Source: Clostridia bacterium
GTDB taxonomy: Bacteria; Bacillota; Clostridia; Christensenellales; Aristaeellaceae
Reading direction: 5' to 3'
DNA length: 64,000 nt
Assembly (NCBI GenBank): GCA_017527065.1
Contig: JAFXQO010000036.1
Coordinates: forward strand, 52,826-116,825
This document shows positions 1 to 64,000 of this stretch, piece after piece; positions within the stretch are counted from its first letter, which is position 1, and each line of letters begins with the position of its first letter. A program made the translations under genes and the position numbers. Below the pieces are notes generated by a model. It did not search any database. It saw only the letters and a list, made by a program, of their open reading frames with translations, and was not told the origin of the DNA.

Positions 1-522
1 GTACTGATTGAGCTTCTTCATCAGCTCGTCGCGGCGTAGGCTGTAGGGATTGCGGATGGTCTCAGCGTTCAGGATGCAGAGGATGATGCCGCCCCGCTCA
101 CAGATTTCCATGGCTTTCAGTAGATGCTCCGCGCCTTCGTCGAAGGGCGGGTTCATGGCGATGAGGTCATAGCGCTTCTGCGTCTCGAAGGTGAGAAAAT
201 CGTCATGCACCACGCGAAAGCCCCGATCCTCCAGCACTGCCCTCAAAGTGGGGTCGATCTCGATGCAGTCGATATCCGCGCGCTCTATGGCCTCGCGCCA
301 TGAATAATCATCATGCGGCGGATATGAGTGCGTTCTGCCAAAGCGCTTTCTAGCACAGTACTGCGCCAGATTGCCCTTGCCTGCGCTGGGCTCAAGAATG
401 CTTCCGATCTCACGCCAGTCAATGCCAGCGAACAGCTTGTCTGCCAATGCATCAGGAGTAGGGTAGAAGGTCTTCTGTGCCCGGCTGCTTCCGGCGATTC
501 CCAGGTAACTTCGGTTCACCAT
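1..522 (-). CDS. Phage adenine-specific DNA methyltransferase (partial)
   Basis: The reading frame is open to the left window edge, so the C-terminus is missing; 174 codons are visible. It shows a SAM-binding motif I, EPSAGKGNL, at about residue 45, and the catalytic motif IV NPPF at about residue 125. This is the order expected of N6-adenine methyltransferases of the Dam/phage type. The start at 522 overlaps the stop of the upstream small gene by a few bases, so the two are translationally coupled. In phages such enzymes usually modify the genome against host restriction; that role is inferred from family and context. No restriction partner is visible in the window. Confidence 0.8.
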   Translation of the reverse strand, partial: MVNRSYLGIAGSSRAQKTFYPTPDALADKLFAGIDWREIGSILEPSAGKGNLAQYCARKRFGRTHSYPPHDDYSWREAIERADIDCIEIDPTLRAVLEDRGFRVVHDDFLTFETQKRYDLIAMNPPFDEGAEHLLKAMEICERGGIILCILNAETIRNPYSLRRDELMKKLNQY

Positions 523-743
523 CTCTTCTCGCGTCTCCCTTCATCGATTGCGGCGTCCAGCACAGCCGGCATGATGTCGAAGTACCGGCACAGCGCCCGC
601 CGCGTCCTCTGCTTGATGTCCATGCGCTGCACGGTGATGATCCGCTCGATCTCGTTATTGGCGAGCCCGCAGGCGAGGCTCGCACTCCGCATGGACTCGT
701 TGTAGTCATTCAGCTTGCGCGTCAGCAGTTCTCTCACCGTCAT
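516..743 (-). CDS. Small phage helix-turn-helix-like protein
   Basis: A 75-residue protein starting at MTVRELLTRK. This start is chosen over an upstream ATG because AGGAGG lies nine bases before it. The pattern SLACGLANNEIERIIT followed by a basic helix is compatible with a small Xre/Cro-like HTH fold, but no family can be assigned with certainty. It overlaps the upstream gene by about 38 nt and the downstream methyltransferase by 7 nt, so it belongs to the leftward early operon. DNA binding is inferred from the helix pattern and basic C-terminus (EGRREKRW). Confidence 0.6.
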   Translation of the reverse strand: MTVRELLTRKLNDYNESMRSASLACGLANNEIERIITVQRMDIKQRTRRALCRYFDIMPAVLDAAIDEGRREKRW

Positions 744-1353
744 GCTGGCTTTCCTCCTGCGGTGTTTTCTCTTGCACATGAGGCCGCTTTTCTCTCGATT
801 CCACTGACAAAGCGCCGGCCGTTCCAAAGAGCGCGACGGTCATGTCCTGAACAAGATTGGTTCGCCATGTCCGCAGCGTCCTTTCGCTTCGCTCCAGGCC
901 AATGGCGGCCAGTTCCGTAGCGATCTCATCGAAGGTGTAGGGCTTGGCGTCATCGGGCCTGTCGTTTCCATTGGCATCCTCGTTGAAGTAATACATGCGG
1001 ATAACGATGAACTCCGGCTTATCCTCAAATACCTTCACGACAGCGCCGATTTTGAAAAGCTCCTCCGCGGTGGTCCCATAGGCGCGCAACCGGGCAGCGG
1101 TCAGAGTGTCAAGCAGGTCATCCTTGCTCACCACGCCGCTCCCTGGAGGGGGAGCGGTCGTGATGTCATGGGAGCGATTGACCGGCATGAAGCCGTAGTC
1201 ATCAGGGCTCGCGGTCAGGCGCATGATTTTCTTGTAGGACCTGAGACACCGTTCTGTGGCGCGATAGTAGTTGATCGGCAGCACATGCCTGATCTTCTCC
1301 GCCGTAACCTGGGCAGTTCGGTCTATGTACTCAGTAATTTTCTTGTCTTTCAT
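706..1353 (-). CDS. Phage protein of unknown function, possible late-gene regulator
   Basis: A 215-residue soluble protein preceded by GAGGTGA. The N-terminal third is basic and rich in aromatic residues (INYYRATERCLRSYKKIMR). The middle contains FDEIATELAAIGLERSERTLRTW, here read as a helix-turn-helix of sigma-region-4 type. The C-terminal 30 residues are charged and probably disordered. Position (last regulator-like gene before the methyltransferase) and HTH resemble ArpU/RinA-type late transcription regulators of Firmicute phages. That assignment is inference from position and the HTH-like segment only. Confidence 0.55.
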   Translation of the reverse strand: MKDKKITEYIDRTAQVTAEKIRHVLPINYYRATERCLRSYKKIMRLTASPDDYGFMPVNRSHDITTAPPPGSGVVSKDDLLDTLTAARLRAYGTTAEELFKIGAVVKVFEDKPEFIVIRMYYFNEDANGNDRPDDAKPYTFDEIATELAAIGLERSERTLRTWRTNLVQDMTVALFGTAGALSVESREKRPHVQEKTPQEESQHDGERTADAQAE

Positions 1354-1364
1354 ATGGCGTCACC

Positions 1365-1646
1365 TCAAACGGCCTCATATGTCACACCGCCTCGGATGGG
1401 AATGCCCGCGCTGTCGATGTGGCGATTGCAGAGGTCATAGACTGTCAGCCGGTCAAAAACATGATCGTAGTAAACACGCACAGGCTGGGGTGCGGCGGTG
1501 ATGTCGTTGTTCAGGGCATACACCGCAAGATGGTAGCTTTGCTTTATCCGGAACATATCGCCCATGAGGCGTCGGATACCTTCGGCGGCGAAAATGGCCT
1601 CATGCGGTTTCCCGTCATTCCAGCGTGTCAGATACCGCGTAATCAT
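1365..1646 (-). CDS. Hypothetical phage protein
   Basis: A 93-residue protein whose ATG overlaps the thyX stop codon (ATGA), with GGGAGAG just upstream, so it is translationally coupled to thyX. No domain is recognised. It is soluble and mixed alpha/beta in character, with no cysteine pairs strong enough to suggest a zinc site. Function unknown; the coupling suggests expression together with nucleotide metabolism and recombination genes of the phage. Confidence 0.6.
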   Translation of the reverse strand: MITRYLTRWNDGKPHEAIFAAEGIRRLMGDMFRIKQSYHLAVYALNNDITAAPQPVRVYYDHVFDRLTVYDLCNRHIDSAGIPIRGGVTYEAV

Positions 1647-2605
1647 GCTTCATCTCTCCCTTCATCGCTCGGGAATATGTCGGGCCAGCCGACCTGGAAC
1701 AGATACAACAGCGGCAGCGCGACTTCTTTCGCCTGTGGGTGAGGGGCGCCCGTCGTGCCCAGCGCCCGCAGGTTGAAGAAGTGGTGCCATTCCCGCAGCG
1801 TGCCGGTTACGATGAGCTCCGTCTTGGTGCTGTTGGGGAGGACAGCCCGCGCTTCCTGCGGGGTGAGCCCTTCGTTCAGCAGCCGTAAGTATTGCTTCTC
1901 GGCCACGTAGCACGCCTTCTTCCATTCGAGATACGCCTCAGAATCACGCTTGAGATAAAACGGTTCGATGAAGGTGATCTCGTTGCCGAACTTGTTCTGG
2001 GAGTAGTTGCAGTACCGGGTGGATTCCTGGGCAAAACTGAACAGCCGATGGCGCACGAACTCATGGGACACGCCACGGTCGATGACGAACTTCACTGTCG
2101 CCCGGATGTGGGTTTCCCTGTCGAATATGTCCGTCAGATCGCCGTAGTGGATTCGCTTCACCGCCGCATTCGGTATGGTGTCCCTGGCTTCGCAGTCCTG
2201 TGTGTAGATCGGGTCGAAGAAGCCGATGAAGCACGGGCCGGATGCGGTGTCGTGGTGGAACAGTTCGCGCCATGCCCTGATGTTGCCGGAGACAATCGGC
2301 CGGCCGGCGTTGCAACTCATTTCCAGCATCGGCGCGGCAAAGCCCATGTTCCGGATGCACTGGAGAGACCGGCACAGTTCTTCATAGATGAATGGCTGAA
2401 CCTGGAACATGTAATCCCCGTGCTCCAGCATAGCCTCATGGTGATTCAGAATCAGATTGTTCACGATGGCGACGGCGCTTGATCCATCCGGCTTGATCTT
2501 GTCCTCGCTCTTGTAGCAGGTGCGGGCGGCCTGTTCGATGACCGCCAGATTCCCGCGCCGTTCGGGGCGCTCCAGGATGCTGAAACCGGCTTTGACAATC
2601 TTCAT
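1643..2605 (-). CDS. thyX: Flavin-dependent thymidylate synthase
   Basis: ThyX makes dTMP from dUMP using methylene-tetrahydrofolate, FAD and NADPH. The diagnostic ThyX signature is present at residues 185-198 (RHRLFSFAQESTRY, matching RHR-x7-S-x-R). At 320 residues it is longer than typical bacterial ThyX (about 210-260); the extra length lies in the N-terminal half and an internal segment around residues 115-160. Several phages carry thyX to raise dTMP supply during replication; that role here is inferred. It is coupled to the gene before it by ATG/stop overlap and to the small gene after it. Confidence 0.93.
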   Translation of the reverse strand: MKIVKAGFSILERPERRGNLAVIEQAARTCYKSEDKIKPDGSSAVAIVNNLILNHHEAMLEHGDYMFQVQPFIYEELCRSLQCIRNMGFAAPMLEMSCNAGRPIVSGNIRAWRELFHHDTASGPCFIGFFDPIYTQDCEARDTIPNAAVKRIHYGDLTDIFDRETHIRATVKFVIDRGVSHEFVRHRLFSFAQESTRYCNYSQNKFGNEITFIEPFYLKRDSEAYLEWKKACYVAEKQYLRLLNEGLTPQEARAVLPNSTKTELIVTGTLREWHHFFNLRALGTTGAPHPQAKEVALPLLYLFQVGWPDIFPSDEGRDEA

Positions 2606-2877
2606 TCCAGCGGCACCTCCTTCAGGTCTTTTACGAACTCACGCGCCTTTGCCAGATACATCTCTCCGACAATCACCGGGCTTTTCTGTGACAATCGGAA
2701 CACGAAAGCATTGCGGCCGAGGTTGATGTAAACGGTGAATGCGTCCGGCTGTCCGCGGCGTGCCGCTGCGCTCCAGGCGACGGCCAGGTTATTGGCCGCC
2801 CACACGCCGTCGCGGTTTTTCATGAGCGGAACGGCGGCTTTCAGTTTTTCAGGGCTGTCAATCGAGTAGCGTTTCAT
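2602..2877 (-). CDS. Hypothetical phage protein
   Basis: A 91-residue protein with RBS GGAGGTG. The ATG lies inside the 3' end of rusA (about 20 nt overlap) and the stop overlaps the thyX start. No family recognised. It has an N-terminal basic helix-rich half and a C-terminal EFVKDLKEV segment, with no membrane segment or metal motif. Tight overlaps on both sides support it being a real gene. Function unknown. Confidence 0.6.
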   Translation of the reverse strand: MKRYSIDSPEKLKAAVPLMKNRDGVWAANNLAVAWSAAARRGQPDAFTVYINLGRNAFVFRLSQKSPVIVGEMYLAKAREFVKDLKEVPLE

Positions 2878-3289
2878 GCTGCACCTCCTCGATGGTAATG
2901 TCCACGCGCGGCGCCTCAGCGTACATCTTCTCGATGTTGGCCGAAACGATCTGGCTGTCGTCGTTGTAGGCGAGGCCGTTCAGCGCGTCTGCAATGATCT
3001 TGTACACGTTGTCGATATCCGGCTTCTTCGTGGGGCGAATCAGCCCGGCCAGCTTCGCGGTGCGCTTGCTCCGGCTATCGGATTTTGGCACCCCGTAATA
3101 GGCCCTGATGTTCATGCGCACCTGCTTGTCGGCAAAGGTGTGTCCCTCGCTCTGCGCCTGGTATTCCAGCTTTACAAGGTTTTCGTAGCTCACGGTCTTG
3201 TGAGGGGTGAAGGCCATGCGACGGTTTCCCACGTTCACGATGCGTGGACGGCCCTTGCCGGTGGGCTCTCCTGGGACACTGAATCTCAT
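2858..3289 (-). CDS. rusA: RusA-family Holliday junction resolvase
   Basis: A 143-residue endonuclease that cleaves four-way DNA junctions. Family hallmarks are visible: the basic N-terminal stretch PTGKGRPRIV and the acidic active-site block KPDIDNVYKIIADALNGLAY followed by DDSQIV, giving the conserved Asp residues that bind magnesium. Length matches RusA (120-140). It starts at an ATGA overlap with the ParB-domain gene and has GGAGGG as RBS. In this phage it should resolve recombination intermediates made with the Sak4-like ATPase, SSB and nuclease encoded upstream in the same transcription unit. Confidence 0.9.
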   Translation of the reverse strand: MRFSVPGEPTGKGRPRIVNVGNRRMAFTPHKTVSYENLVKLEYQAQSEGHTFADKQVRMNIRAYYGVPKSDSRSKRTAKLAGLIRPTKKPDIDNVYKIIADALNGLAYNDDSQIVSANIEKMYAEAPRVDITIEEVQHETLLD

Positions 3290-4653
3290 TGGCCGTCACC
3301 CTCCTCGAAACGCTCCTTGAAGAACTCATGGGATTTGTCCTGCAAACTCTTCTCGAAGTCGCTCATCTCATAGCCCAGCGTGGAGAGCAGCCGGTATTGA
3401 TCGTCCAGATCCTCGCAGGGCTTCCATGTGCCGTTGTAATCGTTGCACCAGCCATCATCAGACCTGACGTTGCCCGTGATGCCGCCGCACAGCGCCCAGG
3501 CCAGCAGGAACGAGGCTCGGTGAACGCCGCGGCGTTCCAGTTCGTGGACCATGGATTCTTCCTTGTCGCGGTCTTCTTCATACGGAATCGCCAGCATCTT
3601 CCGGATCGTCAGGCTATCCCATCCGCTCCGGTAGTAACCGACGCCTTTGGCGAATGCGTGCCAGGCCAGCATTGCGCTCATGCACTGATCGTAGAAATCC
3701 ATGAAAGCGGCCTTGGTGCTGACCCTGAAACCGCGGACAAACGTGGCGCGGAGATCGAAGGCCTCCAGATTCAGCGCTTTCGCCGTTTCTTTGCGATCCT
3801 TCATCCAGGCGTTGTAATCCTTCTCTTGGTTTTTTCGCCGAACCCACGCCTTGTTCTCTTTGTAGATCGCGATGCCGAAGCCCCATTCGCTCATGCGGTA
3901 CTTCGCGTCGTCTTCCGGCTCGGGAAGCGGTTTCCGTTCTTCGTCCCTGTGACCGCAGCGCCAGATTTCATCCCAGCGGCCGCTGTACTTTTCAGATTCG
4001 CTGGAAAGCTCGATGATCTTCGGGAATCGCGCATGAATCTGCGGCATCATCTCAGCCCTGAATTTCTTCCGGAGCTCGTCATCCTTTGCGTTGCGCACTG
4101 CATAGGTGAAGTTGTTGGTCCCGAAGCTTTCAAGCACTTTCGCCTGCGCCTCGGGATCCTCCAGCTTGGTTACTTCCAGCAGGTCGAGCAGCGTTGCGCC
4201 TTTGTCTGCGGCAATGCTCATCTGTTTGCGGGGCAGAGCGGCGATGGAAACGCGCTTTCGGACGCTGGTCTCGCTCATGCCTGTTTTGTCAGCGATGGCC
4301 TTAACGCTTTCGCCCAGGTCGAGCATGGTCTGCACGCCGCCCACCTGATCGGAGATCGTCAGGTCGTTCCGCTGCATGTTCTCGGCGAGCATCGTGGCGA
4401 TCTGTGTCGGCATGTCCATATCCTCGATGGAGCAGGGCAGCTCGTCCAGTCCGGCGATTTCCGAAGCGGCAAGGCGGCGGTGCCCGATGATGACGCGGTA
4501 GAAGCCTTCCCGCCCCGGAGCGGGCACCACGGTGAGATTCTGGAGGATGCCGCTTCGTTTAATTGAAGCGGCAAGCTCCGTCAGATCACCGAGATTCTTC
4601 CGCGGGTTATCCGGATGCGGTTCCAATTTGGTTCGCGGAATCATCGTGATCAT
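3286..4653 (-). CDS. ParB/Spo0J-type nuclease-domain protein
   Basis: A 455-residue protein. Start at MITMIPRTKL is chosen because AGGAGGT lies 8 nt upstream. Residues 1-100 form a ParB N-terminal domain (PHPDNPRKN, then the GHRRLAAS box). Residues 100-175 include a KorB/Spo0J-like HTH (ISDQVGGVQTMLDLGESVK and GMSETSVRKRVSIAALP). The remaining 280 residues are not recognised and contain a Trp/Cys-rich middle. No parA is adjacent, so classical partition is unlikely. Phage ParB-like proteins of this layout are usually DNA-binding or nuclease accessory factors; the specific role is unknown. Confidence 0.8.
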   Translation of the reverse strand: MITMIPRTKLEPHPDNPRKNLGDLTELAASIKRSGILQNLTVVPAPGREGFYRVIIGHRRLAASEIAGLDELPCSIEDMDMPTQIATMLAENMQRNDLTISDQVGGVQTMLDLGESVKAIADKTGMSETSVRKRVSIAALPRKQMSIAADKGATLLDLLEVTKLEDPEAQAKVLESFGTNNFTYAVRNAKDDELRKKFRAEMMPQIHARFPKIIELSSESEKYSGRWDEIWRCGHRDEERKPLPEPEDDAKYRMSEWGFGIAIYKENKAWVRRKNQEKDYNAWMKDRKETAKALNLEAFDLRATFVRGFRVSTKAAFMDFYDQCMSAMLAWHAFAKGVGYYRSGWDSLTIRKMLAIPYEEDRDKEESMVHELERRGVHRASFLLAWALCGGITGNVRSDDGWCNDYNGTWKPCEDLDDQYRLLSTLGYEMSDFEKSLQDKSHEFFKERFEEGDGQ

Positions 4654-4657
4654 GCGG

Positions 4658-4879
4658 TCATACCTCCTGCCATGCCGGATACTTGGTGGCAAGCGGCCGA
4701 TAATCGGCCCCGGCCTTTTTGCCGCACTTCGGGCAAACCATTTCTGGTATCACGTTCCTGTGGAAATTATCGTCATCGTAGCCATAATCCTGATAGGTGT
4801 GGCCGCAGTGCTCGCACTCGTATTCGGCCTGAAAATCCCGGCGATGCTGTGAAATGATGTGTTTAATCTTCATTGTCAT
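4658..4879 (-). CDS. Small zinc-ribbon phage protein
   Basis: A 73-residue protein starting at MTMKIKHIIS, supported by ATGA overlap with the preceding stop. It has two CxxC pairs, CEHCGHT and CPKCGKK, about 25 residues apart, the pattern of a zinc ribbon. Aromatic and acidic residues fill the loop (YQDYGYDDDN). It probably binds nucleic acid or a protein partner. No specific function can be given. Confidence 0.65.
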   Translation of the reverse strand: MTMKIKHIISQHRRDFQAEYECEHCGHTYQDYGYDDDNFHRNVIPEMVCPKCGKKAGADYRPLATKYPAWQEV

Positions 4880-5133
4880 GACTTCTTTCTGGCCGCCTTT
4901 TCGATGGCCCATTCTTTTTCCATGCATTCTTCGCAGACGTAATAGCCAAATCCACCGATGGTATGGATAAAGTGGCTTGTATAGCCTTCTCCGAATGTTA
5001 TCTCTTTGCCGCAGGATACGCAGTTAATCAGCGTGTTCATATCCTGACAGATCAAGGGACAATGCCAGTCTGCAGGGATTTCATAAGGGGTATACTCATG
5101 TTTCACGCAATCCCATATTTGAGCTTTTGCCAT
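4876..5133 (-). CDS. Small cysteine-rich phage protein
   Basis: An 85-residue protein with CVSCGKE and CEECMEK pairs separated by about 25 residues, another likely zinc-binding fold, followed by a lysine/arginine tail. It lies head to tail with its neighbours: its start overlaps the previous stop and its own stop overlaps the next start. Function unknown; two adjacent zinc-binding small proteins are common in early regions of Firmicute phages. Confidence 0.6.
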   Translation of the reverse strand: MAKAQIWDCVKHEYTPYEIPADWHCPLICQDMNTLINCVSCGKEITFGEGYTSHFIHTIGGFGYYVCEECMEKEWAIEKAARKKS

Positions 5134-5603
5134 TACTCACCCTCCTGTCCCTCGTCCTCGTCGGCTTCTTCTGCGGTTTCATCTGTTGTCTGGGTATCTT
5201 CCGGTTCATCCGGCAGAGTGGCCTGGTCCTCGTCGAACAGGGAGATCTGATCCACTTCTTTTGTGGCGACCATGTAATAGGATTTGGTGTCGCGGTCCCA
5301 GATCAGTTCGTAACCGACGCCGCCTGTCTTGCCCTTGATCTCGTCCTTTACGGGAATGGAACTCGTCACCTTGTGCTGGAAGGTCGGAATGACGACGTCG
5401 CGCTCCGCGTTATACTGCGGGCGGCTGTGATCCGGAACGTGGCTGTCGGCCAGATCGATATCCAGGGTGATCGTGATCTTCGCCTCGGTGGCGGCGAATT
5501 TTTCCATGCGCATGAGCGTGCTTCTGAGCGAAGCGTTGAAAGATTCCTTCAGAGCCGTGAAAACTTTGCTGTCCATATTGAGTCCGTGATCAATGCGATT
5601 CAT
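5133..5603 (-). CDS. Hypothetical phage protein with acidic tail
   Basis: A 156-residue protein with start MNRIDHGLN chosen for the GGAGGATT site just upstream. The first 110 residues look folded (regular beta-type hydrophobic alternation, KITITLDIDLADS). The last 40 are almost entirely Asp, Glu, Thr and Gly, ending DEDEGQEGE, a DNA-mimic-like or disordered tail. The protein could be a replication/recombination accessory factor, judged only from position. Confidence 0.6.
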   Translation of the reverse strand: MNRIDHGLNMDSKVFTALKESFNASLRSTLMRMEKFAATEAKITITLDIDLADSHVPDHSRPQYNAERDVVIPTFQHKVTSSIPVKDEIKGKTGGVGYELIWDRDTKSYYMVATKEVDQISLFDEDQATLPDEPEDTQTTDETAEEADEDEGQEGE

Positions 5604-5868
5604 GATTAATCCTCCTCGTGTTTTTGTTGTTTCTGTTCCTTCTGCCATACGGGCATGTCGAGAAATACTGAACATACCCGACGCCTGTTGATTTGCCGAG
5701 ATCACCGTCCAGATCAGCGCAGACCACTTCGCCGTCCTGAGTGACGACTTTCGCTTTCCCGCGCAGATTCGCCCAGTACATCACGATGTTGGGATTGCAC
5801 AGTATCCTGTCCCCGGAACAGGCCGTTATCCACGTGACCTCCTCGCCGCAAAACTTGCATCGTGTCAT
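5590..5868 (-). CDS. Small zinc-finger-like phage protein
   Basis: A 92-residue protein starting at MTRCKFCGEEV with GGAGGG upstream. An N-terminal CKFCGEE pair plus later cysteines suggests a zinc knuckle. The C-terminal 20 residues are basic and Asn-rich (RRNRNNKNTRRINHE) and probably disordered, overlapping the next gene's start by 14 nt. No family assigned. Confidence 0.55.
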   Translation of the reverse strand: MTRCKFCGEEVTWITACSGDRILCNPNIVMYWANLRGKAKVVTQDGEVVCADLDGDLGKSTGVGYVQYFSTCPYGRRNRNNKNTRRINHESH

Positions 5869-5881
5869 AAACACCCTCCGT

Positions 5882-6268
5882 TCACAGCAGGATCATGGCC
5901 ATCATTGTCAGAGCTATGATCGATACCATGCCGATCGTGAATGCGATCAGGTATTTGGTCATCCTCGCGATTTTGTCGTTGTCGCCTTCACGCTGTCTGC
6001 ACAGGTACTTTTCGTATGCGGCCATGTGCTGCCGCCTGTAGGCCCTGTTCGCCTTTTTCAGGCACGAGATTTCCCGATCCCGCAGTTTGATAATCCCGTC
6101 TTTCCTGTCAAGTTCCGCCAGGAGCTGCCGGTTCCTCAGGTTGCTCTCAGCCAGTTTCTCTTCGAGCGTCTTAACCTCACGGCTCATTTTCGCCGCCTGC
6201 ATGCTGTCCTGAAACGCCAGCACGACGCCTTCGACGCCGGCCTCTTTCACCGTTAATGCCTGTTCCAT
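5882..6268 (-). CDS. Coiled-coil membrane-anchored phage protein
   Basis: A 128-residue protein. Of two close ATGs, 6268 has the better spacing from GGAGGG (7 nt). Residues 20-65 form a charged heptad-type coiled coil (MSREVKTLEEKLAESN). The C-terminal 25 residues are one hydrophobic helix (TKYLIAFTIGMVSIIALTMM), so the protein is a C-tail-anchored membrane protein with the coiled coil in the cytoplasm. Function unknown; a role in anchoring replication complexes is only speculation. Confidence 0.65.
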   Translation of the reverse strand: MEQALTVKEAGVEGVVLAFQDSMQAAKMSREVKTLEEKLAESNLRNRQLLAELDRKDGIIKLRDREISCLKKANRAYRRQHMAAYEKYLCRQREGDNDKIARMTKYLIAFTIGMVSIIALTMMAMILL

Positions 6269-6270
6269 CT

Positions 6271-7101
6271 TCATCCCTCCAGTATGGCGCGAATGGAATC
6301 GCGCTTCTTCTGTCCCTCGGCGCGGCGTTTGGATTCGCCGTCCATCTTCACCGGCTTGCAAACCTCGAAGATGCGATCATACACGCGCAGCCGCCGAACG
6401 TTCGTCTCCGTCTTGAAGTCCTTCAGATTCGTGGTAATGATCATGGGCTTCTTTGCGGAATACCTGGCGTCGATCACCGAGAACACCTGCTCCGCTTTGG
6501 TCGATGTCTCGCGCTCGGCGCCGAAGTCATCCAGCACCAGCAGCCGCGCGGTGTTCATGCGGTAGAGCAGTTCATTCAGATCGTCGCCGAAAGTGTCAGC
6601 CGTCAGGCGCACAATGCTGGTCACCAGAACGGGGACGCGCCGCTCCATCAGGGCGTTGGCGATGCAGCTTGCAGCGAACGTCTTGCCTGTGCCTGGGCTG
6701 CCGTAAAACAGCAGCCCGGCGTTATTGGCAAGCATTTCATCCCAATGATCCACATAGTTACGGCAGATGCGCAGAACATGCTGATCTTCCGGCGTGTCGG
6801 CGATGAAGTTGTCAAACGTGGATTCGCGGAAACGCTCATCGATCAGCGAGTAAGCAGCCAGCTCGTTCACGCGCTTCAATTCCATCTGGCGCTGTTGCTC
6901 CGCTTCTTCGCGGGCCAACTCATCCATCCGGCATTGGCAGATGATCGGCACGAACCGTCCGTTGTACTTCAGCCGATGTTCTTTGGCCTTACCGCACACA
7001 CCGCAGTGGACCAGATCGTCATCACCGATGAAATCCCCAGGTTCTGCGGTGATGTGATCGGGCAAACCCATGTGCGCCATGATGTCGTCAATAGATTGCA
7101 T
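6271..7101 (-). CDS. dnaC: DnaC/IstB-type AAA+ helicase loader
   Basis: A 276-residue AAA+ ATPase that loads the replicative helicase onto DNA. An N-terminal zinc-like CGVCGK...CQC segment (residues 33-58) precedes Walker A GSPGTGKT (about 134) and Walker B LLVLDDFG (about 190). Sensor residues follow in MIITTNLKDF. It directly follows the replisome organiser gene, the usual DnaD-DnaC order of Firmicute phages. RBS GGAGGTG. No phage helicase is seen in the window, so host DnaB is the likely partner. Confidence 0.9.
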   Translation of the reverse strand: MQSIDDIMAHMGLPDHITAEPGDFIGDDDLVHCGVCGKAKEHRLKYNGRFVPIICQCRMDELAREEAEQQRQMELKRVNELAAYSLIDERFRESTFDNFIADTPEDQHVLRICRNYVDHWDEMLANNAGLLFYGSPGTGKTFAASCIANALMERRVPVLVTSIVRLTADTFGDDLNELLYRMNTARLLVLDDFGAERETSTKAEQVFSVIDARYSAKKPMIITTNLKDFKTETNVRRLRVYDRIFEVCKPVKMDGESKRRAEGQKKRDSIRAILEG

Positions 7102-7113
7102 GCTGCACCTCCG

Positions 7114-7986
7114 TCAATAGAAATCGTTCTCGTCGGCATAAGGCTTCTGGTCTGTCCCGCCGTTCCTGCGCTTTTCCTCGTAGGCCTTCACGTCGCCCAG
7201 GGTCTTGAATCCGTTTTCAACATAGCGGTTCAGGATGGAGCGGACGTAGTTGTAAACGGGAACGCCGTTGCCGCACGCTTCGTCGATGGCGTGACGGATC
7301 AGCTCGTCCGGCAGGGAATCGCGGAAGGATGTGAGTTCTTCCATGTTGTAGAGCGTCATGTTCCGAAGATTCGCAGATGCGTATGCTTCGAGAGTGTCGG
7401 GACTGAGCTGGTGGTGGGGGTCGTAATCGCCGAACGGATTGCCCGTATCGAATGAACAAGTACCACCACTACCGTTCTCTTTCTCTGGTATCTGATCTCT
7501 TATATCTGGTCTCTTATCTCTAATATCTTTATCTCTAATATCTGTGTGGAAATTTTCCACACCACTTTCCACACTGTTTCCACGTGCCCCAGGTGGAAGA
7601 GCATCCCGGCCTTTGAGCTGATCACGTTTCTGCTGTGCCCAGTCCGTTTCGCTGCCGACCATTCGGTCATGATCAGCCAGCACCAACGTCCCGTCGCGTT
7701 CCTCATAGATCAGGCCGAAGCGCTTATAGAGATTCAGAGCAACACGGATGGTGTCTGCGGAGAACCACTTGCAATCCCTCTGGATTTTCTCCACGTCGTA
7801 GGGGATGACGATCTCGCCGATTGTCCGGGAGAGACGCCCACCCGTGTTGATGGTTTTGAGACAGAGCATCTGATACAGGACCACGTAATTCGCGCCGTCT
7901 TTCTGGCTCATCAGGAAATCAACCGTGTCGCTGGTCATGAAGGTTTCCCGGAGCTTGATCCAGTAATAGCGCTTGCCTGTAGCCAT
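7114..7986 (-). CDS. Phage replisome organiser (DnaD-like)
   Basis: A 290-residue replication initiator. Residues 1-125 match the phage replisome-organiser N-terminal winged-helix domain (RYYWIKLRETFMTSD, with YVVLYQMLCL and KTINTGGRLSRT). A short variable linker contains a tandem repeat encoding DIRDK-DIRDK, and the C-terminal 100 residues resemble the DnaD/DnaB C-domain (SFRDSLPDELIRHAIDEA, then YNYVRSILNRYVENG). It binds the phage origin and recruits the adjacent DnaC-type loader. The linker DNA itself carries repeats listed separately as a probable origin. Confidence 0.88.
   Translation of the reverse strand: MATGKRYYWIKLRETFMTSDTVDFLMSQKDGANYVVLYQMLCLKTINTGGRLSRTIGEIVIPYDVEKIQRDCKWFSADTIRVALNLYKRFGLIYEERDGTLVLADHDRMVGSETDWAQQKRDQLKGRDALPPGARGNSVESGVENFHTDIRDKDIRDKRPDIRDQIPEKENGSGGTCSFDTGNPFGDYDPHHQLSPDTLEAYASANLRNMTLYNMEELTSFRDSLPDELIRHAIDEACGNGVPVYNYVRSILNRYVENGFKTLGDVKAYEEKRRNGGTDQKPYADENDFY
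7514..7584. other. Probable phage replication origin inside the replisome-organiser gene
   Basis: Seen directly: two exact tandem 15-bp AT-rich repeats (TTATCTCTAATATCT at 7514-7528 and 7529-7543), then a 19-bp palindrome GTGTGGAAA-T-TTTCCACAC at 7544-7562. Three TTTCCAC[AG] copies begin at 7554, 7566 and 7577. The first extended copy, TTTTCCACA, differs from the DnaA box TTATNCACA at one position. AT-rich repeats beside iterated boxes within the initiator gene is the layout of origins in lambdoid and many Firmicute phages. Origin function is inference. Confidence 0.55.
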
Positions 7987-8002
7987 TGCTCATTACCTCC
8001 GA

Positions 8003-8449
8003 TCAGAAGGGAAGCTCGTCATCGTCAACTTCCGTGAAGCCCGATGTGTCCATCTTGGTCTGCGTGGCCTGAGGCTGCTGGTAACCGGGCGATGGCGGAG
8101 GAGGCGGGGGAGCGTAATTGTCCGCATCCCTGTCCCTGGGTGTAACGAAATCGAATTCCTCGACCAGCAGCTCAGTGATGTACCGCTTCTGGCCATCCTG
8201 CTCATAGCTGCGGTTCTGCATCGATCCGTTCAGCGCGATTTTCTGGCCTTTACGGAAAAACTTGTGAATGTTTTCCCCGGTCTGCCGCCACGCGACGCAG
8301 TTGAAGAAGTCGGCTTCGCGCACGCCCTGCTGATTCGGGTATTTGCGCTGAACGGCGATCCGGAAGGTACAGCACGCGATGTTGTTCTGCGGCGTGTACC
8401 GAAGCTCCGGGTCTGCCACGATGTTGCCGATCAGGATGACCTTGTTCAT
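8003..8449 (-). CDS. ssb: Single-stranded DNA-binding protein
   Basis: A 148-residue SSB with the OB fold at residues 1-105 (MNKVILIGNIVADPELRYT, FRIAVQRKYPNQQG, FFNCVAWRQTGE). A proline-rich linker (PPPPPPSPG) leads to the acidic tip DDDELPF, which recruits replication and repair partners. It covers ssDNA during phage replication and recombination. Length and layout match phage and bacterial SSBs. Its ATG overlaps the stop of the preceding gene; RBS AGGAGGAG. Confidence 0.96.
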   Translation of the reverse strand: MNKVILIGNIVADPELRYTPQNNIACCTFRIAVQRKYPNQQGVREADFFNCVAWRQTGENIHKFFRKGQKIALNGSMQNRSYEQDGQKRYITELLVEEFDFVTPRDRDADNYAPPPPPPSPGYQQPQATQTKMDTSGFTEVDDDELPF

Positions 8450-8757
8450 GCCTTCTTCTCCTCCTGTGGCATTTTGATGATGCCGAGCAGATGCCGCAGC
8501 GTGTCGCCGGAGATGTTATCGTTCCGGCTGATGTAATCGCGAAGGAGATCGTACACTGCCACCTTGCTGACCAGACTGTTATACTCATAACGGGGAATGG
8601 TCACGGAATTGGTGATGGTAACAGCGCCGGCAAGATCGCTGGCGGGCATCATAAAACTGTCTCCGATCTCTGCTTCAATGTTGAACTCCGGGAAGAAGAA
8701 ATGCTTCTGACGAGGCTGTCGTTTCGTATTGTGGTTATGACTTATGTAGTCCTTCAT
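8446..8757 (-). CDS. Hypothetical phage protein
   Basis: A 103-residue protein with RBS AAAGGA and stop/start overlap with ssb. The N-terminus is basic (HNTKRQPRQKHFFFPEF), and the C-terminal half is helical (VSKVAVYDLLRDYISR, DTLRHLLGIIKM). No family recognised. Coupling to ssb suggests a replication or recombination role, which is inference from position only. Confidence 0.6.
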   Translation of the reverse strand: MKDYISHNHNTKRQPRQKHFFFPEFNIEAEIGDSFMMPASDLAGAVTITNSVTIPRYEYNSLVSKVAVYDLLRDYISRNDNISGDTLRHLLGIIKMPQEEKKA

Positions 8758-8776
8758 GGCTTGTCCTTTCTGCGGC

Positions 8777-9310
8777 TCATGGCCGCCACTCTTCTTTGTA
8801 CCGGGCGATGATGTCCGGCGTGTCGGTCTCTATGCCCAATTCCTGGGCTTCGTGGACAGCGCCGTCGATCAGGTGACTCATCTCGGCGCTGTCCATGTAG
8901 CGTGTGCGCTTGTAGAACAGATAGCAGTTGTATGTCTTGCCGTCCTGCTCTACGCTCTTGTAGCAGCGGGTGTAGGGATAGAACTTGTCGATGTCGGCGG
9001 ACATGGGGAGCATGGCGGCGACCACGTTGCCGTCCTCGTCGCGCTCCACCGTACCGTATCGCACCACCAGCCAGCGCTTGGCCTCGTCGTCTGATACGCC
9101 CTGCGAGATGGCGATCTTGTTCACCAGCACGTGGAAGTAGGCGTTCGCGTCCAGCGAGCGGGGCTTGCGGAATTCCTTGATCTCAGCGCTGATTTCCTTC
9201 TCATGCAGCCGATCATATTCGTCGCGGAAGTCATCGGTCGTTTCGATGGTGACGCGCTGCTTTCCACCGGCCAGCATGAGATGATCGACCAGCGTTCCCC
9301 TGATCTTCAT
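8777..9310 (-). CDS. Phage recombination-region protein, NinB-like (tentative)
   Basis: A 177-residue protein. The segment RSLDANAYFHVLVNKIAISQG (residues 50-70) followed by WLVVRYGTVER resembles proteins found between ssDNA annealing and SSB genes in Firmicute phages and distantly recalls NinB. The C-terminal half has conserved-looking aromatic residues (KFYPYTRCYKSVEQDGK). It overlaps the nuclease gene upstream by ATGA. NinB-type proteins bind ssDNA; the assignment here is tentative. Confidence 0.55.
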   Translation of the reverse strand: MKIRGTLVDHLMLAGGKQRVTIETTDDFRDEYDRLHEKEISAEIKEFRKPRSLDANAYFHVLVNKIAISQGVSDDEAKRWLVVRYGTVERDEDGNVVAAMLPMSADIDKFYPYTRCYKSVEQDGKTYNCYLFYKRTRYMDSAEMSHLIDGAVHEAQELGIETDTPDIIARYKEEWRP

Positions 9311-9918
9311 AGCGCCCGCCAGTGCTGGCGGTAGAGCTCGTCGAGGCCCTGCACGCTCAGCCAGTCGTAGAAGTTGGAAACGATGCTGTCAATGCTGGCA
9401 GCCTCCTCGCGCCGGTAGGTCTCCTGCCAGAATTCCTTCCCGTTGCTGATCAGGTAAGAGAACTCGCGGGCTTCCGGCACGAGGCGCAGGTACATCGGGT
9501 GCTGGGTGCTGTCGAAGTACTTGCCGGCCTCATAGTGGCCGCTGTACTTGATGTCGTAGATGACGCCACCTTTCAGCGCGTCCAGTCGGCCGTACAGCAG
9601 CACATCACGATCACCGATGCGCACCAGCTTCTTCGCGCTGTACTGGAGAATGCCGCCCCGGATGATGCCGGCGACGCGGTTGGCGGTGAAATACCACTCG
9701 TTCGTCTTGTCGCCGGTTCCGTTGAGGATGGCGGTGACCAGATTCTCGAAGTCGATGCCCTTCTGCATGGCTGCGCTGGTGGGCGTCGGTTCACGCCGCA
9801 GTACTGCCATGAATTCAGCCAACGGATCGCGTTCCGTGGTCGCGTCGTCATAGGGGTTGTCCTGAATGGCGTACAGCCAGGATGAAAGCAGACTGTGCGT
9901 AACCAGAAAACGGTCCAT
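9307..9918 (-). CDS. PD-(D/E)XK (RecB/Cas4-type) nuclease
   Basis: A 203-residue nuclease starting at MDRFLVTHS, with a GGGGG site 6 nt upstream. The PD-(D/E)XK core is visible: GIDFENLVTAIL (metal-binding Glu, about residue 57), then GRLDALKGGVIYDIKYS (Asp at about 113 and the D-x-K pair at about 121-123), then QHPMYLRLV (motif IV Gln/Tyr). It should resect DNA ends to give ssDNA for the neighbouring Sak4-like ATPase and SSB. It is not associated with CRISPR genes here, so a Cas4 name would be misleading. Confidence 0.82.
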   Translation of the reverse strand: MDRFLVTHSLLSSWLYAIQDNPYDDATTERDPLAEFMAVLRREPTPTSAAMQKGIDFENLVTAILNGTGDKTNEWYFTANRVAGIIRGGILQYSAKKLVRIGDRDVLLYGRLDALKGGVIYDIKYSGHYEAGKYFDSTQHPMYLRLVPEAREFSYLISNGKEFWQETYRREEAASIDSIVSNFYDWLSVQGLDELYRQHWRAL

Positions 9919-9929
9919 GTGCATCCCCC

Positions 9930-10856
9930 TTACTTGTAGGCGTGAGTCTCGGCGTCGTAGGTGAGGCCAAGCTCTTTCACGCGGCGATTCCAGGCCACCT
10001 TCAATTCACGCTCGCTGGTCAGTGCGTGATGAATGTCCTTGAACAGGCTCATGTTGATGTTTGCGCTGTCGGCATCCTTCACGGCGGCGATGATCTCCTG
10101 GCCGCGCTTCATGGCGTTCTCGTAGGCCTCGTTCATCTCTGCGAAGGCGGCGGCATCGGCTTCGTTCTTTTTCTGGTACTGCTCGAACAGGCGGGTGAGG
10201 AATGTGTTCGGGTCGCCGGGCTGCAGCGCGGGGATTTTCAGCACGCCGTTGATACCGCGCGTGCCCTTGGCGTAATAGCGCTCACAGTTGGAAAGTCCCA
10301 GCGTGCGGTCGTTCCCGAACATCTCCATGAAGCCGCCCAGATCCATCGGCAGCCACACGCTGTTCTTCGTGCCGCCCTCGACCATCAGGCGGAGGCGCGT
10401 CGCGTCGCCGTCCTTGTCCTCAACGGCGTGGAACAGCACCACCACATGCTTGTCGAGCTGGTAGAAGCAGTAGTCCATGAGGCGGGTGAACTCGCGGCCC
10501 ACGAAGCCGTAGCCCTGCAGAGACAGGGAGCCGTCCCGCTTGCCGTTCTTCGGATCCTGCTTGATCGCCCAGGGCTTCATCAAGTCGATCAGCTTTCCGC
10601 CCGTGTCGAACACCAGGCTGTCGAAGTCGGTCAGGTTCTCGGGAATCAGGTCGTTCAAAACTTCGTCGTAGGACTGGGGCTGGATGTAGGGCCTGCGGTA
10701 CATGGGCTCAATGCGGTCAATGCCGTGGTCGATGTCGATGTGCAGCGCCCGGGGCGCGGACAGGCCGAGGGTCGATTTGCCGATGCCAGGATAACCGGCG
10801 ATCAGCATGCGGATCTTCTTCACCTTCGCGGTGGTCTCACTGGGCTGTCGAATCAT
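9930..10856 (-). CDS. Sak4-like RecA-fold ATPase (phage recombination)
   Basis: A 308-residue P-loop ATPase with Walker A AGYPGIGKST (residues 20-29) and Walker B-like FDSLVFDTGG (about 78-87), in the arrangement of the AAA_24/Sak4 group of phage single-strand annealing proteins. The C-terminal 90 residues are helical and charged (EADAAAFAEMNEAYENAMK). Its neighbours (nuclease, NinB-like protein, SSB, RusA) make a complete recombination module. RBS GGAGG at 7 nt. Strand-annealing function is inferred from family and context. Confidence 0.78.
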   Translation of the reverse strand: MIRQPSETTAKVKKIRMLIAGYPGIGKSTLGLSAPRALHIDIDHGIDRIEPMYRRPYIQPQSYDEVLNDLIPENLTDFDSLVFDTGGKLIDLMKPWAIKQDPKNGKRDGSLSLQGYGFVGREFTRLMDYCFYQLDKHVVVLFHAVEDKDGDATRLRLMVEGGTKNSVWLPMDLGGFMEMFGNDRTLGLSNCERYYAKGTRGINGVLKIPALQPGDPNTFLTRLFEQYQKKNEADAAAFAEMNEAYENAMKRGQEIIAAVKDADSANINMSLFKDIHHALTSERELKVAWNRRVKELGLTYDAETHAYK

Positions 10857-10869
10857 GATTCATCCTCCT

Positions 10870-11094
10870 TCACAAAACACTGCGTTCGTATTCTCTGTTC
10901 ATCGCCGCCAGGTTCGCGGCGTCTTCTGCTTCGAGCAGCTTGTCCAGCCTTTCAAGCTCGTGTTCCAACCGCTCTTTTGCCTCCCGCAGGGAAGCCACCG
11001 CGTCATCCATGTCGGTACCCACAAGCCCCTCCAGGGCCAGCGTGACACCAAGCAGCGCGGATTCGATCTGAGCATAACGGTCTTCATTGTCCAT
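10870..11094 (-). CDS. Small coiled-coil phage protein
   Basis: A 74-residue acidic protein starting at MDNEDRYAQIES, with GGAGG 10 nt upstream. Residues 35-65 form a heptad coiled coil (SLREAKERLEHELERLDKLL). It overlaps the preceding gene by 11 nt. Probably a dimeric accessory protein; no function can be assigned. Confidence 0.6.
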   Translation of the reverse strand: MDNEDRYAQIESALLGVTLALEGLVGTDMDDAVASLREAKERLEHELERLDKLLEAEDAANLAAMNREYERSVL

Positions 11095-11503
11095 CCCTGC
11101 TCCCTCCAATCTGGTTGATAAGCCCCAGCGCGGAATCTTCGATCCATCGCTGAACCGTCACGCCCTTGGCCCTCAGGGCTTGTTGCAACGCCCCGTAGAC
11201 CGCTTCCGAGAGCCGGGCCTGTATTCTCCTGGGCTTTGTGCGAACGTCGCGTCTGCGGTCGTTCCTGAGCCCCGGCGCGAATTGCGTCACGATGGCGGCC
11301 ATGGCGTCCGGTCGTAGCATCACGCCGTACTTCTCGCCGTTCTTGCACTTGGAGTGCAGCGTCTTCTCGTAGCCTGGGTAGAGGCGCTGGACGACGGCGA
11401 TCATCTCCGATGGCTTCACGCCGTCTTCCTCGATCTGCCTGAGCAGATTTGTGGGCTTGACATCGGAGGCCTGATCGGGTACAATGCAATGGGAGTTATC
11501 CAT
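11084..11503 (-). CDS. Phage protein with ribbon-helix-helix-like C-terminus
   Basis: A 139-residue protein. The start MDNSHCIVPDQ is chosen because GGAAGGAG lies 7 nt upstream; the frame continues farther but without a good site. Residues 20-80 (NLLRQIEEDGVKPSEMIAVV, then YGVMLRPDAMAAI) form a conserved-looking helical block. Residues 95-130 (RRIQARLSEAVYGALQQALR) fit a ribbon-helix-helix DNA-binding fold. Likely a small DNA-binding phage regulator; function unknown. Confidence 0.6.
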   Translation of the reverse strand: MDNSHCIVPDQASDVKPTNLLRQIEEDGVKPSEMIAVVQRLYPGYEKTLHSKCKNGEKYGVMLRPDAMAAIVTQFAPGLRNDRRRDVRTKPRRIQARLSEAVYGALQQALRAKGVTVQRWIEDSALGLINQIGGSRDGQ

Positions 11504-11567
11504 AAAACACTCCTTCCTTTGGAGGCTGCGGACATTGGCGTGGGCGCAGTCTCCTGTTTTTTTGTGC

Positions 11568-11762
11568 TCATTCTTCTCCTTTCTGCGCCATGCTCTGGCG
11601 CTGATCACGCTCTCGCTTCCAGGCCTCGAAACGCTCCAACTCTCCCGGCCGGTCGAAGAAGCGGAGCATGTCCTTGAACACGGCCTTGGCGATCGAGTAC
11701 TGCACATACCAGGGCATGCGCTCATCGGTGAGGTTGGGATAGACGGGCTTCGCGTCAGCCAT
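11568..11762 (-). CDS. Hypothetical phage protein
   Basis: A 64-residue protein directly after the stop of the next gene upstream, with GGAGATG as RBS. It is charged and aromatic (PWYVQYSIAKAVFKDMLRFF), with no recognised domain. Gene-dense, collinear placement supports it being real. Confidence 0.5.
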   Translation of the reverse strand: MADAKPVYPNLTDERMPWYVQYSIAKAVFKDMLRFFDRPGELERFEAWKRERDQRQSMAQKGEE

Positions 11763-11999
11763 TCAGTTTTCATCTCCTTTCCATTCGTCCATCTCCGGCT
11801 GGTCCTTGAAGTCCGCCTCAGTGATGCCATGCGCCATGAGATATTTGCCGCGCCGTTCCTGCCAGCGCAGCGTATTCAGGTACTGCTGCCGCTTGTGCTT
11901 GTAGCGGTACTCTCGCTGTGCCAGCTTCACCGCGGGCGATTCCTTAAGCCGCTCGATTTCGAGCTCAACTTCCTCGTCGGTCATGTTGTCCTTTGCCAC
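11763..11999 (-). CDS. Small charged phage protein (GTG start)
   Basis: A 78-residue, highly charged, helical protein (EVELEIERLKESPAVKLAQ). Two starts are possible. A GTG at 11999 has GAGGAGG 7 nt upstream and is preferred here. An ATG at 11984 would overlap the stop of the possible gene at 11981-12175. No domain recognised. The 5' end lies close to an opposite-strand consensus promoter at 12020-12048. Confidence 0.55.
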   Translation of the reverse strand: MAKDNMTDEEVELEIERLKESPAVKLAQREYRYKHKRQQYLNTLRWQERRGKYLMAHGITEADFKDQPEMDEWKGDEN

Positions 12000-12175
12000 G
12001 AAGTAACCTCCTCTCGTTCTTGACATGCGGAAAGTTTTTTCCTATAATATTCTTGCCCTGCATGGGTAATGGAAGGGGCGGTCGCAATGACTAAACTCTT
12101 CTCTTCCTCCGTTTCTGTATCATCGCTTCGCAAACGATGAATATGCTGTTCCAAACGAAGTACATCAGCTTGCAC
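11981..12175 (-). CDS. Possible small phage gene (uncertain)
   Basis: A 64-codon frame with protein-like composition (LRLEQHIHRLRSDDTETEEE) whose stop overlaps the in-frame ATG of the next gene (ATGA). This would fit the leftward operon. Against it, there is no good RBS at 12175, and the region contains a consensus promoter on the other strand. It may be the remnant of an interrupted gene. Confidence 0.3.
   Translation of the reverse strand: MQADVLRLEQHIHRLRSDDTETEEEKSLVIATAPSITHAGQEYYRKKLSACQEREEVTSWQRTT
12020..12048 (+). promoter_or_regulatory. Consensus sigma-A promoter for the rightward cargo pair
   Basis: TTGACA at 12020-12025, a 17-bp spacer, and TATAAT at 12043-12048: both hexamers match consensus exactly. 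It points right, toward 12220-12910, giving a leader of roughly 165 nt that contains two tiny possible reading frames ending at about 12139 and 12205. A constitutive promoter inside the lysogenic region is typical of accessory genes expressed from a prophage. Confidence 0.75.
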
Positions 12176-12219
12176 CAGACGATCTTGATCCTCAACAAAA
12201 GATGAAAGGATTTGATATC

Positions 12220-12492
12220 ATGGCAGGCGCGTTTTCTTCCGATCAATTTTTTCACGTCCTTCAGTCGAAATGTCCAAATCCACAACCGTGTCCTTTTTGC
12301 GGATCAAAACAATTTTCTGTCATTGAAGAATTCTGTCAGCTTCCGGTCCAGACTGAGCCGCAAACAACCATCAAAATAGGTACTTCTGTTCCGTGCGGTG
12401 TAGTTGTATGCACTAACTGCGGTCATATCAATCTCTTTGCTTTAAAGGCGCTGGGGCTCATGCGGGAAGGCGGTGCGGACAAAGATGCCTAA
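12220..12492 (+). CDS. Zinc-ribbon protein of unknown function
   Basis: A 90-residue protein starting at MAGAFSSDQFF, with AAAGGA 9 nt upstream. It has CPFCGSKQF near residue 29 and CTNCGHINL near residue 71, a treble-clef/zinc-ribbon pair. The beta-rich region between them (TTIKIGTSVPCGVVVCTNC) and a C-terminal hydrophobic helix (LFALKALGLM) complete it. It runs against the surrounding phage genes and overlaps the following membrane protein gene by a few bases. The pair is likely co-translated. Function unknown; accessory (cargo) status is inferred from orientation and own promoter. Confidence 0.7.
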   Translation: MAGAFSSDQFFHVLQSKCPNPQPCPFCGSKQFSVIEEFCQLPVQTEPQTTIKIGTSVPCGVVVCTNCGHINLFALKALGLMREGGADKDA

Positions 12493-12910
12493 AAAGCATT
12501 CACCTGCTTCGCCCTATAAATCTGGCCGTGCAAGCGCATTCACCGTTAAGGAAAACACTTTCGTTGTATCTGAACCACGGTTGATGGAATGCTTTGGCGA
12601 GATCTACGACGCAGCGCTGAAAGCGAATCCATTACCTGCCGTTTCCTGGCGCGACGCTGTTTTCGGCGCATTGGTTTCAACTGTCATCGCGACGATCTAC
12701 GAAGGTTTCTCCATGCATCCCTTTTCATGGCGCGGCCTGATCGTCCACCTTGCCTGCTGCGGCATTCTTCTGGTGTTGTCGGTAGTGTTATGGGGTAAGC
12801 AGACTGTTGCTGTTGCAAAATCACGTGGAGACATCTCGAAGAGAGCCCAAATAGTCAATGCGGAATTCAGGCGTGTCGTAGATATTTCCCAAGAGGATTC
12901 AACCTCTTAG
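12485..12910 (+). CDS. Two-helix membrane protein paired with the zinc-ribbon protein
   Basis: A 141-residue protein. ATG 12485 is preferred; an in-frame GTG at 12473 is also possible. A soluble N-terminal 60 residues precede two hydrophobic helices (about residues 56-75, DAVFGALVSTVIATIYEGF, and 82-103, LIVHLACCGILLVLSVVLWG), then a basic cytoplasmic tail (RGDISKRAQIVNAEFRR). It overlaps the zinc-ribbon gene and ends tail to tail with the leftward gene at 12899-13144. No family recognised. A small soluble sensor plus a small membrane effector is a common layout for abortive-infection or superinfection-exclusion genes, but that is only a hypothesis. Confidence 0.65.
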   Translation: MPKKHSPASPYKSGRASAFTVKENTFVVSEPRLMECFGEIYDAALKANPLPAVSWRDAVFGALVSTVIATIYEGFSMHPFSWRGLIVHLACCGILLVLSVVLWGKQTVAVAKSRGDISKRAQIVNAEFRRVVDISQEDSTS

Positions 12911-13144
12911 CGCAAGCAGCAGAATAAGCACGAAATACAGCGCAATTGTTCCGATCACCCCCGCGATTGCCGCTTTGGCAAGCTCCAGAGCCTTCATGTC
13001 CGAATCCTGATGAACTGTACACGGCCCTGACAGATGCACTGTGATCGGATCCGTACCTTGATTGATGATCGTCATCTCGTGAGCCGTCTGCCTGACTTCC
13101 ACCGCTCCCGTGGTGTAGGTCAGGCACTCTTCTTTCTCACCCAT
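12899..13144 (-). CDS. Small tail-anchored phage membrane protein
   Basis: An 81-residue protein with RBS AGGAGG 7 nt before the ATG. The N-terminal 50 residues are soluble and beta-like (GAVEVRQTAHEMTIINQ). The C-terminal 25 residues form one hydrophobic helix (GVIGTIALYFVLILLLALRG). Placed just downstream of cro in the leftward early transcript. Function unknown; small membrane proteins at this position sometimes act in lysogeny or exclusion. Confidence 0.65.
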   Translation of the reverse strand: MGEKEECLTYTTGAVEVRQTAHEMTIINQGTDPITVHLSGPCTVHQDSDMKALELAKAAIAGVIGTIALYFVLILLLALRG

Positions 13145-13177
13145 CGTGTGCCTCCTTTCTCAGTTCGGTGCTTGCGT

Positions 13178-13204
13178 GAGATAGTCAACGGAATTGACTA
13201 TCTC
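13178..13204. promoter_or_regulatory. Repressor operator (palindrome) at the 3' end of cro
   Basis: Perfect inverted repeat GAGATAGTCAA-N5-TTGACTATCTC (11-bp arms, 5-bp centre) overlapping the cro stop codon. The core TAGTCAA-N5-TTGACTA is shared with the site at 13432-13452, so both are probably bound by the CI-like or Cro-like protein. Position inside the transcribed region suggests a roadblock or looping site. Confidence 0.6.
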
Positions 13205-13409
13205 GGGTAAAAAAATAAGGGAATGCTTCGGCCTCGGATATTTCAAGTAGTCTACACCAAAGCGCGATCTCATCTTGGGAGAGCTTTGCTTTGTTGTTCA
13301 GCTTACGAGATAGTGTCCGTTCAGCCATATTTGCAGCTTTCGCAAACGCTGACCGGCTACCATATCTTTCGATGATGCGACCAATCAGCTTGCGATAATC
13401 ATATGCCAT
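13185..13409 (-). CDS. Cro-like phage repressor
   Basis: A 74-residue Xre-family protein. The HTH spans residues 18-40 (RSAFAKAANMAERTLSRKLN), with the downstream helix LSQDEIALWCRLLEI. Size and layout match Firmicute phage Cro/DUF739-type regulators. It is transcribed leftward from the promoter at 13457-13485, divergent from the CI-like gene, and RBS GAGGAGGTGAT is strong. It should repress the lysogenic promoter by binding the shared operators during lytic growth. Confidence 0.82.
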   Translation of the reverse strand: MAYDYRKLIGRIIERYGSRSAFAKAANMAERTLSRKLNNKAKLSQDEIALWCRLLEISEAEAFPYFFTRDSQFR

Positions 13410-13431
13410 TATCGATCACCTCCTCTCTCAA

Positions 13432-13452
13432 ATAGTCAATCGTATTGACCAT
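13432..13452. promoter_or_regulatory. Operator in the cro/cI intergenic region
   Basis: ATAGTCAA-N5-TTGACCAT, an 8-bp inverted repeat with one mismatch and the same 5-bp spacing as the palindrome at 13178-13204. It lies 5-25 bp downstream of the -10 element of the leftward cro promoter, where a bound repressor would block initiation. Two more half sites, TTGACC at 13505 and TTGACTAA at 13526, flank the rightward promoter. Confidence 0.65.
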
Positions 13453-13456
13453 CTTC

Positions 13457-13485
13457 ATATTACCACAGCTCAGAGGGCTTGTCAA
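13457..13485 (-). promoter_or_regulatory. Leftward early (cro) promoter
   Basis: On the minus strand TTGACA (13480-13485), 17-bp spacer, TAATAT (13457-13462). Transcription runs through the operator at 13432-13452 into cro and the early genes. Confidence 0.7.
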
Positions 13486-13525
13486 CCCTAAAATATCAAA
13501 AATTTTGACCAGATGGGAAATTTTA

Positions 13526-13554
13526 TTGACTAATTCGGCGCCTTCGTGTATAAT
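13526..13554 (+). promoter_or_regulatory. Rightward lysogenic (CI) promoter
   Basis: TTGACT (13526-13531), 17-bp spacer, TATAAT (13549-13554), about 25 nt before the CI-like start codon. The -35 hexamer is itself part of an operator half site TTGACTAA, so the repressor probably controls its own synthesis. Confidence 0.75.
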
Positions 13555-13579
13555 AGTGGCAACGCAGGAGGATATGGAT

Positions 13580-13972
13580 ATGAAAGTTACAACGTCAGAA
13601 AGATTACAGTCTCTTATGGCTGCAAGGAATTTGCGGCAAGCCGATATTCTTGATATGATCCAGCCATATTGTAAGAAATACGATGTAAAGATTCCCCGCA
13701 ATGCTCTGAGCCAATATGTTACGGGAAAAGTTTTGCCGAAACAAGATAAGCTGACCATTCTTGGTTTAGCCCTTGGTGTTTCAGAAGTATGGCTTATGGG
13801 ATATGACGTTCCTATGGAAAGAGAAAAACCCGCCCCGGAGCCTTCCAGCTCGGAGCGGGATGAAATCACTGCGTTGTTTGCTTCTCTGTCTGACGAGAAT
13901 CAGAAGCGGCTTCTTGACTATGCGCAAGTTCTCTTAAAAGCGCAGCAAGCCGAGAACGATTCTCAGGCGTAA
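13580..13972 (+). CDS. CI-like phage repressor (Xre family)
   Basis: A 130-residue repressor. The ATG at 13580 is 8 nt after AGGAGG; an ATG two codons earlier is too close. Residues 3-70 form the HTH domain (SERLQSLMAARNLRQADILD, with NALSQYVTGKVLPKQDKL). A short linker is followed by a helical tail with SLSDENQKRLLDYAQ, a motif common at the end of Firmicute Xre repressors. It lacks the peptidase (LexA/S24) domain, so induction would need a partner or antirepressor rather than RecA-driven self-cleavage. Divergent to cro, with shared operators between. Confidence 0.85.
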   Translation: MKVTTSERLQSLMAARNLRQADILDMIQPYCKKYDVKIPRNALSQYVTGKVLPKQDKLTILGLALGVSEVWLMGYDVPMEREKPAPEPSSSERDEITALFASLSDENQKRLLDYAQVLLKAQQAENDSQA

Positions 13973-14027
13973 GGGATTCGTAGATCTGCATGAACTGGAT
14001 CGCTCTGATTTCACTGTCGTCGGGCAT
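13866..14027 (-). CDS. Small antisense-overlapping protein gene
   Basis: A 53-residue protein starting at MPDDSEIRAIQF with GGAGGAG 6 nt upstream. It contains SLTPENRSRLAALLRELA, very similar in pattern to the tail of the CI-like protein it faces. Its 3' half overlaps the CI-like gene tail to tail by about 105 nt. Strong RBS and protein-like sequence support a real gene; function unknown, possibly a partner interacting with the repressor tail. Confidence 0.5.
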   Translation of the reverse strand: MPDDSEIRAIQFMQIYESLTPENRSRLAALLRELAHSQEAASDSRQTEKQTTQ

Positions 14028-14192
14028 GGGCGCTCCTCCTTCGCATTTGGTACGCCCTGAGTGTAGCACGTTCGATCGGACGGCGCTGAGGTTTGGTAGG
14101 GAATATCGCGGGGCGATAGGGGAGAAATTGGGAAGACGAGGATGGGCTTTTCGCTTTGTAGTGTAGAATACTTACACAAAGGATTGAAAAAG

Positions 14193-15011
14193 ATGAATGT
14201 ACCGATTATCAGGATGTACGTTGATGAAAACGGGCACCAAAATCTGAACGGGGATCTGAGTAATCCAAGCAAACGATTTCTATGCGTGACAGGAGTTATC
14301 ATGCCGATTGAAGAACACGATAACTCCCTTATGCCAAAGATGAATGCGCTTAAAATGCAGTATTTTCATGACACATCAATAGTACTGCATCGTAGAGAAA
14401 TAATATCTGCCACTGGTGTATTTTCCTGTCTGGCGGATCCAAATGTTCGTGATTCTTTTAATAATGATATTCTCGATATCGTTAAGACGGTGAGATATAG
14501 AGTAATATCAGTTGTGATCGATAAATATGCTCTAGTTCAAAAATATGGCATTCTAAGAGCACAAGATCCATATGCTCTATCTATTGAGTATTTGATGCAG
14601 CGTTATCAATATTGGATGCAAAACTATGCCATAAACAACCACATATCAAACCCATTTGGAGACATTTTGGCAGAAGCACGTGGAGGTGGCGAAGATAAGC
14701 TGACAAAAGTGACTTACCAAGAAATATATGCTGGGAGAGGGTACAATCAACTCAAGGATGCGGATAAGTATTATACCTCTTCCCAGATTAAATTGAAACC
14801 AAAGAAAGCTAATATTGCTGGCCTGCAATTTGTGGATTTGATTTCTCATCCCGCCAGACGGTATATCCTAACGATGAATGGGCTTGGAGATGACTTCAAG
14901 AAGAGTTCTTTTGAAGAAGAAATAGTAGATATACTGGTTCGCACAAAATTCCGCAGAAATTCGTCTGCTATAATTGATGGCGTCGGGACGGTATTCTTCC
15001 CCAAAAAATAG
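14193..15011 (+). CDS. DUF3800-family protein (RNase H-like fold)
   Basis: A 272-residue protein starting at MNVPIIRMYVDENGHQ, with AAAGGA 9 nt upstream. DUF3800 hallmarks are the N-terminal MYVDENG (acidic residues at about 9-10), the central VVIDKYAL, and the C-terminal GLQFVDLISHPARR (Asp at about 230), together forming a putative RNase H-like acidic site. The gene is visibly AT-richer than its neighbours, a sign of separate origin. It sits between the phage repressor and integrase as cargo. A convergent structured RNA begins just beyond its stop. DUF3800 genes are often found in defence islands and phages; biochemical activity is not known here. Confidence 0.8.
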   Translation: MNVPIIRMYVDENGHQNLNGDLSNPSKRFLCVTGVIMPIEEHDNSLMPKMNALKMQYFHDTSIVLHRREIISATGVFSCLADPNVRDSFNNDILDIVKTVRYRVISVVIDKYALVQKYGILRAQDPYALSIEYLMQRYQYWMQNYAINNHISNPFGDILAEARGGGEDKLTKVTYQEIYAGRGYNQLKDADKYYTSSQIKLKPKKANIAGLQFVDLISHPARRYILTMNGLGDDFKKSSFEEEIVDILVRTKFRRNSSAIIDGVGTVFFPKK

Positions 15012-15072
15012 AACAGCCCGTAAACGGGCTGCCTACGAGCGCAAGCGCTCCACCTCCAAGATTTCTTGGATT
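15003..15072 (-). ncRNA. About 70-nt three-hairpin RNA convergent with the DUF3800 gene
   Basis: Predicted transcript from the promoter at 15079-15107 to a T-run at 15003-15008. It folds as three simple hairpins in a row: TCCAAG-AAAT-CTTGGA, then GAGCG-CTTG-CGCTC (a stable CUUG tetraloop), then the terminator CAGCCCG-TTTA-CGGGCTG followed by TCTATTTTTT. A single-stranded GGTG lies between hairpins 1 and 2. No reading frame of note. The 3' end overlaps the DUF3800 stop codon in antisense. From memory, comparative studies have described structured RNA motifs next to DUF3800 genes; which class this is, if any, cannot be checked here. Confidence 0.6.
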
Positions 15073-15078
15073 GGCTAT

Positions 15079-15107
15079 ATTATACCCGTAGGGTATCGAT
15101 TTGTCAA
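15079..15107 (-). promoter_or_regulatory. Consensus promoter of the small RNA
   Basis: Minus-strand TTGACA (15102-15107), 17-bp spacer, TATAAT (15079-15084), an exact match to the sigma-A consensus. Only the about 70-nt hairpin RNA lies between it and a terminator, so it is not a gene promoter. Confidence 0.75.
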
Positions 15108-15390
15108 GCCCTGCAAACAAAAAACTCTATCAGGCGGTGTCTATCCCAGGCACCGGAAGCATTCGTTATCTTTTGGGTATCTTCTGAAATCATGAGGCAT
15201 TTCGTAAGAAAAAGAGCAACCGACGCCTTACGGACTGGCCCTCCCAATGGGGGAAAGCGCTGTCGGCTGCTGAAAGTGTCCGTTTCCAGCTCTCACCCTG
15301 GATGCGGACGGTACAGACCAAGAACCACAAATCCCTGTCCTGCTCTGTCATTATAGCAGACGCGGGGCGGAAAAGCAAGGAGGACTTTTT
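15108..15390. other. Region upstream of the integrase without a convincing gene
   Basis: About 280 bp between the small-RNA promoter and the integrase RBS. A 62-codon frame on the minus strand has no RBS. A TGCTATAAT extended -10 sits at about 15350-15358 (minus). Nothing else is recognised; phage attachment or integrase control sequences could lie here. Confidence 0.35.
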
Positions 15391-16923
15391 ATGCCAAGAC
15401 GTCCCGCGATCCAGCCCGGTCAGGAGCGCAACGCCGCCATCTACGCCCGTTACTCATCCTCCGTCCAGAACGACGCCAGCATTGAGCAGCAGATCGCCGA
15501 GTGTCAGGACTTTGCCAGGGTAAAGGGCTACAAGATTGTCGCCACATATGCCGATCATGCCATCAGCGGCCGTACTGACCGACGACCGGAATTCCAGAAG
15601 ATGATGAAGGCGGCGGAGCGGCGCGAGTTCCAGGTTGTGCTGGCGTACAAGTCCAATCGCATCAGCCGGAACATGTTGCACGCCCTGTCCTATGAAGACA
15701 AGCTGGCTAAGCTCGGAATAGACGTCTATTACTGCAAGGAGGAATTCGGTGACAACGCCGTAGGCCGCTTCGCTCTCCGCACGATGATGAACGTCAACCA
15801 GTTTTACAGCGAGAACCTGGCCGAAGATACCCGCCGCGGCCTGATGGACAACGCCCGCCAGTGTAAGGTCAATGGCTGCCCACCATACGGTTATAGGCGC
15901 GGTGAGGATGGCAAGTTCACCATAGACGAAGAACGCGCCGCCATCGTTCGAGAAATCTTCCGGCGCATCGCTGATGGTGAGATAAAGGCGCAGATTGCTG
16001 ACGATCTGAATGCGCGAAACCTCCGCACGGGCACAGGCCATGAGTGGGGGAAGAACGCCTTCTCCGCGATGCTAGACAATGAGCGCTACAAGGGTATCTA
16101 CATTTACGGAGAAGTGCGCATTCCTGGCGGTATGCCGGCGATTGTAGATGAGGATCTGTTTGACCGGGCGCGTGAACGATATGATACTGACAAGGGGATT
16201 ATCCGATCCAGAAGGAGGCGCGACAACGTGGAGTATCTATTGACGGGGAAACTGTTCTGCGGCTATTGCCTCGATCCGATGATGGGAGCCTCCGGGACCA
16301 GCAGATCAGGGGCCATGTATTATTACTACCGATGCCGGAACAATGCGGAGAAACACACCTGCCGGAAGAAGCCGGTTCGGAAAGAGCTCATTGAACGTCT
16401 GGTAGTGTCCGCACTCTATGAGTGCATCACGAAACCCGAGAACGTGGAGTGGCTGACAGACTTGGTCATGAAGTACAAGAATAAGATCATCGCAGATTCG
16501 GATATCGGTTACCTAGAAGAAAAACTGTCAGAGGTCAAGACGGCGATCAAGAATATCATGAAAGCTATCGAGGCTGGTGTCGTTACCGAAACTACCACGG
16601 CTCGGCTGAAAGAACTCGAAGCGGAGCAGAAAGAAATACTGACCAGTCTGTTGGAGGAACGGCGAAAGGTTCCGGATATTACCAGAGATCACATTCTGTA
16701 CTATTTTGAACAGTTCAAAAACGGGAATGTGCGGGACAGGAAATATCAGAAGCTGCTCATCCGTAATTTCCTGAGGAAGGTGTACTTGTATGACGATCAC
16801 ATAAAGATTACGTTCGACTATGCCGAGGATTCAGACGCAGACGTTGAGATTCCTCTCGATGAGGCCGAAAGCGATAGCGGCGAGGTCAAGGATGTTCTTA
16901 TAAGTGATAATATGGGGAGTTGA
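15391..16923 (+). CDS. Large serine recombinase (phage integrase)
   Basis: A 510-residue site-specific recombinase. The resolvase catalytic domain covers residues about 12-165: YARYSS carries the nucleophile Ser (about 22), with SNRISRN and downstream Arg residues. A recombinase domain follows (GCPPYGYRRGEDGKFTIDEE). A zinc ribbon (FCGYC and later YRCRNN...HTC, about residues 290-325) and a long coiled coil (LEEKLSEVKTAIKNIMK, about 370-420) come next, as in phage integrases that need a directionality factor. RBS AAGGAGG. It is the last gene of the element, so an attachment site is expected close to its 3' end. Confidence 0.95.
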   Translation: MPRRPAIQPGQERNAAIYARYSSSVQNDASIEQQIAECQDFARVKGYKIVATYADHAISGRTDRRPEFQKMMKAAERREFQVVLAYKSNRISRNMLHALSYEDKLAKLGIDVYYCKEEFGDNAVGRFALRTMMNVNQFYSENLAEDTRRGLMDNARQCKVNGCPPYGYRRGEDGKFTIDEERAAIVREIFRRIADGEIKAQIADDLNARNLRTGTGHEWGKNAFSAMLDNERYKGIYIYGEVRIPGGMPAIVDEDLFDRARERYDTDKGIIRSRRRRDNVEYLLTGKLFCGYCLDPMMGASGTSRSGAMYYYYRCRNNAEKHTCRKKPVRKELIERLVVSALYECITKPENVEWLTDLVMKYKNKIIADSDIGYLEEKLSEVKTAIKNIMKAIEAGVVTETTTARLKELEAEQKEILTSLLEERRKVPDITRDHILYYFEQFKNGNVRDRKYQKLLIRNFLRKVYLYDDHIKITFDYAEDSDADVEIPLDEAESDSGEVKDVLISDNMGS

Positions 16924-16990
16924 TACTCCTTACATCGATGGGCGGGGTTTTTTGCTGTAATGAGATCATTGCTGATGAGGAGAAGTGAAC

Positions 16991-17947
16991 ATGAACAAAA
17001 AAGAACGCGTTACCGCGGCCTTTCAGGGCAGGGAAGTCGATCATGTGCCGGTGTGCATGTGGAAGCATGTGCCGCATGAGTTTTGGGCCGACGACGATCG
17101 GTTTGTTGCCTGTCAGGTGAATTCCTACCGGACGACCGACGTGGACTTCATGAAGCTGTCCGGCGACGGGTATTTCGGCTGGCCGTCGCCGGTCCTGAAT
17201 CCCGCCATGAAGGCGGAGGATCTCTACAGGCTGGAGCCGCTTGGCGCCGGCCATCCCCACATTCGCGGCCAGATCGAGCGCACGGGCAAGATCGTTCGGG
17301 CGCTGGACGGCGATTGCGTCGCGCTTTACCTGGTCTTTGCCCCGCTGTCCTGCCTGAGGCTGAACGTCGGCTATCCGGCGATGATGCGCCTGATCCGCGA
17401 GGATCCCGAAGCGATGAAATACGCCTGCGGCGTCGTCGCGGAGGATCTGAAAGCGCTTGTCCGCGGGCTCGTTCAGGAGGCCGGCGCGGACGGCGTATTC
17501 TACAGCGTGCAGAACGGCGAAATAAACCGCTTTACCGCCGAAGAATACAGGGCTTGGGTCGCGCCCAGCGATAAAGCCGTGCTGGACTACGCCAATTCCA
17601 TCAGCGCGATGAACGCGATCCACTTCTGCGCCTGGGAGGAAATCCCCAACCGCCTTTCCGTCTGGAGGGACTACAAAGCGCCCGTGGTCAGCTGGTCGCG
17701 GTATATAGACATCATGGATATCCGCGAGGCGAAGGCGCATTTCGGCTGCACGGTTTGGGGCGGGTTTGACAATCGGGTGAATTCGCTGCTCTATATGGGC
17801 TCGCGCGGGGAAATCGAGCGCGAAACGGAAGAACTGATCGCGCAGGGCGGCAAGACGGGCTATATCCTCGGCGCGGATTGCAGCCTCCATAACGAACTGC
17901 CGGAAGAGAGGATCCGCTGGGTCGTCGAGGCGGCGCGGAAAATTTGA
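16991..17947 (+). CDS. Uroporphyrinogen decarboxylase-family protein
   Basis: A 318-residue TIM-barrel protein of the URO-D superfamily. Visible family features are the N-terminal RVTAAFQGREVDHVPVCMW, the central FAPLSCLRLNV and GADGVFYSVQNGE, and the C-terminal GGKTGYILGADCSLHNELP. True HemE has a conserved PFTL/YV context that is not obvious here, and no heme genes are nearby. A corrinoid or methyl-transfer-like role, or another decarboxylase role, is more likely than heme synthesis. ATG 16991 is 8 nt from GGAG. First host gene after the element; it ends at a strong terminator. Confidence 0.75.
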   Translation: MNKKERVTAAFQGREVDHVPVCMWKHVPHEFWADDDRFVACQVNSYRTTDVDFMKLSGDGYFGWPSPVLNPAMKAEDLYRLEPLGAGHPHIRGQIERTGKIVRALDGDCVALYLVFAPLSCLRLNVGYPAMMRLIREDPEAMKYACGVVAEDLKALVRGLVQEAGADGVFYSVQNGEINRFTAEEYRAWVAPSDKAVLDYANSISAMNAIHFCAWEEIPNRLSVWRDYKAPVVSWSRYIDIMDIREAKAHFGCTVWGGFDNRVNSLLYMGSRGEIERETEELIAQGGKTGYILGADCSLHNELPEERIRWVVEAARKI

Positions 17948-17956
17948 CGGCATATT

Positions 17957-17990
17957 TTTCGGGCCCCGCCGGGTTTGGCGGGGCCCGAAA
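17957..17990. terminator. Strong bidirectional terminator
   Basis: Perfect 14-bp stem TTTCGGGCCCCGCC / GGCGGGGCCCGAAA with a 6-nt loop, between two convergent genes. T-rich flanks on both sides. Confidence 0.85.
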
Positions 17991-18000
17991 TCTTTTGGGT

Positions 18001-21000
18001 TCAGTAGACGACCTTCACGGTGCGGATCTTGAAGGGCGTGAAGGTCAGCGCTTCGTCGGGGTCGAGGGGCCGCTCTTCTTCCTCCAGCATGCTGCACTCG
18101 TACAGCGCTTTCACCGGGTGGGAGAAGCGCAGCTTCGCCCGGCTCCAGCCGCCCGCGGCCTCGTACAGGCGCAGGATGTAGGCGCGCTGGCGATCCTCGC
18201 ATGGCTTTACCGTCTCGATGATCACGTTTTCATCGTCCACGCAGACCAGCGGCGCGCAGGCTTCGCCCGTGGTCTCGATGGGCCGGTAGTTGAACGCGTA
18301 CGCGGGCCGCACGACGGCCTCCGCGCTGAATCCGCCCGCGTGGGGCAGGAGGGCGTAGCGGCAGGCGTGCAGGCCCTTGTCGCCCGCCTCGTCCGGCCGG
18401 CAGCCGCCCTTGTGCAGGGACAGGCGCATGCTGCCCTCCTCCACGGACAGGCCGTACTTGCTGTCGTTTAGGAGGGCGACGCCGAAGTTCTGCTCGGACA
18501 GATCGGAGAACTTGTGGTTGCAGGTCTCGAAGCGCGCCTTCTCCACGGGCGAGCCCCGGTGGTTGGAGCGGCGGATGTGGCCGAACTGGATCTCGCTGCG
18601 CACCCCGTCGCAGACGAGCGAGGTGTCGAAGGCGGTCTTGAGGAAGCGGTGATCCTCCTGCCAGTCCATCACGGTGTCGAACGTGACCAGCGGCGTGGCG
18701 GCGTCGAACACGATGTCCTGGGTGACGGCGCTCTTTTCGGTGAGCCGCCACTTGCAGCGGATGCGCAGCTCCACCGGGCCGTCCGACACGACCTCGCGCG
18801 ACACGAGCCGGCCCGCGGGCGCGAATTTGTCCATGAGGTCGGCGTCCACGTCCCAGTTGTCGTAGGAGGCGGGCACGTCCTCGGCCATGAGGAAGGTGTT
18901 GAACGGCAGGCCCTTCACCAGCTCGCGGCCGGCGGCCCGGTCGATGAAGGAGGCCATGGCGCCGTTTTCATCAAAGGTGATCTCGGCGAAGGGCGTCGTG
19001 AGGCGGTTTCCGTCGAGGACGAAGGGCGAAGGTTCCTCCCGCGGCGCGGCGTCGATCACCGCGGCGCTGCCGAAGGCGGGGATCGCCAGGCCGTTCACGG
19101 CGGTCATGACCTCGCCGGAGAGGGCGGTGAACACCTGCGCCTTCGCGCCCTGCACGCCCGGATGCGCGCCGGTGAGGTAGACCGTGTCGCGCCGGTCGAA
19201 GGACACCGCGCTTTGAAGCGCCAGGCCGCCTTCGCCCGCAAGCGCCTCTTTCGTGAGGGCGTTCGCCTTGTCGATGGCCGCGCCGACGGTTTTCCGGGCC
19301 TCCTCGTGCACGCGGCGGATGCTGGTGCCGGGCAGGATGTCGTGGAACTGGCGCACCAGCAGGTCTTCCATCAGCGGGGCGACCGGCGATTCGTCGGCCT
19401 CCGCGCCTTCGCCCACGGCCTTCTTCACCAGCGCCAGCTCCAGGTTGTGCAGCGCGATCTCGCAGAAGCGGTTGTTGTGCTTGATGTCGTGCTGGTTGGT
19501 GAGCGTGCCGCGGTGCAGCTCGAGGTATAGTTCGCCCGCGTAGGTGCTGGGGTTGACGGCCGTCTTTTCCAGCGCCTTCATGAAATCGGACACCGTGGTG
19601 TAGCCGCTCCGGGCCGCGCCCTCCAGGTTTTCGAGCCGCCGCGCGCTCTCCAGCATTTCAAATTCCGGCCCGCCGCCGCCGTCGCCCTTACCGAAGGAGA
19701 ACAGCCGCATGGGAGAGACGCGCTTCTCCTTCATGTCACCGTCGCCGGTCAGCTCGGCGTAGGATTCCGGGCTGGGACCGATGTGGGTGCGGTTGAAGTG
19801 GGTGAACACGCCGGTGCCGTCAAGCCCCTGCCAGGTGAAGGTGGTCAGGGGGAAGGCGTTCGTGTCGTTCCAGGCGATCTTGGTGGTGAGGAAGTAATCC
19901 ACGCCGCAGCCCTTCATGATCTGCGGGATGGCGTAGGAATAGCCGAAGGTGTCCGGCAGCCAGAAGCAGTCGGCGGTGTAGCCGAAGTATTTCCGGGTGA
20001 AGCGCTGGCCCCAGAGGAACTGGCGCACCATGTATTCGCCGCCGGTGAGGTTGCAGTCGCATTCGACCCACACGCCGCCGTTGGGCTCGTAGCGGCCCTC
20101 GGCCACGGCCTTTCGGATGCGCTCGAACAGCTCGGGATAGTGCCGCCTGAGCACCTCGGAATGATAGGCGGAGGACTGCACGAATTTGTATTCGGGGTAT
20201 TCCTCCATCAGATTGAGGGCGTTGGCGTATGTGCGGGCGCATTTCTTGACCGTCTCGGTGATGGGCCAGAGCCAGGCGGTGTCCATGTGGCTGTGGCCGA
20301 TGAGACCGATGTACGGCGCGGTGTCGCCGTTCTTCTTTGCCAGCTCGGCCTTGAGGAAGGGCGAGGCGGCGCGAAGGCCCTGCCGGAATTCGGCCTCCGT
20401 GCAGGCGTCCGGGTCGTAGAACAGCCTGAGATGCGCCTCGTACAGCCCGTTGTCCAGTTCCGCCCGGCGGAAGGAGCCCGCGGGCAGCGTCCTGCGAAGC
20501 GACAGAAGCGTTTTCAGGTCGAACAGGAAATCCATGACCTCGTCGTCCCGCGTGCAGACGCCGGCGGGAGCCGCGGGGTAGGTGAAGTCGGCCTGCCGCT
20601 CGTCGGAGAGCGGCTGCGTGCCGGGCATGGTGTGGTAGGCGTAGCATTCCAGGACGAAATCGTAGGTCTCGCCGGCCTTCGCGGCGGGCGTGAAGCGGTT
20701 GCACCAGTGGTTGCCGTGGGAGCCCTCCACGAATTTGGCCGCGTAGTTGGAGTGGATTCTGCCGTTCACCCACAGTGTGGCCTCGTAAAACCCGGTGTGC
20801 GGCCAGAGGAACAGCGCCTTGCCGTCCAGCGCCTCCGGCACGGTGTAGGAAAGGCGGAACCAGCCGTACACGCCGTCGCCGCCCCATCTCTTAGCGGGCG
20901 GGCCGAACAGCGCGGCGTCGGGAATCTCATGAAGCGGCTCGCGCGTTTCATAGAGGCCCAGGTTCTCGGCCTGTCCCACGGGGATGAACAGGCGTTTCAT

Positions 21001-21063
21001 GAGCGTTTCGGAAAAGCGGGACAGCTTGGCGACGGTCTGATTCATGCTCCTGTCTGTCAGCAT
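18001..21063 (-). CDS. GH38 alpha-mannosidase
   Basis: A 1020-residue glycoside hydrolase that removes alpha-mannose residues. Start at MLTDRSMNQT is set by AAAGGAG 8 nt upstream; the frame is open farther only as antisense-free shadow of aroA. GH38 features: the metal site GHSHMDTAWLW (about residue 257), the nucleophile region WLPDTFGYS (Asp about 368), and LTTKIAWNDTNAFP. Mid and C-terminal beta domains follow (SFDRRDTVYL, FNYRPIETTG). No signal peptide, so cytoplasmic, acting on imported mannosides or glycans. It overlaps aroA by 7 nt, so it is translated from the shikimate operon message, an odd pairing. Confidence 0.92.
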   Translation of the reverse strand: MLTDRSMNQTVAKLSRFSETLMKRLFIPVGQAENLGLYETREPLHEIPDAALFGPPAKRWGGDGVYGWFRLSYTVPEALDGKALFLWPHTGFYEATLWVNGRIHSNYAAKFVEGSHGNHWCNRFTPAAKAGETYDFVLECYAYHTMPGTQPLSDERQADFTYPAAPAGVCTRDDEVMDFLFDLKTLLSLRRTLPAGSFRRAELDNGLYEAHLRLFYDPDACTEAEFRQGLRAASPFLKAELAKKNGDTAPYIGLIGHSHMDTAWLWPITETVKKCARTYANALNLMEEYPEYKFVQSSAYHSEVLRRHYPELFERIRKAVAEGRYEPNGGVWVECDCNLTGGEYMVRQFLWGQRFTRKYFGYTADCFWLPDTFGYSYAIPQIMKGCGVDYFLTTKIAWNDTNAFPLTTFTWQGLDGTGVFTHFNRTHIGPSPESYAELTGDGDMKEKRVSPMRLFSFGKGDGGGGPEFEMLESARRLENLEGAARSGYTTVSDFMKALEKTAVNPSTYAGELYLELHRGTLTNQHDIKHNNRFCEIALHNLELALVKKAVGEGAEADESPVAPLMEDLLVRQFHDILPGTSIRRVHEEARKTVGAAIDKANALTKEALAGEGGLALQSAVSFDRRDTVYLTGAHPGVQGAKAQVFTALSGEVMTAVNGLAIPAFGSAAVIDAAPREEPSPFVLDGNRLTTPFAEITFDENGAMASFIDRAAGRELVKGLPFNTFLMAEDVPASYDNWDVDADLMDKFAPAGRLVSREVVSDGPVELRIRCKWRLTEKSAVTQDIVFDAATPLVTFDTVMDWQEDHRFLKTAFDTSLVCDGVRSEIQFGHIRRSNHRGSPVEKARFETCNHKFSDLSEQNFGVALLNDSKYGLSVEEGSMRLSLHKGGCRPDEAGDKGLHACRYALLPHAGGFSAEAVVRPAYAFNYRPIETTGEACAPLVCVDDENVIIETVKPCEDRQRAYILRLYEAAGGWSRAKLRFSHPVKALYECSMLEEEERPLDPDEALTFTPFKIRTVKVVY

Positions 21064-22319
21064 GGGCGTATCTCCTTTGCGGTTGATGTCGGTATGTCCT
21101 TGGGTCGGTCCGTTTCCGTCAGCTCGACCTTCACGCCGAGCGCCTTCAGCCTGTCCCAGAAATCGGGCAGGCTTTTTTCCACGGCCTGCGCGCCGTCGAT
21201 CTCGCCGCCGGTCAGCGCGCACAGCACCGAGAGCGCCATCGCCACGCGGTGGTCGTTGTGGCCGGAGAGGGGTTCCCTGGGCGCGCGCAGGCCGCCCGGA
21301 TGGACGACGGCGTCGTTTTCGTTCACGTCCATCCGCACGCCGAATTTGGAAAGCTCCTCCGCCATGGCCGCGGCGCGGTCGCTCTCCTTGAAGCGCAGCC
21401 GCCGGGTGCCGGTAAAGCGCGCGCCGTTCCGGGCGGCGGCTACGGCGAACAGCGCCGGCGCCAGGTCGGGGCAGTCCGACAGGTCCAGTTCCGGCGCGCC
21501 GGCCATGAGGTGGGGAAAGTAGTCGAGGTAAACCTTGTCGCCCTGCGGGCTGTCCGGGTCGAGCCCGTCCACGCGCACCGCGCCGCCCACGCAGTTCAGC
21601 GCCTCGAAGACGGCGGCGGCGGAGTAATCGCCCTCCACGGCCGCGTCGATGGGCTCGTAGGCCGCGCCGCCCGGCACGCGCAGCGCGAGATCGTCCGCCC
21701 ATTCGGCGCGCACGCCGAAAAGGGAAAGCGCCTGCAGGGTCATGTCGATATAGGGGCGGCTTTCCACCGGCGGAATGAGGCGGATGAGGCTGTCTGCCGG
21801 AAGCAGGGGCAGCGCGAACAGAAGGCCGCTGACGAACTGGCTGCTCACGCCGCCGGGCGCGTCGTATGTTCCCGGCGCGAGCCGGCCTTCCAGGAGAAGG
21901 CCGCCGTCCGTCCGCTCGAAGCGCAGCCCCCGCGCGTTGCAAATGGCCTCGTAGACCGAGAGCGGACGCCTCATGAGGGATTGGCCGCCCGTGAGGCGCA
22001 TCGGCCGGCCGGAGAGCAGGCACAGCGGGATCATAAACCGCAGCGTGCTGCCGCTCTCCCGGCAGCGCAGCGGCGCCGGCCCGGCGCGCCGCGGGTCGCA
22101 GCCGGTCACGCGGGCGTCACGGCCTTCCCACGAGACGGCCGCGCCCAGCGCCGCCAGGCAGTCGGCCGTGGCCAGGATGTCCTGGGAGCGGTCCAGGCCC
22201 CGCACGAGGCTTTCGCCCCGGGCCAGGCCCGCGCCGATCAGCAGCCGGTGCGCCATCGACTTGGAGGGCGGGGCCACGCATTCGCCGCGGGCCGGGCCGG
22301 GCCGGATGACCGCCCTCAC
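21057..22319 (-). CDS. aroA: 3-phosphoshikimate 1-carboxyvinyltransferase (EPSP synthase)
   Basis: A 420-residue enzyme joining shikimate 3-phosphate and PEP, the sixth step to chorismate. Motifs: PPSKSMAHR (residues 17-25), SGSTLRF (about 90), GVSSQFVSGLL, the RFKESDR box (about 325) and HNDHRVAMA (about 365). All active-site segments are present. The G-x-A glyphosate-contact region cannot be judged without alignment. It overlaps the aroCK fusion by 4 nt upstream and the GH38 gene downstream. Part of a leftward operon with chorismate mutase and aroCK. Confidence 0.96.
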   Translation of the reverse strand: MRAVIRPGPARGECVAPPSKSMAHRLLIGAGLARGESLVRGLDRSQDILATADCLAALGAAVSWEGRDARVTGCDPRRAGPAPLRCRESGSTLRFMIPLCLLSGRPMRLTGGQSLMRRPLSVYEAICNARGLRFERTDGGLLLEGRLAPGTYDAPGGVSSQFVSGLLFALPLLPADSLIRLIPPVESRPYIDMTLQALSLFGVRAEWADDLALRVPGGAAYEPIDAAVEGDYSAAAVFEALNCVGGAVRVDGLDPDSPQGDKVYLDYFPHLMAGAPELDLSDCPDLAPALFAVAAARNGARFTGTRRLRFKESDRAAAMAEELSKFGVRMDVNENDAVVHPGGLRAPREPLSGHNDHRVAMALSVLCALTGGEIDGAQAVEKSLPDFWDRLKALGVKVELTETDRPKDIPTSTAKEIRPC

Positions 22320-23926
22320 GCCCGGTCCTCCGCGGCCCAGCGGCGCTGGATCTCCCGGGCCGTGGCCTCATTTGTGGCCGATGAGGGGACGATCTCGTCC
22401 GCCGCCGCCCGGTACAGCGGCATCCGCTCCGCATAGAGCCGCTCGACCTTCTCCCGCGTGTCGCCCAGGGGCCGTTCCGGCGAGGGCATGAGATCGGTCA
22501 GGGGTCTGTCGAGCATGACGAGCCAGCCGCCCTTCCGCAGCGCTTCGACGTTTTTGGCGCGCAGGATTGAGCCGCCGCCCGTGGCGATCACCAGGCCCCG
22601 GCGCGCCGCAAGGCCCGATATGACCTCGCTCTCCATATCGCGGAAGCGCGCCTCGCCGAAGCGCGCGAAGATGGACGGGATGCTCATGCCCGCTTTCGAC
22701 GCGACGAGCTCGTCCACGTCGGCGACGGGCCGGTTCATCATCTGCCCGAGCGCGCGGGCCACGCTGGATTTGCCGCTGCCCGGCATGCCGATCAGCACGA
22801 TGTTCTCATCCCGGAGGGGCCTTTCGCGGGTTTCGTCCGCCGCGCCGCCCGCCAGCCAGTCCGTTCCGTAGCGCTGGGCGAGCAGGTCGCACAGGGCCAG
22901 CGCCGCGACGCTGTCCACCACCACCCGCGCCCGGTGGACGATGCAGGGGTCGTGTCGCCCGGAGACGGCGATGGTCTCCTCCCGGCCCGTCGCCAGGTTC
23001 ACCGTCTGCTGTTCGCGGGCGATGGAGGGCGTGGGCTTGACGGCGCAGCGGAACAAGAGCGGCATGCCGTTCGTAATGCCGCCGTTGACGCCGCCGTTGT
23101 TGTTGGTCGATGCGACCACGCGGCCGCCCTCCAGGCGGAAGGGGTCGTTGGCCATGCTGCCCGTCATGCCGGCCAGCGCGAAGCCCGCGCCGAACTCCAC
23201 GCCCTTCACGGCGGGGATCGAGAACAAGGCGTGGGCGAGAACACCCTCCACCGTGTCGAACCAGGGCTCGCCCACCCCCGCGGGCAGGCCCAGCGCGGCG
23301 GTCTCCAGCACGCCGCCCACGCTGTCGCCCCGCTCCGCCGCGGCCTCGATGGCCGCGCGCATGGCCTCGCCCTTCTTTTCGTCCAGCGCGGCGAAGGACA
23401 TTCGGTTCAGCCGGGCGACGTCGGCGGCGAGGTCGCCGAAGGGCGCGTCGCAGACGCCGGCGCAGCGGGCGATGTGCGTGCCGATGACAACGCCCCGCGC
23501 CTTCAGCGCCGAAAGGGCGACGGCCCCGGCCGCCACCAGCGCCGCCGTGATCCGGCCGCTGAAATGCCCGCCGCCCCGATAGTCCTCGAAGCCGTGGTAT
23601 TTCTCGTGAGCCGTGAAATCCGCGTGGCCGGGCCGCAGCGGGCCCCGCGCGTAGCCGCCGCGCGCGTCGCCGTTGGGAATGAGGATGGTCAGGGGCGCGC
23701 CGGTCGTCTTCCCCTCGAAGACGCCGCTGACGACGCGGAAGGGATCCGCCTCGCGCCGCGCCGTCGAGATGCGCCCCGCGGGCCGCCGCAGCGCCAGCTG
23801 GGAGGCGATGAAAGCCTCGTCCACCGGGAGGCCCGGCGCGAGGCCGTCGATCACCGCGCCGATTTCCGGGCCGTGGCTCTCGCCGAAGAGCGTGACGCAA
23901 ACGCTCTGGCCGAAGGTGTTCTTCAT
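22316..23926 (-). CDS. aroC-aroK: Fused chorismate synthase - shikimate kinase
   Basis: A single 536-residue chain with two enzymes. Residues 1-360 are chorismate synthase (FGESHGPEIGAVIDGLAPG, RPGHADFTAHEKY, GGGHFSGRITAA, NNNGGVNGGITNGMP, RHDPCIVHRA). Residues 370-536 are shikimate kinase (Walker A GMPGSGKSSVA, DVDELVASKAGMSIPSIF, GEARFRDMESEVI, TGGGSIL, and the lid RPLGDTREKVERLY). The junction is the short charged segment ADETRERPLRDEN. Together they provide steps five and seven, while aroA next door provides step six. It overlaps both neighbours by 4 nt, so expression is tightly coupled. Confidence 0.95.
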   Translation of the reverse strand: MKNTFGQSVCVTLFGESHGPEIGAVIDGLAPGLPVDEAFIASQLALRRPAGRISTARREADPFRVVSGVFEGKTTGAPLTILIPNGDARGGYARGPLRPGHADFTAHEKYHGFEDYRGGGHFSGRITAALVAAGAVALSALKARGVVIGTHIARCAGVCDAPFGDLAADVARLNRMSFAALDEKKGEAMRAAIEAAAERGDSVGGVLETAALGLPAGVGEPWFDTVEGVLAHALFSIPAVKGVEFGAGFALAGMTGSMANDPFRLEGGRVVASTNNNGGVNGGITNGMPLLFRCAVKPTPSIAREQQTVNLATGREETIAVSGRHDPCIVHRARVVVDSVAALALCDLLAQRYGTDWLAGGAADETRERPLRDENIVLIGMPGSGKSSVARALGQMMNRPVADVDELVASKAGMSIPSIFARFGEARFRDMESEVISGLAARRGLVIATGGGSILRAKNVEALRKGGWLVMLDRPLTDLMPSPERPLGDTREKVERLYAERMPLYRAAADEIVPSSATNEATAREIQRRWAAEDRA

Positions 23927-24216
23927 CCGTTTTCCTCCCCGTGTTCCATGAGCCGCCGCTGGTACGCCTTGGAGATGTCCATCACATGCCGGAGGAACTG
24001 CGCGTAGAGATCGCGCAGTTCCCCGTCCTCGATATAACTCAGGCCCCGCTCGATCACGGCGCGCTCCCGGGCCTCGTCCAGTATGGGCAGGCCGTGATCG
24101 CGCTTGTACGCCGCCACGGTCCGCACGGCGTCCATGCGCTTCACGAACAGCCGGGCCATGTCCCTGTCCGCTTCGCCGATGATTTTTCTGGCCGCGATGA
24201 GCCGGTCGTCGTCCAT
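23923..24216 (-). CDS. Chorismate mutase (AroQ class)
   Basis: A 97-residue all-helical chorismate mutase that converts chorismate to prephenate. ATG 24216 is 7 nt from GGGAGG. Typical AroQ features: LFVKRMDAVRTVAAYKRDHG with the active-site Arg and Lys pair, PILDEARERAVIERGL, and the C-terminal QFLRHVMDISKAYQRR. It is not fused to prephenate dehydratase. It overlaps aroCK, so chorismate made by the operon is directed to phenylalanine/tyrosine. Confidence 0.9.
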   Translation of the reverse strand: MDDDRLIAARKIIGEADRDMARLFVKRMDAVRTVAAYKRDHGLPILDEARERAVIERGLSYIEDGELRDLYAQFLRHVMDISKAYQRRLMEHGEENG

Positions 24217-24255
24217 GTTCACGCCTCCCTGCCGTTCAGAAGGTTTTGCCCCGCG

Positions 24256-25245
24256 TCAGGCGAGGATGCGGTCGATTTCGGCGAGCTCGTCCTGGGTGAA
24301 CGCCGGGCCGTGAACGGCCTGCACGTTGTCCAGGATCTGGCTCGGGCGGCTCGCGCCGATGAGGGCGGAGGTGACCACCTCGTCCCTGAGCACCCACTGC
24401 AGCGCCATCTGGCTGAGCTTCTGCCCGCGGCCGGCCGCCAGCTCGTTCAGCGCCCGGATCTTCGCGAGTTTTTCCTCGGTGATGGCCGAGGGCTTCAGGA
24501 AGCGGGGATCGTGGCCCGCGCGGGAATCGGCGGGAATGCCGTTGAGGTATCGGTCGGTCAGCAGGCCCCCCTGCAGCGGCGCGAAGCAGATGCAGCCCAC
24601 CTTTTCCTCCCGGAGGACGTCGGTGAGGCCCTGCTCGATGCGGCGGTTGAACAGGGAGTAGCTGGGCTGGTGAATGAGGCAGGGCGTGCCCAGCTGGCGG
24701 AGGGTTTTAATGGCCTCCCGCGCCTGCTCCGGGCCGTAGTTGGAAATGCCCACATACAGCGCCCTGCCGCTGCGCACGATGTAATCGAGCGCGCCCATGG
24801 TCTCCTCGATGGGGGTGTCCGGGTCGGGACGATGGTGGTAGAAGATGTCCACGTAGTCCAGGTTCATGCGCTTGAGGCTCTGGTCCAGGCTGGCGACGAG
24901 GTATTTGCGGCTGCCGTGGTCGCCGTAGGGGCCCTTCCACATGTCGTAGCCGGCCTTGGAGGAGATGACCAGCTCGTCGCGGTGCGGTTTCCAGTCCTGC
25001 AGCATGTGGCGGCCGAAGTTGCGTTCCGCCTCGCCGTAGGGCGGGCCGTAGTTGTTGGCCAGGTCGAAGTGGGTGATGCCGTTGTCAAAGGCCGCGCGCA
25101 GTATGCTCTGCTGGACGCCGTAGGGCGTTATGTCGCCGAAATTGTGCCACAGGCCCAGCGATATGGCGGGCAGCATGAGGCCGCTTCTGCCGCAGCGGCG
25201 GTAGACCATGCTGTCGTAGCGGGTTTCAGCGGGAACATAAGTCAT
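24256..25245 (-). CDS. Aldo/keto reductase (YghZ-like)
   Basis: A 329-residue NADPH-dependent aldo/keto reductase. The catalytic tetrad is visible: Asp in FDLANNYG (residue about 61), Tyr in NYGPPYGEAE (about 66), Lys in ISSKAGYDMW (about 97) and His in IFYHHRPDPD (about 135). The long loop and GPYGDHGSRKYL match the L-glyceraldehyde-3-phosphate reductase (YghZ/Gpr) subgroup. It leads the operon with chorismate mutase 39 nt downstream. RBS GGAGG, promoter at 25284-25311. The exact substrate is unknown; detoxifying methylglyoxal-type aldehydes is likely. Confidence 0.9.
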   Translation of the reverse strand: MTYVPAETRYDSMVYRRCGRSGLMLPAISLGLWHNFGDITPYGVQQSILRAAFDNGITHFDLANNYGPPYGEAERNFGRHMLQDWKPHRDELVISSKAGYDMWKGPYGDHGSRKYLVASLDQSLKRMNLDYVDIFYHHRPDPDTPIEETMGALDYIVRSGRALYVGISNYGPEQAREAIKTLRQLGTPCLIHQPSYSLFNRRIEQGLTDVLREEKVGCICFAPLQGGLLTDRYLNGIPADSRAGHDPRFLKPSAITEEKLAKIRALNELAAGRGQKLSQMALQWVLRDEVVTSALIGASRPSQILDNVQAVHGPAFTQDELAEIDRILA

Positions 25246-25283
25246 GGGCGGTTTCCTCCTTGCTTGTGCATATTTCCATTCTG

Positions 25284-25311
25284 ATTATACACCGGCGCGG
25301 TGATATGTCAA
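25284..25311 (-). promoter_or_regulatory. Promoter of the aldo/keto reductase-shikimate-mannosidase operon
   Basis: Minus-strand TTGACA (25306-25311), 16-bp spacer, TATAAT (25284-25289), both hexamers perfect, about 40 nt before the reductase start. No other promoter is evident before 18001, so it may drive five genes. Confidence 0.75.
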
Positions 25312-25349
25312 GCCGTGAGTTCACGCCCTGCCCGTAACCCACTCTTAAA

Positions 25350-25378
25350 TTGACAAAGCCCCGCCCGTATGATAGGAT
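25350..25378 (+). promoter_or_regulatory. Promoter of the secreted 5'-nucleotidase-C protein
   Basis: TTGACA (25350-25355), 17-bp spacer, TAGGAT (25373-25378). Directly followed by a structured leader of about 170 nt. Confidence 0.65.
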
Positions 25379-25382
25379 GAAT

Positions 25383-25507
25383 CCCGTCAGCAGAAGCTGG
25401 CGGGGCCTGCAGAAGCGGGCGGTTTCAAATGAGGCTTTTCGGAAATAACTGCATCATGAAGGTGTCGGCGGCTCTCCCGGGGAGGACTGTTGCCGCTTTT
25501 TGTTTTT
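25383..25507 (+). promoter_or_regulatory. Structured leader with terminator-like end (possible attenuator)
   Basis: The leader begins with hairpin CCCGTCAGC-AGAA-GCTGGCGGG (one G-T pair) right at the expected transcript start. It ends in stem GCGGC...GCCGC (25468-25496) followed by TTTTTGTTTTT, all upstream of the RBS. This is the layout of a riboswitch or attenuator. It was not matched to any known class by eye. A 28-codon frame beginning ATGAAGGTG at 25456 runs through the terminator and could act as a leader peptide. Confidence 0.4.
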
Positions 25508-25554
25508 CCGAACCGGCTGAAAAAGGAACGCATCAGGAGTAGGAGGAAAAAACG

Positions 25555-26415
25555 ATGAAGTCTTATTGGAAAATCCTGTGCTTCGCGCTGGCGCTGATTC
25601 TCGCGCTGGCAACCCCCGCCATGGCACTGACCTTTGTGGACGCCCACGGCAACGAGATCGAGCTGGACGACACGCTGGAGGCCTACGCCGCCGTCAACCT
25701 GCTCGGCGCGGACAACGCCGCCCGTCAGGGCGAGACCAACCTGGGCGACCTGTGGACCGACGCGCTGCGCTGGTTCGCCGCGTCCGGCGAGATCGACGCC
25801 TGGTTTGAGGAAGACGACGTGACCGCGGGCATCACCTCCGTGGACGCGGACGCCGACCATATCGTCGCCCTGTGGAACGGCGGCAACCTGCGCGCCGACA
25901 TCCCCGAGGGCAAGTTCGGCGCGGAGACCCTGGCCGAGGTGCTGCCTTATCCCAACAAGGTGGCCGTGGTGTACATGACCGGCGCGCAGCTCCTCGAAGC
26001 GCTGGAGGCCGCCTCCCAGGCGCTGCCCTACACCGAGGACACCGCCGCCGCCTGCGCCTCCTTCATGCAGGTGTCCGGCCTGACCTACGCGGTGGATACC
26101 TCCGTCGAGTACGACAAGGGCGAGGCTTACGGCGATAACTGGTTCGTCGCGAATTCCCTCGGCCGCGTGACCATCGGCGAGGTGAACGGACAGCCCTTCG
26201 ACGCGGAAGCCACCTACGCCGTGATCACCAGCAACGCCAACTTCAACGGCATGGATTCGTCCTACATCTTCAAGGCGGCCGCCGAAGCCAACGAGAAGAG
26301 CACCGTGACCACCGCCGTGGTGCGGGATGTCGTGTGGATGTATCTGGCGAGCGAGCTGGGCAACGTGATCGGCGAGGACTACGCCGAGCCCCAGGGCCGC
26401 GTCACCGTGGAATAA
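25555..26415 (+). CDS. Secreted 5'-nucleotidase C-terminal-domain protein
   Basis: A 286-residue exported protein: a signal peptide (MKSYWKILCFALALILALA, cleavage after PAMA at about 24), then a domain matching the C-terminal substrate-binding domain of 5'-nucleotidases (QGETNLGDLWTDALRWFA, IVALWNGGNLRADIPEG, FGAETLAEVLPYPN, ITSNANFNGMDSSYIF). The metallophosphatase domain that normally precedes it is absent, so it is probably not a catalyst by itself. RBS AGGAGG. It may bind nucleotides or a cell-surface partner outside the cell. Confidence 0.8.
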   Translation: MKSYWKILCFALALILALATPAMALTFVDAHGNEIELDDTLEAYAAVNLLGADNAARQGETNLGDLWTDALRWFAASGEIDAWFEEDDVTAGITSVDADADHIVALWNGGNLRADIPEGKFGAETLAEVLPYPNKVAVVYMTGAQLLEALEAASQALPYTEDTAAACASFMQVSGLTYAVDTSVEYDKGEAYGDNWFVANSLGRVTIGEVNGQPFDAEATYAVITSNANFNGMDSSYIFKAAAEANEKSTVTTAVVRDVVWMYLASELGNVIGEDYAEPQGRVTVE

Positions 26416-26439
26416 AGACGCGAAGAAGACCACAAAGCG

Positions 26440-26467
26440 CCGCCGGGAGTTTGCTTGCTCCCGGCGG
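26440..26467 (+). terminator. Intergenic hairpin terminator
   Basis: Perfect 10-bp stem CCGCCGGGAG / CTCCCGGCGG with 8-nt loop, followed by TTTG. The short T-run makes it a partial stop, so some read-through into the MoxR operon is possible. Confidence 0.6.
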
Positions 26468-26493
26468 TTTGACGATGGATACGGGAGGTTCTC

Positions 26494-27438
26494 ATGCGGC
26501 GGGAGCTTGAAAACGTGCTGCGGGAAACAGAAAAGGTCATATCGGGCAAGCGGACGGCGATCGAAAAGATCCTCATGGCGATGCTGGCGGAGGGCCACAT
26601 ACTGCTGGACGACGTGCCGGGCGTGGGCAAGACCACGCTGGCCGTGGCGCTCAGCCGGGCCGTGGGGCTGAGCTACCGGCGCGTGCAGTTCACGCCGGAC
26701 GTGCTGCCCTCGGATCTCGTGGGCTTTTCCGTATACGACAGGGAGACCGGGGGCTTCACCTACCGCCCCGGCGCCCTCGTCCAGGCCAACCTGGTGCTGG
26801 GCGACGAGATCAACCGCGCCTCGAGCCGGACGCAGTCCGCGCTGCTGGAGGCCATGGAGGAGCGGCAGGCCACGGTGGACGGGCAGACCCATCCGCTGCA
26901 GAGGCCGTTTCTCGTGATCGCCACGCAGAACAGCGTGGGGGCGGCGGGCACGCAGTTCCTGCCCTACGCGCAGATGGACCGCTTTCTCGTGAGGCTCTCC
27001 CTGGGCTATCCGGATTACGAGGCGCAGATGGACATGCTGCGCGCCCGGCAGGGCGGCAACCCCATGGATCGCGTGGAATGCGCGCTGTCCCGCGAGGGCC
27101 TGATCGCCATGCAGGAGGAGGCGCGGCGCGTCACGGCCAAGGACGCCGTGCTGGATTACATCATCCGCCTGACCACGGCCTCGCGGGAACACGAGGCGGT
27201 CGAGGTGGGCGTGAGCCCCCGCGGCGCGCTGTTTTTGGACCGCATGGCGAAGGCGCGGGCTTACCTGGACGGCCGCGATTACGCCACCGGCGGCGACGTG
27301 CAGGCGGTGTTTTACGACGTGTGCGCCCATCGCGTGCTGCTGAAGGGCCGGGCGCTGTCGGCCGGCGCGACGGTGGAGAAGGTGCTTTCCGGCCTGCTCG
27401 CCTCGGTTCCCTCGCCCGACCGCGGGAGAGGCGCATGA
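26494..27438 (+). CDS. MoxR-family AAA+ ATPase
   Basis: A 314-residue AAA+ chaperone-like ATPase. Walker A DDVPGVGKTTLA (residues 40-51), the pre-sensor FTPDVLPSDLVGFSVYD, Walker B NLVLGDEINRAS (about 105), sensor 1 VIATQNSVG, and the arginine finger region QMDRFLVRLS are all present. MoxR proteins act with DUF58 proteins in maturation of cell-envelope or metal-dependent complexes. Here the DUF58 gene follows with an ATGA overlap. Initiation appears to be 24 nt after a hairpin terminator, with GGGAGG as RBS. Confidence 0.93.
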   Translation: MRRELENVLRETEKVISGKRTAIEKILMAMLAEGHILLDDVPGVGKTTLAVALSRAVGLSYRRVQFTPDVLPSDLVGFSVYDRETGGFTYRPGALVQANLVLGDEINRASSRTQSALLEAMEERQATVDGQTHPLQRPFLVIATQNSVGAAGTQFLPYAQMDRFLVRLSLGYPDYEAQMDMLRARQGGNPMDRVECALSREGLIAMQEEARRVTAKDAVLDYIIRLTTASREHEAVEVGVSPRGALFLDRMAKARAYLDGRDYATGGDVQAVFYDVCAHRVLLKGRALSAGATVEKVLSGLLASVPSPDRGRGA

Positions 27439-28424
27439 GCCGCACCCGTTTAGGCTGCGCCGTGTGGCTTCTGGCGGCCTGCGCTCTGTATTTTTTTGAA
27501 AACAACGCCGGAACGCGCGCGCTGCTGGTATCTTCGTTCCTGCTGCCCGCGCTGTCGGTCGCCTGCGCCGCGCTGGCGGCCCGGCGGGCGGGCTGCGCCC
27601 TGCAGATGCCCGAACGGATCGGCAAGGGCGAAAGGGCGCGCGGGCGCTGCCGCCTGACCGGCTCGCGCCTGCTCTTCGGCTGCGGGCTGACCTGCGGGCT
27701 GGCCGTCGAGAATCCGCTCACGGGCGAGAAGAGCGGGATGACCCTGACGGCGGCGGGCGCTGAGGCCTCCTTCGACCTGGAGGTGGTTCATTGCGGCCAG
27801 CTGCGCGTTCAGGCGCGCGCGGCGGTGGGGGACTGGTTCGGCCTGGCGCGCTTTCCCGCCGGCGTGGCGGAAGCCGCGGCGCTGGTGCCGCCGGGGCTCG
27901 CGGCAGGGCCGCAGGCGGACGCCGCCCCCTCGGACCGCCGCGACGGGGCTTTGGAACCGGACGGCGGCCTGCGGGACTATGTTCCCGGCGATCCCGTGCG
28001 CCTCATCCACTGGAAGCTGTCCGCGAAGCTGGACAAACCGCTGGTGCGCGAGGCGGGCGGCGGGGACGAGGGCGGCCTTGTCCTGCTGCTTGAGACCGCC
28101 CGCTCGGGCGCTTCGCCCCGCGCGATGGACGAGGCGGCGGAGGCATTTCTGTCGCTGTCGCGGGAACTGGCGCGGCGCGGCGCGCGTCACAGCGCCTGCT
28201 GGTACGATTACGGCCCCGGAGAACTGCGCCTGTTTCAGGTGAACGGCCCGGCGGATTGGGGCGCGATGCAGGCGCAGGCGCTGCGCGCGGCCTCGTCTGA
28301 GGACGGCGGGGACATCGTGCGGCGGTTTGAAGCCGCGTATCCTTCCGCGTTGCCCGGCCGCCCGCTGGTGTTCAGCCCGCGCGGCCGGGAGGGCGGCGTG
28401 GTCGGGGAGGGGGAAAGAGCGTGA
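27435..28424 (+). CDS. DUF58 membrane protein
   Basis: A 329-residue protein with two N-terminal membrane helices (residues 7-23 and 30-48), a beta-rich middle, and the DUF58 hallmark RDYVPGDPVRLIHWKLSAKL (about residues 180-200) ahead of a VWA-like region (LVLLLETARSG). Start is fixed by ATGA overlap with the MoxR stop. The usual DUF58 partner order MoxR-DUF58-transglutaminase-like is broken: the next gene is membrane-bound but lacks a transglutaminase domain. A role in envelope protein assembly is inferred from the family. Confidence 0.85.
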   Translation: MSRTRLGCAVWLLAACALYFFENNAGTRALLVSSFLLPALSVACAALAARRAGCALQMPERIGKGERARGRCRLTGSRLLFGCGLTCGLAVENPLTGEKSGMTLTAAGAEASFDLEVVHCGQLRVQARAAVGDWFGLARFPAGVAEAAALVPPGLAAGPQADAAPSDRRDGALEPDGGLRDYVPGDPVRLIHWKLSAKLDKPLVREAGGGDEGGLVLLLETARSGASPRAMDEAAEAFLSLSRELARRGARHSACWYDYGPGELRLFQVNGPADWGAMQAQALRAASSEDGGDIVRRFEAAYPSALPGRPLVFSPRGREGGVVGEGERA

Positions 28425-29548
28425 GCGGAATGAGGCGTCGGGCCCGCGGGATCTGCGGGGCGGTTCTGGCCGCGGCGGGGCTGCTGCTCTGCCTGGTCCC
28501 GCCGGCGCGGGCCGGCCTGGCGGCTCTCTGCAACCGGCTGTTTGAGGCGAGCGAGGCGGCCAACGCCTACGCCTACCGCCGCCTTCCCGTCGCGGACGGA
28601 AGCAGCCCCGCCCTGGCCGCGGCGCTTCTCGGCGTGGCCTGCGCCGCCTGCGGCGCGCTGCTGATCCTTTCGCGCGGCCGCCTCCCGGCGCTGGTCACGG
28701 CGGTCATCCTCGCCCTCGGGCAGGCGTATTTCGGGCTGTCCTTCGCGCCCTGGGTCAACATAGCGCTGTTCGGCGCGCTGGGTCTTATCGTCATGGCGCG
28801 GCCGGTCCCGCCGAAGGCGGGGGCGGCATATGGGGCGGCGCTCGTCGCCGTTTCGCTCATCGTCGCCGCGGCATGGCCCGGCGTTGACGCCGGCACGGAG
28901 GCGGCCTCCGAACGCGCCCGGGACTGGCTGAGCCGGGCCTGGCAGAGCGCCGGGGGCGCGCTCCTTGAAGACCTCCAGGGCGAGGCGGAAACGCGCCGCG
29001 TCCATACCCGCTCCCTGATCGAGGGAGAGGATCCGGCGCGGCCCGAGCGGACGTTCCGCCTGGAGACCGTGGAGGAAGAAAAGATCGCCATGCCGGACTG
29101 GATAGATTATCTGAAGATCGCCCTTTTGCTGCTCCTGACCGTCCTCGCGGTGTTCCTGCCGCTCCTGCCCCTCATGGCGCTGGCCGCGCGGCGCAAAAAA
29201 GCGCTCGCGGCAAAGCGGGCGCTTCAATCGGGCGATGTGAGCGGTGCGGTGTGCGCCGCCTTCCGGCGGACGGCGGCCTGGCTGGAGGCCATGGATTTGG
29301 GCGCGGGCAATCTGCCCTATCGGGCCTGGGCGGCTGGGCTTGAGGGCAAAATGCCGCCGGATTACGCGGCGCGCTTCGGGCGCTGCGCCGCGCTTTTCGA
29401 GGAGGCGCTCTACAGCGACCATATCCTGGACGAAGAGGCGCGGCGTCAGGTTCTGGCGCTTCTGGAGGAGACGGAGCGCCTGCTCACGGCGCGGGCGAGC
29501 GCGCGGCAGAAGCTGCGGCTGCGGTATAAGGAGTGTTTGCTGACATGA
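28421..29548 (+). CDS. Multi-helix membrane protein of the MoxR operon
   Basis: A 375-residue protein with a GTG start overlapping the DUF58 stop (GTGA). It has helices at about 11-30, 65-80, 90-105, 110-125 and 135-150, then an outside loop of about 75 residues. A fifth or sixth helix follows at about 230-250 (LKIALLLLLTVLAVFLPLLPL) and a cytoplasmic helical domain. Position matches the DUF3488/transglutaminase or DUF4129 proteins of other MoxR operons; the C-terminal helical part (LPYRAWAAGLEG, ARFGRCAALFEEALYS) resembles the DUF4129 end region. No transglutaminase Cys-His-Asp triad seen. Confidence 0.7.
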   Translation: MSGMRRRARGICGAVLAAAGLLLCLVPPARAGLAALCNRLFEASEAANAYAYRRLPVADGSSPALAAALLGVACAACGALLILSRGRLPALVTAVILALGQAYFGLSFAPWVNIALFGALGLIVMARPVPPKAGAAYGAALVAVSLIVAAAWPGVDAGTEAASERARDWLSRAWQSAGGALLEDLQGEAETRRVHTRSLIEGEDPARPERTFRLETVEEEKIAMPDWIDYLKIALLLLLTVLAVFLPLLPLMALAARRKKALAAKRALQSGDVSGAVCAAFRRTAAWLEAMDLGAGNLPYRAWAAGLEGKMPPDYAARFGRCAALFEEALYSDHILDEEARRQVLALLEETERLLTARASARQKLRLRYKECLLT

Positions 29549-30552
29549 ATCGCTGGACGAAGGCGGCGCTGGGGCTGCTTCTGGCGGCGGGCCTGGCCCT
29601 GCCGCTGGCGGGATGCCGCGTGAGGACGAGCGGGCCGGAGGGCGGACCGGCCTCCGGCATGCCGGCGTCCGGCAAAGTGGGCGCGCCGGAAACGGGCGAG
29701 GCGCTTTCGCAGGATGAGGCCCGGGAAACGGACGCGGCGAAAGACGGCGAGCCGGGCGGACAAACGCGGGAAAACCCTGACGCAACGCGCCGGGAATTCG
29801 ACGAAAGCGCGCCGGTTGAGGTTGAAGCGGGCACGGACCGGCCGCTGCACGGGCCGGGCGAGGGAAAGGGCGCGTCCACGCCGGAGGCCGAGGCGGAAGA
29901 CACCGCAGTCCAGCTGGACGACGGCGCGCCGGAACCGGCGAAGCAGACCGTGGCCGCGGAGCAGGCCGAGGAAAAGGGCGTGTCCGAGGACGCGGCGGCG
30001 GCGGATTCCGCGATGACTTACTTCACCGTGCTGCTGGAGGACAGGCTTGAATCGCTCTTCGAGTGCCAGCGGGCGACGGTCTATTGGGAGACGGCCGCCG
30101 ACCACACGACGGTCTACAGGACCTCGCCGGAGCACGCGCTCATACTGGCCGCGGGCTGCTACGACGTGTCCGCGCGGCTGCTCGAGGAGAACCTGACCGT
30201 GGACGACGGCTGGGTGGCGCGCAAGAACCCCGGCATGATCGTAAAGGTCGTGTCAGGCGGCGCGCTGGGCCGCGGCGCGGTTTCGACGGGCGCGGCGAAG
30301 GCCCTGCGGGAGGGGCTCCTCGCCCGGGAGGGCTGGGCCGGCGTCGACGCCGTGCGCGGCGGCAAGGTGCTGCTGCTCTCGGAGGAGCTGCTTGAGGCCC
30401 CCTATCTGCAGACATACGCCCTGCTGGCCATGGCCAGGACCGCCTATCCGGATCTCTTTGCGGACGTGGACCTGGACACGGCCCTCGACATGCTGGCCGG
30501 AGAGGCCGTGGGAACGGCTCCGGCGGGAATTTACAGCTACGCGGGCGGCTGA
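29545..30552 (+). CDS. Lipoprotein with disordered linker and periplasmic-binding-like domain
   Basis: A 335-residue protein whose ATG overlaps the previous stop. Lipobox LAGC gives a lipid-anchored Cys at about 24. Residues 25-155 are low-complexity, acidic, Ala/Glu/Pro-rich linker. Residues 160-335 resemble a Fe-siderophore/cobalamin-type periplasmic binding fold (YRTSPEHALILAAGCYDVS, DGWVARKNPGMIVKVV, AVRGGKVLLLSEELL, ALLAMARTAYPDLF). No permease or ATPase for such an importer is adjacent, so it is more likely a surface protein of the MoxR system than a transporter subunit. Confidence 0.7.
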   Translation: MNRWTKAALGLLLAAGLALPLAGCRVRTSGPEGGPASGMPASGKVGAPETGEALSQDEARETDAAKDGEPGGQTRENPDATRREFDESAPVEVEAGTDRPLHGPGEGKGASTPEAEAEDTAVQLDDGAPEPAKQTVAAEQAEEKGVSEDAAAADSAMTYFTVLLEDRLESLFECQRATVYWETAADHTTVYRTSPEHALILAAGCYDVSARLLEENLTVDDGWVARKNPGMIVKVVSGGALGRGAVSTGAAKALREGLLAREGWAGVDAVRGGKVLLLSEELLEAPYLQTYALLAMARTAYPDLFADVDLDTALDMLAGEAVGTAPAGIYSYAGG

Positions 30553-30565
30553 AGGCGGCCCTATG

Positions 30566-31531
30566 TCAGCGCCATACCGAAGCGGCCAGCTTTTCCGCCT
30601 CGGCCGCGTCGGGCACGCTGCCGATGCCGCCCGGCTTCTGGGTTGACAGGCTGGCCGCGGCGCAGGCGAAGCGCACGATGGCCTCGAGCTCATGCGCCGT
30701 CAGTTCGGACGGCGCTTTTTCATAGCCCAGCAGGCGGCTCATGGCGCTGCCGCCGAAGATGTCGCCCGCGCCGGTGGTGTCGACCGCCCGGATGCCCGCG
30801 GGCGCGCCCACCGTCACGGCCTGGGCCGCCGTGGCCGCGTGGCAGCCCTTGGGCCCCAGCGTGGCGTAGACCAGGGAGACGCCGTATTCGTTCAAAAGCT
30901 TCCGGGCGCCGTCCTCCGGCGAAAGGCCCCACAGGAAGTCGATTTCCTCGTCGCTGAGCTTCACCACGTCCGCCTGGCGCAGGCTCCATTCCATGGCGGC
31001 CCTGGCCGCGTCCTCGCCGGGCCAGAGGGGTTTTCTGAGGTTCGGGTCGAGGCTCACCAGCAGGCCGTGGGCCTTCGCGATGTCCAGCGCCCGGCGGGTG
31101 GCTTCGGCGGCGGGTTCGTTCGTCAGCGAGAGCGTGCCGAAGTGGAACACGCGGGCCGAGGCGATCAGCCCCTCGTCCAGTTCATCCGGCCGCAGGCAGG
31201 TGTCCGCGCCGGGCTTGCGGGCGAAGCTGAAATCCCGGTTGCCCTGTTCGTCCAGCGACACGAACGCCAGCGTGGTGAACACGTCCGGGTCAATGATCAC
31301 GCCGCGCGCGTCTATGCCCGCGGCCTTCAGCGTGCCGACGAGCAGCCGGCCGAACATGTCGCCGCCCACCTTGCCGATCAGGGCTCCGGAGCGGCCGCAT
31401 TTTGCCAGCGCGGCCAGGAAGTTGGCCGGCGCGCCGCCGGGCTGGGCGGCCAGGATGGGATAGCCGGATTCATCCGCGCCCCGGGGCGCGAAGTCGATGA
31501 GCAGTTCGCCCAGCGCAACCACGTCGATCAT
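30566..31531 (-). CDS. PfkB-family fructokinase
   Basis: A 321-residue sugar kinase. Start at MIDVVALGELL is set by GGAGG 9 nt upstream. Typical ribokinase/PfkB motifs: GELLIDFAPRG, AQPGGAPANFLAALAKCG (signature 1), FSFARKPGADTCL, FHFGTLSLTNEP, and the catalytic DTTGAGDIFGG (Asp about 252). The combination fits fructokinases of the ScrK type, although KDG or other sugar kinases cannot be excluded. Divergent from the sugar ABC importer, so probably for a sugar from the same system. Convergent with the lipoprotein gene. Confidence 0.85.
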   Translation of the reverse strand: MIDVVALGELLIDFAPRGADESGYPILAAQPGGAPANFLAALAKCGRSGALIGKVGGDMFGRLLVGTLKAAGIDARGVIIDPDVFTTLAFVSLDEQGNRDFSFARKPGADTCLRPDELDEGLIASARVFHFGTLSLTNEPAAEATRRALDIAKAHGLLVSLDPNLRKPLWPGEDAARAAMEWSLRQADVVKLSDEEIDFLWGLSPEDGARKLLNEYGVSLVYATLGPKGCHAATAAQAVTVGAPAGIRAVDTTGAGDIFGGSAMSRLLGYEKAPSELTAHELEAIVRFACAAASLSTQKPGGIGSVPDAAEAEKLAASVWR

Positions 31532-31590
31532 GTTTTTCAGCCTCCGTTTCAGACGGTTCCGTCCCGACATAATGAGGATTTGACGCCTCC

Positions 31591-31619
31591 ATTATATCAG
31601 AAAAAATCTATTTTCACAA
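31591..31619 (-). promoter_or_regulatory. Fructokinase promoter
   Basis: Minus-strand TTGTGA (31614-31619), 17-bp spacer, TATAAT (31591-31596). Back to back with the importer promoter, 23 bp away, so one regulator could control both. Confidence 0.65.
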
Positions 31620-31642
31620 TGATGAAATGGGTTTGCGTCGGC

Positions 31643-31671
31643 TTGACAAATCCGATAAAAGATGGTATATT
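31643..31671 (+). promoter_or_regulatory. Promoter of the first sugar ABC importer
   Basis: TTGACA (31643-31648), 17-bp spacer, TATATT (31666-31671). The leader of about 50 nt carries the GGGGGG ribosome site. No clear operator palindrome recognised. Confidence 0.7.
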
Positions 31672-31727
31672 TCTAGAAGAAATTATGTAGGTTGACTGGA
31701 AGGTTAACAAATAGGGGGGAATGTGGC

Positions 31728-32672
31728 ATGAGTCCCGCGACAGCCCAAAAAACGCGCCACCTGGATCAGCACAGCGCGTGGTACCGCATCCGGAAGAGCA
31801 AATTCCTGTATCTGATGTTCCTGCCGGTCATAGTGTACTATATCATGTTCTGCTACGCGCCCATGTTCGGCCTGGTCATCGCCTTCAAGGACTACAACGT
31901 GTTCAAGGGCATCTGGGCCAGCAAATGGGTCGGATTCAAATATTTCTCCCAGTTCTTCGAGTCGCGCTTTTTCTTCCGGCTGATCCGCAACACCTTCCTC
32001 ATCAGCTTCTACGGCCTGATCTTCGGCTTCCCGGCCCCGATCATCCTGGCGCTGCTTCTGAACGAGCAGAAGGACGGCGTGTTCAAGCGCGTTGTGCAGA
32101 CCATCAGCTACCTGCCGCACTTCATCTCCACCGTGGTCCTGGTGTCCATGTTCGTGCAGTTCCTGTCGGTCAACAACGGCCTCATCAACAACCTGGTGGA
32201 GGCCTTCGGCGGCACGCGCACCTACTTCCTGGGCGATCCGAAGTATTTCAGGACGCTGTACACCTCCCTGGGCATCTGGCGCGGCATCGGCTGGGGCTCC
32301 ATCATCTACCTGGCCGCGCTGACCAACGTGAGCCCCGAGCTGTACGAGGCCTGCCTCATCGACGGCGGCGGACGCCTGCGCCAGACCTGGCACATCACGC
32401 TGCCCGGCATCTCCAACACCATCATCATCATGCTGATCTTCCGCGTGGGCGAGCTGCTCTCCGTCGGCAGCGAGACCATCCTGCTGATGTACAACGAGGC
32501 GATCTACGAAACCGCCGACGTCATCTCGACTTACGTATACCGCCGCGGCCTGATCAACGCGGAGTATTCCTTCGGCGCGGCCGTCGGCCTGTTCAACTCG
32601 CTGATCGGCCTGATCCTGGTTTCGACGACGAACGCGCTGTCCAAGCGGTTCTCGGAAACCAGCCTGTGGTAA
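31728..32672 (+). CDS. Sugar ABC transporter permease (LplB type)
   Basis: A 314-residue inner-membrane permease. Start MSPATAQKTR is chosen over earlier start codons because GGGGGG precedes it. Six helices, starting near FLYLMFLPVIVYYIMFCYAPMF. The EAA loop that docks the ATPase is visible as LYEACLIDGGGRLRQTWHITL. Sequence type is LplB/YtcP, carbohydrate (CUT1) importers of Firmicutes handling oligo- or polysaccharide fragments. It forms an importer with the following permease and binding protein. No ATPase gene is nearby, so a shared MsmX/UgpC-type ATPase is expected. Confidence 0.93.
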   Translation: MSPATAQKTRHLDQHSAWYRIRKSKFLYLMFLPVIVYYIMFCYAPMFGLVIAFKDYNVFKGIWASKWVGFKYFSQFFESRFFFRLIRNTFLISFYGLIFGFPAPIILALLLNEQKDGVFKRVVQTISYLPHFISTVVLVSMFVQFLSVNNGLINNLVEAFGGTRTYFLGDPKYFRTLYTSLGIWRGIGWGSIIYLAALTNVSPELYEACLIDGGGRLRQTWHITLPGISNTIIIMLIFRVGELLSVGSETILLMYNEAIYETADVISTYVYRRGLINAEYSFGAAVGLFNSLIGLILVSTTNALSKRFSETSLW

Positions 32673-32685
32673 GGGAGGGACCGTC

Positions 32686-33567
32686 ATGAAAAAGAGCAAT
32701 TCCCGCATCGCGTTTGAATGGTTCAACTTCGTTTTCATGATTGTCCTGTGCGTCGTCATGCTCTATCCTTTTTTGAACGTGGTGGCGTCCTCCCTGAGCA
32801 ACAACTCCGCCGTGTCCCGCGGCCGGGTCACCTTCTTCCCCATCGGCTTCAACCTGGAGGCCTACAAGGCGGTCGTCAGGTACCAGCATATCTGGACCGG
32901 CTATAAGAACACCCTGCTGTACACCATCGTGGGCACGGCCATCAACCTCGTCATGACCGTCCTGGGCGCGTATCCGCTCTCCCGCAAGCAGTTCTACGGG
33001 CGCAGCGTGTTCACCTTCATCGTGGCCTTCACCATGTTTTTCGGCGGCGGCCTGATCCCCACCTACCTGATCATCAACGCCTACGGCCTGCTGGACACCT
33101 TCTGGGTCATGGTCATTCCCGGCGCGATCAGCACCTACAACATGATCATCATGCGCACCTTCTTCCAGGGCATCCCGGTGGAGCTGGAGGAGGCGGCCAC
33201 CATCGACGGCTGTAACGACATGCAGACCCTTTGGAAGGTCATCCTGCCCCTGTCCACCGCCTCGCTGATGACCATCGGCATGTTCTACGCCGTGGGCCAC
33301 TGGAATGCCTGGTTCAACGCGGTCATTTACCTGCGGGACAGCGGCCGCTTCCCGGTGCAGCTGTGGCTGCGCACCATCGTCCTGCAGAACCAGGTGCGCG
33401 ACATCGTGGAAGGTTCCGGCGCGGTGGATACCGAGGCGGAGAACCTGGTGGCCGACACCATCAAGTTCGCGGTCATCGTGGTGGCCGTGCTGCCCATACT
33501 GTGCGTGTATCCGTTCGTGCAGAAGTACTTCGTGAAGGGCGTCATGATCGGCTCGGTGAAGGGCTGA
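32686..33567 (+). CDS. Sugar ABC transporter permease (YtcP type)
   Basis: A 293-residue permease with six helices. The N-terminus IAFEWFNFVFMIVLCVVMLY leads into helix 1; the EAA loop is ELEEAATIDGCNDMQTLWKVILPL (about 175-198). The C-terminal end FVQKYFVKGVMIGSVKG is typical of YtcP/AraQ-type CUT1 permeases. It starts 13 nt after its partner permease (RBS GGGAGGG), so the two are made in equal amounts. Confidence 0.93.
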   Translation: MKKSNSRIAFEWFNFVFMIVLCVVMLYPFLNVVASSLSNNSAVSRGRVTFFPIGFNLEAYKAVVRYQHIWTGYKNTLLYTIVGTAINLVMTVLGAYPLSRKQFYGRSVFTFIVAFTMFFGGGLIPTYLIINAYGLLDTFWVMVIPGAISTYNMIIMRTFFQGIPVELEEAATIDGCNDMQTLWKVILPLSTASLMTIGMFYAVGHWNAWFNAVIYLRDSGRFPVQLWLRTIVLQNQVRDIVEGSGAVDTEAENLVADTIKFAVIVVAVLPILCVYPFVQKYFVKGVMIGSVKG

Positions 33568-33640
33568 CAGAAGGCGCGGACAAGGCGAATTTAGGCGGCG
33601 TCCATGCCGCTTAAAGAATATATCAAGGAGGGAATTTTCT

Positions 33641-35173
33641 ATGAAGAAAATCCGTAACCTGCTGGTGCTGGCTCTGGCCGTCGCCATGGCGCTGTCCGTG
33701 GTGTCGTTCAGCGCGGCAGACACGGCGACCCGCGAGGAGGTCACCGTCAAGTATTGGTATCCCATGCATCCCAATCACATCGAAGAAGACTTCGACCACG
33801 ACCCGCTGCATGAGATGCTGGCCGAGAAGACCGGCGTGCATATCGAATACGAGCTGGTGCCCCAGGACAACTCTCAGGAGCGCTACAACCTGATGATGGC
33901 CTCCGGCAACCTGCCCGACATCGTCTGCATGAACGTCAGGAACCTGAAGAAGTATCCGGACGCCTGGGCGCCCCTGGACGACTACATCGTCGGCAACGAG
34001 CGCTACGCCAACCTGGACAAGACCATCTACGGCGACGAATACCTGACCAGCTATCTGCCTTCTGACGACGGCAAGAACCGCGTCGTCCCGATGCTGGCGA
34101 CCCGCCTGATCGGCGACATCCTGATCGTCCGCAAGGACCTGATGGAAGCCTGGGGCCTGGGCTATGACGATCTCGTGACCGCCGAGCAGTGGCACGACGT
34201 GCTGACCAAGGCCAAGGACGAGGGCTACATCCCCTACATGACCCGCTATAAGAGGGCCGGCGTCCTGTATCGCCTGCTGGGCGGCTATTCCGACTGCATG
34301 CAGGAAGAGTACTATGTGGACCTGGACGGCAAGACCGTGAAGTACGGCGTGCTTGAGCCCCGCTTCAAGGAAGTCGTCGAGCTGGCCCGCCAGTGGTATG
34401 CCGAGGGCCTGATCGACCCCGAGTATCCCACCACCGACGCCACCATCTGGTCTGAAAAGGTCCTGGCCGGCGAAGTGTTCGCCACCCACGACAACATGAC
34501 CCGCTGCAACTGGGCGGACAAGGACTTCATGACCGTTCAGAACGTGGACTGCCGCGTGATGGCCGTGGGCCCGATGCAGAGCCCCGAGACCGGCCTGCGC
34601 AACACCACCATCCACTATCCGCGCGTCCGCGACAGGAGCTGCGCCATCGCCGCCAGCAGCAAGTACATCGAGCGCATCCTGGACTACTTCGACTACTGCT
34701 TCTCTGAGGAAGGCTTCTATGCCATGAACTGGGGCATCGAAGGCTACTCCTACGAGATGGTGGACGGCATGCCCGTTTCGATCGGCGAGTACGTCGAGAA
34801 ATCTTCCACCCGCGAGATCCAGCCGGTCGGCACCCGCGACGAGCCGAAGGACGGCTGCGACGAGCTGATCTACAACTTCAACCAGTATGACTATCAGGAG
34901 AGCACCCGCGTCGGCACCAAGCTGTATGAGGACAACGACTTCATCCGCCGCAACTGGATCGAGGCCATCAGCTTCACCGACGCCGAGAACGAAGAGATGA
35001 CCGCCCGCGAGGCCGAGCTGGACACCTATCGCGGCGAGATGCTCGACAAGTTCATCATGGGCATCGAGCCCATGGAGAACTGGGACGCCTTCGTCGACGA
35101 GATCAAGGCCATGGGCGTTGAGAAGAACATCGCCATCTATCAGCAGGGCCTTGACAGGGCGCTGGGCAACTGA
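33641..35173 (+). CDS. Extracellular sugar-binding protein (LplA type)
   Basis: A 510-residue substrate-binding protein for the two permeases before it. An N-terminal signal sequence (MKKIRNLLVLALAVAMALS, likely cleavage after SFSAA) precedes the CUT1 binding-protein fold (MLAEKTGVHIEYELV, MMASGNLPDIVCMN, WGIEGYSYEMVDG). No lipobox cysteine is present, unusual for a binding protein in a monoderm Firmicute. RBS AGGAGGG. The ligand is unknown; the adjoining PL22-like lyase suggests uronate-containing oligosaccharides, possibly pectin-derived. Confidence 0.88.
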   Translation: MKKIRNLLVLALAVAMALSVVSFSAADTATREEVTVKYWYPMHPNHIEEDFDHDPLHEMLAEKTGVHIEYELVPQDNSQERYNLMMASGNLPDIVCMNVRNLKKYPDAWAPLDDYIVGNERYANLDKTIYGDEYLTSYLPSDDGKNRVVPMLATRLIGDILIVRKDLMEAWGLGYDDLVTAEQWHDVLTKAKDEGYIPYMTRYKRAGVLYRLLGGYSDCMQEEYYVDLDGKTVKYGVLEPRFKEVVELARQWYAEGLIDPEYPTTDATIWSEKVLAGEVFATHDNMTRCNWADKDFMTVQNVDCRVMAVGPMQSPETGLRNTTIHYPRVRDRSCAIAASSKYIERILDYFDYCFSEEGFYAMNWGIEGYSYEMVDGMPVSIGEYVEKSSTREIQPVGTRDEPKDGCDELIYNFNQYDYQESTRVGTKLYEDNDFIRRNWIEAISFTDAENEEMTAREAELDTYRGEMLDKFIMGIEPMENWDAFVDEIKAMGVEKNIAIYQQGLDRALGN

Positions 35174-35205
35174 TGCCTGATTTTCTCACAGCCTGAATAG
35201 GTACC

Positions 35206-35236
35206 GGAACTGCCGCGGATATTCTGCGGCAGTTCC
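35206..35236 (+). terminator. Intergenic hairpin after the binding protein gene
   Basis: Perfect 11-bp stem GGAACTGCCGC / GCGGCAGTTCC with a 9-nt loop and no long T-run. Probably stabilises the highly expressed upstream message and only partly terminates before the lyase gene. Confidence 0.55.
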
Positions 35237-35263
35237 CTGTTCATTATCATGGGAGGATTCGTC

Positions 35264-36409
35264 ATGTATACGCCGGAAACCTCAAAGCATTTTGAACTGT
35301 TCGTCGATCCCGTGAGCGGCATGAAGAGCTACGTGCTGAAGACGAAGGTGGCGCTCCAGCAGCAGAGCTTCTATTTCGTCAACCGCGCCATGGACGACGG
35401 CGGCCGCTACCTGTGGTTTTACTGCTCCAATCCGCCGGCCATGTACCGGACGCTGGGCGTGGTGGATTTCGAGGACGACGCGGTGCGCTGTTTCCCCGAG
35501 ACGGAATTCATCGGCGGTCCGCTGGTCGATACCGAAACGGGCGACGCCATCTTCGGCGGGCATCAGGGCATCTTCAGAAGGAGCCCCAAGCCGGACAAGC
35601 CCCTGGAAAAAATCTGTCCCGTGCCTGAGGAACTGAAAAAATACGGTCCGCCCTCGGGACTGGCCACGCACATCACCTATTCGCCCGATAAAACGGAGCT
35701 GTTCCTGGACGCCCGCAGCGGCGACCATTTCATCCTGGGCACGCTTTCGCTGAAGGACGGCGGCTTCCGCGTGTGGCGCGAATACGATTTCTGCCGCAAC
35801 CACGCTCAGATGAATCCCGTCGACGGCAATCTCGTGCTGTACGCCGAGGATCACTGGACGGATCACGTCACAAACACCCGCCATATGATCCGCTATGACG
35901 AAAACGGCGTCTTCATGCGGCTGTGGACCATGACGCGGGACGGCGCCGAGACCATGTACGCGCCCCTCGGCGGGCAGCGGGCGACCCATGAATGGTGGAG
36001 CCGGGACGGCAAGATACTGTACTACTGCAAATACGCCTCGGGCGAGGGCAACAACGGCGTCACAGGCATCAACCTCGAAACCGGCGAGCACAAGGTCTAC
36101 GCCCCCGTGCGCGCCTGGCACGCCTTCTCGTCCCTCCACGACGACTTCTACGTGTACGACGAGAACGACGTTTTCTACCGGGGCACGCCCTCCCGCGTCG
36201 GCTTCTACAACGCCGCCACGGGCAAGCAGATCTACATCGTGACCCAGAACCCGGCCCTCGCGCCCAGGGAAAACCCGTCGCCCTACCACCTGGATCCCCA
36301 TCCGCAGCTGGTCTTTAACGACAAGTATGTGAGCTACACCATCGCGCAGAAGGGCTATACGGAAGTTGCCCTGACGCCCGTCGCGCCGCTTCTCGAGGCG
36401 ACGCGCTGA
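35264..36409 (+). CDS. PL22-like oligogalacturonate lyase family protein
   Basis: A 381-residue predicted seven-bladed beta-propeller. Start MYTPETSKHF, with GGGAGG 8 nt upstream. Features shared with oligogalacturonide lyases (PL22): NHAQMNPVDGNLVLYAED, ATHEWWSRDGKILYYC, and YHLDPHPQLVFNDKYVSYT, where the His-Gln-His residues bind the catalytic manganese in characterised enzymes. No signal peptide, so it acts on imported di- or oligo-uronides. Follows the ABC importer in the same direction. True substrate is not proven; some PL22-like proteins are uncharacterised. Confidence 0.78.
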   Translation: MYTPETSKHFELFVDPVSGMKSYVLKTKVALQQQSFYFVNRAMDDGGRYLWFYCSNPPAMYRTLGVVDFEDDAVRCFPETEFIGGPLVDTETGDAIFGGHQGIFRRSPKPDKPLEKICPVPEELKKYGPPSGLATHITYSPDKTELFLDARSGDHFILGTLSLKDGGFRVWREYDFCRNHAQMNPVDGNLVLYAEDHWTDHVTNTRHMIRYDENGVFMRLWTMTRDGAETMYAPLGGQRATHEWWSRDGKILYYCKYASGEGNNGVTGINLETGEHKVYAPVRAWHAFSSLHDDFYVYDENDVFYRGTPSRVGFYNAATGKQIYIVTQNPALAPRENPSPYHLDPHPQLVFNDKYVSYTIAQKGYTEVALTPVAPLLEATR

Positions 36410-36469
36410 CCGAGCGGGGCCGCCCCGCGGCCCCGGCAATCCGGAAGAAGGAAGGATAGGAAGAATACG

Positions 36470-37903
36470 ATGAAAGCACCTTTTTCTCAATTCCTGGCCG
36501 GCCAGGCCGACGGCCTGAAGGCGCTGATCGCGCTGCTGGGGCGGCGGTATGACTACGTCAGCGTGCTCTCGACGGATTCCGTCGGCTTCGCGGCGCGCAT
36601 CTCCCAGCGCGCCAAGTCCGTCGTCAACGACACGATGACCACCGAGCGCGGCCACGTGGTGCGCGTGCACAAAGACGGCCTGTACAGCGAGGCGGCGTTC
36701 AACGCCTTCGACCCGGCGCATCCCGAGGCCACGGCGGAGGCGCTCGTCCGCGCGCTGGACAGCCAGCTGGCCACGCTGGCGGCCGCGGGCGTCGAGCCCT
36801 ACGAGACCGGCGCGCTGGAGGACGAGCCCCAGACGCTCTTCGTGGAGATGGAGACGGAGCGCCTGCCCGAGGATGAGGACATGGAGGCGCTGATCGCCTC
36901 GCTGTCCGTCATATCGGACGAGGCCGTGAAGCGCGGCGAGGGCGTTCTGGACTGCATCGCCTCCGCCCAGAGCACCCACATTTCAAAGATGTTCCTCACC
37001 GCCCGCCGCGACCTGCGCCAGAGCTACGTGTATTCCGAGGGCACCGTCGCCGTGATCGCCGCGAAAGACGGCCGCAACGAGCTGAGCCACGAGGGCGTCT
37101 CCGGCCGGATCGGCCCCGAGCTGTTCGCGGGCCTGAAGGACAAGCTGGACGACGCGCTGCGCGTGAGCGGGGAACTCCTCTCCGCCGGGCGCGTGGAGCC
37201 GGGCGAGTACGACATCATCGCCGCGCCGGACATCGCCGGCCTGATCGCCCACGAGGCGTTCGGCCACGGCGTGGAGATGGACATGTTCGTGAAGGATCGC
37301 GCCCTGGGGGCTGCCTACATCGGCAAGCGCGTGGGCAGCGACAACGTGACCATGCACGAGGGCGCGCTGTGCGCCGAGAGCGTCACCGCCTACGCCTTCG
37401 ACGACGAGGGCACGCTGGCCGGCGACGTGATCGAGATCGACCGGGGCATCCTCAAGACCGGCATCTGCGACGCGCTGAGCGCGCTGCGCCTGGGCGTGAA
37501 GCCCACCGGCAACGGCAAGCGCCAGAACTTCGAGCACAAGGTCTACACCCGCATGACCAACACCATATTCGATTCCGGCCATGACAAACTGGAGGACATG
37601 ATCGCCTCCATCAAAAAGGGGTATCTGCTGGAGGGCGTTTCCAGCGGCATGGAGGACCCGAAGCACTGGGGCATACAGTGCATCATGTCCCGGGGCTATG
37701 AGATCGTGGATGGCAAGCTCACCGGCAAGGTGGTCGCCCCCGTGGTCATGACCGGCTACGTGCCGGATCTTCTGGGCTCGGTGAGCATGGTCAGCGGCGA
37801 CCGGGCCGTGTCCGGCAACGGCGGCTGCGGCAAGGGACACAAGGAATGGGTGAAGGTGGCCGACGGCGGCCCGTACCTGAAAGCGAGGGCGAGACTGGGA
37901 TGA
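36470..37903 (+). CDS. tldD: TldD-type metallopeptidase
   Basis: A 477-residue TldD-family protein, the catalytic half of the TldD/TldE complex that degrades unfolded or modified peptides. The active-site motif HEAFGHGVEMD (HExxxH at about residues 260-265) and the C-terminal Cys-bearing GGCGKGHKEW are present; a zinc ligand Cys of that kind is known for TldD. Upstream it follows the lyase gene by 60 nt with GGAAGGA as RBS. The next gene overlaps by 4 nt. No peptide precursor gene is seen in the gaps nearby. Confidence 0.93.
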   Translation: MKAPFSQFLAGQADGLKALIALLGRRYDYVSVLSTDSVGFAARISQRAKSVVNDTMTTERGHVVRVHKDGLYSEAAFNAFDPAHPEATAEALVRALDSQLATLAAAGVEPYETGALEDEPQTLFVEMETERLPEDEDMEALIASLSVISDEAVKRGEGVLDCIASAQSTHISKMFLTARRDLRQSYVYSEGTVAVIAAKDGRNELSHEGVSGRIGPELFAGLKDKLDDALRVSGELLSAGRVEPGEYDIIAAPDIAGLIAHEAFGHGVEMDMFVKDRALGAAYIGKRVGSDNVTMHEGALCAESVTAYAFDDEGTLAGDVIEIDRGILKTGICDALSALRLGVKPTGNGKRQNFEHKVYTRMTNTIFDSGHDKLEDMIASIKKGYLLEGVSSGMEDPKHWGIQCIMSRGYEIVDGKLTGKVVAPVVMTGYVPDLLGSVSMVSGDRAVSGNGGCGKGHKEWVKVADGGPYLKARARLG

Positions 37904-39186
37904 AGCTGAACGAGATCATTGACATCGTGAAGGCCTCCGGGGCCGACGCGTGGGAAATCACCGATATAAAGGAAGAGGGATGGGAGTTCTACTTCATCCG
38001 CCATAAGCTGGATCAGAACCGGGTCAAGCTCGTCGAGCACATCCGCGTGACGGTTTACAAAAAGAGCGAGGACGGCCAGTTCCTCGGCTCGGCGGGCGGC
38101 GAGATCGCGCCCACGGCGGACGCGGAGGAGGCCGGGCGCATCGTCGGCGGGCTCATCCGCAACGCCGCCTACGTGCGCAATCCCTTCTACACGCTGAACA
38201 AGCCCTTTGAGGGCATGGGGGAGGTCCCGGGGGAGCCCGTCGACCCGGCCGCCATCGCGAAGGACTTCATCGAAGCCGTCCGCGCCGTGCCGGAGACGGC
38301 CACCGAGGACATCAACAGCTGGGAGCTGTTCGTGAGCGCGAAGAACCGCCGCTTCGTGAACAGCGAGGGCGTGGACGTGACCTATGCGTATCCCGACTGC
38401 ATGCTGGAGGCGGTCATCAACGCCCGCCGGGACGGGCACGAGATCGAGCTGTACCGCCTGTACAAGAGCGGCGGCTGCGACCGCGCGGCGCTGGCGCGCG
38501 ACATCGGCGAGACCCTGCGCTACGGCAAGGACAAGCTCGTGGCGAAGGACACGCCGAACCTCGAAAAGGCCGACGTGGTGTTCTCCACCGACGCGGCGCT
38601 GGAGATCTACGACTGGTTCGCCCTGCGCATGAACGCGGCCTTCAAGGTGCGTGGGCTGAGCGACTGGGAAGCGGGCAAGCCCGTGGCCGAGGGCGCGACG
38701 GGGGACAGGGTCACCCTGACCGCGGTGAAGCGCCTGCCCAATTCCTCCCGCAACGCCGCCTGCGACGCCGAAGGCGCGCCGGTGCGCGAGGCGGCGCTCA
38801 TCGAGGACGGCGTGGCGAAGCGCTTCCTGGGCGACCGCCAGTTCAGCCAGTACATGGGCCTGGAGGAATCCTTCCAGCCGGGCAACCTGGTGGCCTCGGG
38901 CGGCAGCCTGAGCGCGGACGAGCTGCGGCAGGGGCGGTTCCTGGAGGTCGTGGAGTTCTCCGATTTCCAGGTGAACCCCATGAACGGCGACATCGCCGGG
39001 GAGATCCGCCTGGCCTACTGGCACGACGGCGACACCGTGACGCCCGTGTCCGGCGGCTCCGTGAGCGGCACCATGGCCGACTTCGCGAAGACCATGAGGA
39101 TGTCGAAGGAGACCAGGCAGTACGACTGCTGGATCGTTCCCGCCGTGACGCGGCTGAAGGACGTGACGGTGACGGGGGCGATGTGA
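37900..39186 (+). CDS. pmbA: TldE/PmbA-family partner protein
   Basis: A 428-residue TldE/PmbA-like protein starting at MKLNEIIDIVKASG (ATGA overlap with tldD). It lacks the HExxxH site, as expected for the non-catalytic partner. Recognisable features: NSEGVDVTYAYPDCMLEAV, FQPGNLVASGGSLSADELR, and FSDFQVNPMNGDIAGEIRLAYW near the C-terminus. It forms the heterodimer with the preceding protein. Ends at a strong terminator. Confidence 0.9.
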   Translation: MKLNEIIDIVKASGADAWEITDIKEEGWEFYFIRHKLDQNRVKLVEHIRVTVYKKSEDGQFLGSAGGEIAPTADAEEAGRIVGGLIRNAAYVRNPFYTLNKPFEGMGEVPGEPVDPAAIAKDFIEAVRAVPETATEDINSWELFVSAKNRRFVNSEGVDVTYAYPDCMLEAVINARRDGHEIELYRLYKSGGCDRAALARDIGETLRYGKDKLVAKDTPNLEKADVVFSTDAALEIYDWFALRMNAAFKVRGLSDWEAGKPVAEGATGDRVTLTAVKRLPNSSRNAACDAEGAPVREAALIEDGVAKRFLGDRQFSQYMGLEESFQPGNLVASGGSLSADELRQGRFLEVVEFSDFQVNPMNGDIAGEIRLAYWHDGDTVTPVSGGSVSGTMADFAKTMRMSKETRQYDCWIVPAVTRLKDVTVTGAM

Positions 39187-39204
39187 TTTGCGGAAGAGCA
39201 TGAT

Positions 39205-39243
39205 AAAACGGGCGGGAGGCGCGCCGCGCTTCCCGCCTGTTTT
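39205..39243 (+). terminator. Terminator of the tldD-pmbA unit
   Basis: An 18-bp imperfect stem: AAAACGGGCGGGAGGCGC pairs with GCGCTTCCCGCCTGTTTT through two G-T pairs, across a 3-nt loop. The downstream arm ends in TTTT. Confidence 0.75.
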
Positions 39244-39287
39244 CCGGGCTGACGCGCCGCGCCGGAGGCTTTTAACACGAAATGCCG

Positions 39288-39316
39288 GTGACACGGGCGG
39301 ATATAACTGATATAAT
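39288..39316 (+). promoter_or_regulatory. Promoter of the YczE-type gene
   Basis: GTGACA (39288-39293), 17-bp spacer, TATAAT (39311-39316), about 35 nt before the ATG at 39353. Confidence 0.6.
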
Positions 39317-39352
39317 AGCGCTTGGATCAATGACAACGGGAGGATGAGGACG

Positions 39353-40039
39353 ATGAACCTTTCGGGTTGGCGCGAGGCGGCGGGCGCGTTTTTGCGGCCC
39401 GGCGAGCAGCGCAGGCGGCTGCTCATGGCGCTCTTCGGCGTGGTGATCTGCGCGCTGAGCGTGGGCTTTTTCCGGCAGGCGGCTTTCGGCACGGACCCGT
39501 TCCAGTGCCTGTGCAACGGCATAGACAACGTCATTCCGCTGGACTTCGGCACGCTGTACGTCATCATCTGCCTGATCCTGCTGGGCGTGATGCTACTGGT
39601 GGACCGGCACTACCTGGGCGTGGCCACGCTCATCAACCTGTTCCTCACGGGCTACATCGTGGAGTTCAGCGAGTGGGCGATCCACAGCCTGTTCGGCGAT
39701 CCCACCATGGCCGTGCGCATTATCTACCTCGTCATCGGCATCGTGGTGATGTGCCTGGCCTCGGCGCTGTACTTCACGGCCGACCTGGGCGTTTCCACCT
39801 ACGATTTCATCGCGCTGCACCTGGCCAAAAGGCAGAATAAAGTGCCCTTCCGGCTCATCCGCATCGGCACCGACCTGGTGTGCGTGGGCATCGGCTTCGC
39901 GCTGGGCTTCACGCCGGGGGTGGGCACGATCATCACGGCGCTGTTCATGGGGCCGCTGATCTCCCTGTTCAACGAGCGGGTGGCCCAGCCGCTGCGCTAC
40001 GGAAAGGACGCGAAAAAAGCGCCTCCGGAGAGGCGCTGA
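39353..40039 (+). CDS. YczE/YyaS-type membrane protein
   Basis: A 228-residue inner-membrane protein with about five helices, starting at MNLSGWREAAG (GGGAGG 9 nt upstream). Family signatures: GFFRQAAFGTDPFQCLCNGI, VGVATL-like YLGVATLINLFLTGYIVEF, and ADLGVSTYDFIALHLAKRQ, which recur in YczE/YyaS/YitT-type proteins. A transport or envelope role is unknown. It is monocistronic between its own promoter and the convergent anti-sigma gene. Confidence 0.75.
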   Translation: MNLSGWREAAGAFLRPGEQRRRLLMALFGVVICALSVGFFRQAAFGTDPFQCLCNGIDNVIPLDFGTLYVIICLILLGVMLLVDRHYLGVATLINLFLTGYIVEFSEWAIHSLFGDPTMAVRIIYLVIGIVVMCLASALYFTADLGVSTYDFIALHLAKRQNKVPFRLIRIGTDLVCVGIGFALGFTPGVGTIITALFMGPLISLFNERVAQPLRYGKDAKKAPPERR

Positions 40040-40056
40040 ACCGAAAAGACGGCGCG

Positions 40057-40977
40057 TCAGCCGTTGCCCGCCAGATCGGCGTCGTAGAAGATGTCTTCGA
40101 CCGTGCCGTCCAGCGCGTTGATCGTCGCGTGATAAGCGCCCCTGCCGGGTCCCTGATACCCGTCCTCGTCGTAGCCGAGGGAGAAGAAGAACGCGCAGCA
40201 GGGCAGCTCGTCATCGCCGAACAGACGGTACCATCCGCCTTCCTCCGAACTCGTCAGGCACGCCGACTGTTCCGGCGTGAAATTATAGCGCAGGGCAATC
40301 GCCTCGCGGGCAATCGTTTCCATTTCGGAAATGGAGAGCCTGGCGAGGCTCTTTGCCTTCTCCGCATCGCGCCGCTCTTTTTCCTGTTGCGCTTCGGCTT
40401 CGGCCTGATTGAACAGGACGCCGCCCTTGTTGGCGTCGACGCCGTTTTTCTGCGCGATCACTTCGGCCTTCATGACGTAGTAGTCGATCGCGTTGATCGA
40501 GCGCCTGCACTCGTCGCACATCTCCTGCAGCTGCTCCGCGCCCCAGGCCCGGCTGTCGAGGCCGCCTGTGGGCTCTCCGTCCCAGCTCCAGGCGGCGTCG
40601 GCCTTCCCGCCATTCACGGTCACGGTGTAGCGGCCCAGCACGTAGTTAAGCGGCCCGATGCCTTCGTAGCGCACTGTCTGATCCTCGATGTCGCGGGAAA
40701 AGTAGCTCAGCATTTCGGCGGACACGCCGTATTTCTGAAAGAGGGCGTCCTCAGCGAGCCGGGTCACATCGACCCGATTGGAGAACACCACCCCCGCCGC
40801 CAGCGCGGTGACGCTGAGGCAGACGGCGACGGCGGCCAGGACAAAGGCCCTTGAAATCCTTTTCACAGGTTTTTCCTCCTTCCGGACGGCGCAAAGCACC
40901 CTGCGGCGCTTCCGCTCATCCCAGACGAGCCCGGAAAGGTTCAGGTCGACGAGCTCCTGAAAATCATGATTCTTCAT
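40057..40977 (-). CDS. Anti-sigma-type single-span membrane protein
   Basis: A 306-residue protein with a cytoplasmic N-terminus (NLSGLVWDERKRRRVLCAV) that should bind the sigma factor, one helix at about 43-63 (AFVLAAVAVCLSVTALAAGV), and a large outside domain. The start overlaps the sigma gene's stop by 14 nt. The arrangement sigma then one-span membrane protein is the usual ECF-anti-sigma pair. The outside part has a central charged helix (QAEAEAQQEKERRDAEKAK) and a C-terminal beta-like region of PepSY flavour (ALDGTVEDIFYDADLAG). Signal unknown. Confidence 0.75.
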   Translation of the reverse strand: MKNHDFQELVDLNLSGLVWDERKRRRVLCAVRKEEKPVKRISRAFVLAAVAVCLSVTALAAGVVFSNRVDVTRLAEDALFQKYGVSAEMLSYFSRDIEDQTVRYEGIGPLNYVLGRYTVTVNGGKADAAWSWDGEPTGGLDSRAWGAEQLQEMCDECRRSINAIDYYVMKAEVIAQKNGVDANKGGVLFNQAEAEAQQEKERRDAEKAKSLARLSISEMETIAREAIALRYNFTPEQSACLTSSEEGGWYRLFGDDELPCCAFFFSLGYDEDGYQGPGRGAYHATINALDGTVEDIFYDADLAGNG

Positions 40978-41497
40978 CGTAATACCACTCCTTCAGCCTG
41001 TCCCGCAGCATGTCGTTGGCCCGGTTCAGCCTTGACCGGACCCGGCCCTCGGAGAGCCCCAGCGCGCCTGCGACCTCCTTCAGCTTCAGTCCTTCATAAT
41101 ACCGCAGCAGCACGACTTCGCGGTATTTCGCGGGAAGGCGCATGACCTCGGCCAGCACGGTGCCGTCCGGGAAAGCGAAATCGGCGGGTCTTTCGGGCAG
41201 CGATTCCAGCGGCGTCCGGCTCAGATGGCGGAACCACGCGGTTTTCAGCATGTCCCGGCATGTGTTGGCGCAGATCGCCGTCAGCCAGGTTTTTTCCGAG
41301 CTTTCCCCGCGATAGTCGTTGAGGTGCCGGTAAGCCTTGATGAATGTCTCCTGCACGGCGTCCTCCGCGAGATAGATGTCCTTCAGGTAGAGGGCGCTCA
41401 TTCTGAGAAGGCCGCTGCCGTACTGCTCCATGAGCCGGTCAAGCTCTGACCAGCTGTCCGATCGGTTCCCGTTAGGCACTGTACCAGCCCCTTTCAC
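40964..41497 (-). CDS. ECF RNA polymerase sigma factor
   Basis: A 177-residue sigma-70-family ECF factor. Region 2 covers residues 20-85 (LYLKDIYLAEDAVQETFIKAY binds core and the -10 region). Region 4 covers 115-170 (LPAKYREVVLLRYYEGLKLK and the HTH GALGLSEGRVRSRLNRANDM). It directs polymerase to a stress- or envelope-related regulon; the following membrane protein is the likely antagonist. No clear ECF-type autoregulatory promoter with correct spacing was found upstream. Confidence 0.93.
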   Translation of the reverse strand: MKGAGTVPNGNRSDSWSELDRLMEQYGSGLLRMSALYLKDIYLAEDAVQETFIKAYRHLNDYRGESSEKTWLTAICANTCRDMLKTAWFRHLSRTPLESLPERPADFAFPDGTVLAEVMRLPAKYREVVLLRYYEGLKLKEVAGALGLSEGRVRSRLNRANDMLRDRLKEWYYDEES

Positions 41498-41553
41498 CTA
41501 TTAGACGAGATAAAGGGGAAAAACTGCTGTTTTCCGCGGCGGACATAGAAAAT

Positions 41554-41590
41554 CCCCGCTCTCCCGGGGGAGGGCGGGGCGGGTTTTTTT
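41554..41590. terminator. Bidirectional terminator between the sigma operon and the RCC1 gene
   Basis: Stem CCCCGCTCTCCC / GGGGGAGGGCGGGG followed by TTTTTTT on the plus strand and ATTTTC on the minus strand. It most likely ends the leftward RCC1 transcript before the sigma gene. Confidence 0.65.
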
Positions 41591-41597
41591 ATGGCGC

Positions 41598-42983
41598 TCA
41601 GTGGGTGATGACCTGCTTGGGCGTGGGGGAATCGGTGGTGGTGCCGTCGCAGAGCTGGTAATACTTGTTCTGGCCCCAGACCCAGACGCTGCCGTCGTTT
41701 TTCAGGGCCACGCCGTGGCTCTGGCCGCAGTCGGCCATCTTCACGTCGTCCAAGATCTGAACGGGCGTTGACACGTTGCCCTTCTCGCCGTTGCCCACCT
41801 GGCCGCAGTCGTTCAGGCCGAACATCCACAGCGTTCCGTCGTTCTTCACGAAGCCCGCGGTCTCAACGCCGGCGAAGACGGACTTCACGTCCTCGGCGAC
41901 CTGCGTCCATTCATACACGGCCTTTTCCTCGCTGCCGGTGCCCAGCTGGCCGCGGTTGTTGCGGCCCACGGACCACACGGTGCCGTCGTTTTTGAGGGCC
42001 AGGGTGAATTCCTCGCCCAGGGCGAAGGAGGTCACGTCGGAGATGGTGGTGATCTGCGTCCAGGTGTCGACGGACTTCACGTCGTCGCCGTCGCCCAGGC
42101 CCAGCTGGCCGCGCTTGTTGTTGCCCGCGCCCCAGATGGTGCCGTCCTTCTTGATGATGATGGAGAACTCGCCGGCGGTGTACACGCTGGCCACGTCCTC
42201 GGCCACGGCCACGGGCTTCTCGGCTTCCTTGCCGTCAAAGCCGCCCAGCTGGCCCTTGCCGTTGTCGCCGGTGCCGTAGAGGGTGCCGTCCTCGGCCAGG
42301 GCGAAGGTCAGCGTGTCGCCCGGGGCGATGTCGATGATCTTCTCGCCGGTCTCAACCAGGCTCTTGGCAACGCCCGGCTCGTCGCGGCCCTGATGCGTGC
42401 CGTCGCCCAGCTGGCTGTTGTGGTTGCGGCCCCAGAGGTAGAGGGTGCCGTCCGTTCCGACGGCGGCGGTGTGCTTCTTGCCGGCGTCCACGGCGGCGAT
42501 GTCCTTCAGCACGGCCTGCACGGCCATGACGCAGGGATCCTTATAGGTGCCGGAGCCCACCTGGCCGAAGTCGTTCATGCCCCAGCCGCACAGCGTGCCG
42601 TCCGCCTGGATGGCCATGATGTAGTCGTAGCCGCTGGCGATGGCGACCCAGCCGTTGTCGTCCACTTCGATGTTCGAGGTGGCGCTGGTGAGGGTGGTCT
42701 TGGTATCGCTGGCGGTGCCGGTGCCGCCCACGCCAACGACCTTCATGCCGCTGGCGGACACCTCGGTGCCGGGCTCCTCGGTGGGCTTGGGTTCTTCAGT
42801 GACCTGGGGCTCCGCGGGCGCGTCGGTCGCCTCGGCGGGGGCCTCGGTGGGAGCCTCGGTGGGCGCTTCCGTGGGGGCCTGCGTCGGCGCGGCGGTGGGC
42901 TCGGGCTGGCTGGAGCTGCACGCGGTGAGCGCGAGCAGGCAGGCAGCCAGAAGCAGCGCCAGAATAACGCGAATGTGTTTCAT
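41598..42983 (-). CDS. RCC1-repeat lipoprotein
   Basis: A 461-residue surface lipoprotein. Lipobox LALTAC gives the lipid-bearing Cys at about 21. A low-complexity spacer of PTEAP repeats (about residues 25-65) leads to a seven-bladed RCC1-type propeller from residue 100 on: repeats such as TLYLWGRNHNSQLGDGTHQ and TVWSVGRNNRGQLGTGSEE follow every 50 residues. Start is set by AGGAGG 11 nt upstream. RCC1 propellers on bacterial surfaces bind proteins or polymers; no enzyme is implied. Partner unknown. Confidence 0.88.
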   Translation of the reverse strand: MKHIRVILALLLAACLLALTACSSSQPEPTAAPTQAPTEAPTEAPTEAPAEATDAPAEPQVTEEPKPTEEPGTEVSASGMKVVGVGGTGTASDTKTTLTSATSNIEVDDNGWVAIASGYDYIMAIQADGTLCGWGMNDFGQVGSGTYKDPCVMAVQAVLKDIAAVDAGKKHTAAVGTDGTLYLWGRNHNSQLGDGTHQGRDEPGVAKSLVETGEKIIDIAPGDTLTFALAEDGTLYGTGDNGKGQLGGFDGKEAEKPVAVAEDVASVYTAGEFSIIIKKDGTIWGAGNNKRGQLGLGDGDDVKSVDTWTQITTISDVTSFALGEEFTLALKNDGTVWSVGRNNRGQLGTGSEEKAVYEWTQVAEDVKSVFAGVETAGFVKNDGTLWMFGLNDCGQVGNGEKGNVSTPVQILDDVKMADCGQSHGVALKNDGSVWVWGQNKYYQLCDGTTTDSPTPKQVITH

Positions 42984-43274
42984 AATTGTCGTAACCTCCT
43001 TGCGAAAAAGATGATCGGGGAATCGAGAGGGCGACTCCCTGAACCTATGTTGACAGTATAGCACAAAACGCCGGATTTGGGGATATGTTTTTTTCGTTTT
43101 TTGAGCCTTTCCTTATATTTTTTTTTGCCCCGGGCGGGCAAAGGGCGGCCGCGGATCGTTCAAGCGCGAAAAACAGCGTTTTCCCGCATGTAATCATTTG
43201 GAGGAAATCCAAGGGCGATTCAGACAAAACGGGCCTTTCATTGACAGTAAATCCTCTAAAAACAAAATTCAATG

Positions 43275-43303
43275 TTGACAATAGCACACGTATATGTTAA
43301 TAT
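43275..43303 (+). promoter_or_regulatory. Promoter of the second sugar ABC locus
   Basis: TTGACA (43275-43280), 17-bp spacer, TAATAT (43298-43303), followed by a leader of about 100 nt. A second TTGACA occurs 35 bp upstream (about 43241) without a paired -10. Confidence 0.7.
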
Positions 43304-43409
43304 TTATGAGCAGTCAAATGCGCCCAAACCGGTTCGCCGTTTTGGCCTGTGAAGCCTATGGCAGGCGAAAAGCCTGTTTAGGAAATATATCAATCAGGAG
43401 GTTCTCCAC

Positions 43410-45071
43410 ATGAAGAAGACATTGGTTTCCCTTCTGCTGGCGTTCGTACTGGTGATGACGAGCGTCGCGGCTCTGGCCGTCGACCTGCCCCCCATCCCCG
43501 AGAAGTACGATCTGCCGATCAGCGACGGCTCCGTGCCGCAGCTGAGCATCTACATGGGCACCGAGGCCGGCTACGAGAAGGCCTACCTCACCTATGACGA
43601 GCACGTCGCCATCAAAGAGTGGGAAGCGAAGACCGGCATGGATTTCACCTTCATCCATCCGCCGCTCAACGACAACGGTGAGTTCTTCAACACCACCATC
43701 GCTTCCGGCGACCTGCCGGACATCTGGGTTACCAGCAACTGGAACAGCTACTACATCGGCGGCACCGAGGGCGCCATCGCCGACGGCATCCTGGTTGACC
43801 TGAACCCCTACATCGAGAAGTACGGCTACTACTACCTGACCGAGGCTCACACCAACTGGGACGAGACCGCGGCGGCCAACTTCAAGACCGACAGCGGCAT
43901 GTATCGTTTCGGCGCTGCCTCCCAGCGCGTGCCCGTTCTGGGCCAGCAGCACACCGGCATGGTCATCCGTGAGGATCTGCTGGACGAGCTGGATCTGGAC
44001 GTGCCCGAGACCATCGATCAGATCCATGACGTGCTGGTCGCCATGAAGGGCGTCGAAGGCGTCGTGACCCCCCTGGCTCTTGAGAAGCTGGATTCCGGCT
44101 ACTATTCTTCTGGCGACTACCTGGCCGCTTGGGCTGGTGTCACCACCAACGGCTTCATGCTGAACGAAGAGGGCAAGGTCACCTACGCTCAGCTCGAGCC
44201 CGGCTACAAGGATTGGCTGGCCATGATGAAGCAGTGGTATCAGGAAGGCCTGATCGACACTGACTGCATGACCCGTACCCACTCCGACGCTGAGGCCATG
44301 GTCACCTCCGGCCAGTCCGTCATGTGCGCCATCGGCAACTGGGAGACCCAGGAAGACATCGCCGTCGGCAAGGCCGGCACCAACAACGAAGACTTCAACC
44401 TGATCGGCCTGACCGCGCCCGCCAAGGACGAGGATTCCATCGGCGAGATCAACGGCTTCGCCCGTCCGATCGTCAACGGTGAGAATGGCCAGTATTGGGG
44501 CATCTCCACCACCAACCCGAACCCCGTTGAGTCCTTCAAGGCCCTCGACTGGCTGTACAGCTACGAAGGCACCGAGCTGATGGTCTTCGGCCCCGAAAAG
44601 GCGATCGACCAGCTGCACAAGGACAAGGGCGAGGAAGTCGTCATCCACTGGACCAACCCCGACGGCACCCGTCAGTTCTCCGACTACATCCTGAAGAACC
44701 CCGAGCTGGAGTACAACTCCATCCGCTACATCTACACCATCCAGGGTCTCTCCTCTGAGTACGCCTCCGAGATGGAGTACATGCAGTATGGCGAGCCCTG
44801 CAACGCGCAGTGCTGGGAAGCCTGGACCAAGTACGCCGACAGCAGCCGCCATGTGCCGAGCACCATCTCTCTGACGGCTGACGAGGCGACCATCCGCATG
44901 CCCATCGTCACCAACGTGCAGACCTTCGTTTGGGAGAAGGCCTACAACATCATCTTCGGCGACGACACCGTTGACAACTGGGATTCCTACATGGAGCAGG
45001 TCAAGGCCCTCGGCATTGACGACGCCATCAAGGTCACTCAGGATGCCACCGATCGTTGGAACGCCCGTTAA
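43410..45071 (+). CDS. Extracellular sugar-binding protein
   Basis: A 553-residue substrate-binding protein for the permeases at 45284-47190. Signal sequence MKKTLVSLLLAFVLVMTSVAALA without a lipobox cysteine; mature start near VDLPPIPEK. The CUT1/LplA-type fold shows in KTGMDFTFIHPP, IASGDLPDIWVTSNW, and the C-terminal WDSYMEQVKALGIDDAIKV. RBS AGGAGG. The codon choice is highly uniform (GGC, CTG, AAC), as in strongly expressed genes. It is followed by a terminator hairpin, so binding protein message probably exceeds permease message. Confidence 0.88.
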   Translation: MKKTLVSLLLAFVLVMTSVAALAVDLPPIPEKYDLPISDGSVPQLSIYMGTEAGYEKAYLTYDEHVAIKEWEAKTGMDFTFIHPPLNDNGEFFNTTIASGDLPDIWVTSNWNSYYIGGTEGAIADGILVDLNPYIEKYGYYYLTEAHTNWDETAAANFKTDSGMYRFGAASQRVPVLGQQHTGMVIREDLLDELDLDVPETIDQIHDVLVAMKGVEGVVTPLALEKLDSGYYSSGDYLAAWAGVTTNGFMLNEEGKVTYAQLEPGYKDWLAMMKQWYQEGLIDTDCMTRTHSDAEAMVTSGQSVMCAIGNWETQEDIAVGKAGTNNEDFNLIGLTAPAKDEDSIGEINGFARPIVNGENGQYWGISTTNPNPVESFKALDWLYSYEGTELMVFGPEKAIDQLHKDKGEEVVIHWTNPDGTRQFSDYILKNPELEYNSIRYIYTIQGLSSEYASEMEYMQYGEPCNAQCWEAWTKYADSSRHVPSTISLTADEATIRMPIVTNVQTFVWEKAYNIIFGDDTVDNWDSYMEQVKALGIDDAIKVTQDATDRWNAR

Positions 45072-45111
45072 TCAGCTGGAAACAGCGATTGACTTTCCCG
45101 CGTAACCCCGT

Positions 45112-45145
45112 GCGAGGGCCCGGCAAAGGCCGGACCCTCGCTTTT
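45112..45145 (+). terminator. Hairpin terminator after the binding protein
   Basis: Stem GCGAGGGCCCGGC / GGCCGGACCCTCGC around an AAA loop, then TTTTC. Partial termination would give more binding protein than permease. Confidence 0.7.
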
Positions 45146-45283
45146 CAAAATCGGGCCCGAACAGGGCGCGTATGACCAGCGTCATAACGCATGGAAACTG
45201 CCTCGCGCGATCATCCATTGCGGTTTATGCGCGGGCAGGATTATAATCCTCTGGAAACTGAAATCACTTCGGGGGGAGATTCC

Positions 45284-46246
45284 ATGAGCCAGACAAAGAC
45301 CTCCGGACTCGATGTCCGCCAGGGATACAAGGAGAAGAACTGGTTTGTCCGGCTGGGCGATAACATCAAGTCGCATCCGTGGCTTTATCTGATGTTCCTG
45401 CCTGTGCTGGCTTATTACATCATCTTTCACTATTGGCCGATGTACGGCATCATCATTGCCTTCAAGGACTTCAAGCCCATGAAAGGCATCTTCGGGAGCG
45501 AGTGGGTTGGCTTGGCCAAATTCACCGAATTCCTGAACGGCCCCTACCTGTGGCGCCTTGTGCGCAACACCCTTGGCATCAACCTTGGCATGCTCGTCTT
45601 CGGGTTCCCGCTGCCGATTCTCTTTGCGCTGATCCTGAATGAGTGCCGCTCGGTGAAATTCCGCAAAGTGGTGCAGACCGTCACCTACATGCCCCACTTC
45701 GTTTCCTCCGTGGTCGTGTGCGCGCTGATGATCATCTTCTGCCGCTCGACCGGTATCATCACCAACCTCTTAACGGTCTTTGGGGTTCCGAAGACGAACC
45801 TGCTGGCGGTACCCCGCTATTTCAAGACCCTTTACATTTGCATGAACATCTGGCAGGAACTGGGCTGGGATTCCATCATCTTCTTCGCCGCGTTGACCAG
45901 CATCGACGCCTCGCTCTACGAGGCCGCCACGGTGGACGGCGCGGGCCGCTGGCAGCAGATGTGGCACGTGACCTTGCCCGGCATCGCCCCCACCATCATC
46001 ATCCTGCTGATCCTGCGCATCGGCAACCTGATGAGCTTGGGCTGGGATCGCATCTTCCTGCTGTACAGTGAGATCGTATACGAAACGGCCGACGTCATTT
46101 CCACTTACGTCTACCGCATGGGCTTACAGCGCATGCAGTATTCCTACGCCGCGGCCGTGGGCCTCATGAACTCCGCCATCAACATCATCCTCCTGCTCTC
46201 CACGAACGCCCTGTCGCGCAAGATCACCGAGAGCAGCTTGTGGTAA
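45284..46246 (+). CDS. Sugar ABC transporter permease (LplB type)
   Basis: A 320-residue permease. Start MSQTKTSGLD is chosen for GGGGGGAG 6 nt upstream. Helix 1 region WLYLMFLPVLAYYIIFHYWP; EAA loop LYEAATVDGAGRWQQMWHVTLPG near residue 210. Closely resembles the permease at 31728, indicating the two importers are paralogues. It pairs with the permease 14 nt downstream; no ATPase gene lies nearby. Confidence 0.93.
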   Translation: MSQTKTSGLDVRQGYKEKNWFVRLGDNIKSHPWLYLMFLPVLAYYIIFHYWPMYGIIIAFKDFKPMKGIFGSEWVGLAKFTEFLNGPYLWRLVRNTLGINLGMLVFGFPLPILFALILNECRSVKFRKVVQTVTYMPHFVSSVVVCALMIIFCRSTGIITNLLTVFGVPKTNLLAVPRYFKTLYICMNIWQELGWDSIIFFAALTSIDASLYEAATVDGAGRWQQMWHVTLPGIAPTIIILLILRIGNLMSLGWDRIFLLYSEIVYETADVISTYVYRMGLQRMQYSYAAAVGLMNSAINIILLLSTNALSRKITESSLW

Positions 46247-46260
46247 GGGGGGTGCGAAAA

Positions 46261-47190
46261 ATGAGTAAAGTCAATATCGCCTCCGGCGGCATCCGCCGCG
46301 AAAACCGCATCAGGACCAGCACCGGGGACAAGATTACCAGCACCGTGATCTATGTCATCATGAGTCTCCTCATGCTGGTGTCTTTCTACCCGCTGTATTA
46401 CTGCGTGGTTGCCTCCTTCTCGGACGCGAAGGCCATCCTGGCCAACACCAAGCCGCTGGTGGCCCCCATCCAGCCCTTTACCTTCCACGGCTATCAGCTG
46501 GCCGTGAAAAACGCAGGCATTCCGCTGGGTTTCCGCAACACTGTGTCCTACGTGGTGCTGGGCACCCTGATGAGCCTGAGCGTGACCATGCTGGGCGCAT
46601 TCTGCGTATCCCGCAAGTATTTCTTCATCCGCAACATCGCCATGAAGCTGATCTTGGTCACCATGTTCTTCTCCGGCGGCATCATCCCGCTGTTCTTCGT
46701 GGTGCGCTGGACCGGCATCTACGACACATGGTGGGCGTTCACGCTGCCGTACCTGGTGAGCAGCTATAACCTCATCATCATGCGCACGTTCTTCCTGGGC
46801 ATCCCCGATTCGCTGGAGGAAGCGGCTCTGCTGGATGGCGCGAACGAGCTGCAGATCTTCTTCCACGTGATCATTCCCCTGTCCACCGCCGTCATCGCGG
46901 TCATCGCCATGTACTACGGCGTGGGCCTGTGGAACAGCTGGTATCAGTCCATGATGTTCCAGCGCAAGAAGACGCTGTGGCCGCTGCAGATGTTCCTGCG
47001 CGAGGTGCTTATTCAACAGAACGAAACCTCGCAGTCTACAGATATGTCTCAGATGTCCGCTGAGGCCTTCGACCGCGAACTGGTCAAGTACTGCATCATC
47101 ATCATTTCCACCGTCCCGATCCTGGTCATCTATCCGTTCCTGCAGCGCTACTTCGTGAAGGGCGTCATGATCGGCGCCATCAAGGGCTGA
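46261..47190 (+). CDS. Sugar ABC transporter permease (YtcP type)
   Basis: A 309-residue permease starting at MSKVNIASGG, with GGGGGG 8 nt upstream. EAA loop: SLEEAALLDGANELQIFFHVI (about 185-205). The C-terminal FLQRYFVKGVMIGAIKG matches the 32686 permease almost word for word, again showing paralogy. It completes the importer that supplies the following GH4 enzyme. Confidence 0.93.
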   Translation: MSKVNIASGGIRRENRIRTSTGDKITSTVIYVIMSLLMLVSFYPLYYCVVASFSDAKAILANTKPLVAPIQPFTFHGYQLAVKNAGIPLGFRNTVSYVVLGTLMSLSVTMLGAFCVSRKYFFIRNIAMKLILVTMFFSGGIIPLFFVVRWTGIYDTWWAFTLPYLVSSYNLIIMRTFFLGIPDSLEEAALLDGANELQIFFHVIIPLSTAVIAVIAMYYGVGLWNSWYQSMMFQRKKTLWPLQMFLREVLIQQNETSQSTDMSQMSAEAFDRELVKYCIIIISTVPILVIYPFLQRYFVKGVMIGAIKG

Positions 47191-47233
47191 GCGCTTCAGA
47201 AAATACCGCCAAGAGCAAAGGGAGGAGTTAACC

Positions 47234-48670
47234 ATGCCAAAGATTACGTTTATGGGCGCCGGATCGACTGTGTTCTCCAAAAATGTGCTGGGCGACTGCA
47301 TGCTCTCCAAACCCCTCGAGGACAGTGTGATTTCCCTCTACGACATCGACCCCAAACGGCTTGAAGAATCCCGCCACATGCTGACCGCCATCAACAACAA
47401 CCTGGGCGGCAAGGCGAAAATCGAGGCCTACTGCGGCGTCGAGAACCGCAAGGAGGCGCTCAAGGGCGCGAATTACGTGGTCAACGCCATCCAGGTGGGC
47501 GGCTACGATCCCTGCACCATCACCGATTTCGAGGTGCCGAAAAAGTACGGCCTGCGCCAGACCATCGCCGACACCCTGGGCATCGGCGGCATCTTCCGCG
47601 CCCTGCGCACCATCCCGGTCATGCTGGACTTCGCGCATGACATGGAAGAGGTCTGCCCCAACGCCTGGTTCCTCAACTACACCAATCCCATGGCCATGCT
47701 GACCGGCGCGATGCTGCGCATGACCGGCGTGAAGACCGTGGGCCTGTGCCACAGCGTGCAGGTGTGCGCCTCCACGCTGCTGAACGAGCTGAACATGGAG
47801 TATGACGACTCCGTTCAGTGGAAGATCGCCGGCATCAACCACCAGGCGTGGCTGCTGGAGCTCACAAAGAACGGCGAGGACCTGTATCCCGAGGTGAAGC
47901 GCCGTGCGCTCCTCAAGAACGCCGGCAAGCTCCCCCAGCCCACCGTCGAGGAAATGCTGGCCAAGGCGAAGAAGCGCTTCGGCGACGAGCCCATCCCGCC
48001 GGAGTTCGTGGCGCGCATCCAGAAGATGCACGACGACTACGAGCAGAAGGGCATCCACGGCGACATGGTGCGCCTGGAGCTCATGCGCCGCTTCGGCTAT
48101 TACATCACCGAGTCCTCCGAGCACAACGCGGAATACACGCCCTATTTCATCAAGAGCCAGTATCCCGAGCTGATCGAGCAGTTCAACGTGCCGCTGGACG
48201 AGTATCCGCGCCGCTGCATCCGCCAGATCAAGAACTGGGAGGAGCGCGAGGCCAAGGTGTTCGCCGACCCGCATCTCAGCCACACCCGCACCCGCGAGTA
48301 CGCCAGCTACATCATGGAGGCCATGGAGACCAACGTGCCCTACAAGATCGGCGGCAACGTGCTCAACAACGGCCTGATCACCAACCTGCCGCGCAACGCC
48401 TGCGTCGAGGTGCCCTGCATGGTGGACGCCTCCGGCGTCACACCCTGCTACATCGGCGACCTGCCCGAGCAGTGCGCGGCCCTGAACCGCACCAACATCA
48501 ACTGCCAGCTGCTGACCATCGAGGCGGCGCGCACCCTGAAGAAGGACTACATCTACCAGGCCGCCATGCTGGATCCCCACACCTCCAGCGAGCTGCCCAT
48601 CGACAAGATCGTGGCCCTGTGCGACGACCTCATCGAGGCCCATGGCGACTGGCTGCCGCATTTCGAATAA
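47234..48670 (+). CDS. melA: GH4 alpha-galactosidase-type glycosidase
   Basis: A 478-residue NAD- and manganese-dependent hydrolase. NAD site FMGAGSTVFSKNVLGD (residues 6-21), metal and catalytic segments LNYTNPMAM, GLCHSVQVC (Cys-His metal ligands, about 176), and GINHQAWLLEL (about 205). These are typical of MelA-type alpha-galactosidases of GH4; alpha-galacturonidases are close relatives and cannot be excluded. It is intracellular and follows the importer by 43 nt (RBS GGAGGAG). Together they take up and cleave alpha-galactosides or galacturonides. Confidence 0.9.
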   Translation: MPKITFMGAGSTVFSKNVLGDCMLSKPLEDSVISLYDIDPKRLEESRHMLTAINNNLGGKAKIEAYCGVENRKEALKGANYVVNAIQVGGYDPCTITDFEVPKKYGLRQTIADTLGIGGIFRALRTIPVMLDFAHDMEEVCPNAWFLNYTNPMAMLTGAMLRMTGVKTVGLCHSVQVCASTLLNELNMEYDDSVQWKIAGINHQAWLLELTKNGEDLYPEVKRRALLKNAGKLPQPTVEEMLAKAKKRFGDEPIPPEFVARIQKMHDDYEQKGIHGDMVRLELMRRFGYYITESSEHNAEYTPYFIKSQYPELIEQFNVPLDEYPRRCIRQIKNWEEREAKVFADPHLSHTRTREYASYIMEAMETNVPYKIGGNVLNNGLITNLPRNACVEVPCMVDASGVTPCYIGDLPEQCAALNRTNINCQLLTIEAARTLKKDYIYQAAMLDPHTSSELPIDKIVALCDDLIEAHGDWLPHFE

Positions 48671-48694
48671 GCAACGGCTTTCTCCAACAAAGGC

Positions 48695-48724
48695 GGCCGC
48701 CGGAGGCGTTTCCGGCGGCCGTTT
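48695..48724 (+). terminator. Terminator of the GH4 locus
   Basis: Perfect 9-bp stem GGCCGCCGG / CCGGCGGCC with an 8-nt loop, followed by GTTTTCTC. Confidence 0.75.
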
Positions 48725-48765
48725 TCTCATTGACAAACGCGCGAAAGGGTGCGACAATAGGAGCG

Positions 48766-49745
48766 TCAGCGGCAGGCGATCACACGATGCTCATCTCCCG
48801 CCTGCCGCGCCAGCAGCGCCACGCGCGACACCTCCATGGCGTCCAGCGCCAGCTTCTCCACCGCCGGCGTGCCGATGGCGTCCAGCATTTCGAGGAAACA
48901 GTTCTTTTCCTCCAGCAGGGGCAGCTCCCGGCGCGGCGCTTCGTTTTCGAGGAACACGCGCCCGTTCAGCGCCTCCAGCATGCCGCGCGTGCCGGTGACG
49001 CGCAGGCGGTCGTCGTCGTGGCGCGGCGCGCCGTCCGGGCGCAGGAAATCCGCCGTGACCGTGGCGATCACGCCGTTTTCCAGCCCGCCAGCAGCGCGGA
49101 GGTCATTTCCAGCTCGCCGTGGCCGCGGTTGCAGCGGCTATCCTGCGCGCCGGCGACCCATTCGCAGCGGCCGCCCAGCTGCAGCGCCCAGTCCAGCGCG
49201 TGGATGGCCACCCAGGGGATGATGCCGCCGTAGGTTTCCCGGCGGAAGTACAGCTCGGAACGACGGCCCAGCTTGTAGCTCTTTTGCCCGTGCAGCTGGC
49301 GCACCTCCCCGATGAGGCCGTCGTCGACGGCCCGGCGCAATGTGCGGAACCACGCGCAGGTGCGCAGGCCAAACATGCCGGAGAGCGAACGCCCCGACGC
49401 GCGCCAGGACGCCTCCAGCGCGTCGAGTTTGTCCGGGGCGGTGGCCAGCGGCTTTTCGCTGAATACGTGGATTCCGCGCTTGAGGCATTCGATGCTGACG
49501 TCCGCCGTGTCGCAGAACCAGGGATTGACCACCGCGACATCGACTGCTTCGCGGTCGAGCAGGGCGCGCCAGTCGGCGTAGGCAGCCGGATGGGCCCCGG
49601 TCTGGGCCGCTGCGGCCAGGACGGGGGCCATGTCCTCGGCGGGGGAGCCGGGGGCGACGGCCCGCAGGTTCAGCCCCTCCCGCAGGGGCAGCGCCCTGAC
49701 GGCGTAGGCGAAATGGCCGGAGGAACCGATGATGGCGATATTCAT
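48766..49745 (-). pseudogene. Frameshifted Gfo/Idh/MocA-family oxidoreductase
   Basis: The N-terminal Rossmann domain is intact (MNIAIIGSSGHFAYAVRAL; EKPLATAPDKLDAL; FRRETYGGIIPWVAIHALD, residues 1-225) and stops at TGA 49068-49070. The rest of the family fold continues at once in another frame (VIATVTADFLRPDGAPRHDD to the stop at 48766). A shift of one base deleted or two inserted at about 49075-49090, next to a GGG/AAAA run, would give a normal protein of about 327 residues. The frames meet at GTGA, so coupled translation of two pieces is conceivable. A sequencing error is possible as well. Confidence 0.8.
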
Positions 49746-49780
49746 GGGCTTGCATCCTTTCTGGCAGGTTTGTTTTGTTC

Positions 49781-49810
49781 ATTATAGCGCATGACCGGCC
49801 CGTCTGGCAA
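49781..49810 (-). promoter_or_regulatory. Promoter of the Gfo/Idh/MocA gene
   Basis: Minus-strand TTGCCA (49805-49810), 18-bp spacer, TATAAT (49781-49786). A GCGC just upstream of -10 replaces the extended TG. Confidence 0.6.
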
Positions 49811-49845
49811 CGGGCCAATGCGAAACGGGAAGGCAGGGATGTTCG

Positions 49846-50319
49846 ATGCGATTGGAAAAGAAGGACGCTTTCGCCGTGATCGGCCGCGAAGGGCGTGGCG
49901 ACGGCGCGCGTGGGGCGCAGTGGGTGCCGCCGCTGTGGCGCGATCTTCAGCTGCATATGAGCGAGATCGCCGCGCTGGTCAGGCGTGACCCGGACGGCAA
50001 GCCCACCGGCATCTGGGGCGCCATGAGCGACGTGGGGCGTCGCTTCCTGCCCTGGGAGGGCGAGGGCCTCTACCTGGCCGGCTGCGAAGTCGACGCGAAC
50101 GCCGAGGCGCCGGCGGGCTGGGTCAAGTGGGTGATTCCCGCGGCGGAATACCTCGTTGTGGACTGCACGCCCCAGACATACGGGGCGGTGTTCCAGCAGA
50201 CGCTCCTGCACGCCCTGCCCGAGGGCGGCTTCGAGCTGGCCGGCGCGGTGCACGAATACTACGATCCCCAGTCGGAAGGCGGCGGCATGAGCCTGTATTT
50301 TCCCGTGCGGCGCGTATAG
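49846..50319 (+). CDS. GyrI-like (AraC effector-binding) domain protein
   Basis: A 157-residue protein resembling the stand-alone effector-binding domain of the GyrI/Rob type: RDLQLHMSEIAALV, GIWGAMSDVGRRFLPWEG, GEGLYLAGCEVDANAEAPAGW, then the typical C-terminal VHEYYDPQSEGGGMSLYFPV. Such proteins bind hydrophobic small molecules or drugs and often lie beside MarR or AraC regulators, as here. Its transcript probably ends at or near the 48-bp palindrome of the MarR gene. Ligand unknown. Confidence 0.8.
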   Translation: MRLEKKDAFAVIGREGRGDGARGAQWVPPLWRDLQLHMSEIAALVRRDPDGKPTGIWGAMSDVGRRFLPWEGEGLYLAGCEVDANAEAPAGWVKWVIPAAEYLVVDCTPQTYGAVFQQTLLHALPEGGFELAGAVHEYYDPQSEGGGMSLYFPVRRV

Positions 50320-50342
50320 GCGCGATTCGCGGCATTCGACCG

Positions 50343-50390
50343 AAAAACACTTGCATGCGCAAATATTTACTTGCGCATGCAAGTGTTTTT
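50343..50390. promoter_or_regulatory. 48-bp palindromic operator of the MarR-AraC operon
   Basis: Perfect 20-bp inverted repeat (AAAAACACTTGCATGCGCAA and its complement at 50371-50390) around an 8-bp AT-rich centre. The right arm contains the -35 element of the following promoter and ends in a T-run, so the same sequence can serve both as a repressor binding site and as a terminator for the gene upstream. MarR proteins normally bind such palindromes and repress themselves. Confidence 0.75.
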
Positions 50391-50399
50391 TTATATAAT
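50371..50399 (+). promoter_or_regulatory. Promoter of the MarR gene
   Basis: TTGCGC (50371-50376), 17-bp spacer, TATAAT (50394-50399). The -35 lies inside the right arm of the palindrome, so repressor binding would exclude polymerase. Confidence 0.65.
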
Positions 50400-50435
50400 G
50401 GGGATGCGATCAAAAAGGCGTCTCAGGAGGCTCTT

Positions 50436-50918
50436 ATGGCGAACAGGCACCACGTCATGCGAAACGTCTCGGTGTTCTACCGGCTGACGCAGATGTATTT
50501 TTCCGACAAGCTCAAGCCGTATAACCTGGGCAGCGGGCAGCAGTATTTCCTGCTGCAGATTTCCCGCTATCCCGGCGCGAGCCTGGCCGAGCTGGCCGAT
50601 CTCGGCGCGTTCGACAACTGCACGGTCACGCGGGCGGTCCAGAAGCTGGAGAGCGTGGGCTACATTCGCGTGGAGCGCTGCCCGCGGGATCACCGCGCCA
50701 AGCGGCTCTACCTCACGGAGGAAGGCGAGGCGCTGATCGCGCCCATCCGCTCTATGATCGGCGAGTGGATGGCGGCGGTGACGGACGGCTTCACCGAGGA
50801 GGAAAAAGAGACCGTGGGCGCGCTGGTGGGCCGCCTGGCCGACAACGCCCGCGCGATCCTCGCCGAAAGATCCCGCCCGGACGACGGCGCGGACAGCTCA
50901 AAAGAGGATCGGAGGTAG
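50436..50918 (+). CDS. MarR-family transcriptional regulator
   Basis: A 160-residue winged-helix regulator. Start at MANRHHVMRN, with AGGAGG 5 nt upstream. Winged helix: LAELADLGAFDNCTVTRAVQ, then GYIRVERCPRDHRAKRLYL (residues about 50-95), the wing carrying the DxR-type signature. C-terminal helices (IGEWMAAVTDGFTEEEKETV) form the dimer interface. Probably represses its own operon through the palindrome upstream and is released by a small ligand. The AraC gene follows after 4 nt. Confidence 0.9.
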   Translation: MANRHHVMRNVSVFYRLTQMYFSDKLKPYNLGSGQQYFLLQISRYPGASLAELADLGAFDNCTVTRAVQKLESVGYIRVERCPRDHRAKRLYLTEEGEALIAPIRSMIGEWMAAVTDGFTEEEKETVGALVGRLADNARAILAERSRPDDGADSSKEDRR

Positions 50919-50922
50919 ACGG

Positions 50923-51699
50923 ATGAAATTTGCCGAAATAAAACCGAACGTGCGCAGCATGACGCCGCGCAAATACTTCCCAGAGCGCAAAAAAACCTTC
51001 CAGACGCGGGGCTGCGAGCTGATGCTGATCCGGGAAGGCGCGGGCGAAGTGCGCTTCGCCGGCCGCCGCACCGTGCACGTCTCCCCCGGCAGCGTGGTCG
51101 TCGCGCCGGCCGAGACCTCTTACAGCGTGCTCCCGCAGGAAAATCCCATCGAGAGCCTCGTCGCTGAATTCGACTACCTGCGGGAGGGAGAGGGACGGCT
51201 TACGTTTGAGGATACGTTGTGCCTGAACGAGCCGCTGGCGCTGCAGGGCGTGCCGGGCCTGGAGGTCATCAGCGGCTACATGATGTGCGTGTACCTGCGC
51301 AAGGAACCGTTCTGGCAGCTTCAGCTGAGCGCGGGCATGGGGACGCTCCTGACACATCTCGTCCATTACGCCGACGGCCACATGCGGTCTCTGATCGACC
51401 AGGTGATCAGCCTGGTGACCGAGCGCTACATGGAGCCTCTCAACAACGGAGACATTGCCTCCGCGCTGGGCTATCACCCCAACTACGTGAACTCGGTGTT
51501 CGTGCGGGACATGGGCATGTCGCTGCACCAGTACCTGATGCGCTATCGGGTGGAGATGGCGATGCAGCTGCTGCTCACCACACAGCTGCCCGTGGCCGAC
51601 ATCGCGGTTAAGGTGGGCTTCCGGCACTTCAGCCATTTTTCAAACTGCTTCCACCGGCTCACCGGCGTGGCCCCGGCGGCCTACCGGCTGGAGCGGTGA
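50923..51699 (+). CDS. AraC-family transcriptional regulator
   Basis: A 258-residue regulator. Residues 30-110 form a cupin-like sensor (GAGEVRFAGRRTVHVSPG, VVVAPAETSYSVLP). Residues 155-258 carry the double HTH: ASALGYHPNYVNSVFVRDMG then ADIAVKVGFRHFSHFSNCFH with VAPAAYR. It is in the MarR operon (4-nt gap, RBS GGAGG). AraC proteins of this layout mostly activate sugar or stress genes; the target is unknown, the neighbouring GyrI-like gene being one candidate. Confidence 0.9.
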   Translation: MKFAEIKPNVRSMTPRKYFPERKKTFQTRGCELMLIREGAGEVRFAGRRTVHVSPGSVVVAPAETSYSVLPQENPIESLVAEFDYLREGEGRLTFEDTLCLNEPLALQGVPGLEVISGYMMCVYLRKEPFWQLQLSAGMGTLLTHLVHYADGHMRSLIDQVISLVTERYMEPLNNGDIASALGYHPNYVNSVFVRDMGMSLHQYLMRYRVEMAMQLLLTTQLPVADIAVKVGFRHFSHFSNCFHRLTGVAPAAYRLER

Positions 51700-51725
51700 C
51701 AAAAGGCAACAAAATACAAAAGAAG

Positions 51726-51756
51726 GGCCCCTGCGCCGCATAAGAACGCAGGGGCC
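51726..51756. terminator. Bidirectional terminator between araC-type gene and metQ
   Basis: Perfect 10-bp stem GGCCCCTGCG / CGCAGGGGCC with an 11-nt loop and T- or A-rich flanks, placed between convergent genes. Confidence 0.75.
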
Positions 51757-51775
51757 TTTGACTGTCCGATGGAAG

Positions 51776-52618
51776 TTATTCGGCTTCCTCCACGGTGAAG
51801 GCGGGGATGACGCCGCCGGCGTAATCCTCGTTGTTCAGCATGAAGTCGGCGACCTTCTGGGAGCACAGCACAGTGCGCAGCGCCTCGACCCAGGCGGCGT
51901 CGGCGTCCTCGGGACGCACGACCACGTAGTTGGTGTAGATCACGCCGGATTCGCCGTCCGCGGCTTCGAGGTAGATGGCGTCCTCGGAGGGCTTCAGGCC
52001 CGCGCCGATGGCGTAGTTGCCGTTGATGACGCCCAGGTCCACGTCCTCCAGCATGGAGGGGATCAGCTCGGCGTTGACCTCGCGGATGTCGAGCTTCTTC
52101 GGGTTGTCGACGATGTCCAGCACGGTCAGGGAGGACTCAAAGCTGGCGTCCTCGGGCAGGGTGATCAGGCCGGCCTCCGCCAGCAGCAGCAGGGCGCGGG
52201 TCTCGTTGGAGGGGTCGTTGGTCACGGCGATGACCGCGCCGTCCTTCAGCTCGTCCAGCGAGGCGGTCTTGCCGGCGTAGATGCCGTAGGGCTCATAGTG
52301 CACGCCGATGGCGGGAACCAGCTTCTCCTCGTCGGCCACGGTGTCGTTGTAGGCGTTCAGGTAGGGCAGGTGCTGGAAGTAGTTGGCGTCCAGCTGGCCG
52401 TCGGCCAGGGCGGGATTGGGCAGCGGATACTCGGTGAACTCGAGGATCTGCAGCTCATATCCGAGGGCGGCCAGGTCGTCCTTGATCAGCTCGAGCACTT
52501 CCTCGTGGGGCGAGGGCGTGGCGCCGATGACGATGGTGGTCTTTTCCTCGGCCAGCGCGCAGGAGAAGGCGGTCAGCGCCAGCAGGACGGCGACGAACAG
52601 GGAAACGGTTTTTTTCAT
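51776..52618 (-). CDS. metQ: Methionine ABC transporter binding protein
   Basis: A 280-residue NlpA/MetQ-family protein. Signal sequence MKKTVSLFVAVLLALTAFS with cleavage after ALA; a Cys in AFSCALA is not in a standard lipobox, so lipid anchoring is uncertain. Family features: VIGATPSPHEEVLELIKDDL, LDANYFQHLPYLNAYN, VTNDPSNETRALLLLAEAGL. It delivers methionine to MetI. Third gene of metNIQ; the gap to metI is 94 nt and RBS is GGAGGG. Confidence 0.92.
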   Translation of the reverse strand: MKKTVSLFVAVLLALTAFSCALAEEKTTIVIGATPSPHEEVLELIKDDLAALGYELQILEFTEYPLPNPALADGQLDANYFQHLPYLNAYNDTVADEEKLVPAIGVHYEPYGIYAGKTASLDELKDGAVIAVTNDPSNETRALLLLAEAGLITLPEDASFESSLTVLDIVDNPKKLDIREVNAELIPSMLEDVDLGVINGNYAIGAGLKPSEDAIYLEAADGESGVIYTNYVVVRPEDADAAWVEALRTVLCSQKVADFMLNNEDYAGGVIPAFTVEEAE

Positions 52619-52712
52619 GGGGAACCCTCCTTTGATAAAATAGGAAATATATGAGGGCGGCGGAGGCTTTATGGCGAATGAAACTTAGGCCCCGGGCCGT
52701 AACGAACGTTTT

Positions 52713-53375
52713 TCAGCGATGCCGGTGGTCGGTCACACGGGTGAGGATGTTGCCGATCATCTGGAACAGCTGAACCAGCACCACCAGCGCGACGGACGCG
52801 GCGTACATCACGCCGTATTCGCGGCGGTTCAGGCCGTAGGTGATGGCGATCTTGCCCAGGCCGTCGCCGCCGGCCGCGCCGGCCATGGCGGTGTAAGCCA
52901 GTATGGTTGTGATGCAGATTGCGGCGCCGTTGATGAGCGAGGGCAGCGCCTCGGGCAGCAGCACCTTACAGATGATCTGCAGCGTGGTGGAGCCCATGGA
53001 CTGGGCCGCCTCGATGAGGCCGGAGTCCACCTCGTTCAGCGATCCTTCCACCATGCGCGCCACAAAGGGGAACGCGCTCACGAACAGCGGGAAGATGATA
53101 GACCGCGTGCCGACCGAGGTGCCCATCACCACGCGGGTGACGGGGAACAGCATGACCAGCAGGATCAGGAAGGGCACCGAGCGCAGGAAATTGATGACCA
53201 CGCCCAGAACCTTGTTGAACGTGGGCATCTCCTTGATGCCGCCCTTTTTCGTGATGACCAGCAGCACGCCCAGGGGCAGGCCCAGCAGGTAGGCCAGCAG
53301 CGTCGAGGGGATGGTCATATACAGCGTATCCACAAAGCCCTGGCGCACCAGGACCCAGATCTTATCGGCCGTCAC
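52713..53375 (-). CDS. metI: Methionine ABC transporter permease
   Basis: A 220-residue permease with five helices. The coupling loop is EVDSGLIEAAQSMGSTTLQIICKVLLPEALP; MetI-typical segments are NFLRSVPFLILLVMLFP and GDGLGKIAITYGLNR. It overlaps metN by 4 nt. Forms the channel for methionine. Confidence 0.94.
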   Translation of the reverse strand: MTADKIWVLVRQGFVDTLYMTIPSTLLAYLLGLPLGVLLVITKKGGIKEMPTFNKVLGVVINFLRSVPFLILLVMLFPVTRVVMGTSVGTRSIIFPLFVSAFPFVARMVEGSLNEVDSGLIEAAQSMGSTTLQIICKVLLPEALPSLINGAAICITTILAYTAMAGAAGGDGLGKIAITYGLNRREYGVMYAASVALVVLVQLFQMIGNILTRVTDHRHR

Positions 53376-54385
53376 GACAGATGCACCTCCTCAACCGTCA
53401 CGCCCATGCCGCGCAGCGCGCCGAGCAGCCTGCCCCGATCCTCGTAGGAATCGGGCACCTCCAGCAGCATCTGGCCGTAGCGCTTGCCGGAGAACTGCTT
53501 CACGTCGGCGGAGAGGATATTGACCGCCAGGCCGGTTTTCAGCACCGCTTCCGAAAGCACCGGCGCGTCGATGGAATCGCCGTCGAACACCACGCGGATG
53601 GCGTCGCGGAAAGCCGGCTCATCGTGGGGCTCGCTGGAGACGATGCCGAACAGCCTCCGCCCCGCGGCGCTGCGCGTGTGGGTGAACACCTCGTCCACGT
53701 CGCCCTCTTCCACGATTTCGCCGCCGTCGATGATGGTCACGCGGTTGCAGATCTGCCGGATGACGGCCATTTCGTGGGTGATGACCACCACGGTGATGCC
53801 CAGCCGCCGGTTGATGTCCTGCAGGAGCGCCAGAATGGACTGGGTGGTCATGGGATCCAGCGCGCTGGTGGCTTCGTCGCACAGCAGCACCTCGGGATTC
53901 GAGGCCAGGGCCCGGGCGATGGCCACGCGCTGCTTCTGTCCGCCGGAGAGCTGCGCCGGGTAGGCTTCCGCCTTGCTGGTCAGGCCCACGATGTCCAAAA
54001 GCTCCATCACGCGCTTGTTGGCCTCGGCTTTCGGCACGCCGGAAATTTCCAGGGGATAGCGCACGTTTTTGGCCACGGTGCGCTGCATGAGCAGGTTGAA
54101 CTGCTGGAAGATCATGCTCACCCGCTTGCGCATGGCGCGCAGTTCCTTCGGACTCATGGCGAGGATGTCCTGCCCGTCGATCAGGATGCGGCCCTCGGTG
54201 GGCGTGTCCAGCCGGTTGATGCAGCGGATCAGCGTGGATTTCCCCGCGCCGCTCATGCCGATGATGCCGTGGATATCGCCTTTCATCACGGTCAGGCTCA
54301 CGCCGCCCAGCGCCGCCACGGCCGTCTGCCCGCTGCCGTATATCTTTTTCAGTCCCTCTATGCGGATCATGGGCGTTTTGTCCAT
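53372..54385 (-). CDS. metN: Methionine ABC transporter ATP-binding protein
   Basis: A 337-residue ATPase. Walker A GMSGAGKSTLIR (residues about 44-55), signature LSGGQKQRVAIARAL, Walker B EVLLCDEATSALD, and the C-terminal NIL domain (residues about 250-335, ending VTVEEVHLS) that senses methionine and shuts the transporter. All motifs are intact. It is the first gene of metNIQ; a promoter with an extended -10 is at 54428-54436. No SAM riboswitch is recognisable upstream, unusual for a Firmicute. Confidence 0.95.
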   Translation of the reverse strand: MDKTPMIRIEGLKKIYGSGQTAVAALGGVSLTVMKGDIHGIIGMSGAGKSTLIRCINRLDTPTEGRILIDGQDILAMSPKELRAMRKRVSMIFQQFNLLMQRTVAKNVRYPLEISGVPKAEANKRVMELLDIVGLTSKAEAYPAQLSGGQKQRVAIARALASNPEVLLCDEATSALDPMTTQSILALLQDINRRLGITVVVITHEMAVIRQICNRVTIIDGGEIVEEGDVDEVFTHTRSAAGRRLFGIVSSEPHDEPAFRDAIRVVFDGDSIDAPVLSEAVLKTGLAVNILSADVKQFSGKRYGQMLLEVPDSYEDRGRLLGALRGMGVTVEEVHLS

Positions 54386-54427
54386 GCGCCCTCACTTCCT
54401 CGCGCGGTATTTGTATATTTATAAGGT

Positions 54428-54436
54428 ATTATAGCA
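54428..54436 (-). promoter_or_regulatory. Likely extended -10 promoter element of metNIQ
   Basis: Minus-strand TGCTATAAT about 43 nt before the metN start. No good -35 at 17 bp, hence an extended -10 type promoter is proposed. Confidence 0.4.
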
Positions 54437-54510
54437 CACGCGCGCCAAAGAATAAATAATCCGGGCGGTTATTTTTGTTTTAACCTGCGGATAAAGGATT
54501 GAACGAAAAG

Positions 54511-54536
54511 CGCCCGTCCGGCGAACCGGACGGGCG
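54511..54536 (-). terminator. Terminator of the L,D-transpeptidase gene
   Basis: Perfect 11-bp stem CGCCCGTCCGG / CCGGACGGGCG with a 4-nt loop, followed on the minus strand by CTTTTCGTT. Confidence 0.8.
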
Positions 54537-54553
54537 AAGGGTATTCGTTTCAA

Positions 54554-56350
54554 TCAGACGTAGGTATCGGGCGTCCAGGGCGCGGTGGGCGCGGGGGTCA
54601 CGTTCGGCACGGGCGTGGCGAACGGATGCGCGTTTTCATAATCGGCGCTGTAGTCCGGGTTGCTCTCGTTGTCGTCGGTGGGATCCCACAGGCCGCTTGC
54701 CAGCGGCGGCGGGGCCAGCTCGGCGAGCTTGGCCTCGTCGCGTTCGCCGGTCATGAACTTCACCACCGTGCCGGCAGGCACGTTGTCATAGATCCACTTG
54801 GCGTCGGCGCAGAGCAGGCGCACGCAGCCGATGGAGGCGTTGGTCCCCAGGACGGCGTAGGCCTCGGTGTCCAGCGCGTCGGGGCGCAGGGCCTGGTAGG
54901 GCACCGAGTGGAACAGGATGTGGCCGGTGATTCGGGTGGCGTACTGGGCGTAGGAGCCGGGCGTAAAGGTGGTCAGCCAGCGCTGCCTCTCGCCGTCCAT
55001 CGCGTAAGTGCCGTTCGGGGGCTTGTAGCCGAAGCTGTCGGTGGAGCAGATCATTTCGCGGGCGAGCAGCGTATAGCCGCCGTTCTCGTCAATGGTGTAA
55101 ACGCGCACAACCTGCATGCCGCGATCCACTTCGATGAGGTAGGGCAGCCCGGTCTCCGCGATCGCCTGAGCGGAGAGGGTTTCGGTGACCGTCAGGTAGG
55201 CCTTGCTCACATAGCCCTCCATGCCGTTGACGCGCACGTGAGCCCAGTCGCCCTCAAAGCCCAGCACGTCGACGTCGGTGCCGTTGGGAAGTCCTGTCAG
55301 GACCTCGCCCGCGGTGCTCGGCGTGGCGCGCATGTTCAGGTTCGCGCCGGGATTGGTCAGGGTGATGCGGGCCTTGGCGACGACGTCGCTGGCGGCGGGC
55401 TCGGGCTGGGGTTCCGGCGTGGCCTGGACTTCCGGCTCGGCCGGAGCTTCCGGCGTGGCCTGAGGCTCGGGGGTGGGCGTTTCGAGGACCGTCAGGTAAT
55501 TCTTGCCCATGTAGCCCTCCTGGCCGTTGACGCGCACGCGCATCCAGTCGCCCTCGTAGCCCAGCACGTCGACGACGGTGCCGTTGGGCACGGAGGCCAG
55601 GATCCCGCCCGCGGTGCTCGGCGTGGTGCGCAGGTTCAGGTTCGCGCCGGGATTGGTCAGGGTGATGCGGGCCGTGGCGACGGCGTCCTCGCTGGCGACG
55701 TGCTCGCCATTGGCATTGGGCTCGTTCCCGGCTTCCTCGGGTCTGGGCGACGGCGTCACGCGATCCGGCGCGCCGTTCGGGTTGCGGGTCGCGGGCAGCG
55801 GATAGTAATAGCGCGGCGTCGGCTTGGGCGTCGGCCCCAGATCGGGCGTGTCCGTAGGCACAGGCGTGTTCGCAGGCGCGGGCTCAGCCGTAGGCGCGGG
55901 CGCATCCGTGGGAACAGGCTCAGCCGTGGGCGCGTCCGTGGGCCGGGCTGTCGCTGTGGCCAAGGGCGTTACAAGGGGCACAGCCGTGGCCATATCAACG
56001 GGCTCGGCCGTGGCGTCGCCGTTGTTGATAGCCTGCGTCGTGGCCAGCGCGGCGGCCGTGGGCGTGGGAAGAACCTCGGGGGTGGGCTCAGCCGTGGGCT
56101 CGGGGGTCGCTACAGGCTCGGGCGTCGCCGGGACTTCGGTTTCGGCCGGCGTCGCTTCCGGCGCGATGGTCGCCGTGGGGGCGGCGGTCGCGGCGCTCTC
56201 GGCCTGCATGCGGCGGCGGTTGAACGGGGAATCCTTGTCCAGAACAAGGAGCCACACGCCGATGACCAGCGCGACCAGCAGCAGGAGGCCGATGAGGCTC
56301 ATCGAGGCCTTCCGCTTCCTGCGGGAACTGTACCTGAATTGATTGGACAT
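54554..56350 (-). CDS. L,D-transpeptidase (YkuD) with two SH3 domains
   Basis: A 598-residue membrane-anchored peptidoglycan cross-linking enzyme. Start MSNQFRYSSRRKRK, with GGAAGG 8 nt upstream. One N-terminal helix (SLIGLLLLVALVIGVWLLVL, about 18-37); residues 45-215 are a long Pro/Thr/Ala stalk; two SH3_3 domains (about 225-290 and 325-390) bind wall peptides. The YkuD domain (about 400-540) has the active site HSVPY and IGCVRLL, with Cys at about 505. A 50-residue tail of low complexity ends it. It forms 3-3 cross-links in peptidoglycan. Confidence 0.92.
   Translation of the reverse strand: MSNQFRYSSRRKRKASMSLIGLLLLVALVIGVWLLVLDKDSPFNRRRMQAESAATAAPTATIAPEATPAETEVPATPEPVATPEPTAEPTPEVLPTPTAAALATTQAINNGDATAEPVDMATAVPLVTPLATATARPTDAPTAEPVPTDAPAPTAEPAPANTPVPTDTPDLGPTPKPTPRYYYPLPATRNPNGAPDRVTPSPRPEEAGNEPNANGEHVASEDAVATARITLTNPGANLNLRTTPSTAGGILASVPNGTVVDVLGYEGDWMRVRVNGQEGYMGKNYLTVLETPTPEPQATPEAPAEPEVQATPEPQPEPAASDVVAKARITLTNPGANLNMRATPSTAGEVLTGLPNGTDVDVLGFEGDWAHVRVNGMEGYVSKAYLTVTETLSAQAIAETGLPYLIEVDRGMQVVRVYTIDENGGYTLLAREMICSTDSFGYKPPNGTYAMDGERQRWLTTFTPGSYAQYATRITGHILFHSVPYQALRPDALDTEAYAVLGTNASIGCVRLLCADAKWIYDNVPAGTVVKFMTGERDEAKLAELAPPPLASGLWDPTDDNESNPDYSADYENAHPFATPVPNVTPAPTAPWTPDTYV
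55280..55665. repeat. Near-identical SH3-domain coding repeats
   Basis: The two SH3 segments of the L,D-transpeptidase share runs such as ARITLTNPGANLNLR/ARITLTNPGANLNMR, and their DNA repeats with only a few changes over about 90 bp (around 55280-55370 and 55580-55670). This points to recent duplication or gene conversion. Confidence 0.65.
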
Positions 56351-56400
56351 GGACAAAACCTTCCTTCCCTTTGTAAGCCCGGTGGCGCGGCGCGCCATTA

Positions 56401-57366
56401 TCACAGCCGGGTCTGCGCGTCAGACGGGGGCGTTTGGTTCTTTTCGCGGAGCCGCTCCGCAGCCCATGCGGCGTGTTCGCCCAGGGGCGCGGGCGCGTCC
56501 CGGAGCGCTTCAAGGAGCGGCGTCAGGTCGCTTCGCCCCTGATTGGCGGCGGCCAGCGCGGCGCGGTTCATCAGGCGCAGCTTGCGCGCGTTGTTTTTCC
56601 CCAGCCAGGGGACGAGATCCTTGTAGTCGCCGGCGAGCAGCCGGTCGAGGCGCAGCGCGCGGGCCAGTTCGTCCGGCTCTTCCGCCCCGGACACGGCCTC
56701 GTTGCGCGGGCAGCAGCGCTGGCACAGGTCGCAGCCCAGCAGGCTCGAACCGATCAGCGGGCGCATGGCCTCCGGCAGCGGCGCGCTTTCGGGCTGCGCG
56801 CGCAGGCAGCGGGCGATGTCCAGGGAGCCGTCGCCCCGCAGCGCATGGGTGGGGCAGGCCAGCTCGCAGGCGTGGCAGGCGGCACAGCGCCCGTCCAGCG
56901 CGGGAGAGGTGCGCTCGCCCGGCAGCGCCAGATCGGTCACGATGGTTTGAAGCGATACGCGGGTGCCCAGCCGGTCCACGGCGACGAGCCCGTTCCGCCC
57001 CATGCGGCCCAGCCCCGCCCGCACGGCCAGCGGCTTGACCCGCAGGGCGCTCGTCATGACCGCCCGCGCGCCCGTCGCGGCGATGGCTTCGGCCAGCTTT
57101 CCCGCGGCTTCATGGGCGCGGTTGCTGGCGACGTAGTAGGCGTCCACCGAGGCCTCGCCCGGCTCTTTTCCAAAGGGCCGGTAGGGCATGGCGCAGACCA
57201 GCACGGATCGCGCCCCGGGCAGAACGTCCCCCGGGTCGGCCAGCAGCGACAGCGCCTGGGGATGCGCGCCGGGGGGCGGCGGCTCCGTCGCTCCTGCGTC
57301 CGTCGCGGCCACCCGCTCGAAGCCGAAGGCGGCGGCCAGAGCGCGGATCGCATCGAGGGTGAGCAC
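56401..57366 (-). CDS. queG: Epoxyqueuosine reductase (QueG)
   Basis: A 321-residue cobalamin- and iron-sulfur-dependent reductase completing queuosine in tRNA. Two ferredoxin-type clusters: CAACHACELACPTHAL (about 187-202) and CDLCQRCCPRN (about 237-247). The N-terminal cobalamin-binding part includes PYRPFGKEPGEASVDAYY and LGRMGRNGLVAVDRLGTRV, which carry the acid catalyst region. At 321 residues it lacks the C-terminal HEAT repeats of longer QueG forms. No other queuosine gene is nearby. It sits 3 nt downstream of the ThpR-like gene. Confidence 0.88.
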   Translation of the reverse strand: MLTLDAIRALAAAFGFERVAATDAGATEPPPPGAHPQALSLLADPGDVLPGARSVLVCAMPYRPFGKEPGEASVDAYYVASNRAHEAAGKLAEAIAATGARAVMTSALRVKPLAVRAGLGRMGRNGLVAVDRLGTRVSLQTIVTDLALPGERTSPALDGRCAACHACELACPTHALRGDGSLDIARCLRAQPESAPLPEAMRPLIGSSLLGCDLCQRCCPRNEAVSGAEEPDELARALRLDRLLAGDYKDLVPWLGKNNARKLRLMNRAALAAANQGRSDLTPLLEALRDAPAPLGEHAAWAAERLREKNQTPPSDAQTRL

Positions 57367-57369
57367 AGC

Positions 57370-57894
57370 TCAATCCCCCTTTCGCGGTTCGTTCAGCGGC
57401 CTGTAGACCAGGCGGCCGTCCAGGCGCAGGCTTTCAAACAGCGTGACCGCGCCCACGGAAAACGCGGTCGGCTCCAAGGGGGGCGGCGGCGCGGTAAGCC
57501 GCATGCCGCGGCCCAGGGTGATGTGAGGCCGGTAGGGCGCGTCGTCCGCGGGAAATCCGTTTTCACGCAGCATCGCGGCCAGGCGGCCCTGCAGCGCGAA
57601 GAGCGGTTCGCTGGGCTCTACGCCCGCCCAGAGGATGGTCCCGTCCTTGAACGTACCCATCTCCGGGGCGAGGACGAGCTCGAAGGGCTTGCGCATGGCG
57701 GCCTCGCCCAGCCGCAGAAGGCGCGGCGCGGCTTCTGCGGGCGTCATGCCCAGGAAGACCAGCGTAATGTGGTAATTTTCCGGCGGATGCAGGCGGCCCC
57801 TGTCGAACTGAACCGCCGAGGCCGCCCGGGCGACGGCGCGCCGGGCCGCGTCGCTCAGGGTGAGGCCGAAAAAGAGGCGCTTTGAATCGTTCAT
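57370..57894 (-). CDS. thpR: 2'-5' RNA ligase-like cyclic phosphodiesterase
   Basis: A 174-residue protein of the LigT/ThpR family. Start MNDSKRLFFG, with GGAGG 12 nt upstream. The two catalytic HxTx motifs are NYHITLVFLG (about 42) and RPHITLGRG (about 122). ThpR opens 2',3'-cyclic nucleotide phosphates and has weak RNA ligase activity. Co-transcribed with queG, both acting on RNA. Physiological substrate unknown. Confidence 0.88.
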   Translation of the reverse strand: MNDSKRLFFGLTLSDAARRAVARAASAVQFDRGRLHPPENYHITLVFLGMTPAEAAPRLLRLGEAAMRKPFELVLAPEMGTFKDGTILWAGVEPSEPLFALQGRLAAMLRENGFPADDAPYRPHITLGRGMRLTAPPPPLEPTAFSVGAVTLFESLRLDGRLVYRPLNEPRKGD

Positions 57895-58040
57895 CAGGCG
57901 TCGCGGCCTCCGTTCGATAATACACAAACCTATTATAACACAAAGTTGTCACAAGAACAATTCCATATTTGGTAAATCATGGATAAGTTTATGTAGGAAA
58001 ACGAGGCCGCCCGGCCATTTTCGCGCTCGGGTTGGTCCAT

Positions 58041-59708
58041 TTATTCAAAGGAAAGCTTCACAGACCTGCGCAGCGGCGTTTCGCCGGTCATGGCGACGAA
58101 GAAATGCGTTTCGTCGCCCGGCAGCGCGCCGCGCATGTTTTCGCCGAAGAGGTGGCTGCCGAAGCCGCCGCTGATCCTGATCAGGTGCCGGTCGGGATAG
58201 CGGTACGAGGCGGCGTCGCAGCGCTGGTAGAGGTAGTCGCCCGGCCGCGCGCGCAGCGCCAGGTCGTCGGTCTCGAAGCGTCCCCCGGGCTCGGTGAGCA
58301 GCTCCAGCTTGACCGGGACGCCCGCCTGCCCGAAGGAGGCGACCTCGAAGGAGGCCTCGCCGTCCCGGAGACGCGCGATCACCTCGAAGCCGAAATCCTG
58401 CATGAACACGTCCGGCCGCTTTGAATGGTCCATTAGGCGCCAGTCGCTGGTGTCCTGCGGCTCGGGCAGCGGGCCCTTGTAGCCCCAGCGCACCGAAAAG
58501 CGCAGCCGCCAGCCGTCCCCGGCCGGCTCGATGGACTGGGGCTCGAACTGGCCCTTGGCGTAAAAGCAGCCGGCCAGCCGCAGCCAGATGGGATGCGCGC
58601 CGAATTTGATCATGGCGAACAGCGGCTGGTTTTTCACGAGGGTCAGCGTCAGGTTGTCCCGGCGCGCGCGCACGATGCCGCTTTTGGCGAAGTGCTTGCT
58701 GAAGCGCTCCGCCGGCGGCTCGCCCTCGATGCCCGCCATGCGGGTGAGAAGCGCCGGCGCGCGCAGCAGGAAATAGAGAAAATCGCACAGTGAGCCGGGC
58801 CGGCGCTCGGGAAGCGTCGGCTCGTAGTCGGACTGGCGCAGCATTTCGTCCGCGATCCAGGCGAAATCCGCCCGGCCCGTGCGCAGCGCCATGTAGAGAT
58901 AGCAGCCGTAGTAGATGCGCCAGTCGGGAGAGGTGCCGGCGTCCTGCCGGGAGGAGTTGAGCGTGTTCACGGTGTGATCCGGCTCGAAATACATCTCCAC
59001 CATGGCGAGGTTGCGCTGGACGAAGGCGAGGTATTCGTCCGTGCCCAGCGCCTCGCAGAGCAGGATGAACGAGCGGTCGCACACGATGTTGTACACCCCC
59101 GATGAACGCTCGGTGTACTCGCCCTCCTCGTCGCAGTCCACGCCCTCGGCCAGAAAGGCGCGCATCTTTTCCAGCAGGGCCTCCCGCCCGGTCAGCTTCC
59201 AGCAGAGGGCCAGGGCCGCCGAGTGGACCCAGCGGTGGTTCGGCGTGTGGAAGCCGCCCGCCAGCAGGCCGTCGGCGGAGCGCTCGATGAACCGCTGGAA
59301 GAGCGCGTCCAGCCTCGCCTCGCCCGGCGCGCCGCAGCCGAATTCCCGCAGCATCATAAGCGCGGGCGCGGCGGTCTGCACGGCGAAGGCCGTCTCCGAG
59401 GCGTCGTGGAAGTTGGTGGTGACCAGGTCGATGGTGCCGTCCTCGTGCACCAGGCGCAGGGCGAATTCCATGGCCAGCGCGGCGCGGTCGAGCAGATCCT
59501 CCCGCCCGCGGAAAGCGCCGCCCGGCACGCAGTAGCCCTCGACCAGGCGGCGCGCCAGCGAGATGGAGGCGTGGGGCCCGGTCACGCCCTGTCCGGTTTC
59601 CTCCAGCGCGCCGTAGAAGGGCGAGCCTTCGTCCATGCATTGGGCGCGCAGGCTCTCCCGCACCGCGCCGTCCAGCACCTTGAGTTGAAACGCGTAATGA
59701 TCCAGCAT
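58041..59708 (-). CDS. Putative toroid-fold polysaccharide-active enzyme
   Basis: A 555-residue cytoplasmic protein (no signal peptide). The N-terminal 330 residues have helix-repeat and aromatic motifs of an (alpha/alpha) toroid (RRLVEGYCVPGGAFRGREDL, HTPNHRWVHSAALALCWKLT, YTERSSGVYNIVCDRSFILL). The C-terminal half is beta-rich (LRFSVRWGYKGPLP, FEVIARLRDGEASFEV). This is the layout of heparinase-II/III-like and related lyases, but no catalytic Tyr/His pair can be fixed with certainty, so the enzyme class is open. It is 25 nt downstream of the phosphoesterase gene. Confidence 0.6.
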   Translation of the reverse strand: MLDHYAFQLKVLDGAVRESLRAQCMDEGSPFYGALEETGQGVTGPHASISLARRLVEGYCVPGGAFRGREDLLDRAALAMEFALRLVHEDGTIDLVTTNFHDASETAFAVQTAAPALMMLREFGCGAPGEARLDALFQRFIERSADGLLAGGFHTPNHRWVHSAALALCWKLTGREALLEKMRAFLAEGVDCDEEGEYTERSSGVYNIVCDRSFILLCEALGTDEYLAFVQRNLAMVEMYFEPDHTVNTLNSSRQDAGTSPDWRIYYGCYLYMALRTGRADFAWIADEMLRQSDYEPTLPERRPGSLCDFLYFLLRAPALLTRMAGIEGEPPAERFSKHFAKSGIVRARRDNLTLTLVKNQPLFAMIKFGAHPIWLRLAGCFYAKGQFEPQSIEPAGDGWRLRFSVRWGYKGPLPEPQDTSDWRLMDHSKRPDVFMQDFGFEVIARLRDGEASFEVASFGQAGVPVKLELLTEPGGRFETDDLALRARPGDYLYQRCDAASYRYPDRHLIRISGGFGSHLFGENMRGALPGDETHFFVAMTGETPLRRSVKLSFE

Positions 59709-59733
59709 GACAGCCGGGCCTCCTTTTGTCCTG

Positions 59734-60582
59734 TCAAGTCCCGATGATTCCCGTCTCGCGCGCCGCCTGCCGCCAGATTTCCTCCGGCACGGGCCCCTCG
59801 CCCATCCACAGCCCGTAAGCGCGCCGCACGAAGGGCGAACCCGGATCGCCGCCCTCGCGCAACTGCTTTTCGATCATAACGGGCCACAGGCCCGCCTCGT
59901 CGAGGAAGCCGTCCTCCGAAAAGGCGGCGATGGTCTCTTCCACGTCGTAGGGCGCGCGGACGATCTCCGCCTGCCACGCGCCGACCTCGCCGGAGAGCAG
60001 CGCGAACTGGGCCTCGCCCGCCGTTTCGGAAAGACCCACGCTGCCCACGTTCACCGCCATGCCGTTCGGCAGCGCCGCCACGAGGGACCGGTGCGTGTGC
60101 GCGCACAGCAGCACGGCGGCGTCCGCCTCGTCCAGCCAGCGCCGCGCGTCCTCCGGCCGCTCGGCTGCCCAGCCGCGCAAATCGTCCGGCGCGCCGTGGC
60201 ACATCAAAAGCGCCGGGAGCCCCGGAAAAACCTCCCGCCGCACCGCGGGCAGCGACGCGAAAAAGGCGAAGTCCGCCTCCGACAGGCGGTTGTAGGTATA
60301 CAGGAGCGACCCGCCGCCGGTGCCGCGCCGCCAGTAGCCGCCGCGGGCGCGATAATCCAGCAGATACTGCTCCCTGTTGCCGCGGATGAAGCGGCAGTCG
60401 TATTTTTTCATGCAGGCGCGCAGCAGGGCCATGGTGTCCTGCGGGCGGGCGCAGTCGCTCACGTAGTCGCCCAGGAACAGGATTGTCGAAACGCCCGCTT
60501 CGTCCACGGCCCGGAGGCACGCCTCGAAGGCGGGGACATTCGCGTGGATGTCGCCCAGCGCCGCCAGCGTCACGGCGCTCAC
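59734..60582 (-). CDS. Calcineurin-like metallophosphoesterase
   Basis: A 282-residue phosphatase. GTG start at 60582 overlaps the PHP gene's stop (GTGA). Metal site: GDIHANVPAFEA (Asp-His), LFLGDYVSDCARP, IRGNREQYLLD and AHTHRS (second pair) in the correct order. The family splits phosphomono- or diesters. It is translationally coupled to a PHP-domain phosphatase, suggesting linked phosphate removal; substrate unknown. Confidence 0.82.
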   Translation of the reverse strand: MSAVTLAALGDIHANVPAFEACLRAVDEAGVSTILFLGDYVSDCARPQDTMALLRACMKKYDCRFIRGNREQYLLDYRARGGYWRRGTGGGSLLYTYNRLSEADFAFFASLPAVRREVFPGLPALLMCHGAPDDLRGWAAERPEDARRWLDEADAAVLLCAHTHRSLVAALPNGMAVNVGSVGLSETAGEAQFALLSGEVGAWQAEIVRAPYDVEETIAAFSEDGFLDEAGLWPVMIEKQLREGGDPGSPFVRRAYGLWMGEGPVPEEIWRQAARETGIIGT

Positions 60583-61367
60583 AATTCGAGCCGCTCCAGC
60601 CGGTTGAGCCCCAGCGAATCCAGGAAGGCCGCCGCTTCGTCCCATTCGGCGCGCTCGTCCAGCCGGTCGGGGGAGTGGGCGTCCACGCCGATCACGCAGT
60701 CCACGCCCACCTCCGCGGCCACCTCCCAGAACTGACGGCAGGGATAGCGGAGCATGCCTTCGGGCATGCCGGCGCAGTTGATGAGCCCCAGCAGGTTGTA
60801 CTCCACGGGGATGTTCAGCGCCTTGGCGGCCCGGCACAGCTCCAGGCTGGCGGCGCGGCAGTGCCGGTCGAAGCCCACGTAGGAGCGCAGGAACAGATCC
60901 GGATGGGCGAAGCAGCGGAACAGCCCGGTCTCCAGGCCGGAAACGCTCATGTGAACGTAGCGCCGCAGGTGCTCCGGCGTTGTGCAGCGGCCGAAATACA
61001 TGCCGCCGTTGTCGGTGGTGTCGAAGTGGTTGCCCAGTATGAGATACTCGAAGCCGCATCGCTGCTTCGTCTCTTTGAGCCAACTCATGTAGGCCGGGTA
61101 GTGCTCGCACTCCCAGCCCAGATGGATTTCCAGCCGCCCCGCGTAGTCGCGTCGGACGGCGTTCACCGCCTCCACGTAGCCGGGCAGGTCGCTCAGCTCC
61201 ATGTGGTAGGTGGAGACGAAGCCGTCTTCATAGGGCCAGGCGCAGTGGTCGGTGAAGCCCAGTATGGAGAAGCCGTTCTCTATGGCCTTGTCGCAGTATT
61301 CGCGTTCGGCGCCGCTGGCGTGCTTGCAGCGGGGCGTATGGGTGTGGTAGTTGGCTTTGATACTCAT
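60579..61367 (-). CDS. PHP-domain histidinol-phosphatase-like protein
   Basis: A 262-residue PHP-domain phosphoesterase. Start at MSIKANYHTHTPRC, with AGAGG 9 nt upstream. Metal ligands: NYHTHTPRC (about 6-14), LGFTDHCAWP (His about 41), HLGWECEHY (Glu), LILGNHFD (about 110), FAHPDLFL (about 155), and GVDAHSPDR (about 232). Order and spacing match HisK-type histidinol-phosphatases, although no his genes adjoin. Its stop overlaps the start of the metallophosphoesterase. Confidence 0.85.
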   Translation of the reverse strand: MSIKANYHTHTPRCKHASGAEREYCDKAIENGFSILGFTDHCAWPYEDGFVSTYHMELSDLPGYVEAVNAVRRDYAGRLEIHLGWECEHYPAYMSWLKETKQRCGFEYLILGNHFDTTDNGGMYFGRCTTPEHLRRYVHMSVSGLETGLFRCFAHPDLFLRSYVGFDRHCRAASLELCRAAKALNIPVEYNLLGLINCAGMPEGMLRYPCRQFWEVAAEVGVDCVIGVDAHSPDRLDERAEWDEAAAFLDSLGLNRLERLEL

Positions 61368-61406
61368 GGGGATCAACCTCTTTTGTGCAAGACTGTTTTG
61401 AAAGTA

Positions 61407-61835
61407 TCATACGCCCTTTTCGCCCGGCGCGCCAGCATGGTTCGGTAAAACCGCCTCGCGGACGGCCGCGCCGCCCGGTTTCACGAGCGCCCTCGCCCGG
61501 GCGCAGTCCCTTTGAAGCTGCGCCTCCAGCGCTTCCAGCGAATCGAATCTGATTTCCCCGCGCAGCCGGCATACCGGCTCCACCGTGAGGATATGACCGT
61601 ACAGGTCGCCGGAAAAATCGAGCAAGTGAACCTCGATCGTGGGCGGCCCCTCCGGCGCGGTGGGATGGCGGCCGATGTTCATCACCGCGCGGTACCGCCG
61701 CCCGTCCGCCTCGGCCACCGCCGCGTAGACGCCCCGCGGCGGCGTCCGGCCTTCCGTCTCGATGTTCGCCGTGGGGAAGCCCAGCGTGCGTCCCAGCCGC
61801 TTGCCCCCGACCACGCGCCCTGAAAACGCCTCCAT
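61407..61835 (-). CDS. Stand-alone riboflavin kinase
   Basis: A 142-residue riboflavin kinase that converts riboflavin to FMN. It corresponds to the C-terminal half of bifunctional RibF: GRVVGGKRLGRTLGFPTANI (start of the flavokinase fold, about 6-25), RGVYAAVAEADGRRYRAVMNIG, PPTIEVHLLDFSGDLYG. The FAD-synthetase half is missing, and the gene starts cleanly with GGGAGG, so this is not a truncation by the window. FAD synthesis must be coded elsewhere. Neighbour of a methyltransferase gene upstream. Confidence 0.88.
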   Translation of the reverse strand: MEAFSGRVVGGKRLGRTLGFPTANIETEGRTPPRGVYAAVAEADGRRYRAVMNIGRHPTAPEGPPTIEVHLLDFSGDLYGHILTVEPVCRLRGEIRFDSLEALEAQLQRDCARARALVKPGGAAVREAVLPNHAGAPGEKGV

Positions 61836-61879
61836 GGGCGCGCCTCCCTTCTTTCCTCCAAATTCGCCCCGCTCCCGCT

Positions 61880-62671
61880 TCATCTCCTGCGGAGCACGTC
61901 CAGCGTGTGATTGGACGCGCCCACGAGATTCGGGTTTTCGCAGATGCTCATGGTGTAGGAGATGTATTTCTCGTAGAATCCCGCGTCGAGCTGTTCGATG
62001 TCTCCTCTGATGTAATAGGTGAACATATCCGTGCCCACGTAGTGCAGGCGGTCGGCGGGCAGGCGAGCGTCCAGCCTGTCCACGTCTTCCCTGCGGTACA
62101 GTTCAAAAATGCCCACGGGATTGCTGATGGGAAGCCACGTCTTTTCGTCCAGCAGACCGTTTTCCATGACGTAGCCGAACAGCTTCCTGCCGGAAAAGAT
62201 CGACTGGATCATGGCCGCGTCGAACTGGCAGTATGCCACGAACAGCACGCCGCCCCGCTTCGTGACGCGCAGAGCCTCCCTGAGCGCCGTCAGCTTGTCC
62301 GCCTCCGTGTAGAGGTGATACATGGGCCCCAGCAGCAGCGCGGCGTCGAAGGATTCGTCCGCCCAGCAGGACAGGTCGAGGGCGTTGCCCTGAAAGACCC
62401 CGATATCGTCCTCCGGCCGCATGTGCCCGCGCAGCACGTTGAGGTTGCCTTCCACCAGGTCGACCGCCGTCACGGCATGGCCCTGCCGGGCATAGTGCAG
62501 CGAATAGCGTCCCGTGCCGCAGCCGATCTCGATGATCCGGTCGTCGGGCCTGAGATAGCGGTCGATATACGCCGTGGTCACGCGAAACTCAACCGCCCCG
62601 CTCTGCGAACCCAGCCTCGCGTCCTCGTTCATGGACGCATAGAAATCATTCAAAATCCGATGATTGTCCAT
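61880..62671 (-). CDS. SAM-dependent methyltransferase
   Basis: A 263-residue class I methyltransferase. Start MDNHRILNDFY, with GAGGG 8 nt upstream. Motif I is IIEIGCGTGRYSLHYA (about 50-65), motif II VTAVDLVEGNL, and motif IV-like FDAALLLGPMYHLY (about 112-125). Small-molecule methyltransferases of this kind are common; the substrate cannot be told. First gene of the leftward run to riboflavin kinase. Confidence 0.85.
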   Translation of the reverse strand: MDNHRILNDFYASMNEDARLGSQSGAVEFRVTTAYIDRYLRPDDRIIEIGCGTGRYSLHYARQGHAVTAVDLVEGNLNVLRGHMRPEDDIGVFQGNALDLSCWADESFDAALLLGPMYHLYTEADKLTALREALRVTKRGGVLFVAYCQFDAAMIQSIFSGRKLFGYVMENGLLDEKTWLPISNPVGIFELYRREDVDRLDARLPADRLHYVGTDMFTYYIRGDIEQLDAGFYEKYISYTMSICENPNLVGASNHTLDVLRRR

Positions 62672-62729
62672 GCCATTTTCCCTCCTCCAGGGCTGTTTCA
62701 TTTAGGTGTCGTTCACAAATAGGCGAATG

Positions 62730-62860
62730 ACGAGGAAGACCCTTCAGGCGCTGCGCGCCAGCTCCCCTGGAAGGGGAGCCAAGAAGAACGCCTCAAAAGG
62801 AACGATCTTGCTTCCCCTCTCAGGGGAAGTGCCGAGCGCAGCGAGGCAATAGGGTCGTTG
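62730..62860. repeat. Intergenic repeat element (imperfect palindromic)
   Basis: The gap contains a GC-rich repeat with arms around CTCCCCTGGAAGGGGAG and CCCCTCTCAGGGG, starting CCTTCAGGCGCTGCGCGCC and ending GCCGAGCGCAGCGAGGC. This type, with a paired GCGC/GAGCGCAGCGAGG border, occurs as dispersed intergenic copies in many Clostridia. Here there is one copy; its end-to-end pairing would give a large hairpin RNA. Confidence 0.55.
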
Positions 62861-63001
62861 CTTGACACGACTACATCCATTTTGTTGAACGAGACGTTAA
62901 TTGAGACAGCCTCTTCCCTCCTCGAACAAAGGGCCGCACAGCCTTCCGCCGCGCGGCCCTCTCTCTCAGGGTAACTTCAATTCCCCATTCCCAATTACCC
63001 A

Positions 63002-64000
63002 TTAAAATTTCGGCAGTCCCGCGAAGCCCTTTTCGAGGTCTTCGTCGGTGGGGATGTAGTCCGTCATCAGCCCGTCGTGGAACTTCTCGTAGGCCACCAT
63101 GTCGAAGTAGCCGGTGCCGGTCAGGCCGAAGAAGATGGTCTTCTCCTCGCCGGTCTCCTTGCACTTCAGCGCCTCGTCCATGGCGACGCGGATGGCGTGG
63201 CTGCTCTCCGGCGCGGGCAGGATGCCCTCGCAGCGGGCGAATTCCTCGGCCGCCTTGAACACGTCGGTCTGCACCACCGAGCGGGCCTCCATGTAGCCGT
63301 CGTGGTAGAGCTGGCTGAGCACCGGGCTCATGCCGTGATAGCGCAGGCCGCCGGCGTGGTTCGGGGCCGGGATGAAGCCGGAGCCCAGGGTGTACATCTT
63401 CGCCAGCGGGCAGACCATGCCGGTGTCGCAGAAGTCGTAGGCGAACTTGCCGCGGGTGAAGCTGGGGCAGGAGGCCGGCTCCACGGCGATGATCTGGTAA
63501 TCCGCCTCGCCGCGCAGCTTTTCGCCCATGAAGGGGGCGATCAGGCCGCCCAGGTTCGAGCCGCCGCCCGCGCAGCCGATGATGACGTCCGGCTTGATGC
63601 CGTATTTGTCCATGGCGATCTTGCTCTCCAGACCGATCACCGACTGATGCAGCAGCACCTGATTCAGCACGCTGCCCAGCACGTAGCGGTAGCCCGGCGT
63701 GGACACGGCCACCTCGACCGCCTCGGAGATGGCGCAGCCCAGGCTGCCCGTGGTGCCGGGGAACTCGGCGAGGATCTTGCGGCCCACGTTCGTGGTGTCG
63801 GAAGGGGAGGGGGTCACGCTCGCGCCGTAGGTGCGCATGACCTCGCGGCGGAAAGGCTTCTGCTCATAGGAGACCTTGACCATGTACACCTTGCAGTCCA
63901 GCCCCAGATACGCGCACGCCATGGACAGCGCCGTGCCCCACTGGCCCGCGCCGGTCTCGGTGGTCACGCCCTTGAGGCCCTGCTTCTTGGCGTAATAGGC
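63002..64000 (-). CDS. TrpB2-type tryptophan synthase beta-like protein (partial)
   Basis: Open to the right window edge; 332 codons are visible, including the C-terminus. Residues visible include GAGQWGTALSMACAYLGL, the PLP phosphate loop GCAGGGSNLGGLIAPF, HAGGLRYHGMSPVLS and EGILPAPESSHAI. These fit the TrpB2 subgroup that can make tryptophan from indole and serine without the alpha subunit. The PLP-binding lysine is beyond the edge. No trp operon neighbours within the window. Confidence 0.9.
   Translation of the reverse strand, partial: AYYAKKQGLKGVTTETGAGQWGTALSMACAYLGLDCKVYMVKVSYEQKPFRREVMRTYGASVTPSPSDTTNVGRKILAEFPGTTGSLGCAISEAVEVAVSTPGYRYVLGSVLNQVLLHQSVIGLESKIAMDKYGIKPDVIIGCAGGGSNLGGLIAPFMGEKLRGEADYQIIAVEPASCPSFTRGKFAYDFCDTGMVCPLAKMYTLGSGFIPAPNHAGGLRYHGMSPVLSQLYHDGYMEARSVVQTDVFKAAEEFARCEGILPAPESSHAIRVAMDEALKCKETGEEKTIFFGLTGTGYFDMVAYEKFHDGLMTDYIPTDEDLEKGFAGLPKF

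What the first reader, a model, noticed from the sequence alone, without database searches (positions are those of the whole stretch)
14193..15107. DUF3800 gene paired with a tiny three-hairpin RNA in prophage cargo position
Directly seen: an AT-rich DUF3800 gene whose stop codon overlaps, in antisense, the 3' end of a short unit. That unit has an exact TTGACA-N17-TATAAT promoter, about 70 nt of transcript with three consecutive hairpins, and a T-run terminator. There is no room for a protein. Known: DUF3800 proteins have an RNase H-like acidic core, and structured RNAs near DUF3800 genes have been reported to my recollection. Inference: protein and RNA form one functional unit, for example an RNA-guided or RNA-inhibited nuclease, a toxin with RNA antitoxin, or phage-exclusion cargo.
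Basis: partly seen in the sequence, partly recalled or inferred. Interest (0 to 1): 0.8.

Follow-up and report, generated by a model that had tools for sequence, protein, structure and literature searches.

The report
DUF3800 protein with convergent partner RNA
A prophage gene of unknown function (DUF3800, a probable nuclease) is paired with a tiny structured RNA that is read head-on into its end, and a similar pairing recurs in distant bacteria, plasmids and phages, so protein and RNA probably work as one unit, perhaps an RNA-restrained toxin or anti-phage system.

Summary
Observation confirmed: DUF3800 gene 14193-15011 (+) and, convergent to it, an RNA unit 15107-15003 (-) with a 12-of-12 promoter, three hairpins and a T-run overlapping the stop codon. 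It is not chance: all 5 assessable loci of this DUF3800 subfamily (window plus four MAGs, 58-64% protein identity) carry the same unit. Of 16 fetched distant relatives (18-30% identity; one phage record, 15 plasmid-collection records), 15 have a convergent RNA of similar shape; 13 share the core GGAUUGGG-n-CCCGGUC-GGC or a covarying form. These 20 loci fall in one DUF3800 clade (100/99). No Rfam family matches. Rfam's DUF3800-I and -XI, where met here, lie upstream on the same strand of DUF3800s outside this clade. RNA-DUF3800 association is known; this RNA family and its convergent architecture appear new. The distant-type hairpin gives 100 stretches in viral contigs against 1 for a permuted control; 28 of 100 lie beside this DUF3800 (28 of 28 convergent), 72 do not: possible phage decoys. 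Mechanism (RNA-restrained nuclease, as in type III toxin-antitoxin or AbiF) is inference; an RNA guide is unlikely for lack of a variable segment. The RNase H fold was not confirmed here.

The parts
14193..15011 (+). DUF3800 gene (P0001, 272 aa); conserved acidic residues D11, E12, E161, D215
   Evidence: residue conservation (numbers there are 7 lower because the row was trimmed)
15079..15107 (-). sigma-70 consensus promoter of the RNA (TTGACA-N17-TATAAT); spacer holds an ATACCC-tac-GGGTAT inverted repeat (15082-15096)
   Evidence: inverted repeat (not significant on its own, p about 0.12)
15003..15074 (-). partner RNA, about 70 nt, convergent to and overlapping the DUF3800 stop codon (transcription itself not tested)
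15055..15070 (-). hairpin 1, UCCAAG-n4-CUUGGA, followed by GGUGGAG; sequence nearly invariant in the family
15037..15050 (-). hairpin 2, GAGYG-n4-CRCUC; one compensated pair (C-G here, U-A in the other four)
15003..15033 (-). hairpin 3 and T-run, intrinsic terminator; stem sequence varies, pairing largely kept
15391..16923 (+). serine recombinase (prophage integrase position), context only
13574..13972 (+). ORF in repressor position (no Pfam match) behind a TTGACT-N17-TATAAT promoter at 13526; no plus-strand promoter-like site of 9 of 12 or more lies between it and the DUF3800 gene, so co-transcription is possible (inference)
13185..13409 (-). DUF739 protein with a sub-threshold HTH match, prophage context

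Best explanation
DUF3800 and the small RNA are the two halves of one ribonucleoprotein module carried by mobile elements. The protein is a metal-dependent nuclease-like enzyme with a conserved acidic D-E...E...D core. The RNA, made in excess from its own strong promoter, binds the protein through hairpin 1 and the GGC/GGU that follows it, and keeps it in check. If the RNA supply fails, for example when a phage shuts down host transcription, the protein is set free and cuts nucleic acid, giving abortive infection or element maintenance. This is how type III toxin-antitoxin systems and AbiF-RCd22 are held to work. Shown here: a conserved RNA locus, its strand, its link to this DUF3800 clade, the conserved acidic residues and the mobile or defence surroundings. 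Inferred: transcription, binding, inhibition, toxicity and defence.
For: Linkage: convergent RNA in 5 of 5 assessable loci of the window family and in 15 of 16 fetched distant relatives, all in one clade, 100/99. RNA as bait: 16 of 19 and 30 of 31 plasmid-collection records with an RNA match also hold this DUF3800 (against 68); in viral contigs 28 of 28 loci with both parts are convergent. In 396 order and 391 class genomes model R2 gave no strong hit (over 60 bits) away from DUF3800; its three strong hits are three of the five loci it was built from. Structure: 7 of 19 pairs with changes on both sides, 0 of 500 shuffles as high; 45 G-U and 0 A-C cells fix the RNA strand. The RNA promoter is 12 of 12 here and 10 of 12 in the other four family loci, while no promoter-like site lies just before the DUF3800 gene here. 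Context: between genes I read as hsdS and a PIN gene in a type I restriction operon (L008; PIN by Pfam), beside a nucleotidyltransferase/HepT-type gene and an ORF I read as a recombinase (L007), after CI in a phage, in plasmid records. Precedent: AbiF-RCd22 in a prophage, where the RNA neutralises the toxin by direct binding (PMC12373285, abstract and passages).
Against: No toxicity, binding or expression data. Type III antitoxin RNAs are repeats before the toxin in one operon; this RNA is a single unit, convergent, with its own promoter. Foldseek against PDB gave no match at E<=0.001, so the nuclease fold rests on residues and on a published statement (PMC10910872, passages). No DUF3800 hit in PADLOC (two weak JetB hits only) or PHROGs (0 families). 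In the 15 distant loci only 7 have an antisense promoter-like site of 9 of 12 or more and 3 have none by my rule. Three partial plasmid RNA matches are not in the DUF3800 list, two of them fetched; one full RNA sits beside AbiEii instead; 72 of 100 viral loci with the distant-type hairpin lack this DUF3800 in the stored stretch. So the hairpin is not exclusive to the pair.
Confidence: 0.5

Rival explanations
1. The RNA is an essential positive cofactor: DUF3800 is active only as a complex with it, and the RNA positions a substrate (tRNA, mRNA, phage DNA or RNA).
For: A conserved hairpin plus conserved 3' flank reads equally well as a holoenzyme scaffold. A TPR-DUF3800 protein occurs beside Cas12a2 and was suggested to act in interference or crRNA biogenesis or degradation (PMC10910872, passages).
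Against: By inspection the RNA has no variable, unpaired segment of guide length: loops of about 4-8 nt and a short leader. The RNA has a strong promoter of its own while the DUF3800 here lacks a nearby one, which suits an inhibitor in excess better.
Confidence: 0.25
2. The RNA regulates DUF3800 expression only, as an antisense or convergent transcript (interference, mRNA 3' end protection), without binding the protein.
For: The RNA overlaps the stop codon in the window and is convergent in 20 of the 22 rows of the clade.
Against: Overlap with the gene is only a few bases in the window. No excess complementarity to the 5' part of the mRNA in 5 of 5 family loci (p 0.06-0.75). The other two clade rows (L033, L058) have candidate RNAs in sense orientation downstream, judged by eye. 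Hairpin sequence, not just antisense position, is conserved, and the same hairpin occurs away from the gene.
Confidence: 0.12
3. The hairpin is a general RNA module bound by some host or phage factor, and DUF3800 genes merely use it as part of a common terminator-type RNA.
For: The distant-type hairpin gives 100 stretches against 1 for a permuted control in viral contigs, and 72 of 100 loci have no DUF3800 of this clade in the stored stretch; of 57 of these looked at further, 46 are distinct and 16 of the 46 sit inside a longer hairpin at p<=0.05.
Against: In plasmid records nearly all RNA matches are in records with this DUF3800. The window-type hairpin was not found away from DUF3800 as a credible RNA.
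Confidence: 0.1

Closest known systems
Rfam DUF3800-I (RF02969), DUF3800-XI (RF02975) and sister families
   Same: Small structured RNAs beside DUF3800 genes; an association of DUF3800 with putative ncRNAs is noted in print (PMC10910872, passage). The original 2017 motif paper is recalled, not held.
   Different: No match of the window RNA to any of them (at gathering score, to E 10). In 20 of 29 class-set loci searched, 2 DUF3800-I and 4 DUF3800-XI matches lie just upstream of their gene on the same strand, beside DUF3800s outside this clade; here the RNA is convergent at the 3' end.
AbiF-RCd22 RNA-protein system of a C. difficile prophage (PMC12373285)
   Same: Prophage-borne protein with its own small RNA; there the RNA neutralises the protein by binding.
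   Different: Abi_2/AbiD/F protein, not DUF3800 (the word DUF3800 does not occur in its main text); its RNA precedes the gene and has two motif repeats.
Type III toxin-antitoxin ToxIN and the phage pseudo-ToxI mimic (PMC3475682)
   Same: An RNA restrains a toxic protein; a phage carries an RNA mimic, a precedent for the orphan hairpins seen here.
   Different: ToxI is an array of repeats in the toxin operon; this RNA is single and convergent with its own promoter; P0001 matches DUF3800 alone in Pfam.
TPR-DUF3800 protein beside Cas12a2 (PMC10910872)
   Same: DUF3800 domain, predicted RNase H fold, possible RNA role.
   Different: Fused to TPR and linked to a CRISPR system; P0001 has no TPR match. 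CRISPR arrays were not searched for in the window.
Rfam BjrC68 (RF02353)
   Same: Weak sub-threshold shape match to three of six distant RNAs searched (20-21 bits, gathering score 39).
   Different: Consensus sequence of stem and flank does not agree in L019; rejected as a relative.

Membership tests
DUF3800 (PF12686) | Whole-protein score over the curated cut-off | tested here: met
   42 bits against 21, residues 8-224
DUF3800 (PF12686) | Conserved DE(S/N)G start and C-terminal QxxD (my description from the alignment) | tested here: met
   D11, E12, D215 in 22 of 22 clade rows and 19, 19 and 21 of 21 other rows
RNase H-like nuclease fold | Structural match to a solved RNase H-fold protein | tested here: inconclusive
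   AlphaFold2 pLDDT 80, pTM 0.83; Foldseek: no PDB match at E<=0.001, a PiwiA chain at rank 24 with probability 0.13
Rfam DUF3800 RNAs | Covariance model score over gathering threshold | tested here: not met
   0 matches at gathering score in the window; no DUF3800 family up to E 10 around the unit. That the library holds I and XI is seen, IX from PMC11701678 (passage); the others were not checked
Type III toxin-antitoxin | Antitoxin RNA of tandem repeats before the toxin, co-transcribed, terminator between | tested here: not met
   Single RNA unit, convergent, own promoter
Type III toxin-antitoxin | Toxin alone stops growth; RNA neutralises it by binding | not testable with these tools
   needs expression and binding assays
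RNA-guided nuclease (CRISPR, OMEGA, bridge RNA type) | Variable guide segment in the RNA | tested here: not met
   By inspection of the alignments, no variable unpaired stretch of guide length in the 5 family or 13 distant RNAs
Anti-phage defence system | Protects cells from phage | not testable with these tools
   Only context: restriction operon, phage and plasmid cargo; no DUF3800 match in PADLOC

The most novel reading that the evidence does not exclude
A previously undescribed class of RNA-restrained DUF3800 defence module, spread over Bacillota, Pseudomonadota, a Thermus plasmid and phages, against which phages have evolved RNA decoys: the many orphan GGAUUGGG-n-CCCGGUC-GGC hairpins in viral contigs without a DUF3800 gene, often set into a longer intergenic hairpin, would mimic the partner RNA, a natural and common counterpart of pseudo-ToxI.
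Probability: 0.2. Interest if true: 0.9.

Novelty: new variant of a known kind. Interest (0 to 1): 0.72.

Why it matters
RNAs next to DUF3800 genes have been listed, as far as I could find, without a function. Here one well-bounded clade has a minimal pair (about 270 residues plus about 70 nt), a clear strand, a candidate binding element (hairpin 1 plus GGC/GGU) and natural variants from three phyla, so the question 'what does the RNA do to the protein' can be tested directly by expression with and without the RNA and by swapping pairs. The orphan hairpins in viral contigs give a second testable question: mimicry of a defence RNA.

Tried and rejected
Close relatives by peptide patterns of the single protein: none in genome contigs or viral contigs; the two-row alignment found 5 loci in genome contigs and none in viral contigs. 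Pattern hits L004 and L010 in viral contigs are matches in coding DNA. Weak RNA-model hits L013 (25.9 bits) and L015 (28.1 bits) have no DUF3800 match. Rfam sbrA (E 0.09) and adapt33_2 and BjrC68: below threshold, rejected. RNA encoding a peptide: judged unlikely. RNA pairing with the 5' part of the DUF3800 mRNA: no excess. Blast of the window RNA in phages and of a typed consensus in plasmids: no match. Inverted repeat in the RNA promoter spacer as an operator: combined p 0.013 over 11 hand-picked promoters, single p 0.03-0.56; in L006, L007, L017 and L018 the best repeat is not in the spacer; left as weak. General convergent promoter beside all DUF3800 genes: not found; in 30 other loci (29 of the class set, of which L031 is L008 again, plus L058) antisense and sense promoters are alike (14 against 11 at 9 of 12 or more). 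Model R3 of the distant RNA did not find L056, L057 or L033 with filters off and found L058 only at E 0.18; with default filters it did not find the window family. So kinship of the two hairpin types rests on position and shape, not sequence. In L060 the minimum-energy fold does not show the core hairpin, though its sequence is there.

Full report
Observation. The window holds a DUF3800 gene at 14193-15011 (+) (PF12686, 42 bits). On the other strand lies a TTGACA-N17-TATAAT promoter (15107-15079, 12 of 12), then about 70 nt that fold into three hairpins (15078-15003: -33.8 kcal/mol, z -4.8, 0 of 200 shuffles as good) and a terminator whose T-run overlaps the stop codon. Rfam has nothing at gathering score in the whole window and no DUF3800 family even at E 10 around the unit. 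The count of promoter-like and terminator-like sites in the region is what shuffles give, so the sequence alone would not prove a gene for an RNA.

Family of the window. The protein is rare: 1 of 150 relatives (the window's own genome), 2 of 396 genomes of the order (own included), and 5 loci in genome contigs (L007 is the same contig as L003). L009 ends inside the gene and cannot be judged. In all 5 assessable loci (window, L005, L006, L007, L008) the same RNA stands convergent at the 3' end of the gene: promoter, then AUCCAA-n5/6-CUUGGAG-n2-GGAGYG-YUUR-CRCUCG, then a terminator whose stem differs with pairing largely kept. Antisense promoters score 10-12 of 12 in 5 of 5, sense ones reach 9 in 0 of 5. 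Hairpins 1 and 2 are almost invariant, so covariation inside this family is slight: one compensated pair, equalled by 96 of 500 shuffles.

Reverse search. Model R2 (hairpins 1 and 2) run over 396 order and 391 class genomes gave three strong loci, G000, G384 and G541 (61.3-64.2 bits), all beside the DUF3800. All three are among the five loci the model was built from, so they match by construction; the news is that no other strong copy turned up. Two weak hits, L013 and L015, are not beside a DUF3800. These runs used stricter filters and scored at most 16 candidates per genome.

Distant relatives. tblastn found one phage record and 49 plasmid-collection records at E<=1 (47 at E<=0.01), at 18-32% identity. 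I fetched 16 regions. In 15 of 16 a unit that starts 44-86 nt beyond the stop codon, with a hairpin followed by a terminator-type hairpin, runs convergent into the DUF3800 3' end (starts placed by eye). Thirteen share the core GGAUUGGG-n-CCCGGUC-GGC or a covarying form; L056 (Brevibacillus) and L057 (Thermus) agree by position and shape only. Antisense promoter-like sites of 9 of 12 or more occur in 7 of these 15, sense ones in 0 of 15; 3 of 15 have no antisense site by my rule. On the 13-row alignment 97.1% of 245 cells pair, 7 of 19 pairs have changes on both sides, 0 of 500 shuffles reach this, and sliding the partners breaks it; but the count of further pair types is reached by 50 of 500 shuffles, and in hairpin 1 itself only 1 of 7 pairs changes on both sides, 3 on one side and 3 never. 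The cells are 193 Watson-Crick, 45 G-U, 0 A-C and 7 other: on the opposite strand the 45 G-U cells would be mismatches, which fixes the RNA strand. The sixteenth, L058, has candidate RNAs with similar hairpins downstream in sense orientation, as does, less clearly, L033 of the class set (by eye).

Tree. Of 50 DUF3800 rows I dropped 7 (named in Tried and rejected) and built a tree of 43. All 20 loci with convergent RNA fall in one set of 22 rows, support 100/99, with L033 and L058 as the other two. Most of the set was found by similarity to P0001, so clustering is partly built in; what is not built in is that the RNA is there. Rfam, run on 20 of the 29 class-set loci, found DUF3800-I (L030, L038) and DUF3800-XI (L034, L036, L037, L046), all upstream on the same strand and outside this set. 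Thirty other loci show no general excess of antisense promoters (14 against 11), so the convergent arrangement marks this clade, with possible further cases (L024, L025, L027, L044, by eye).

RNA as bait. Blastn with two distant RNAs in the plasmid collection: 16 of 19 and 30 of 31 records with a match are also records with this DUF3800 (against 68); in the rows whose coordinates I compared they are adjacent. Exceptions: three partial matches in Bradyrhizobium (two fetched, no DUF3800 annotated) and Pigmentibacter, where a full RNA with a promoter-like sequence stands convergent to an AbiEii nucleotidyltransferase gene.

Orphan hairpins. The pattern GGATTGGGN{3,8}CCCGGTCGGC has 100 matching stretches in IMG/VR; a control with the same base pairs in another order has 1. 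Of the 100 loci, 28 hold this DUF3800 clade (tblastn E<=1e-5), all 28 convergent with the RNA nearest its 3' end: 24 at 29-66 nt and 4 at 406 nt, where the protein match is partial. Twenty-two of the 28 are closest to the Acinetobacter-type protein, so they are not independent. The other 72 have no such match in the stored stretch, which need not be the whole contig. Of these I looked further at 57 (L061-L140): they reduce to 46 distinct contexts, of which 16 place the hairpin inside a longer hairpin at p<=0.05; their nearest ORFs form no cluster larger than 5 loci, and 21 of 57 lie inside an ORF of at least 90 codons, some probably real genes and hence coding or chance matches. Rfam on ten of these loci has no family at threshold for the hairpin; a sub-threshold anti-hemB match (23.7 bits, gathering score 49.5) overlaps it in L122. 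For the window-type hairpin the two viral patterns gave one coding match each.

Protein. D11, E12, E161 and D215 are acidic in 22 of 22 clade rows; E161 is D in 21 of 21 other DUF3800 rows; K54, H66, Y127 and R163 are invariant in the clade and not outside it (numbering there 7 lower). AlphaFold2 with six sequences: pLDDT 80, pTM 0.83. Foldseek found no PDB match at E<=0.001, so the RNase H fold stated for DUF3800 in PMC10910872 (passages) is not confirmed here.

Context. Window: between a repressor-position ORF and a serine recombinase, with DUF739, SSB and AAA_24 genes to the left. L008: between a gene I read as hsdS and a PIN gene, with hsdM- and hsdR-like ORFs outside (names from the translations, PIN by Pfam). 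L007: beside a nucleotidyltransferase/HepT-type gene and an ORF I read as a recombinase; the unit is flanked by a perfect 93-bp direct repeat (L003). L006: between a tRNA and an ORF that reads like a mobilisation protein. L016: two genes after the CI repressor of a phage.

Reading. A single trans-acting-type RNA with a near-consensus promoter, no guide, conserved in hairpins and coupled to one nuclease-like clade is best read as a protein-binding partner that restrains the enzyme, as RCd22 does with AbiF (PMC12373285, abstract and passages) and ToxI with ToxN. Every step after conservation is inference. The RNA as obligatory cofactor is the main rival. The orphan hairpins recall pseudo-ToxI (PMC3475682, abstract start and passages) and would make sense as decoys, but a general RNA module bound by another factor is not excluded.

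Literature. DUF3800 occurs in 11 papers of the library (10 listed; I saw passages of three), PF12686 in 1 (listing); a search for DUF3800 RNA names gave only the Rfam 15 paper. The 2017 RNA-motif paper that I recall as the source of the DUF3800 RNAs is not held. That the convergent RNA is undescribed is therefore only as good as these searches and Rfam 15.

Noticed in passing
L061-L160 (IMG/VR), e.g. L080, L122, L131, L133: Hairpin GGAUUGGG-n-CCCGGUC-GGC recurs in viral contigs without this DUF3800 (72 of 100 loci), often inside a longer hairpin; 100 stretches against 1 for a permuted control.
   Followed up: partly
L161 1501-2449 (Pigmentibacter ruber plasmid): A full distant-type RNA stands convergent to the 3' end of an AbiEii gene instead of a DUF3800.
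   Followed up: partly
L003 952-1044 and 2323-2415: A perfect 93-bp direct repeat, holding the start region of a nucleotidyltransferase/HepT-type gene, flanks the DUF3800/RNA unit, as if the unit came in with a long target duplication; an assembly artefact is not excluded.
   Followed up: partly
L030, L038, L034, L036, L037, L046: Rfam DUF3800-I and DUF3800-XI RNAs lie just upstream of their DUF3800 genes on the same strand, unlike the convergent RNAs of the window clade.
   Followed up: yes
L058 about 830-1080; L033 downstream of its DUF3800: Members of the same DUF3800 clade with candidate partner RNAs in sense orientation downstream, with TTGACA-type promoters by eye; L058 seems to have several copies of the hairpin.
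   Followed up: partly
L024, L025, L027, L044: DUF3800 genes of other branches with an antisense promoter-like sequence close to the 3' end, possibly further RNA types.
   Followed up: no
window 15082-15096 and spacers of several distant RNA promoters: Inverted repeats of differing sequence between -35 and -10 of the RNA promoter, strongest in L016 and L019; only weakly significant as a set.
   Followed up: partly
L064 389-485: Sub-threshold match to Rfam Methylophilales-1 (55.8 bits, gathering score 79.9) about 120 nt downstream of an orphan hairpin.
   Followed up: no
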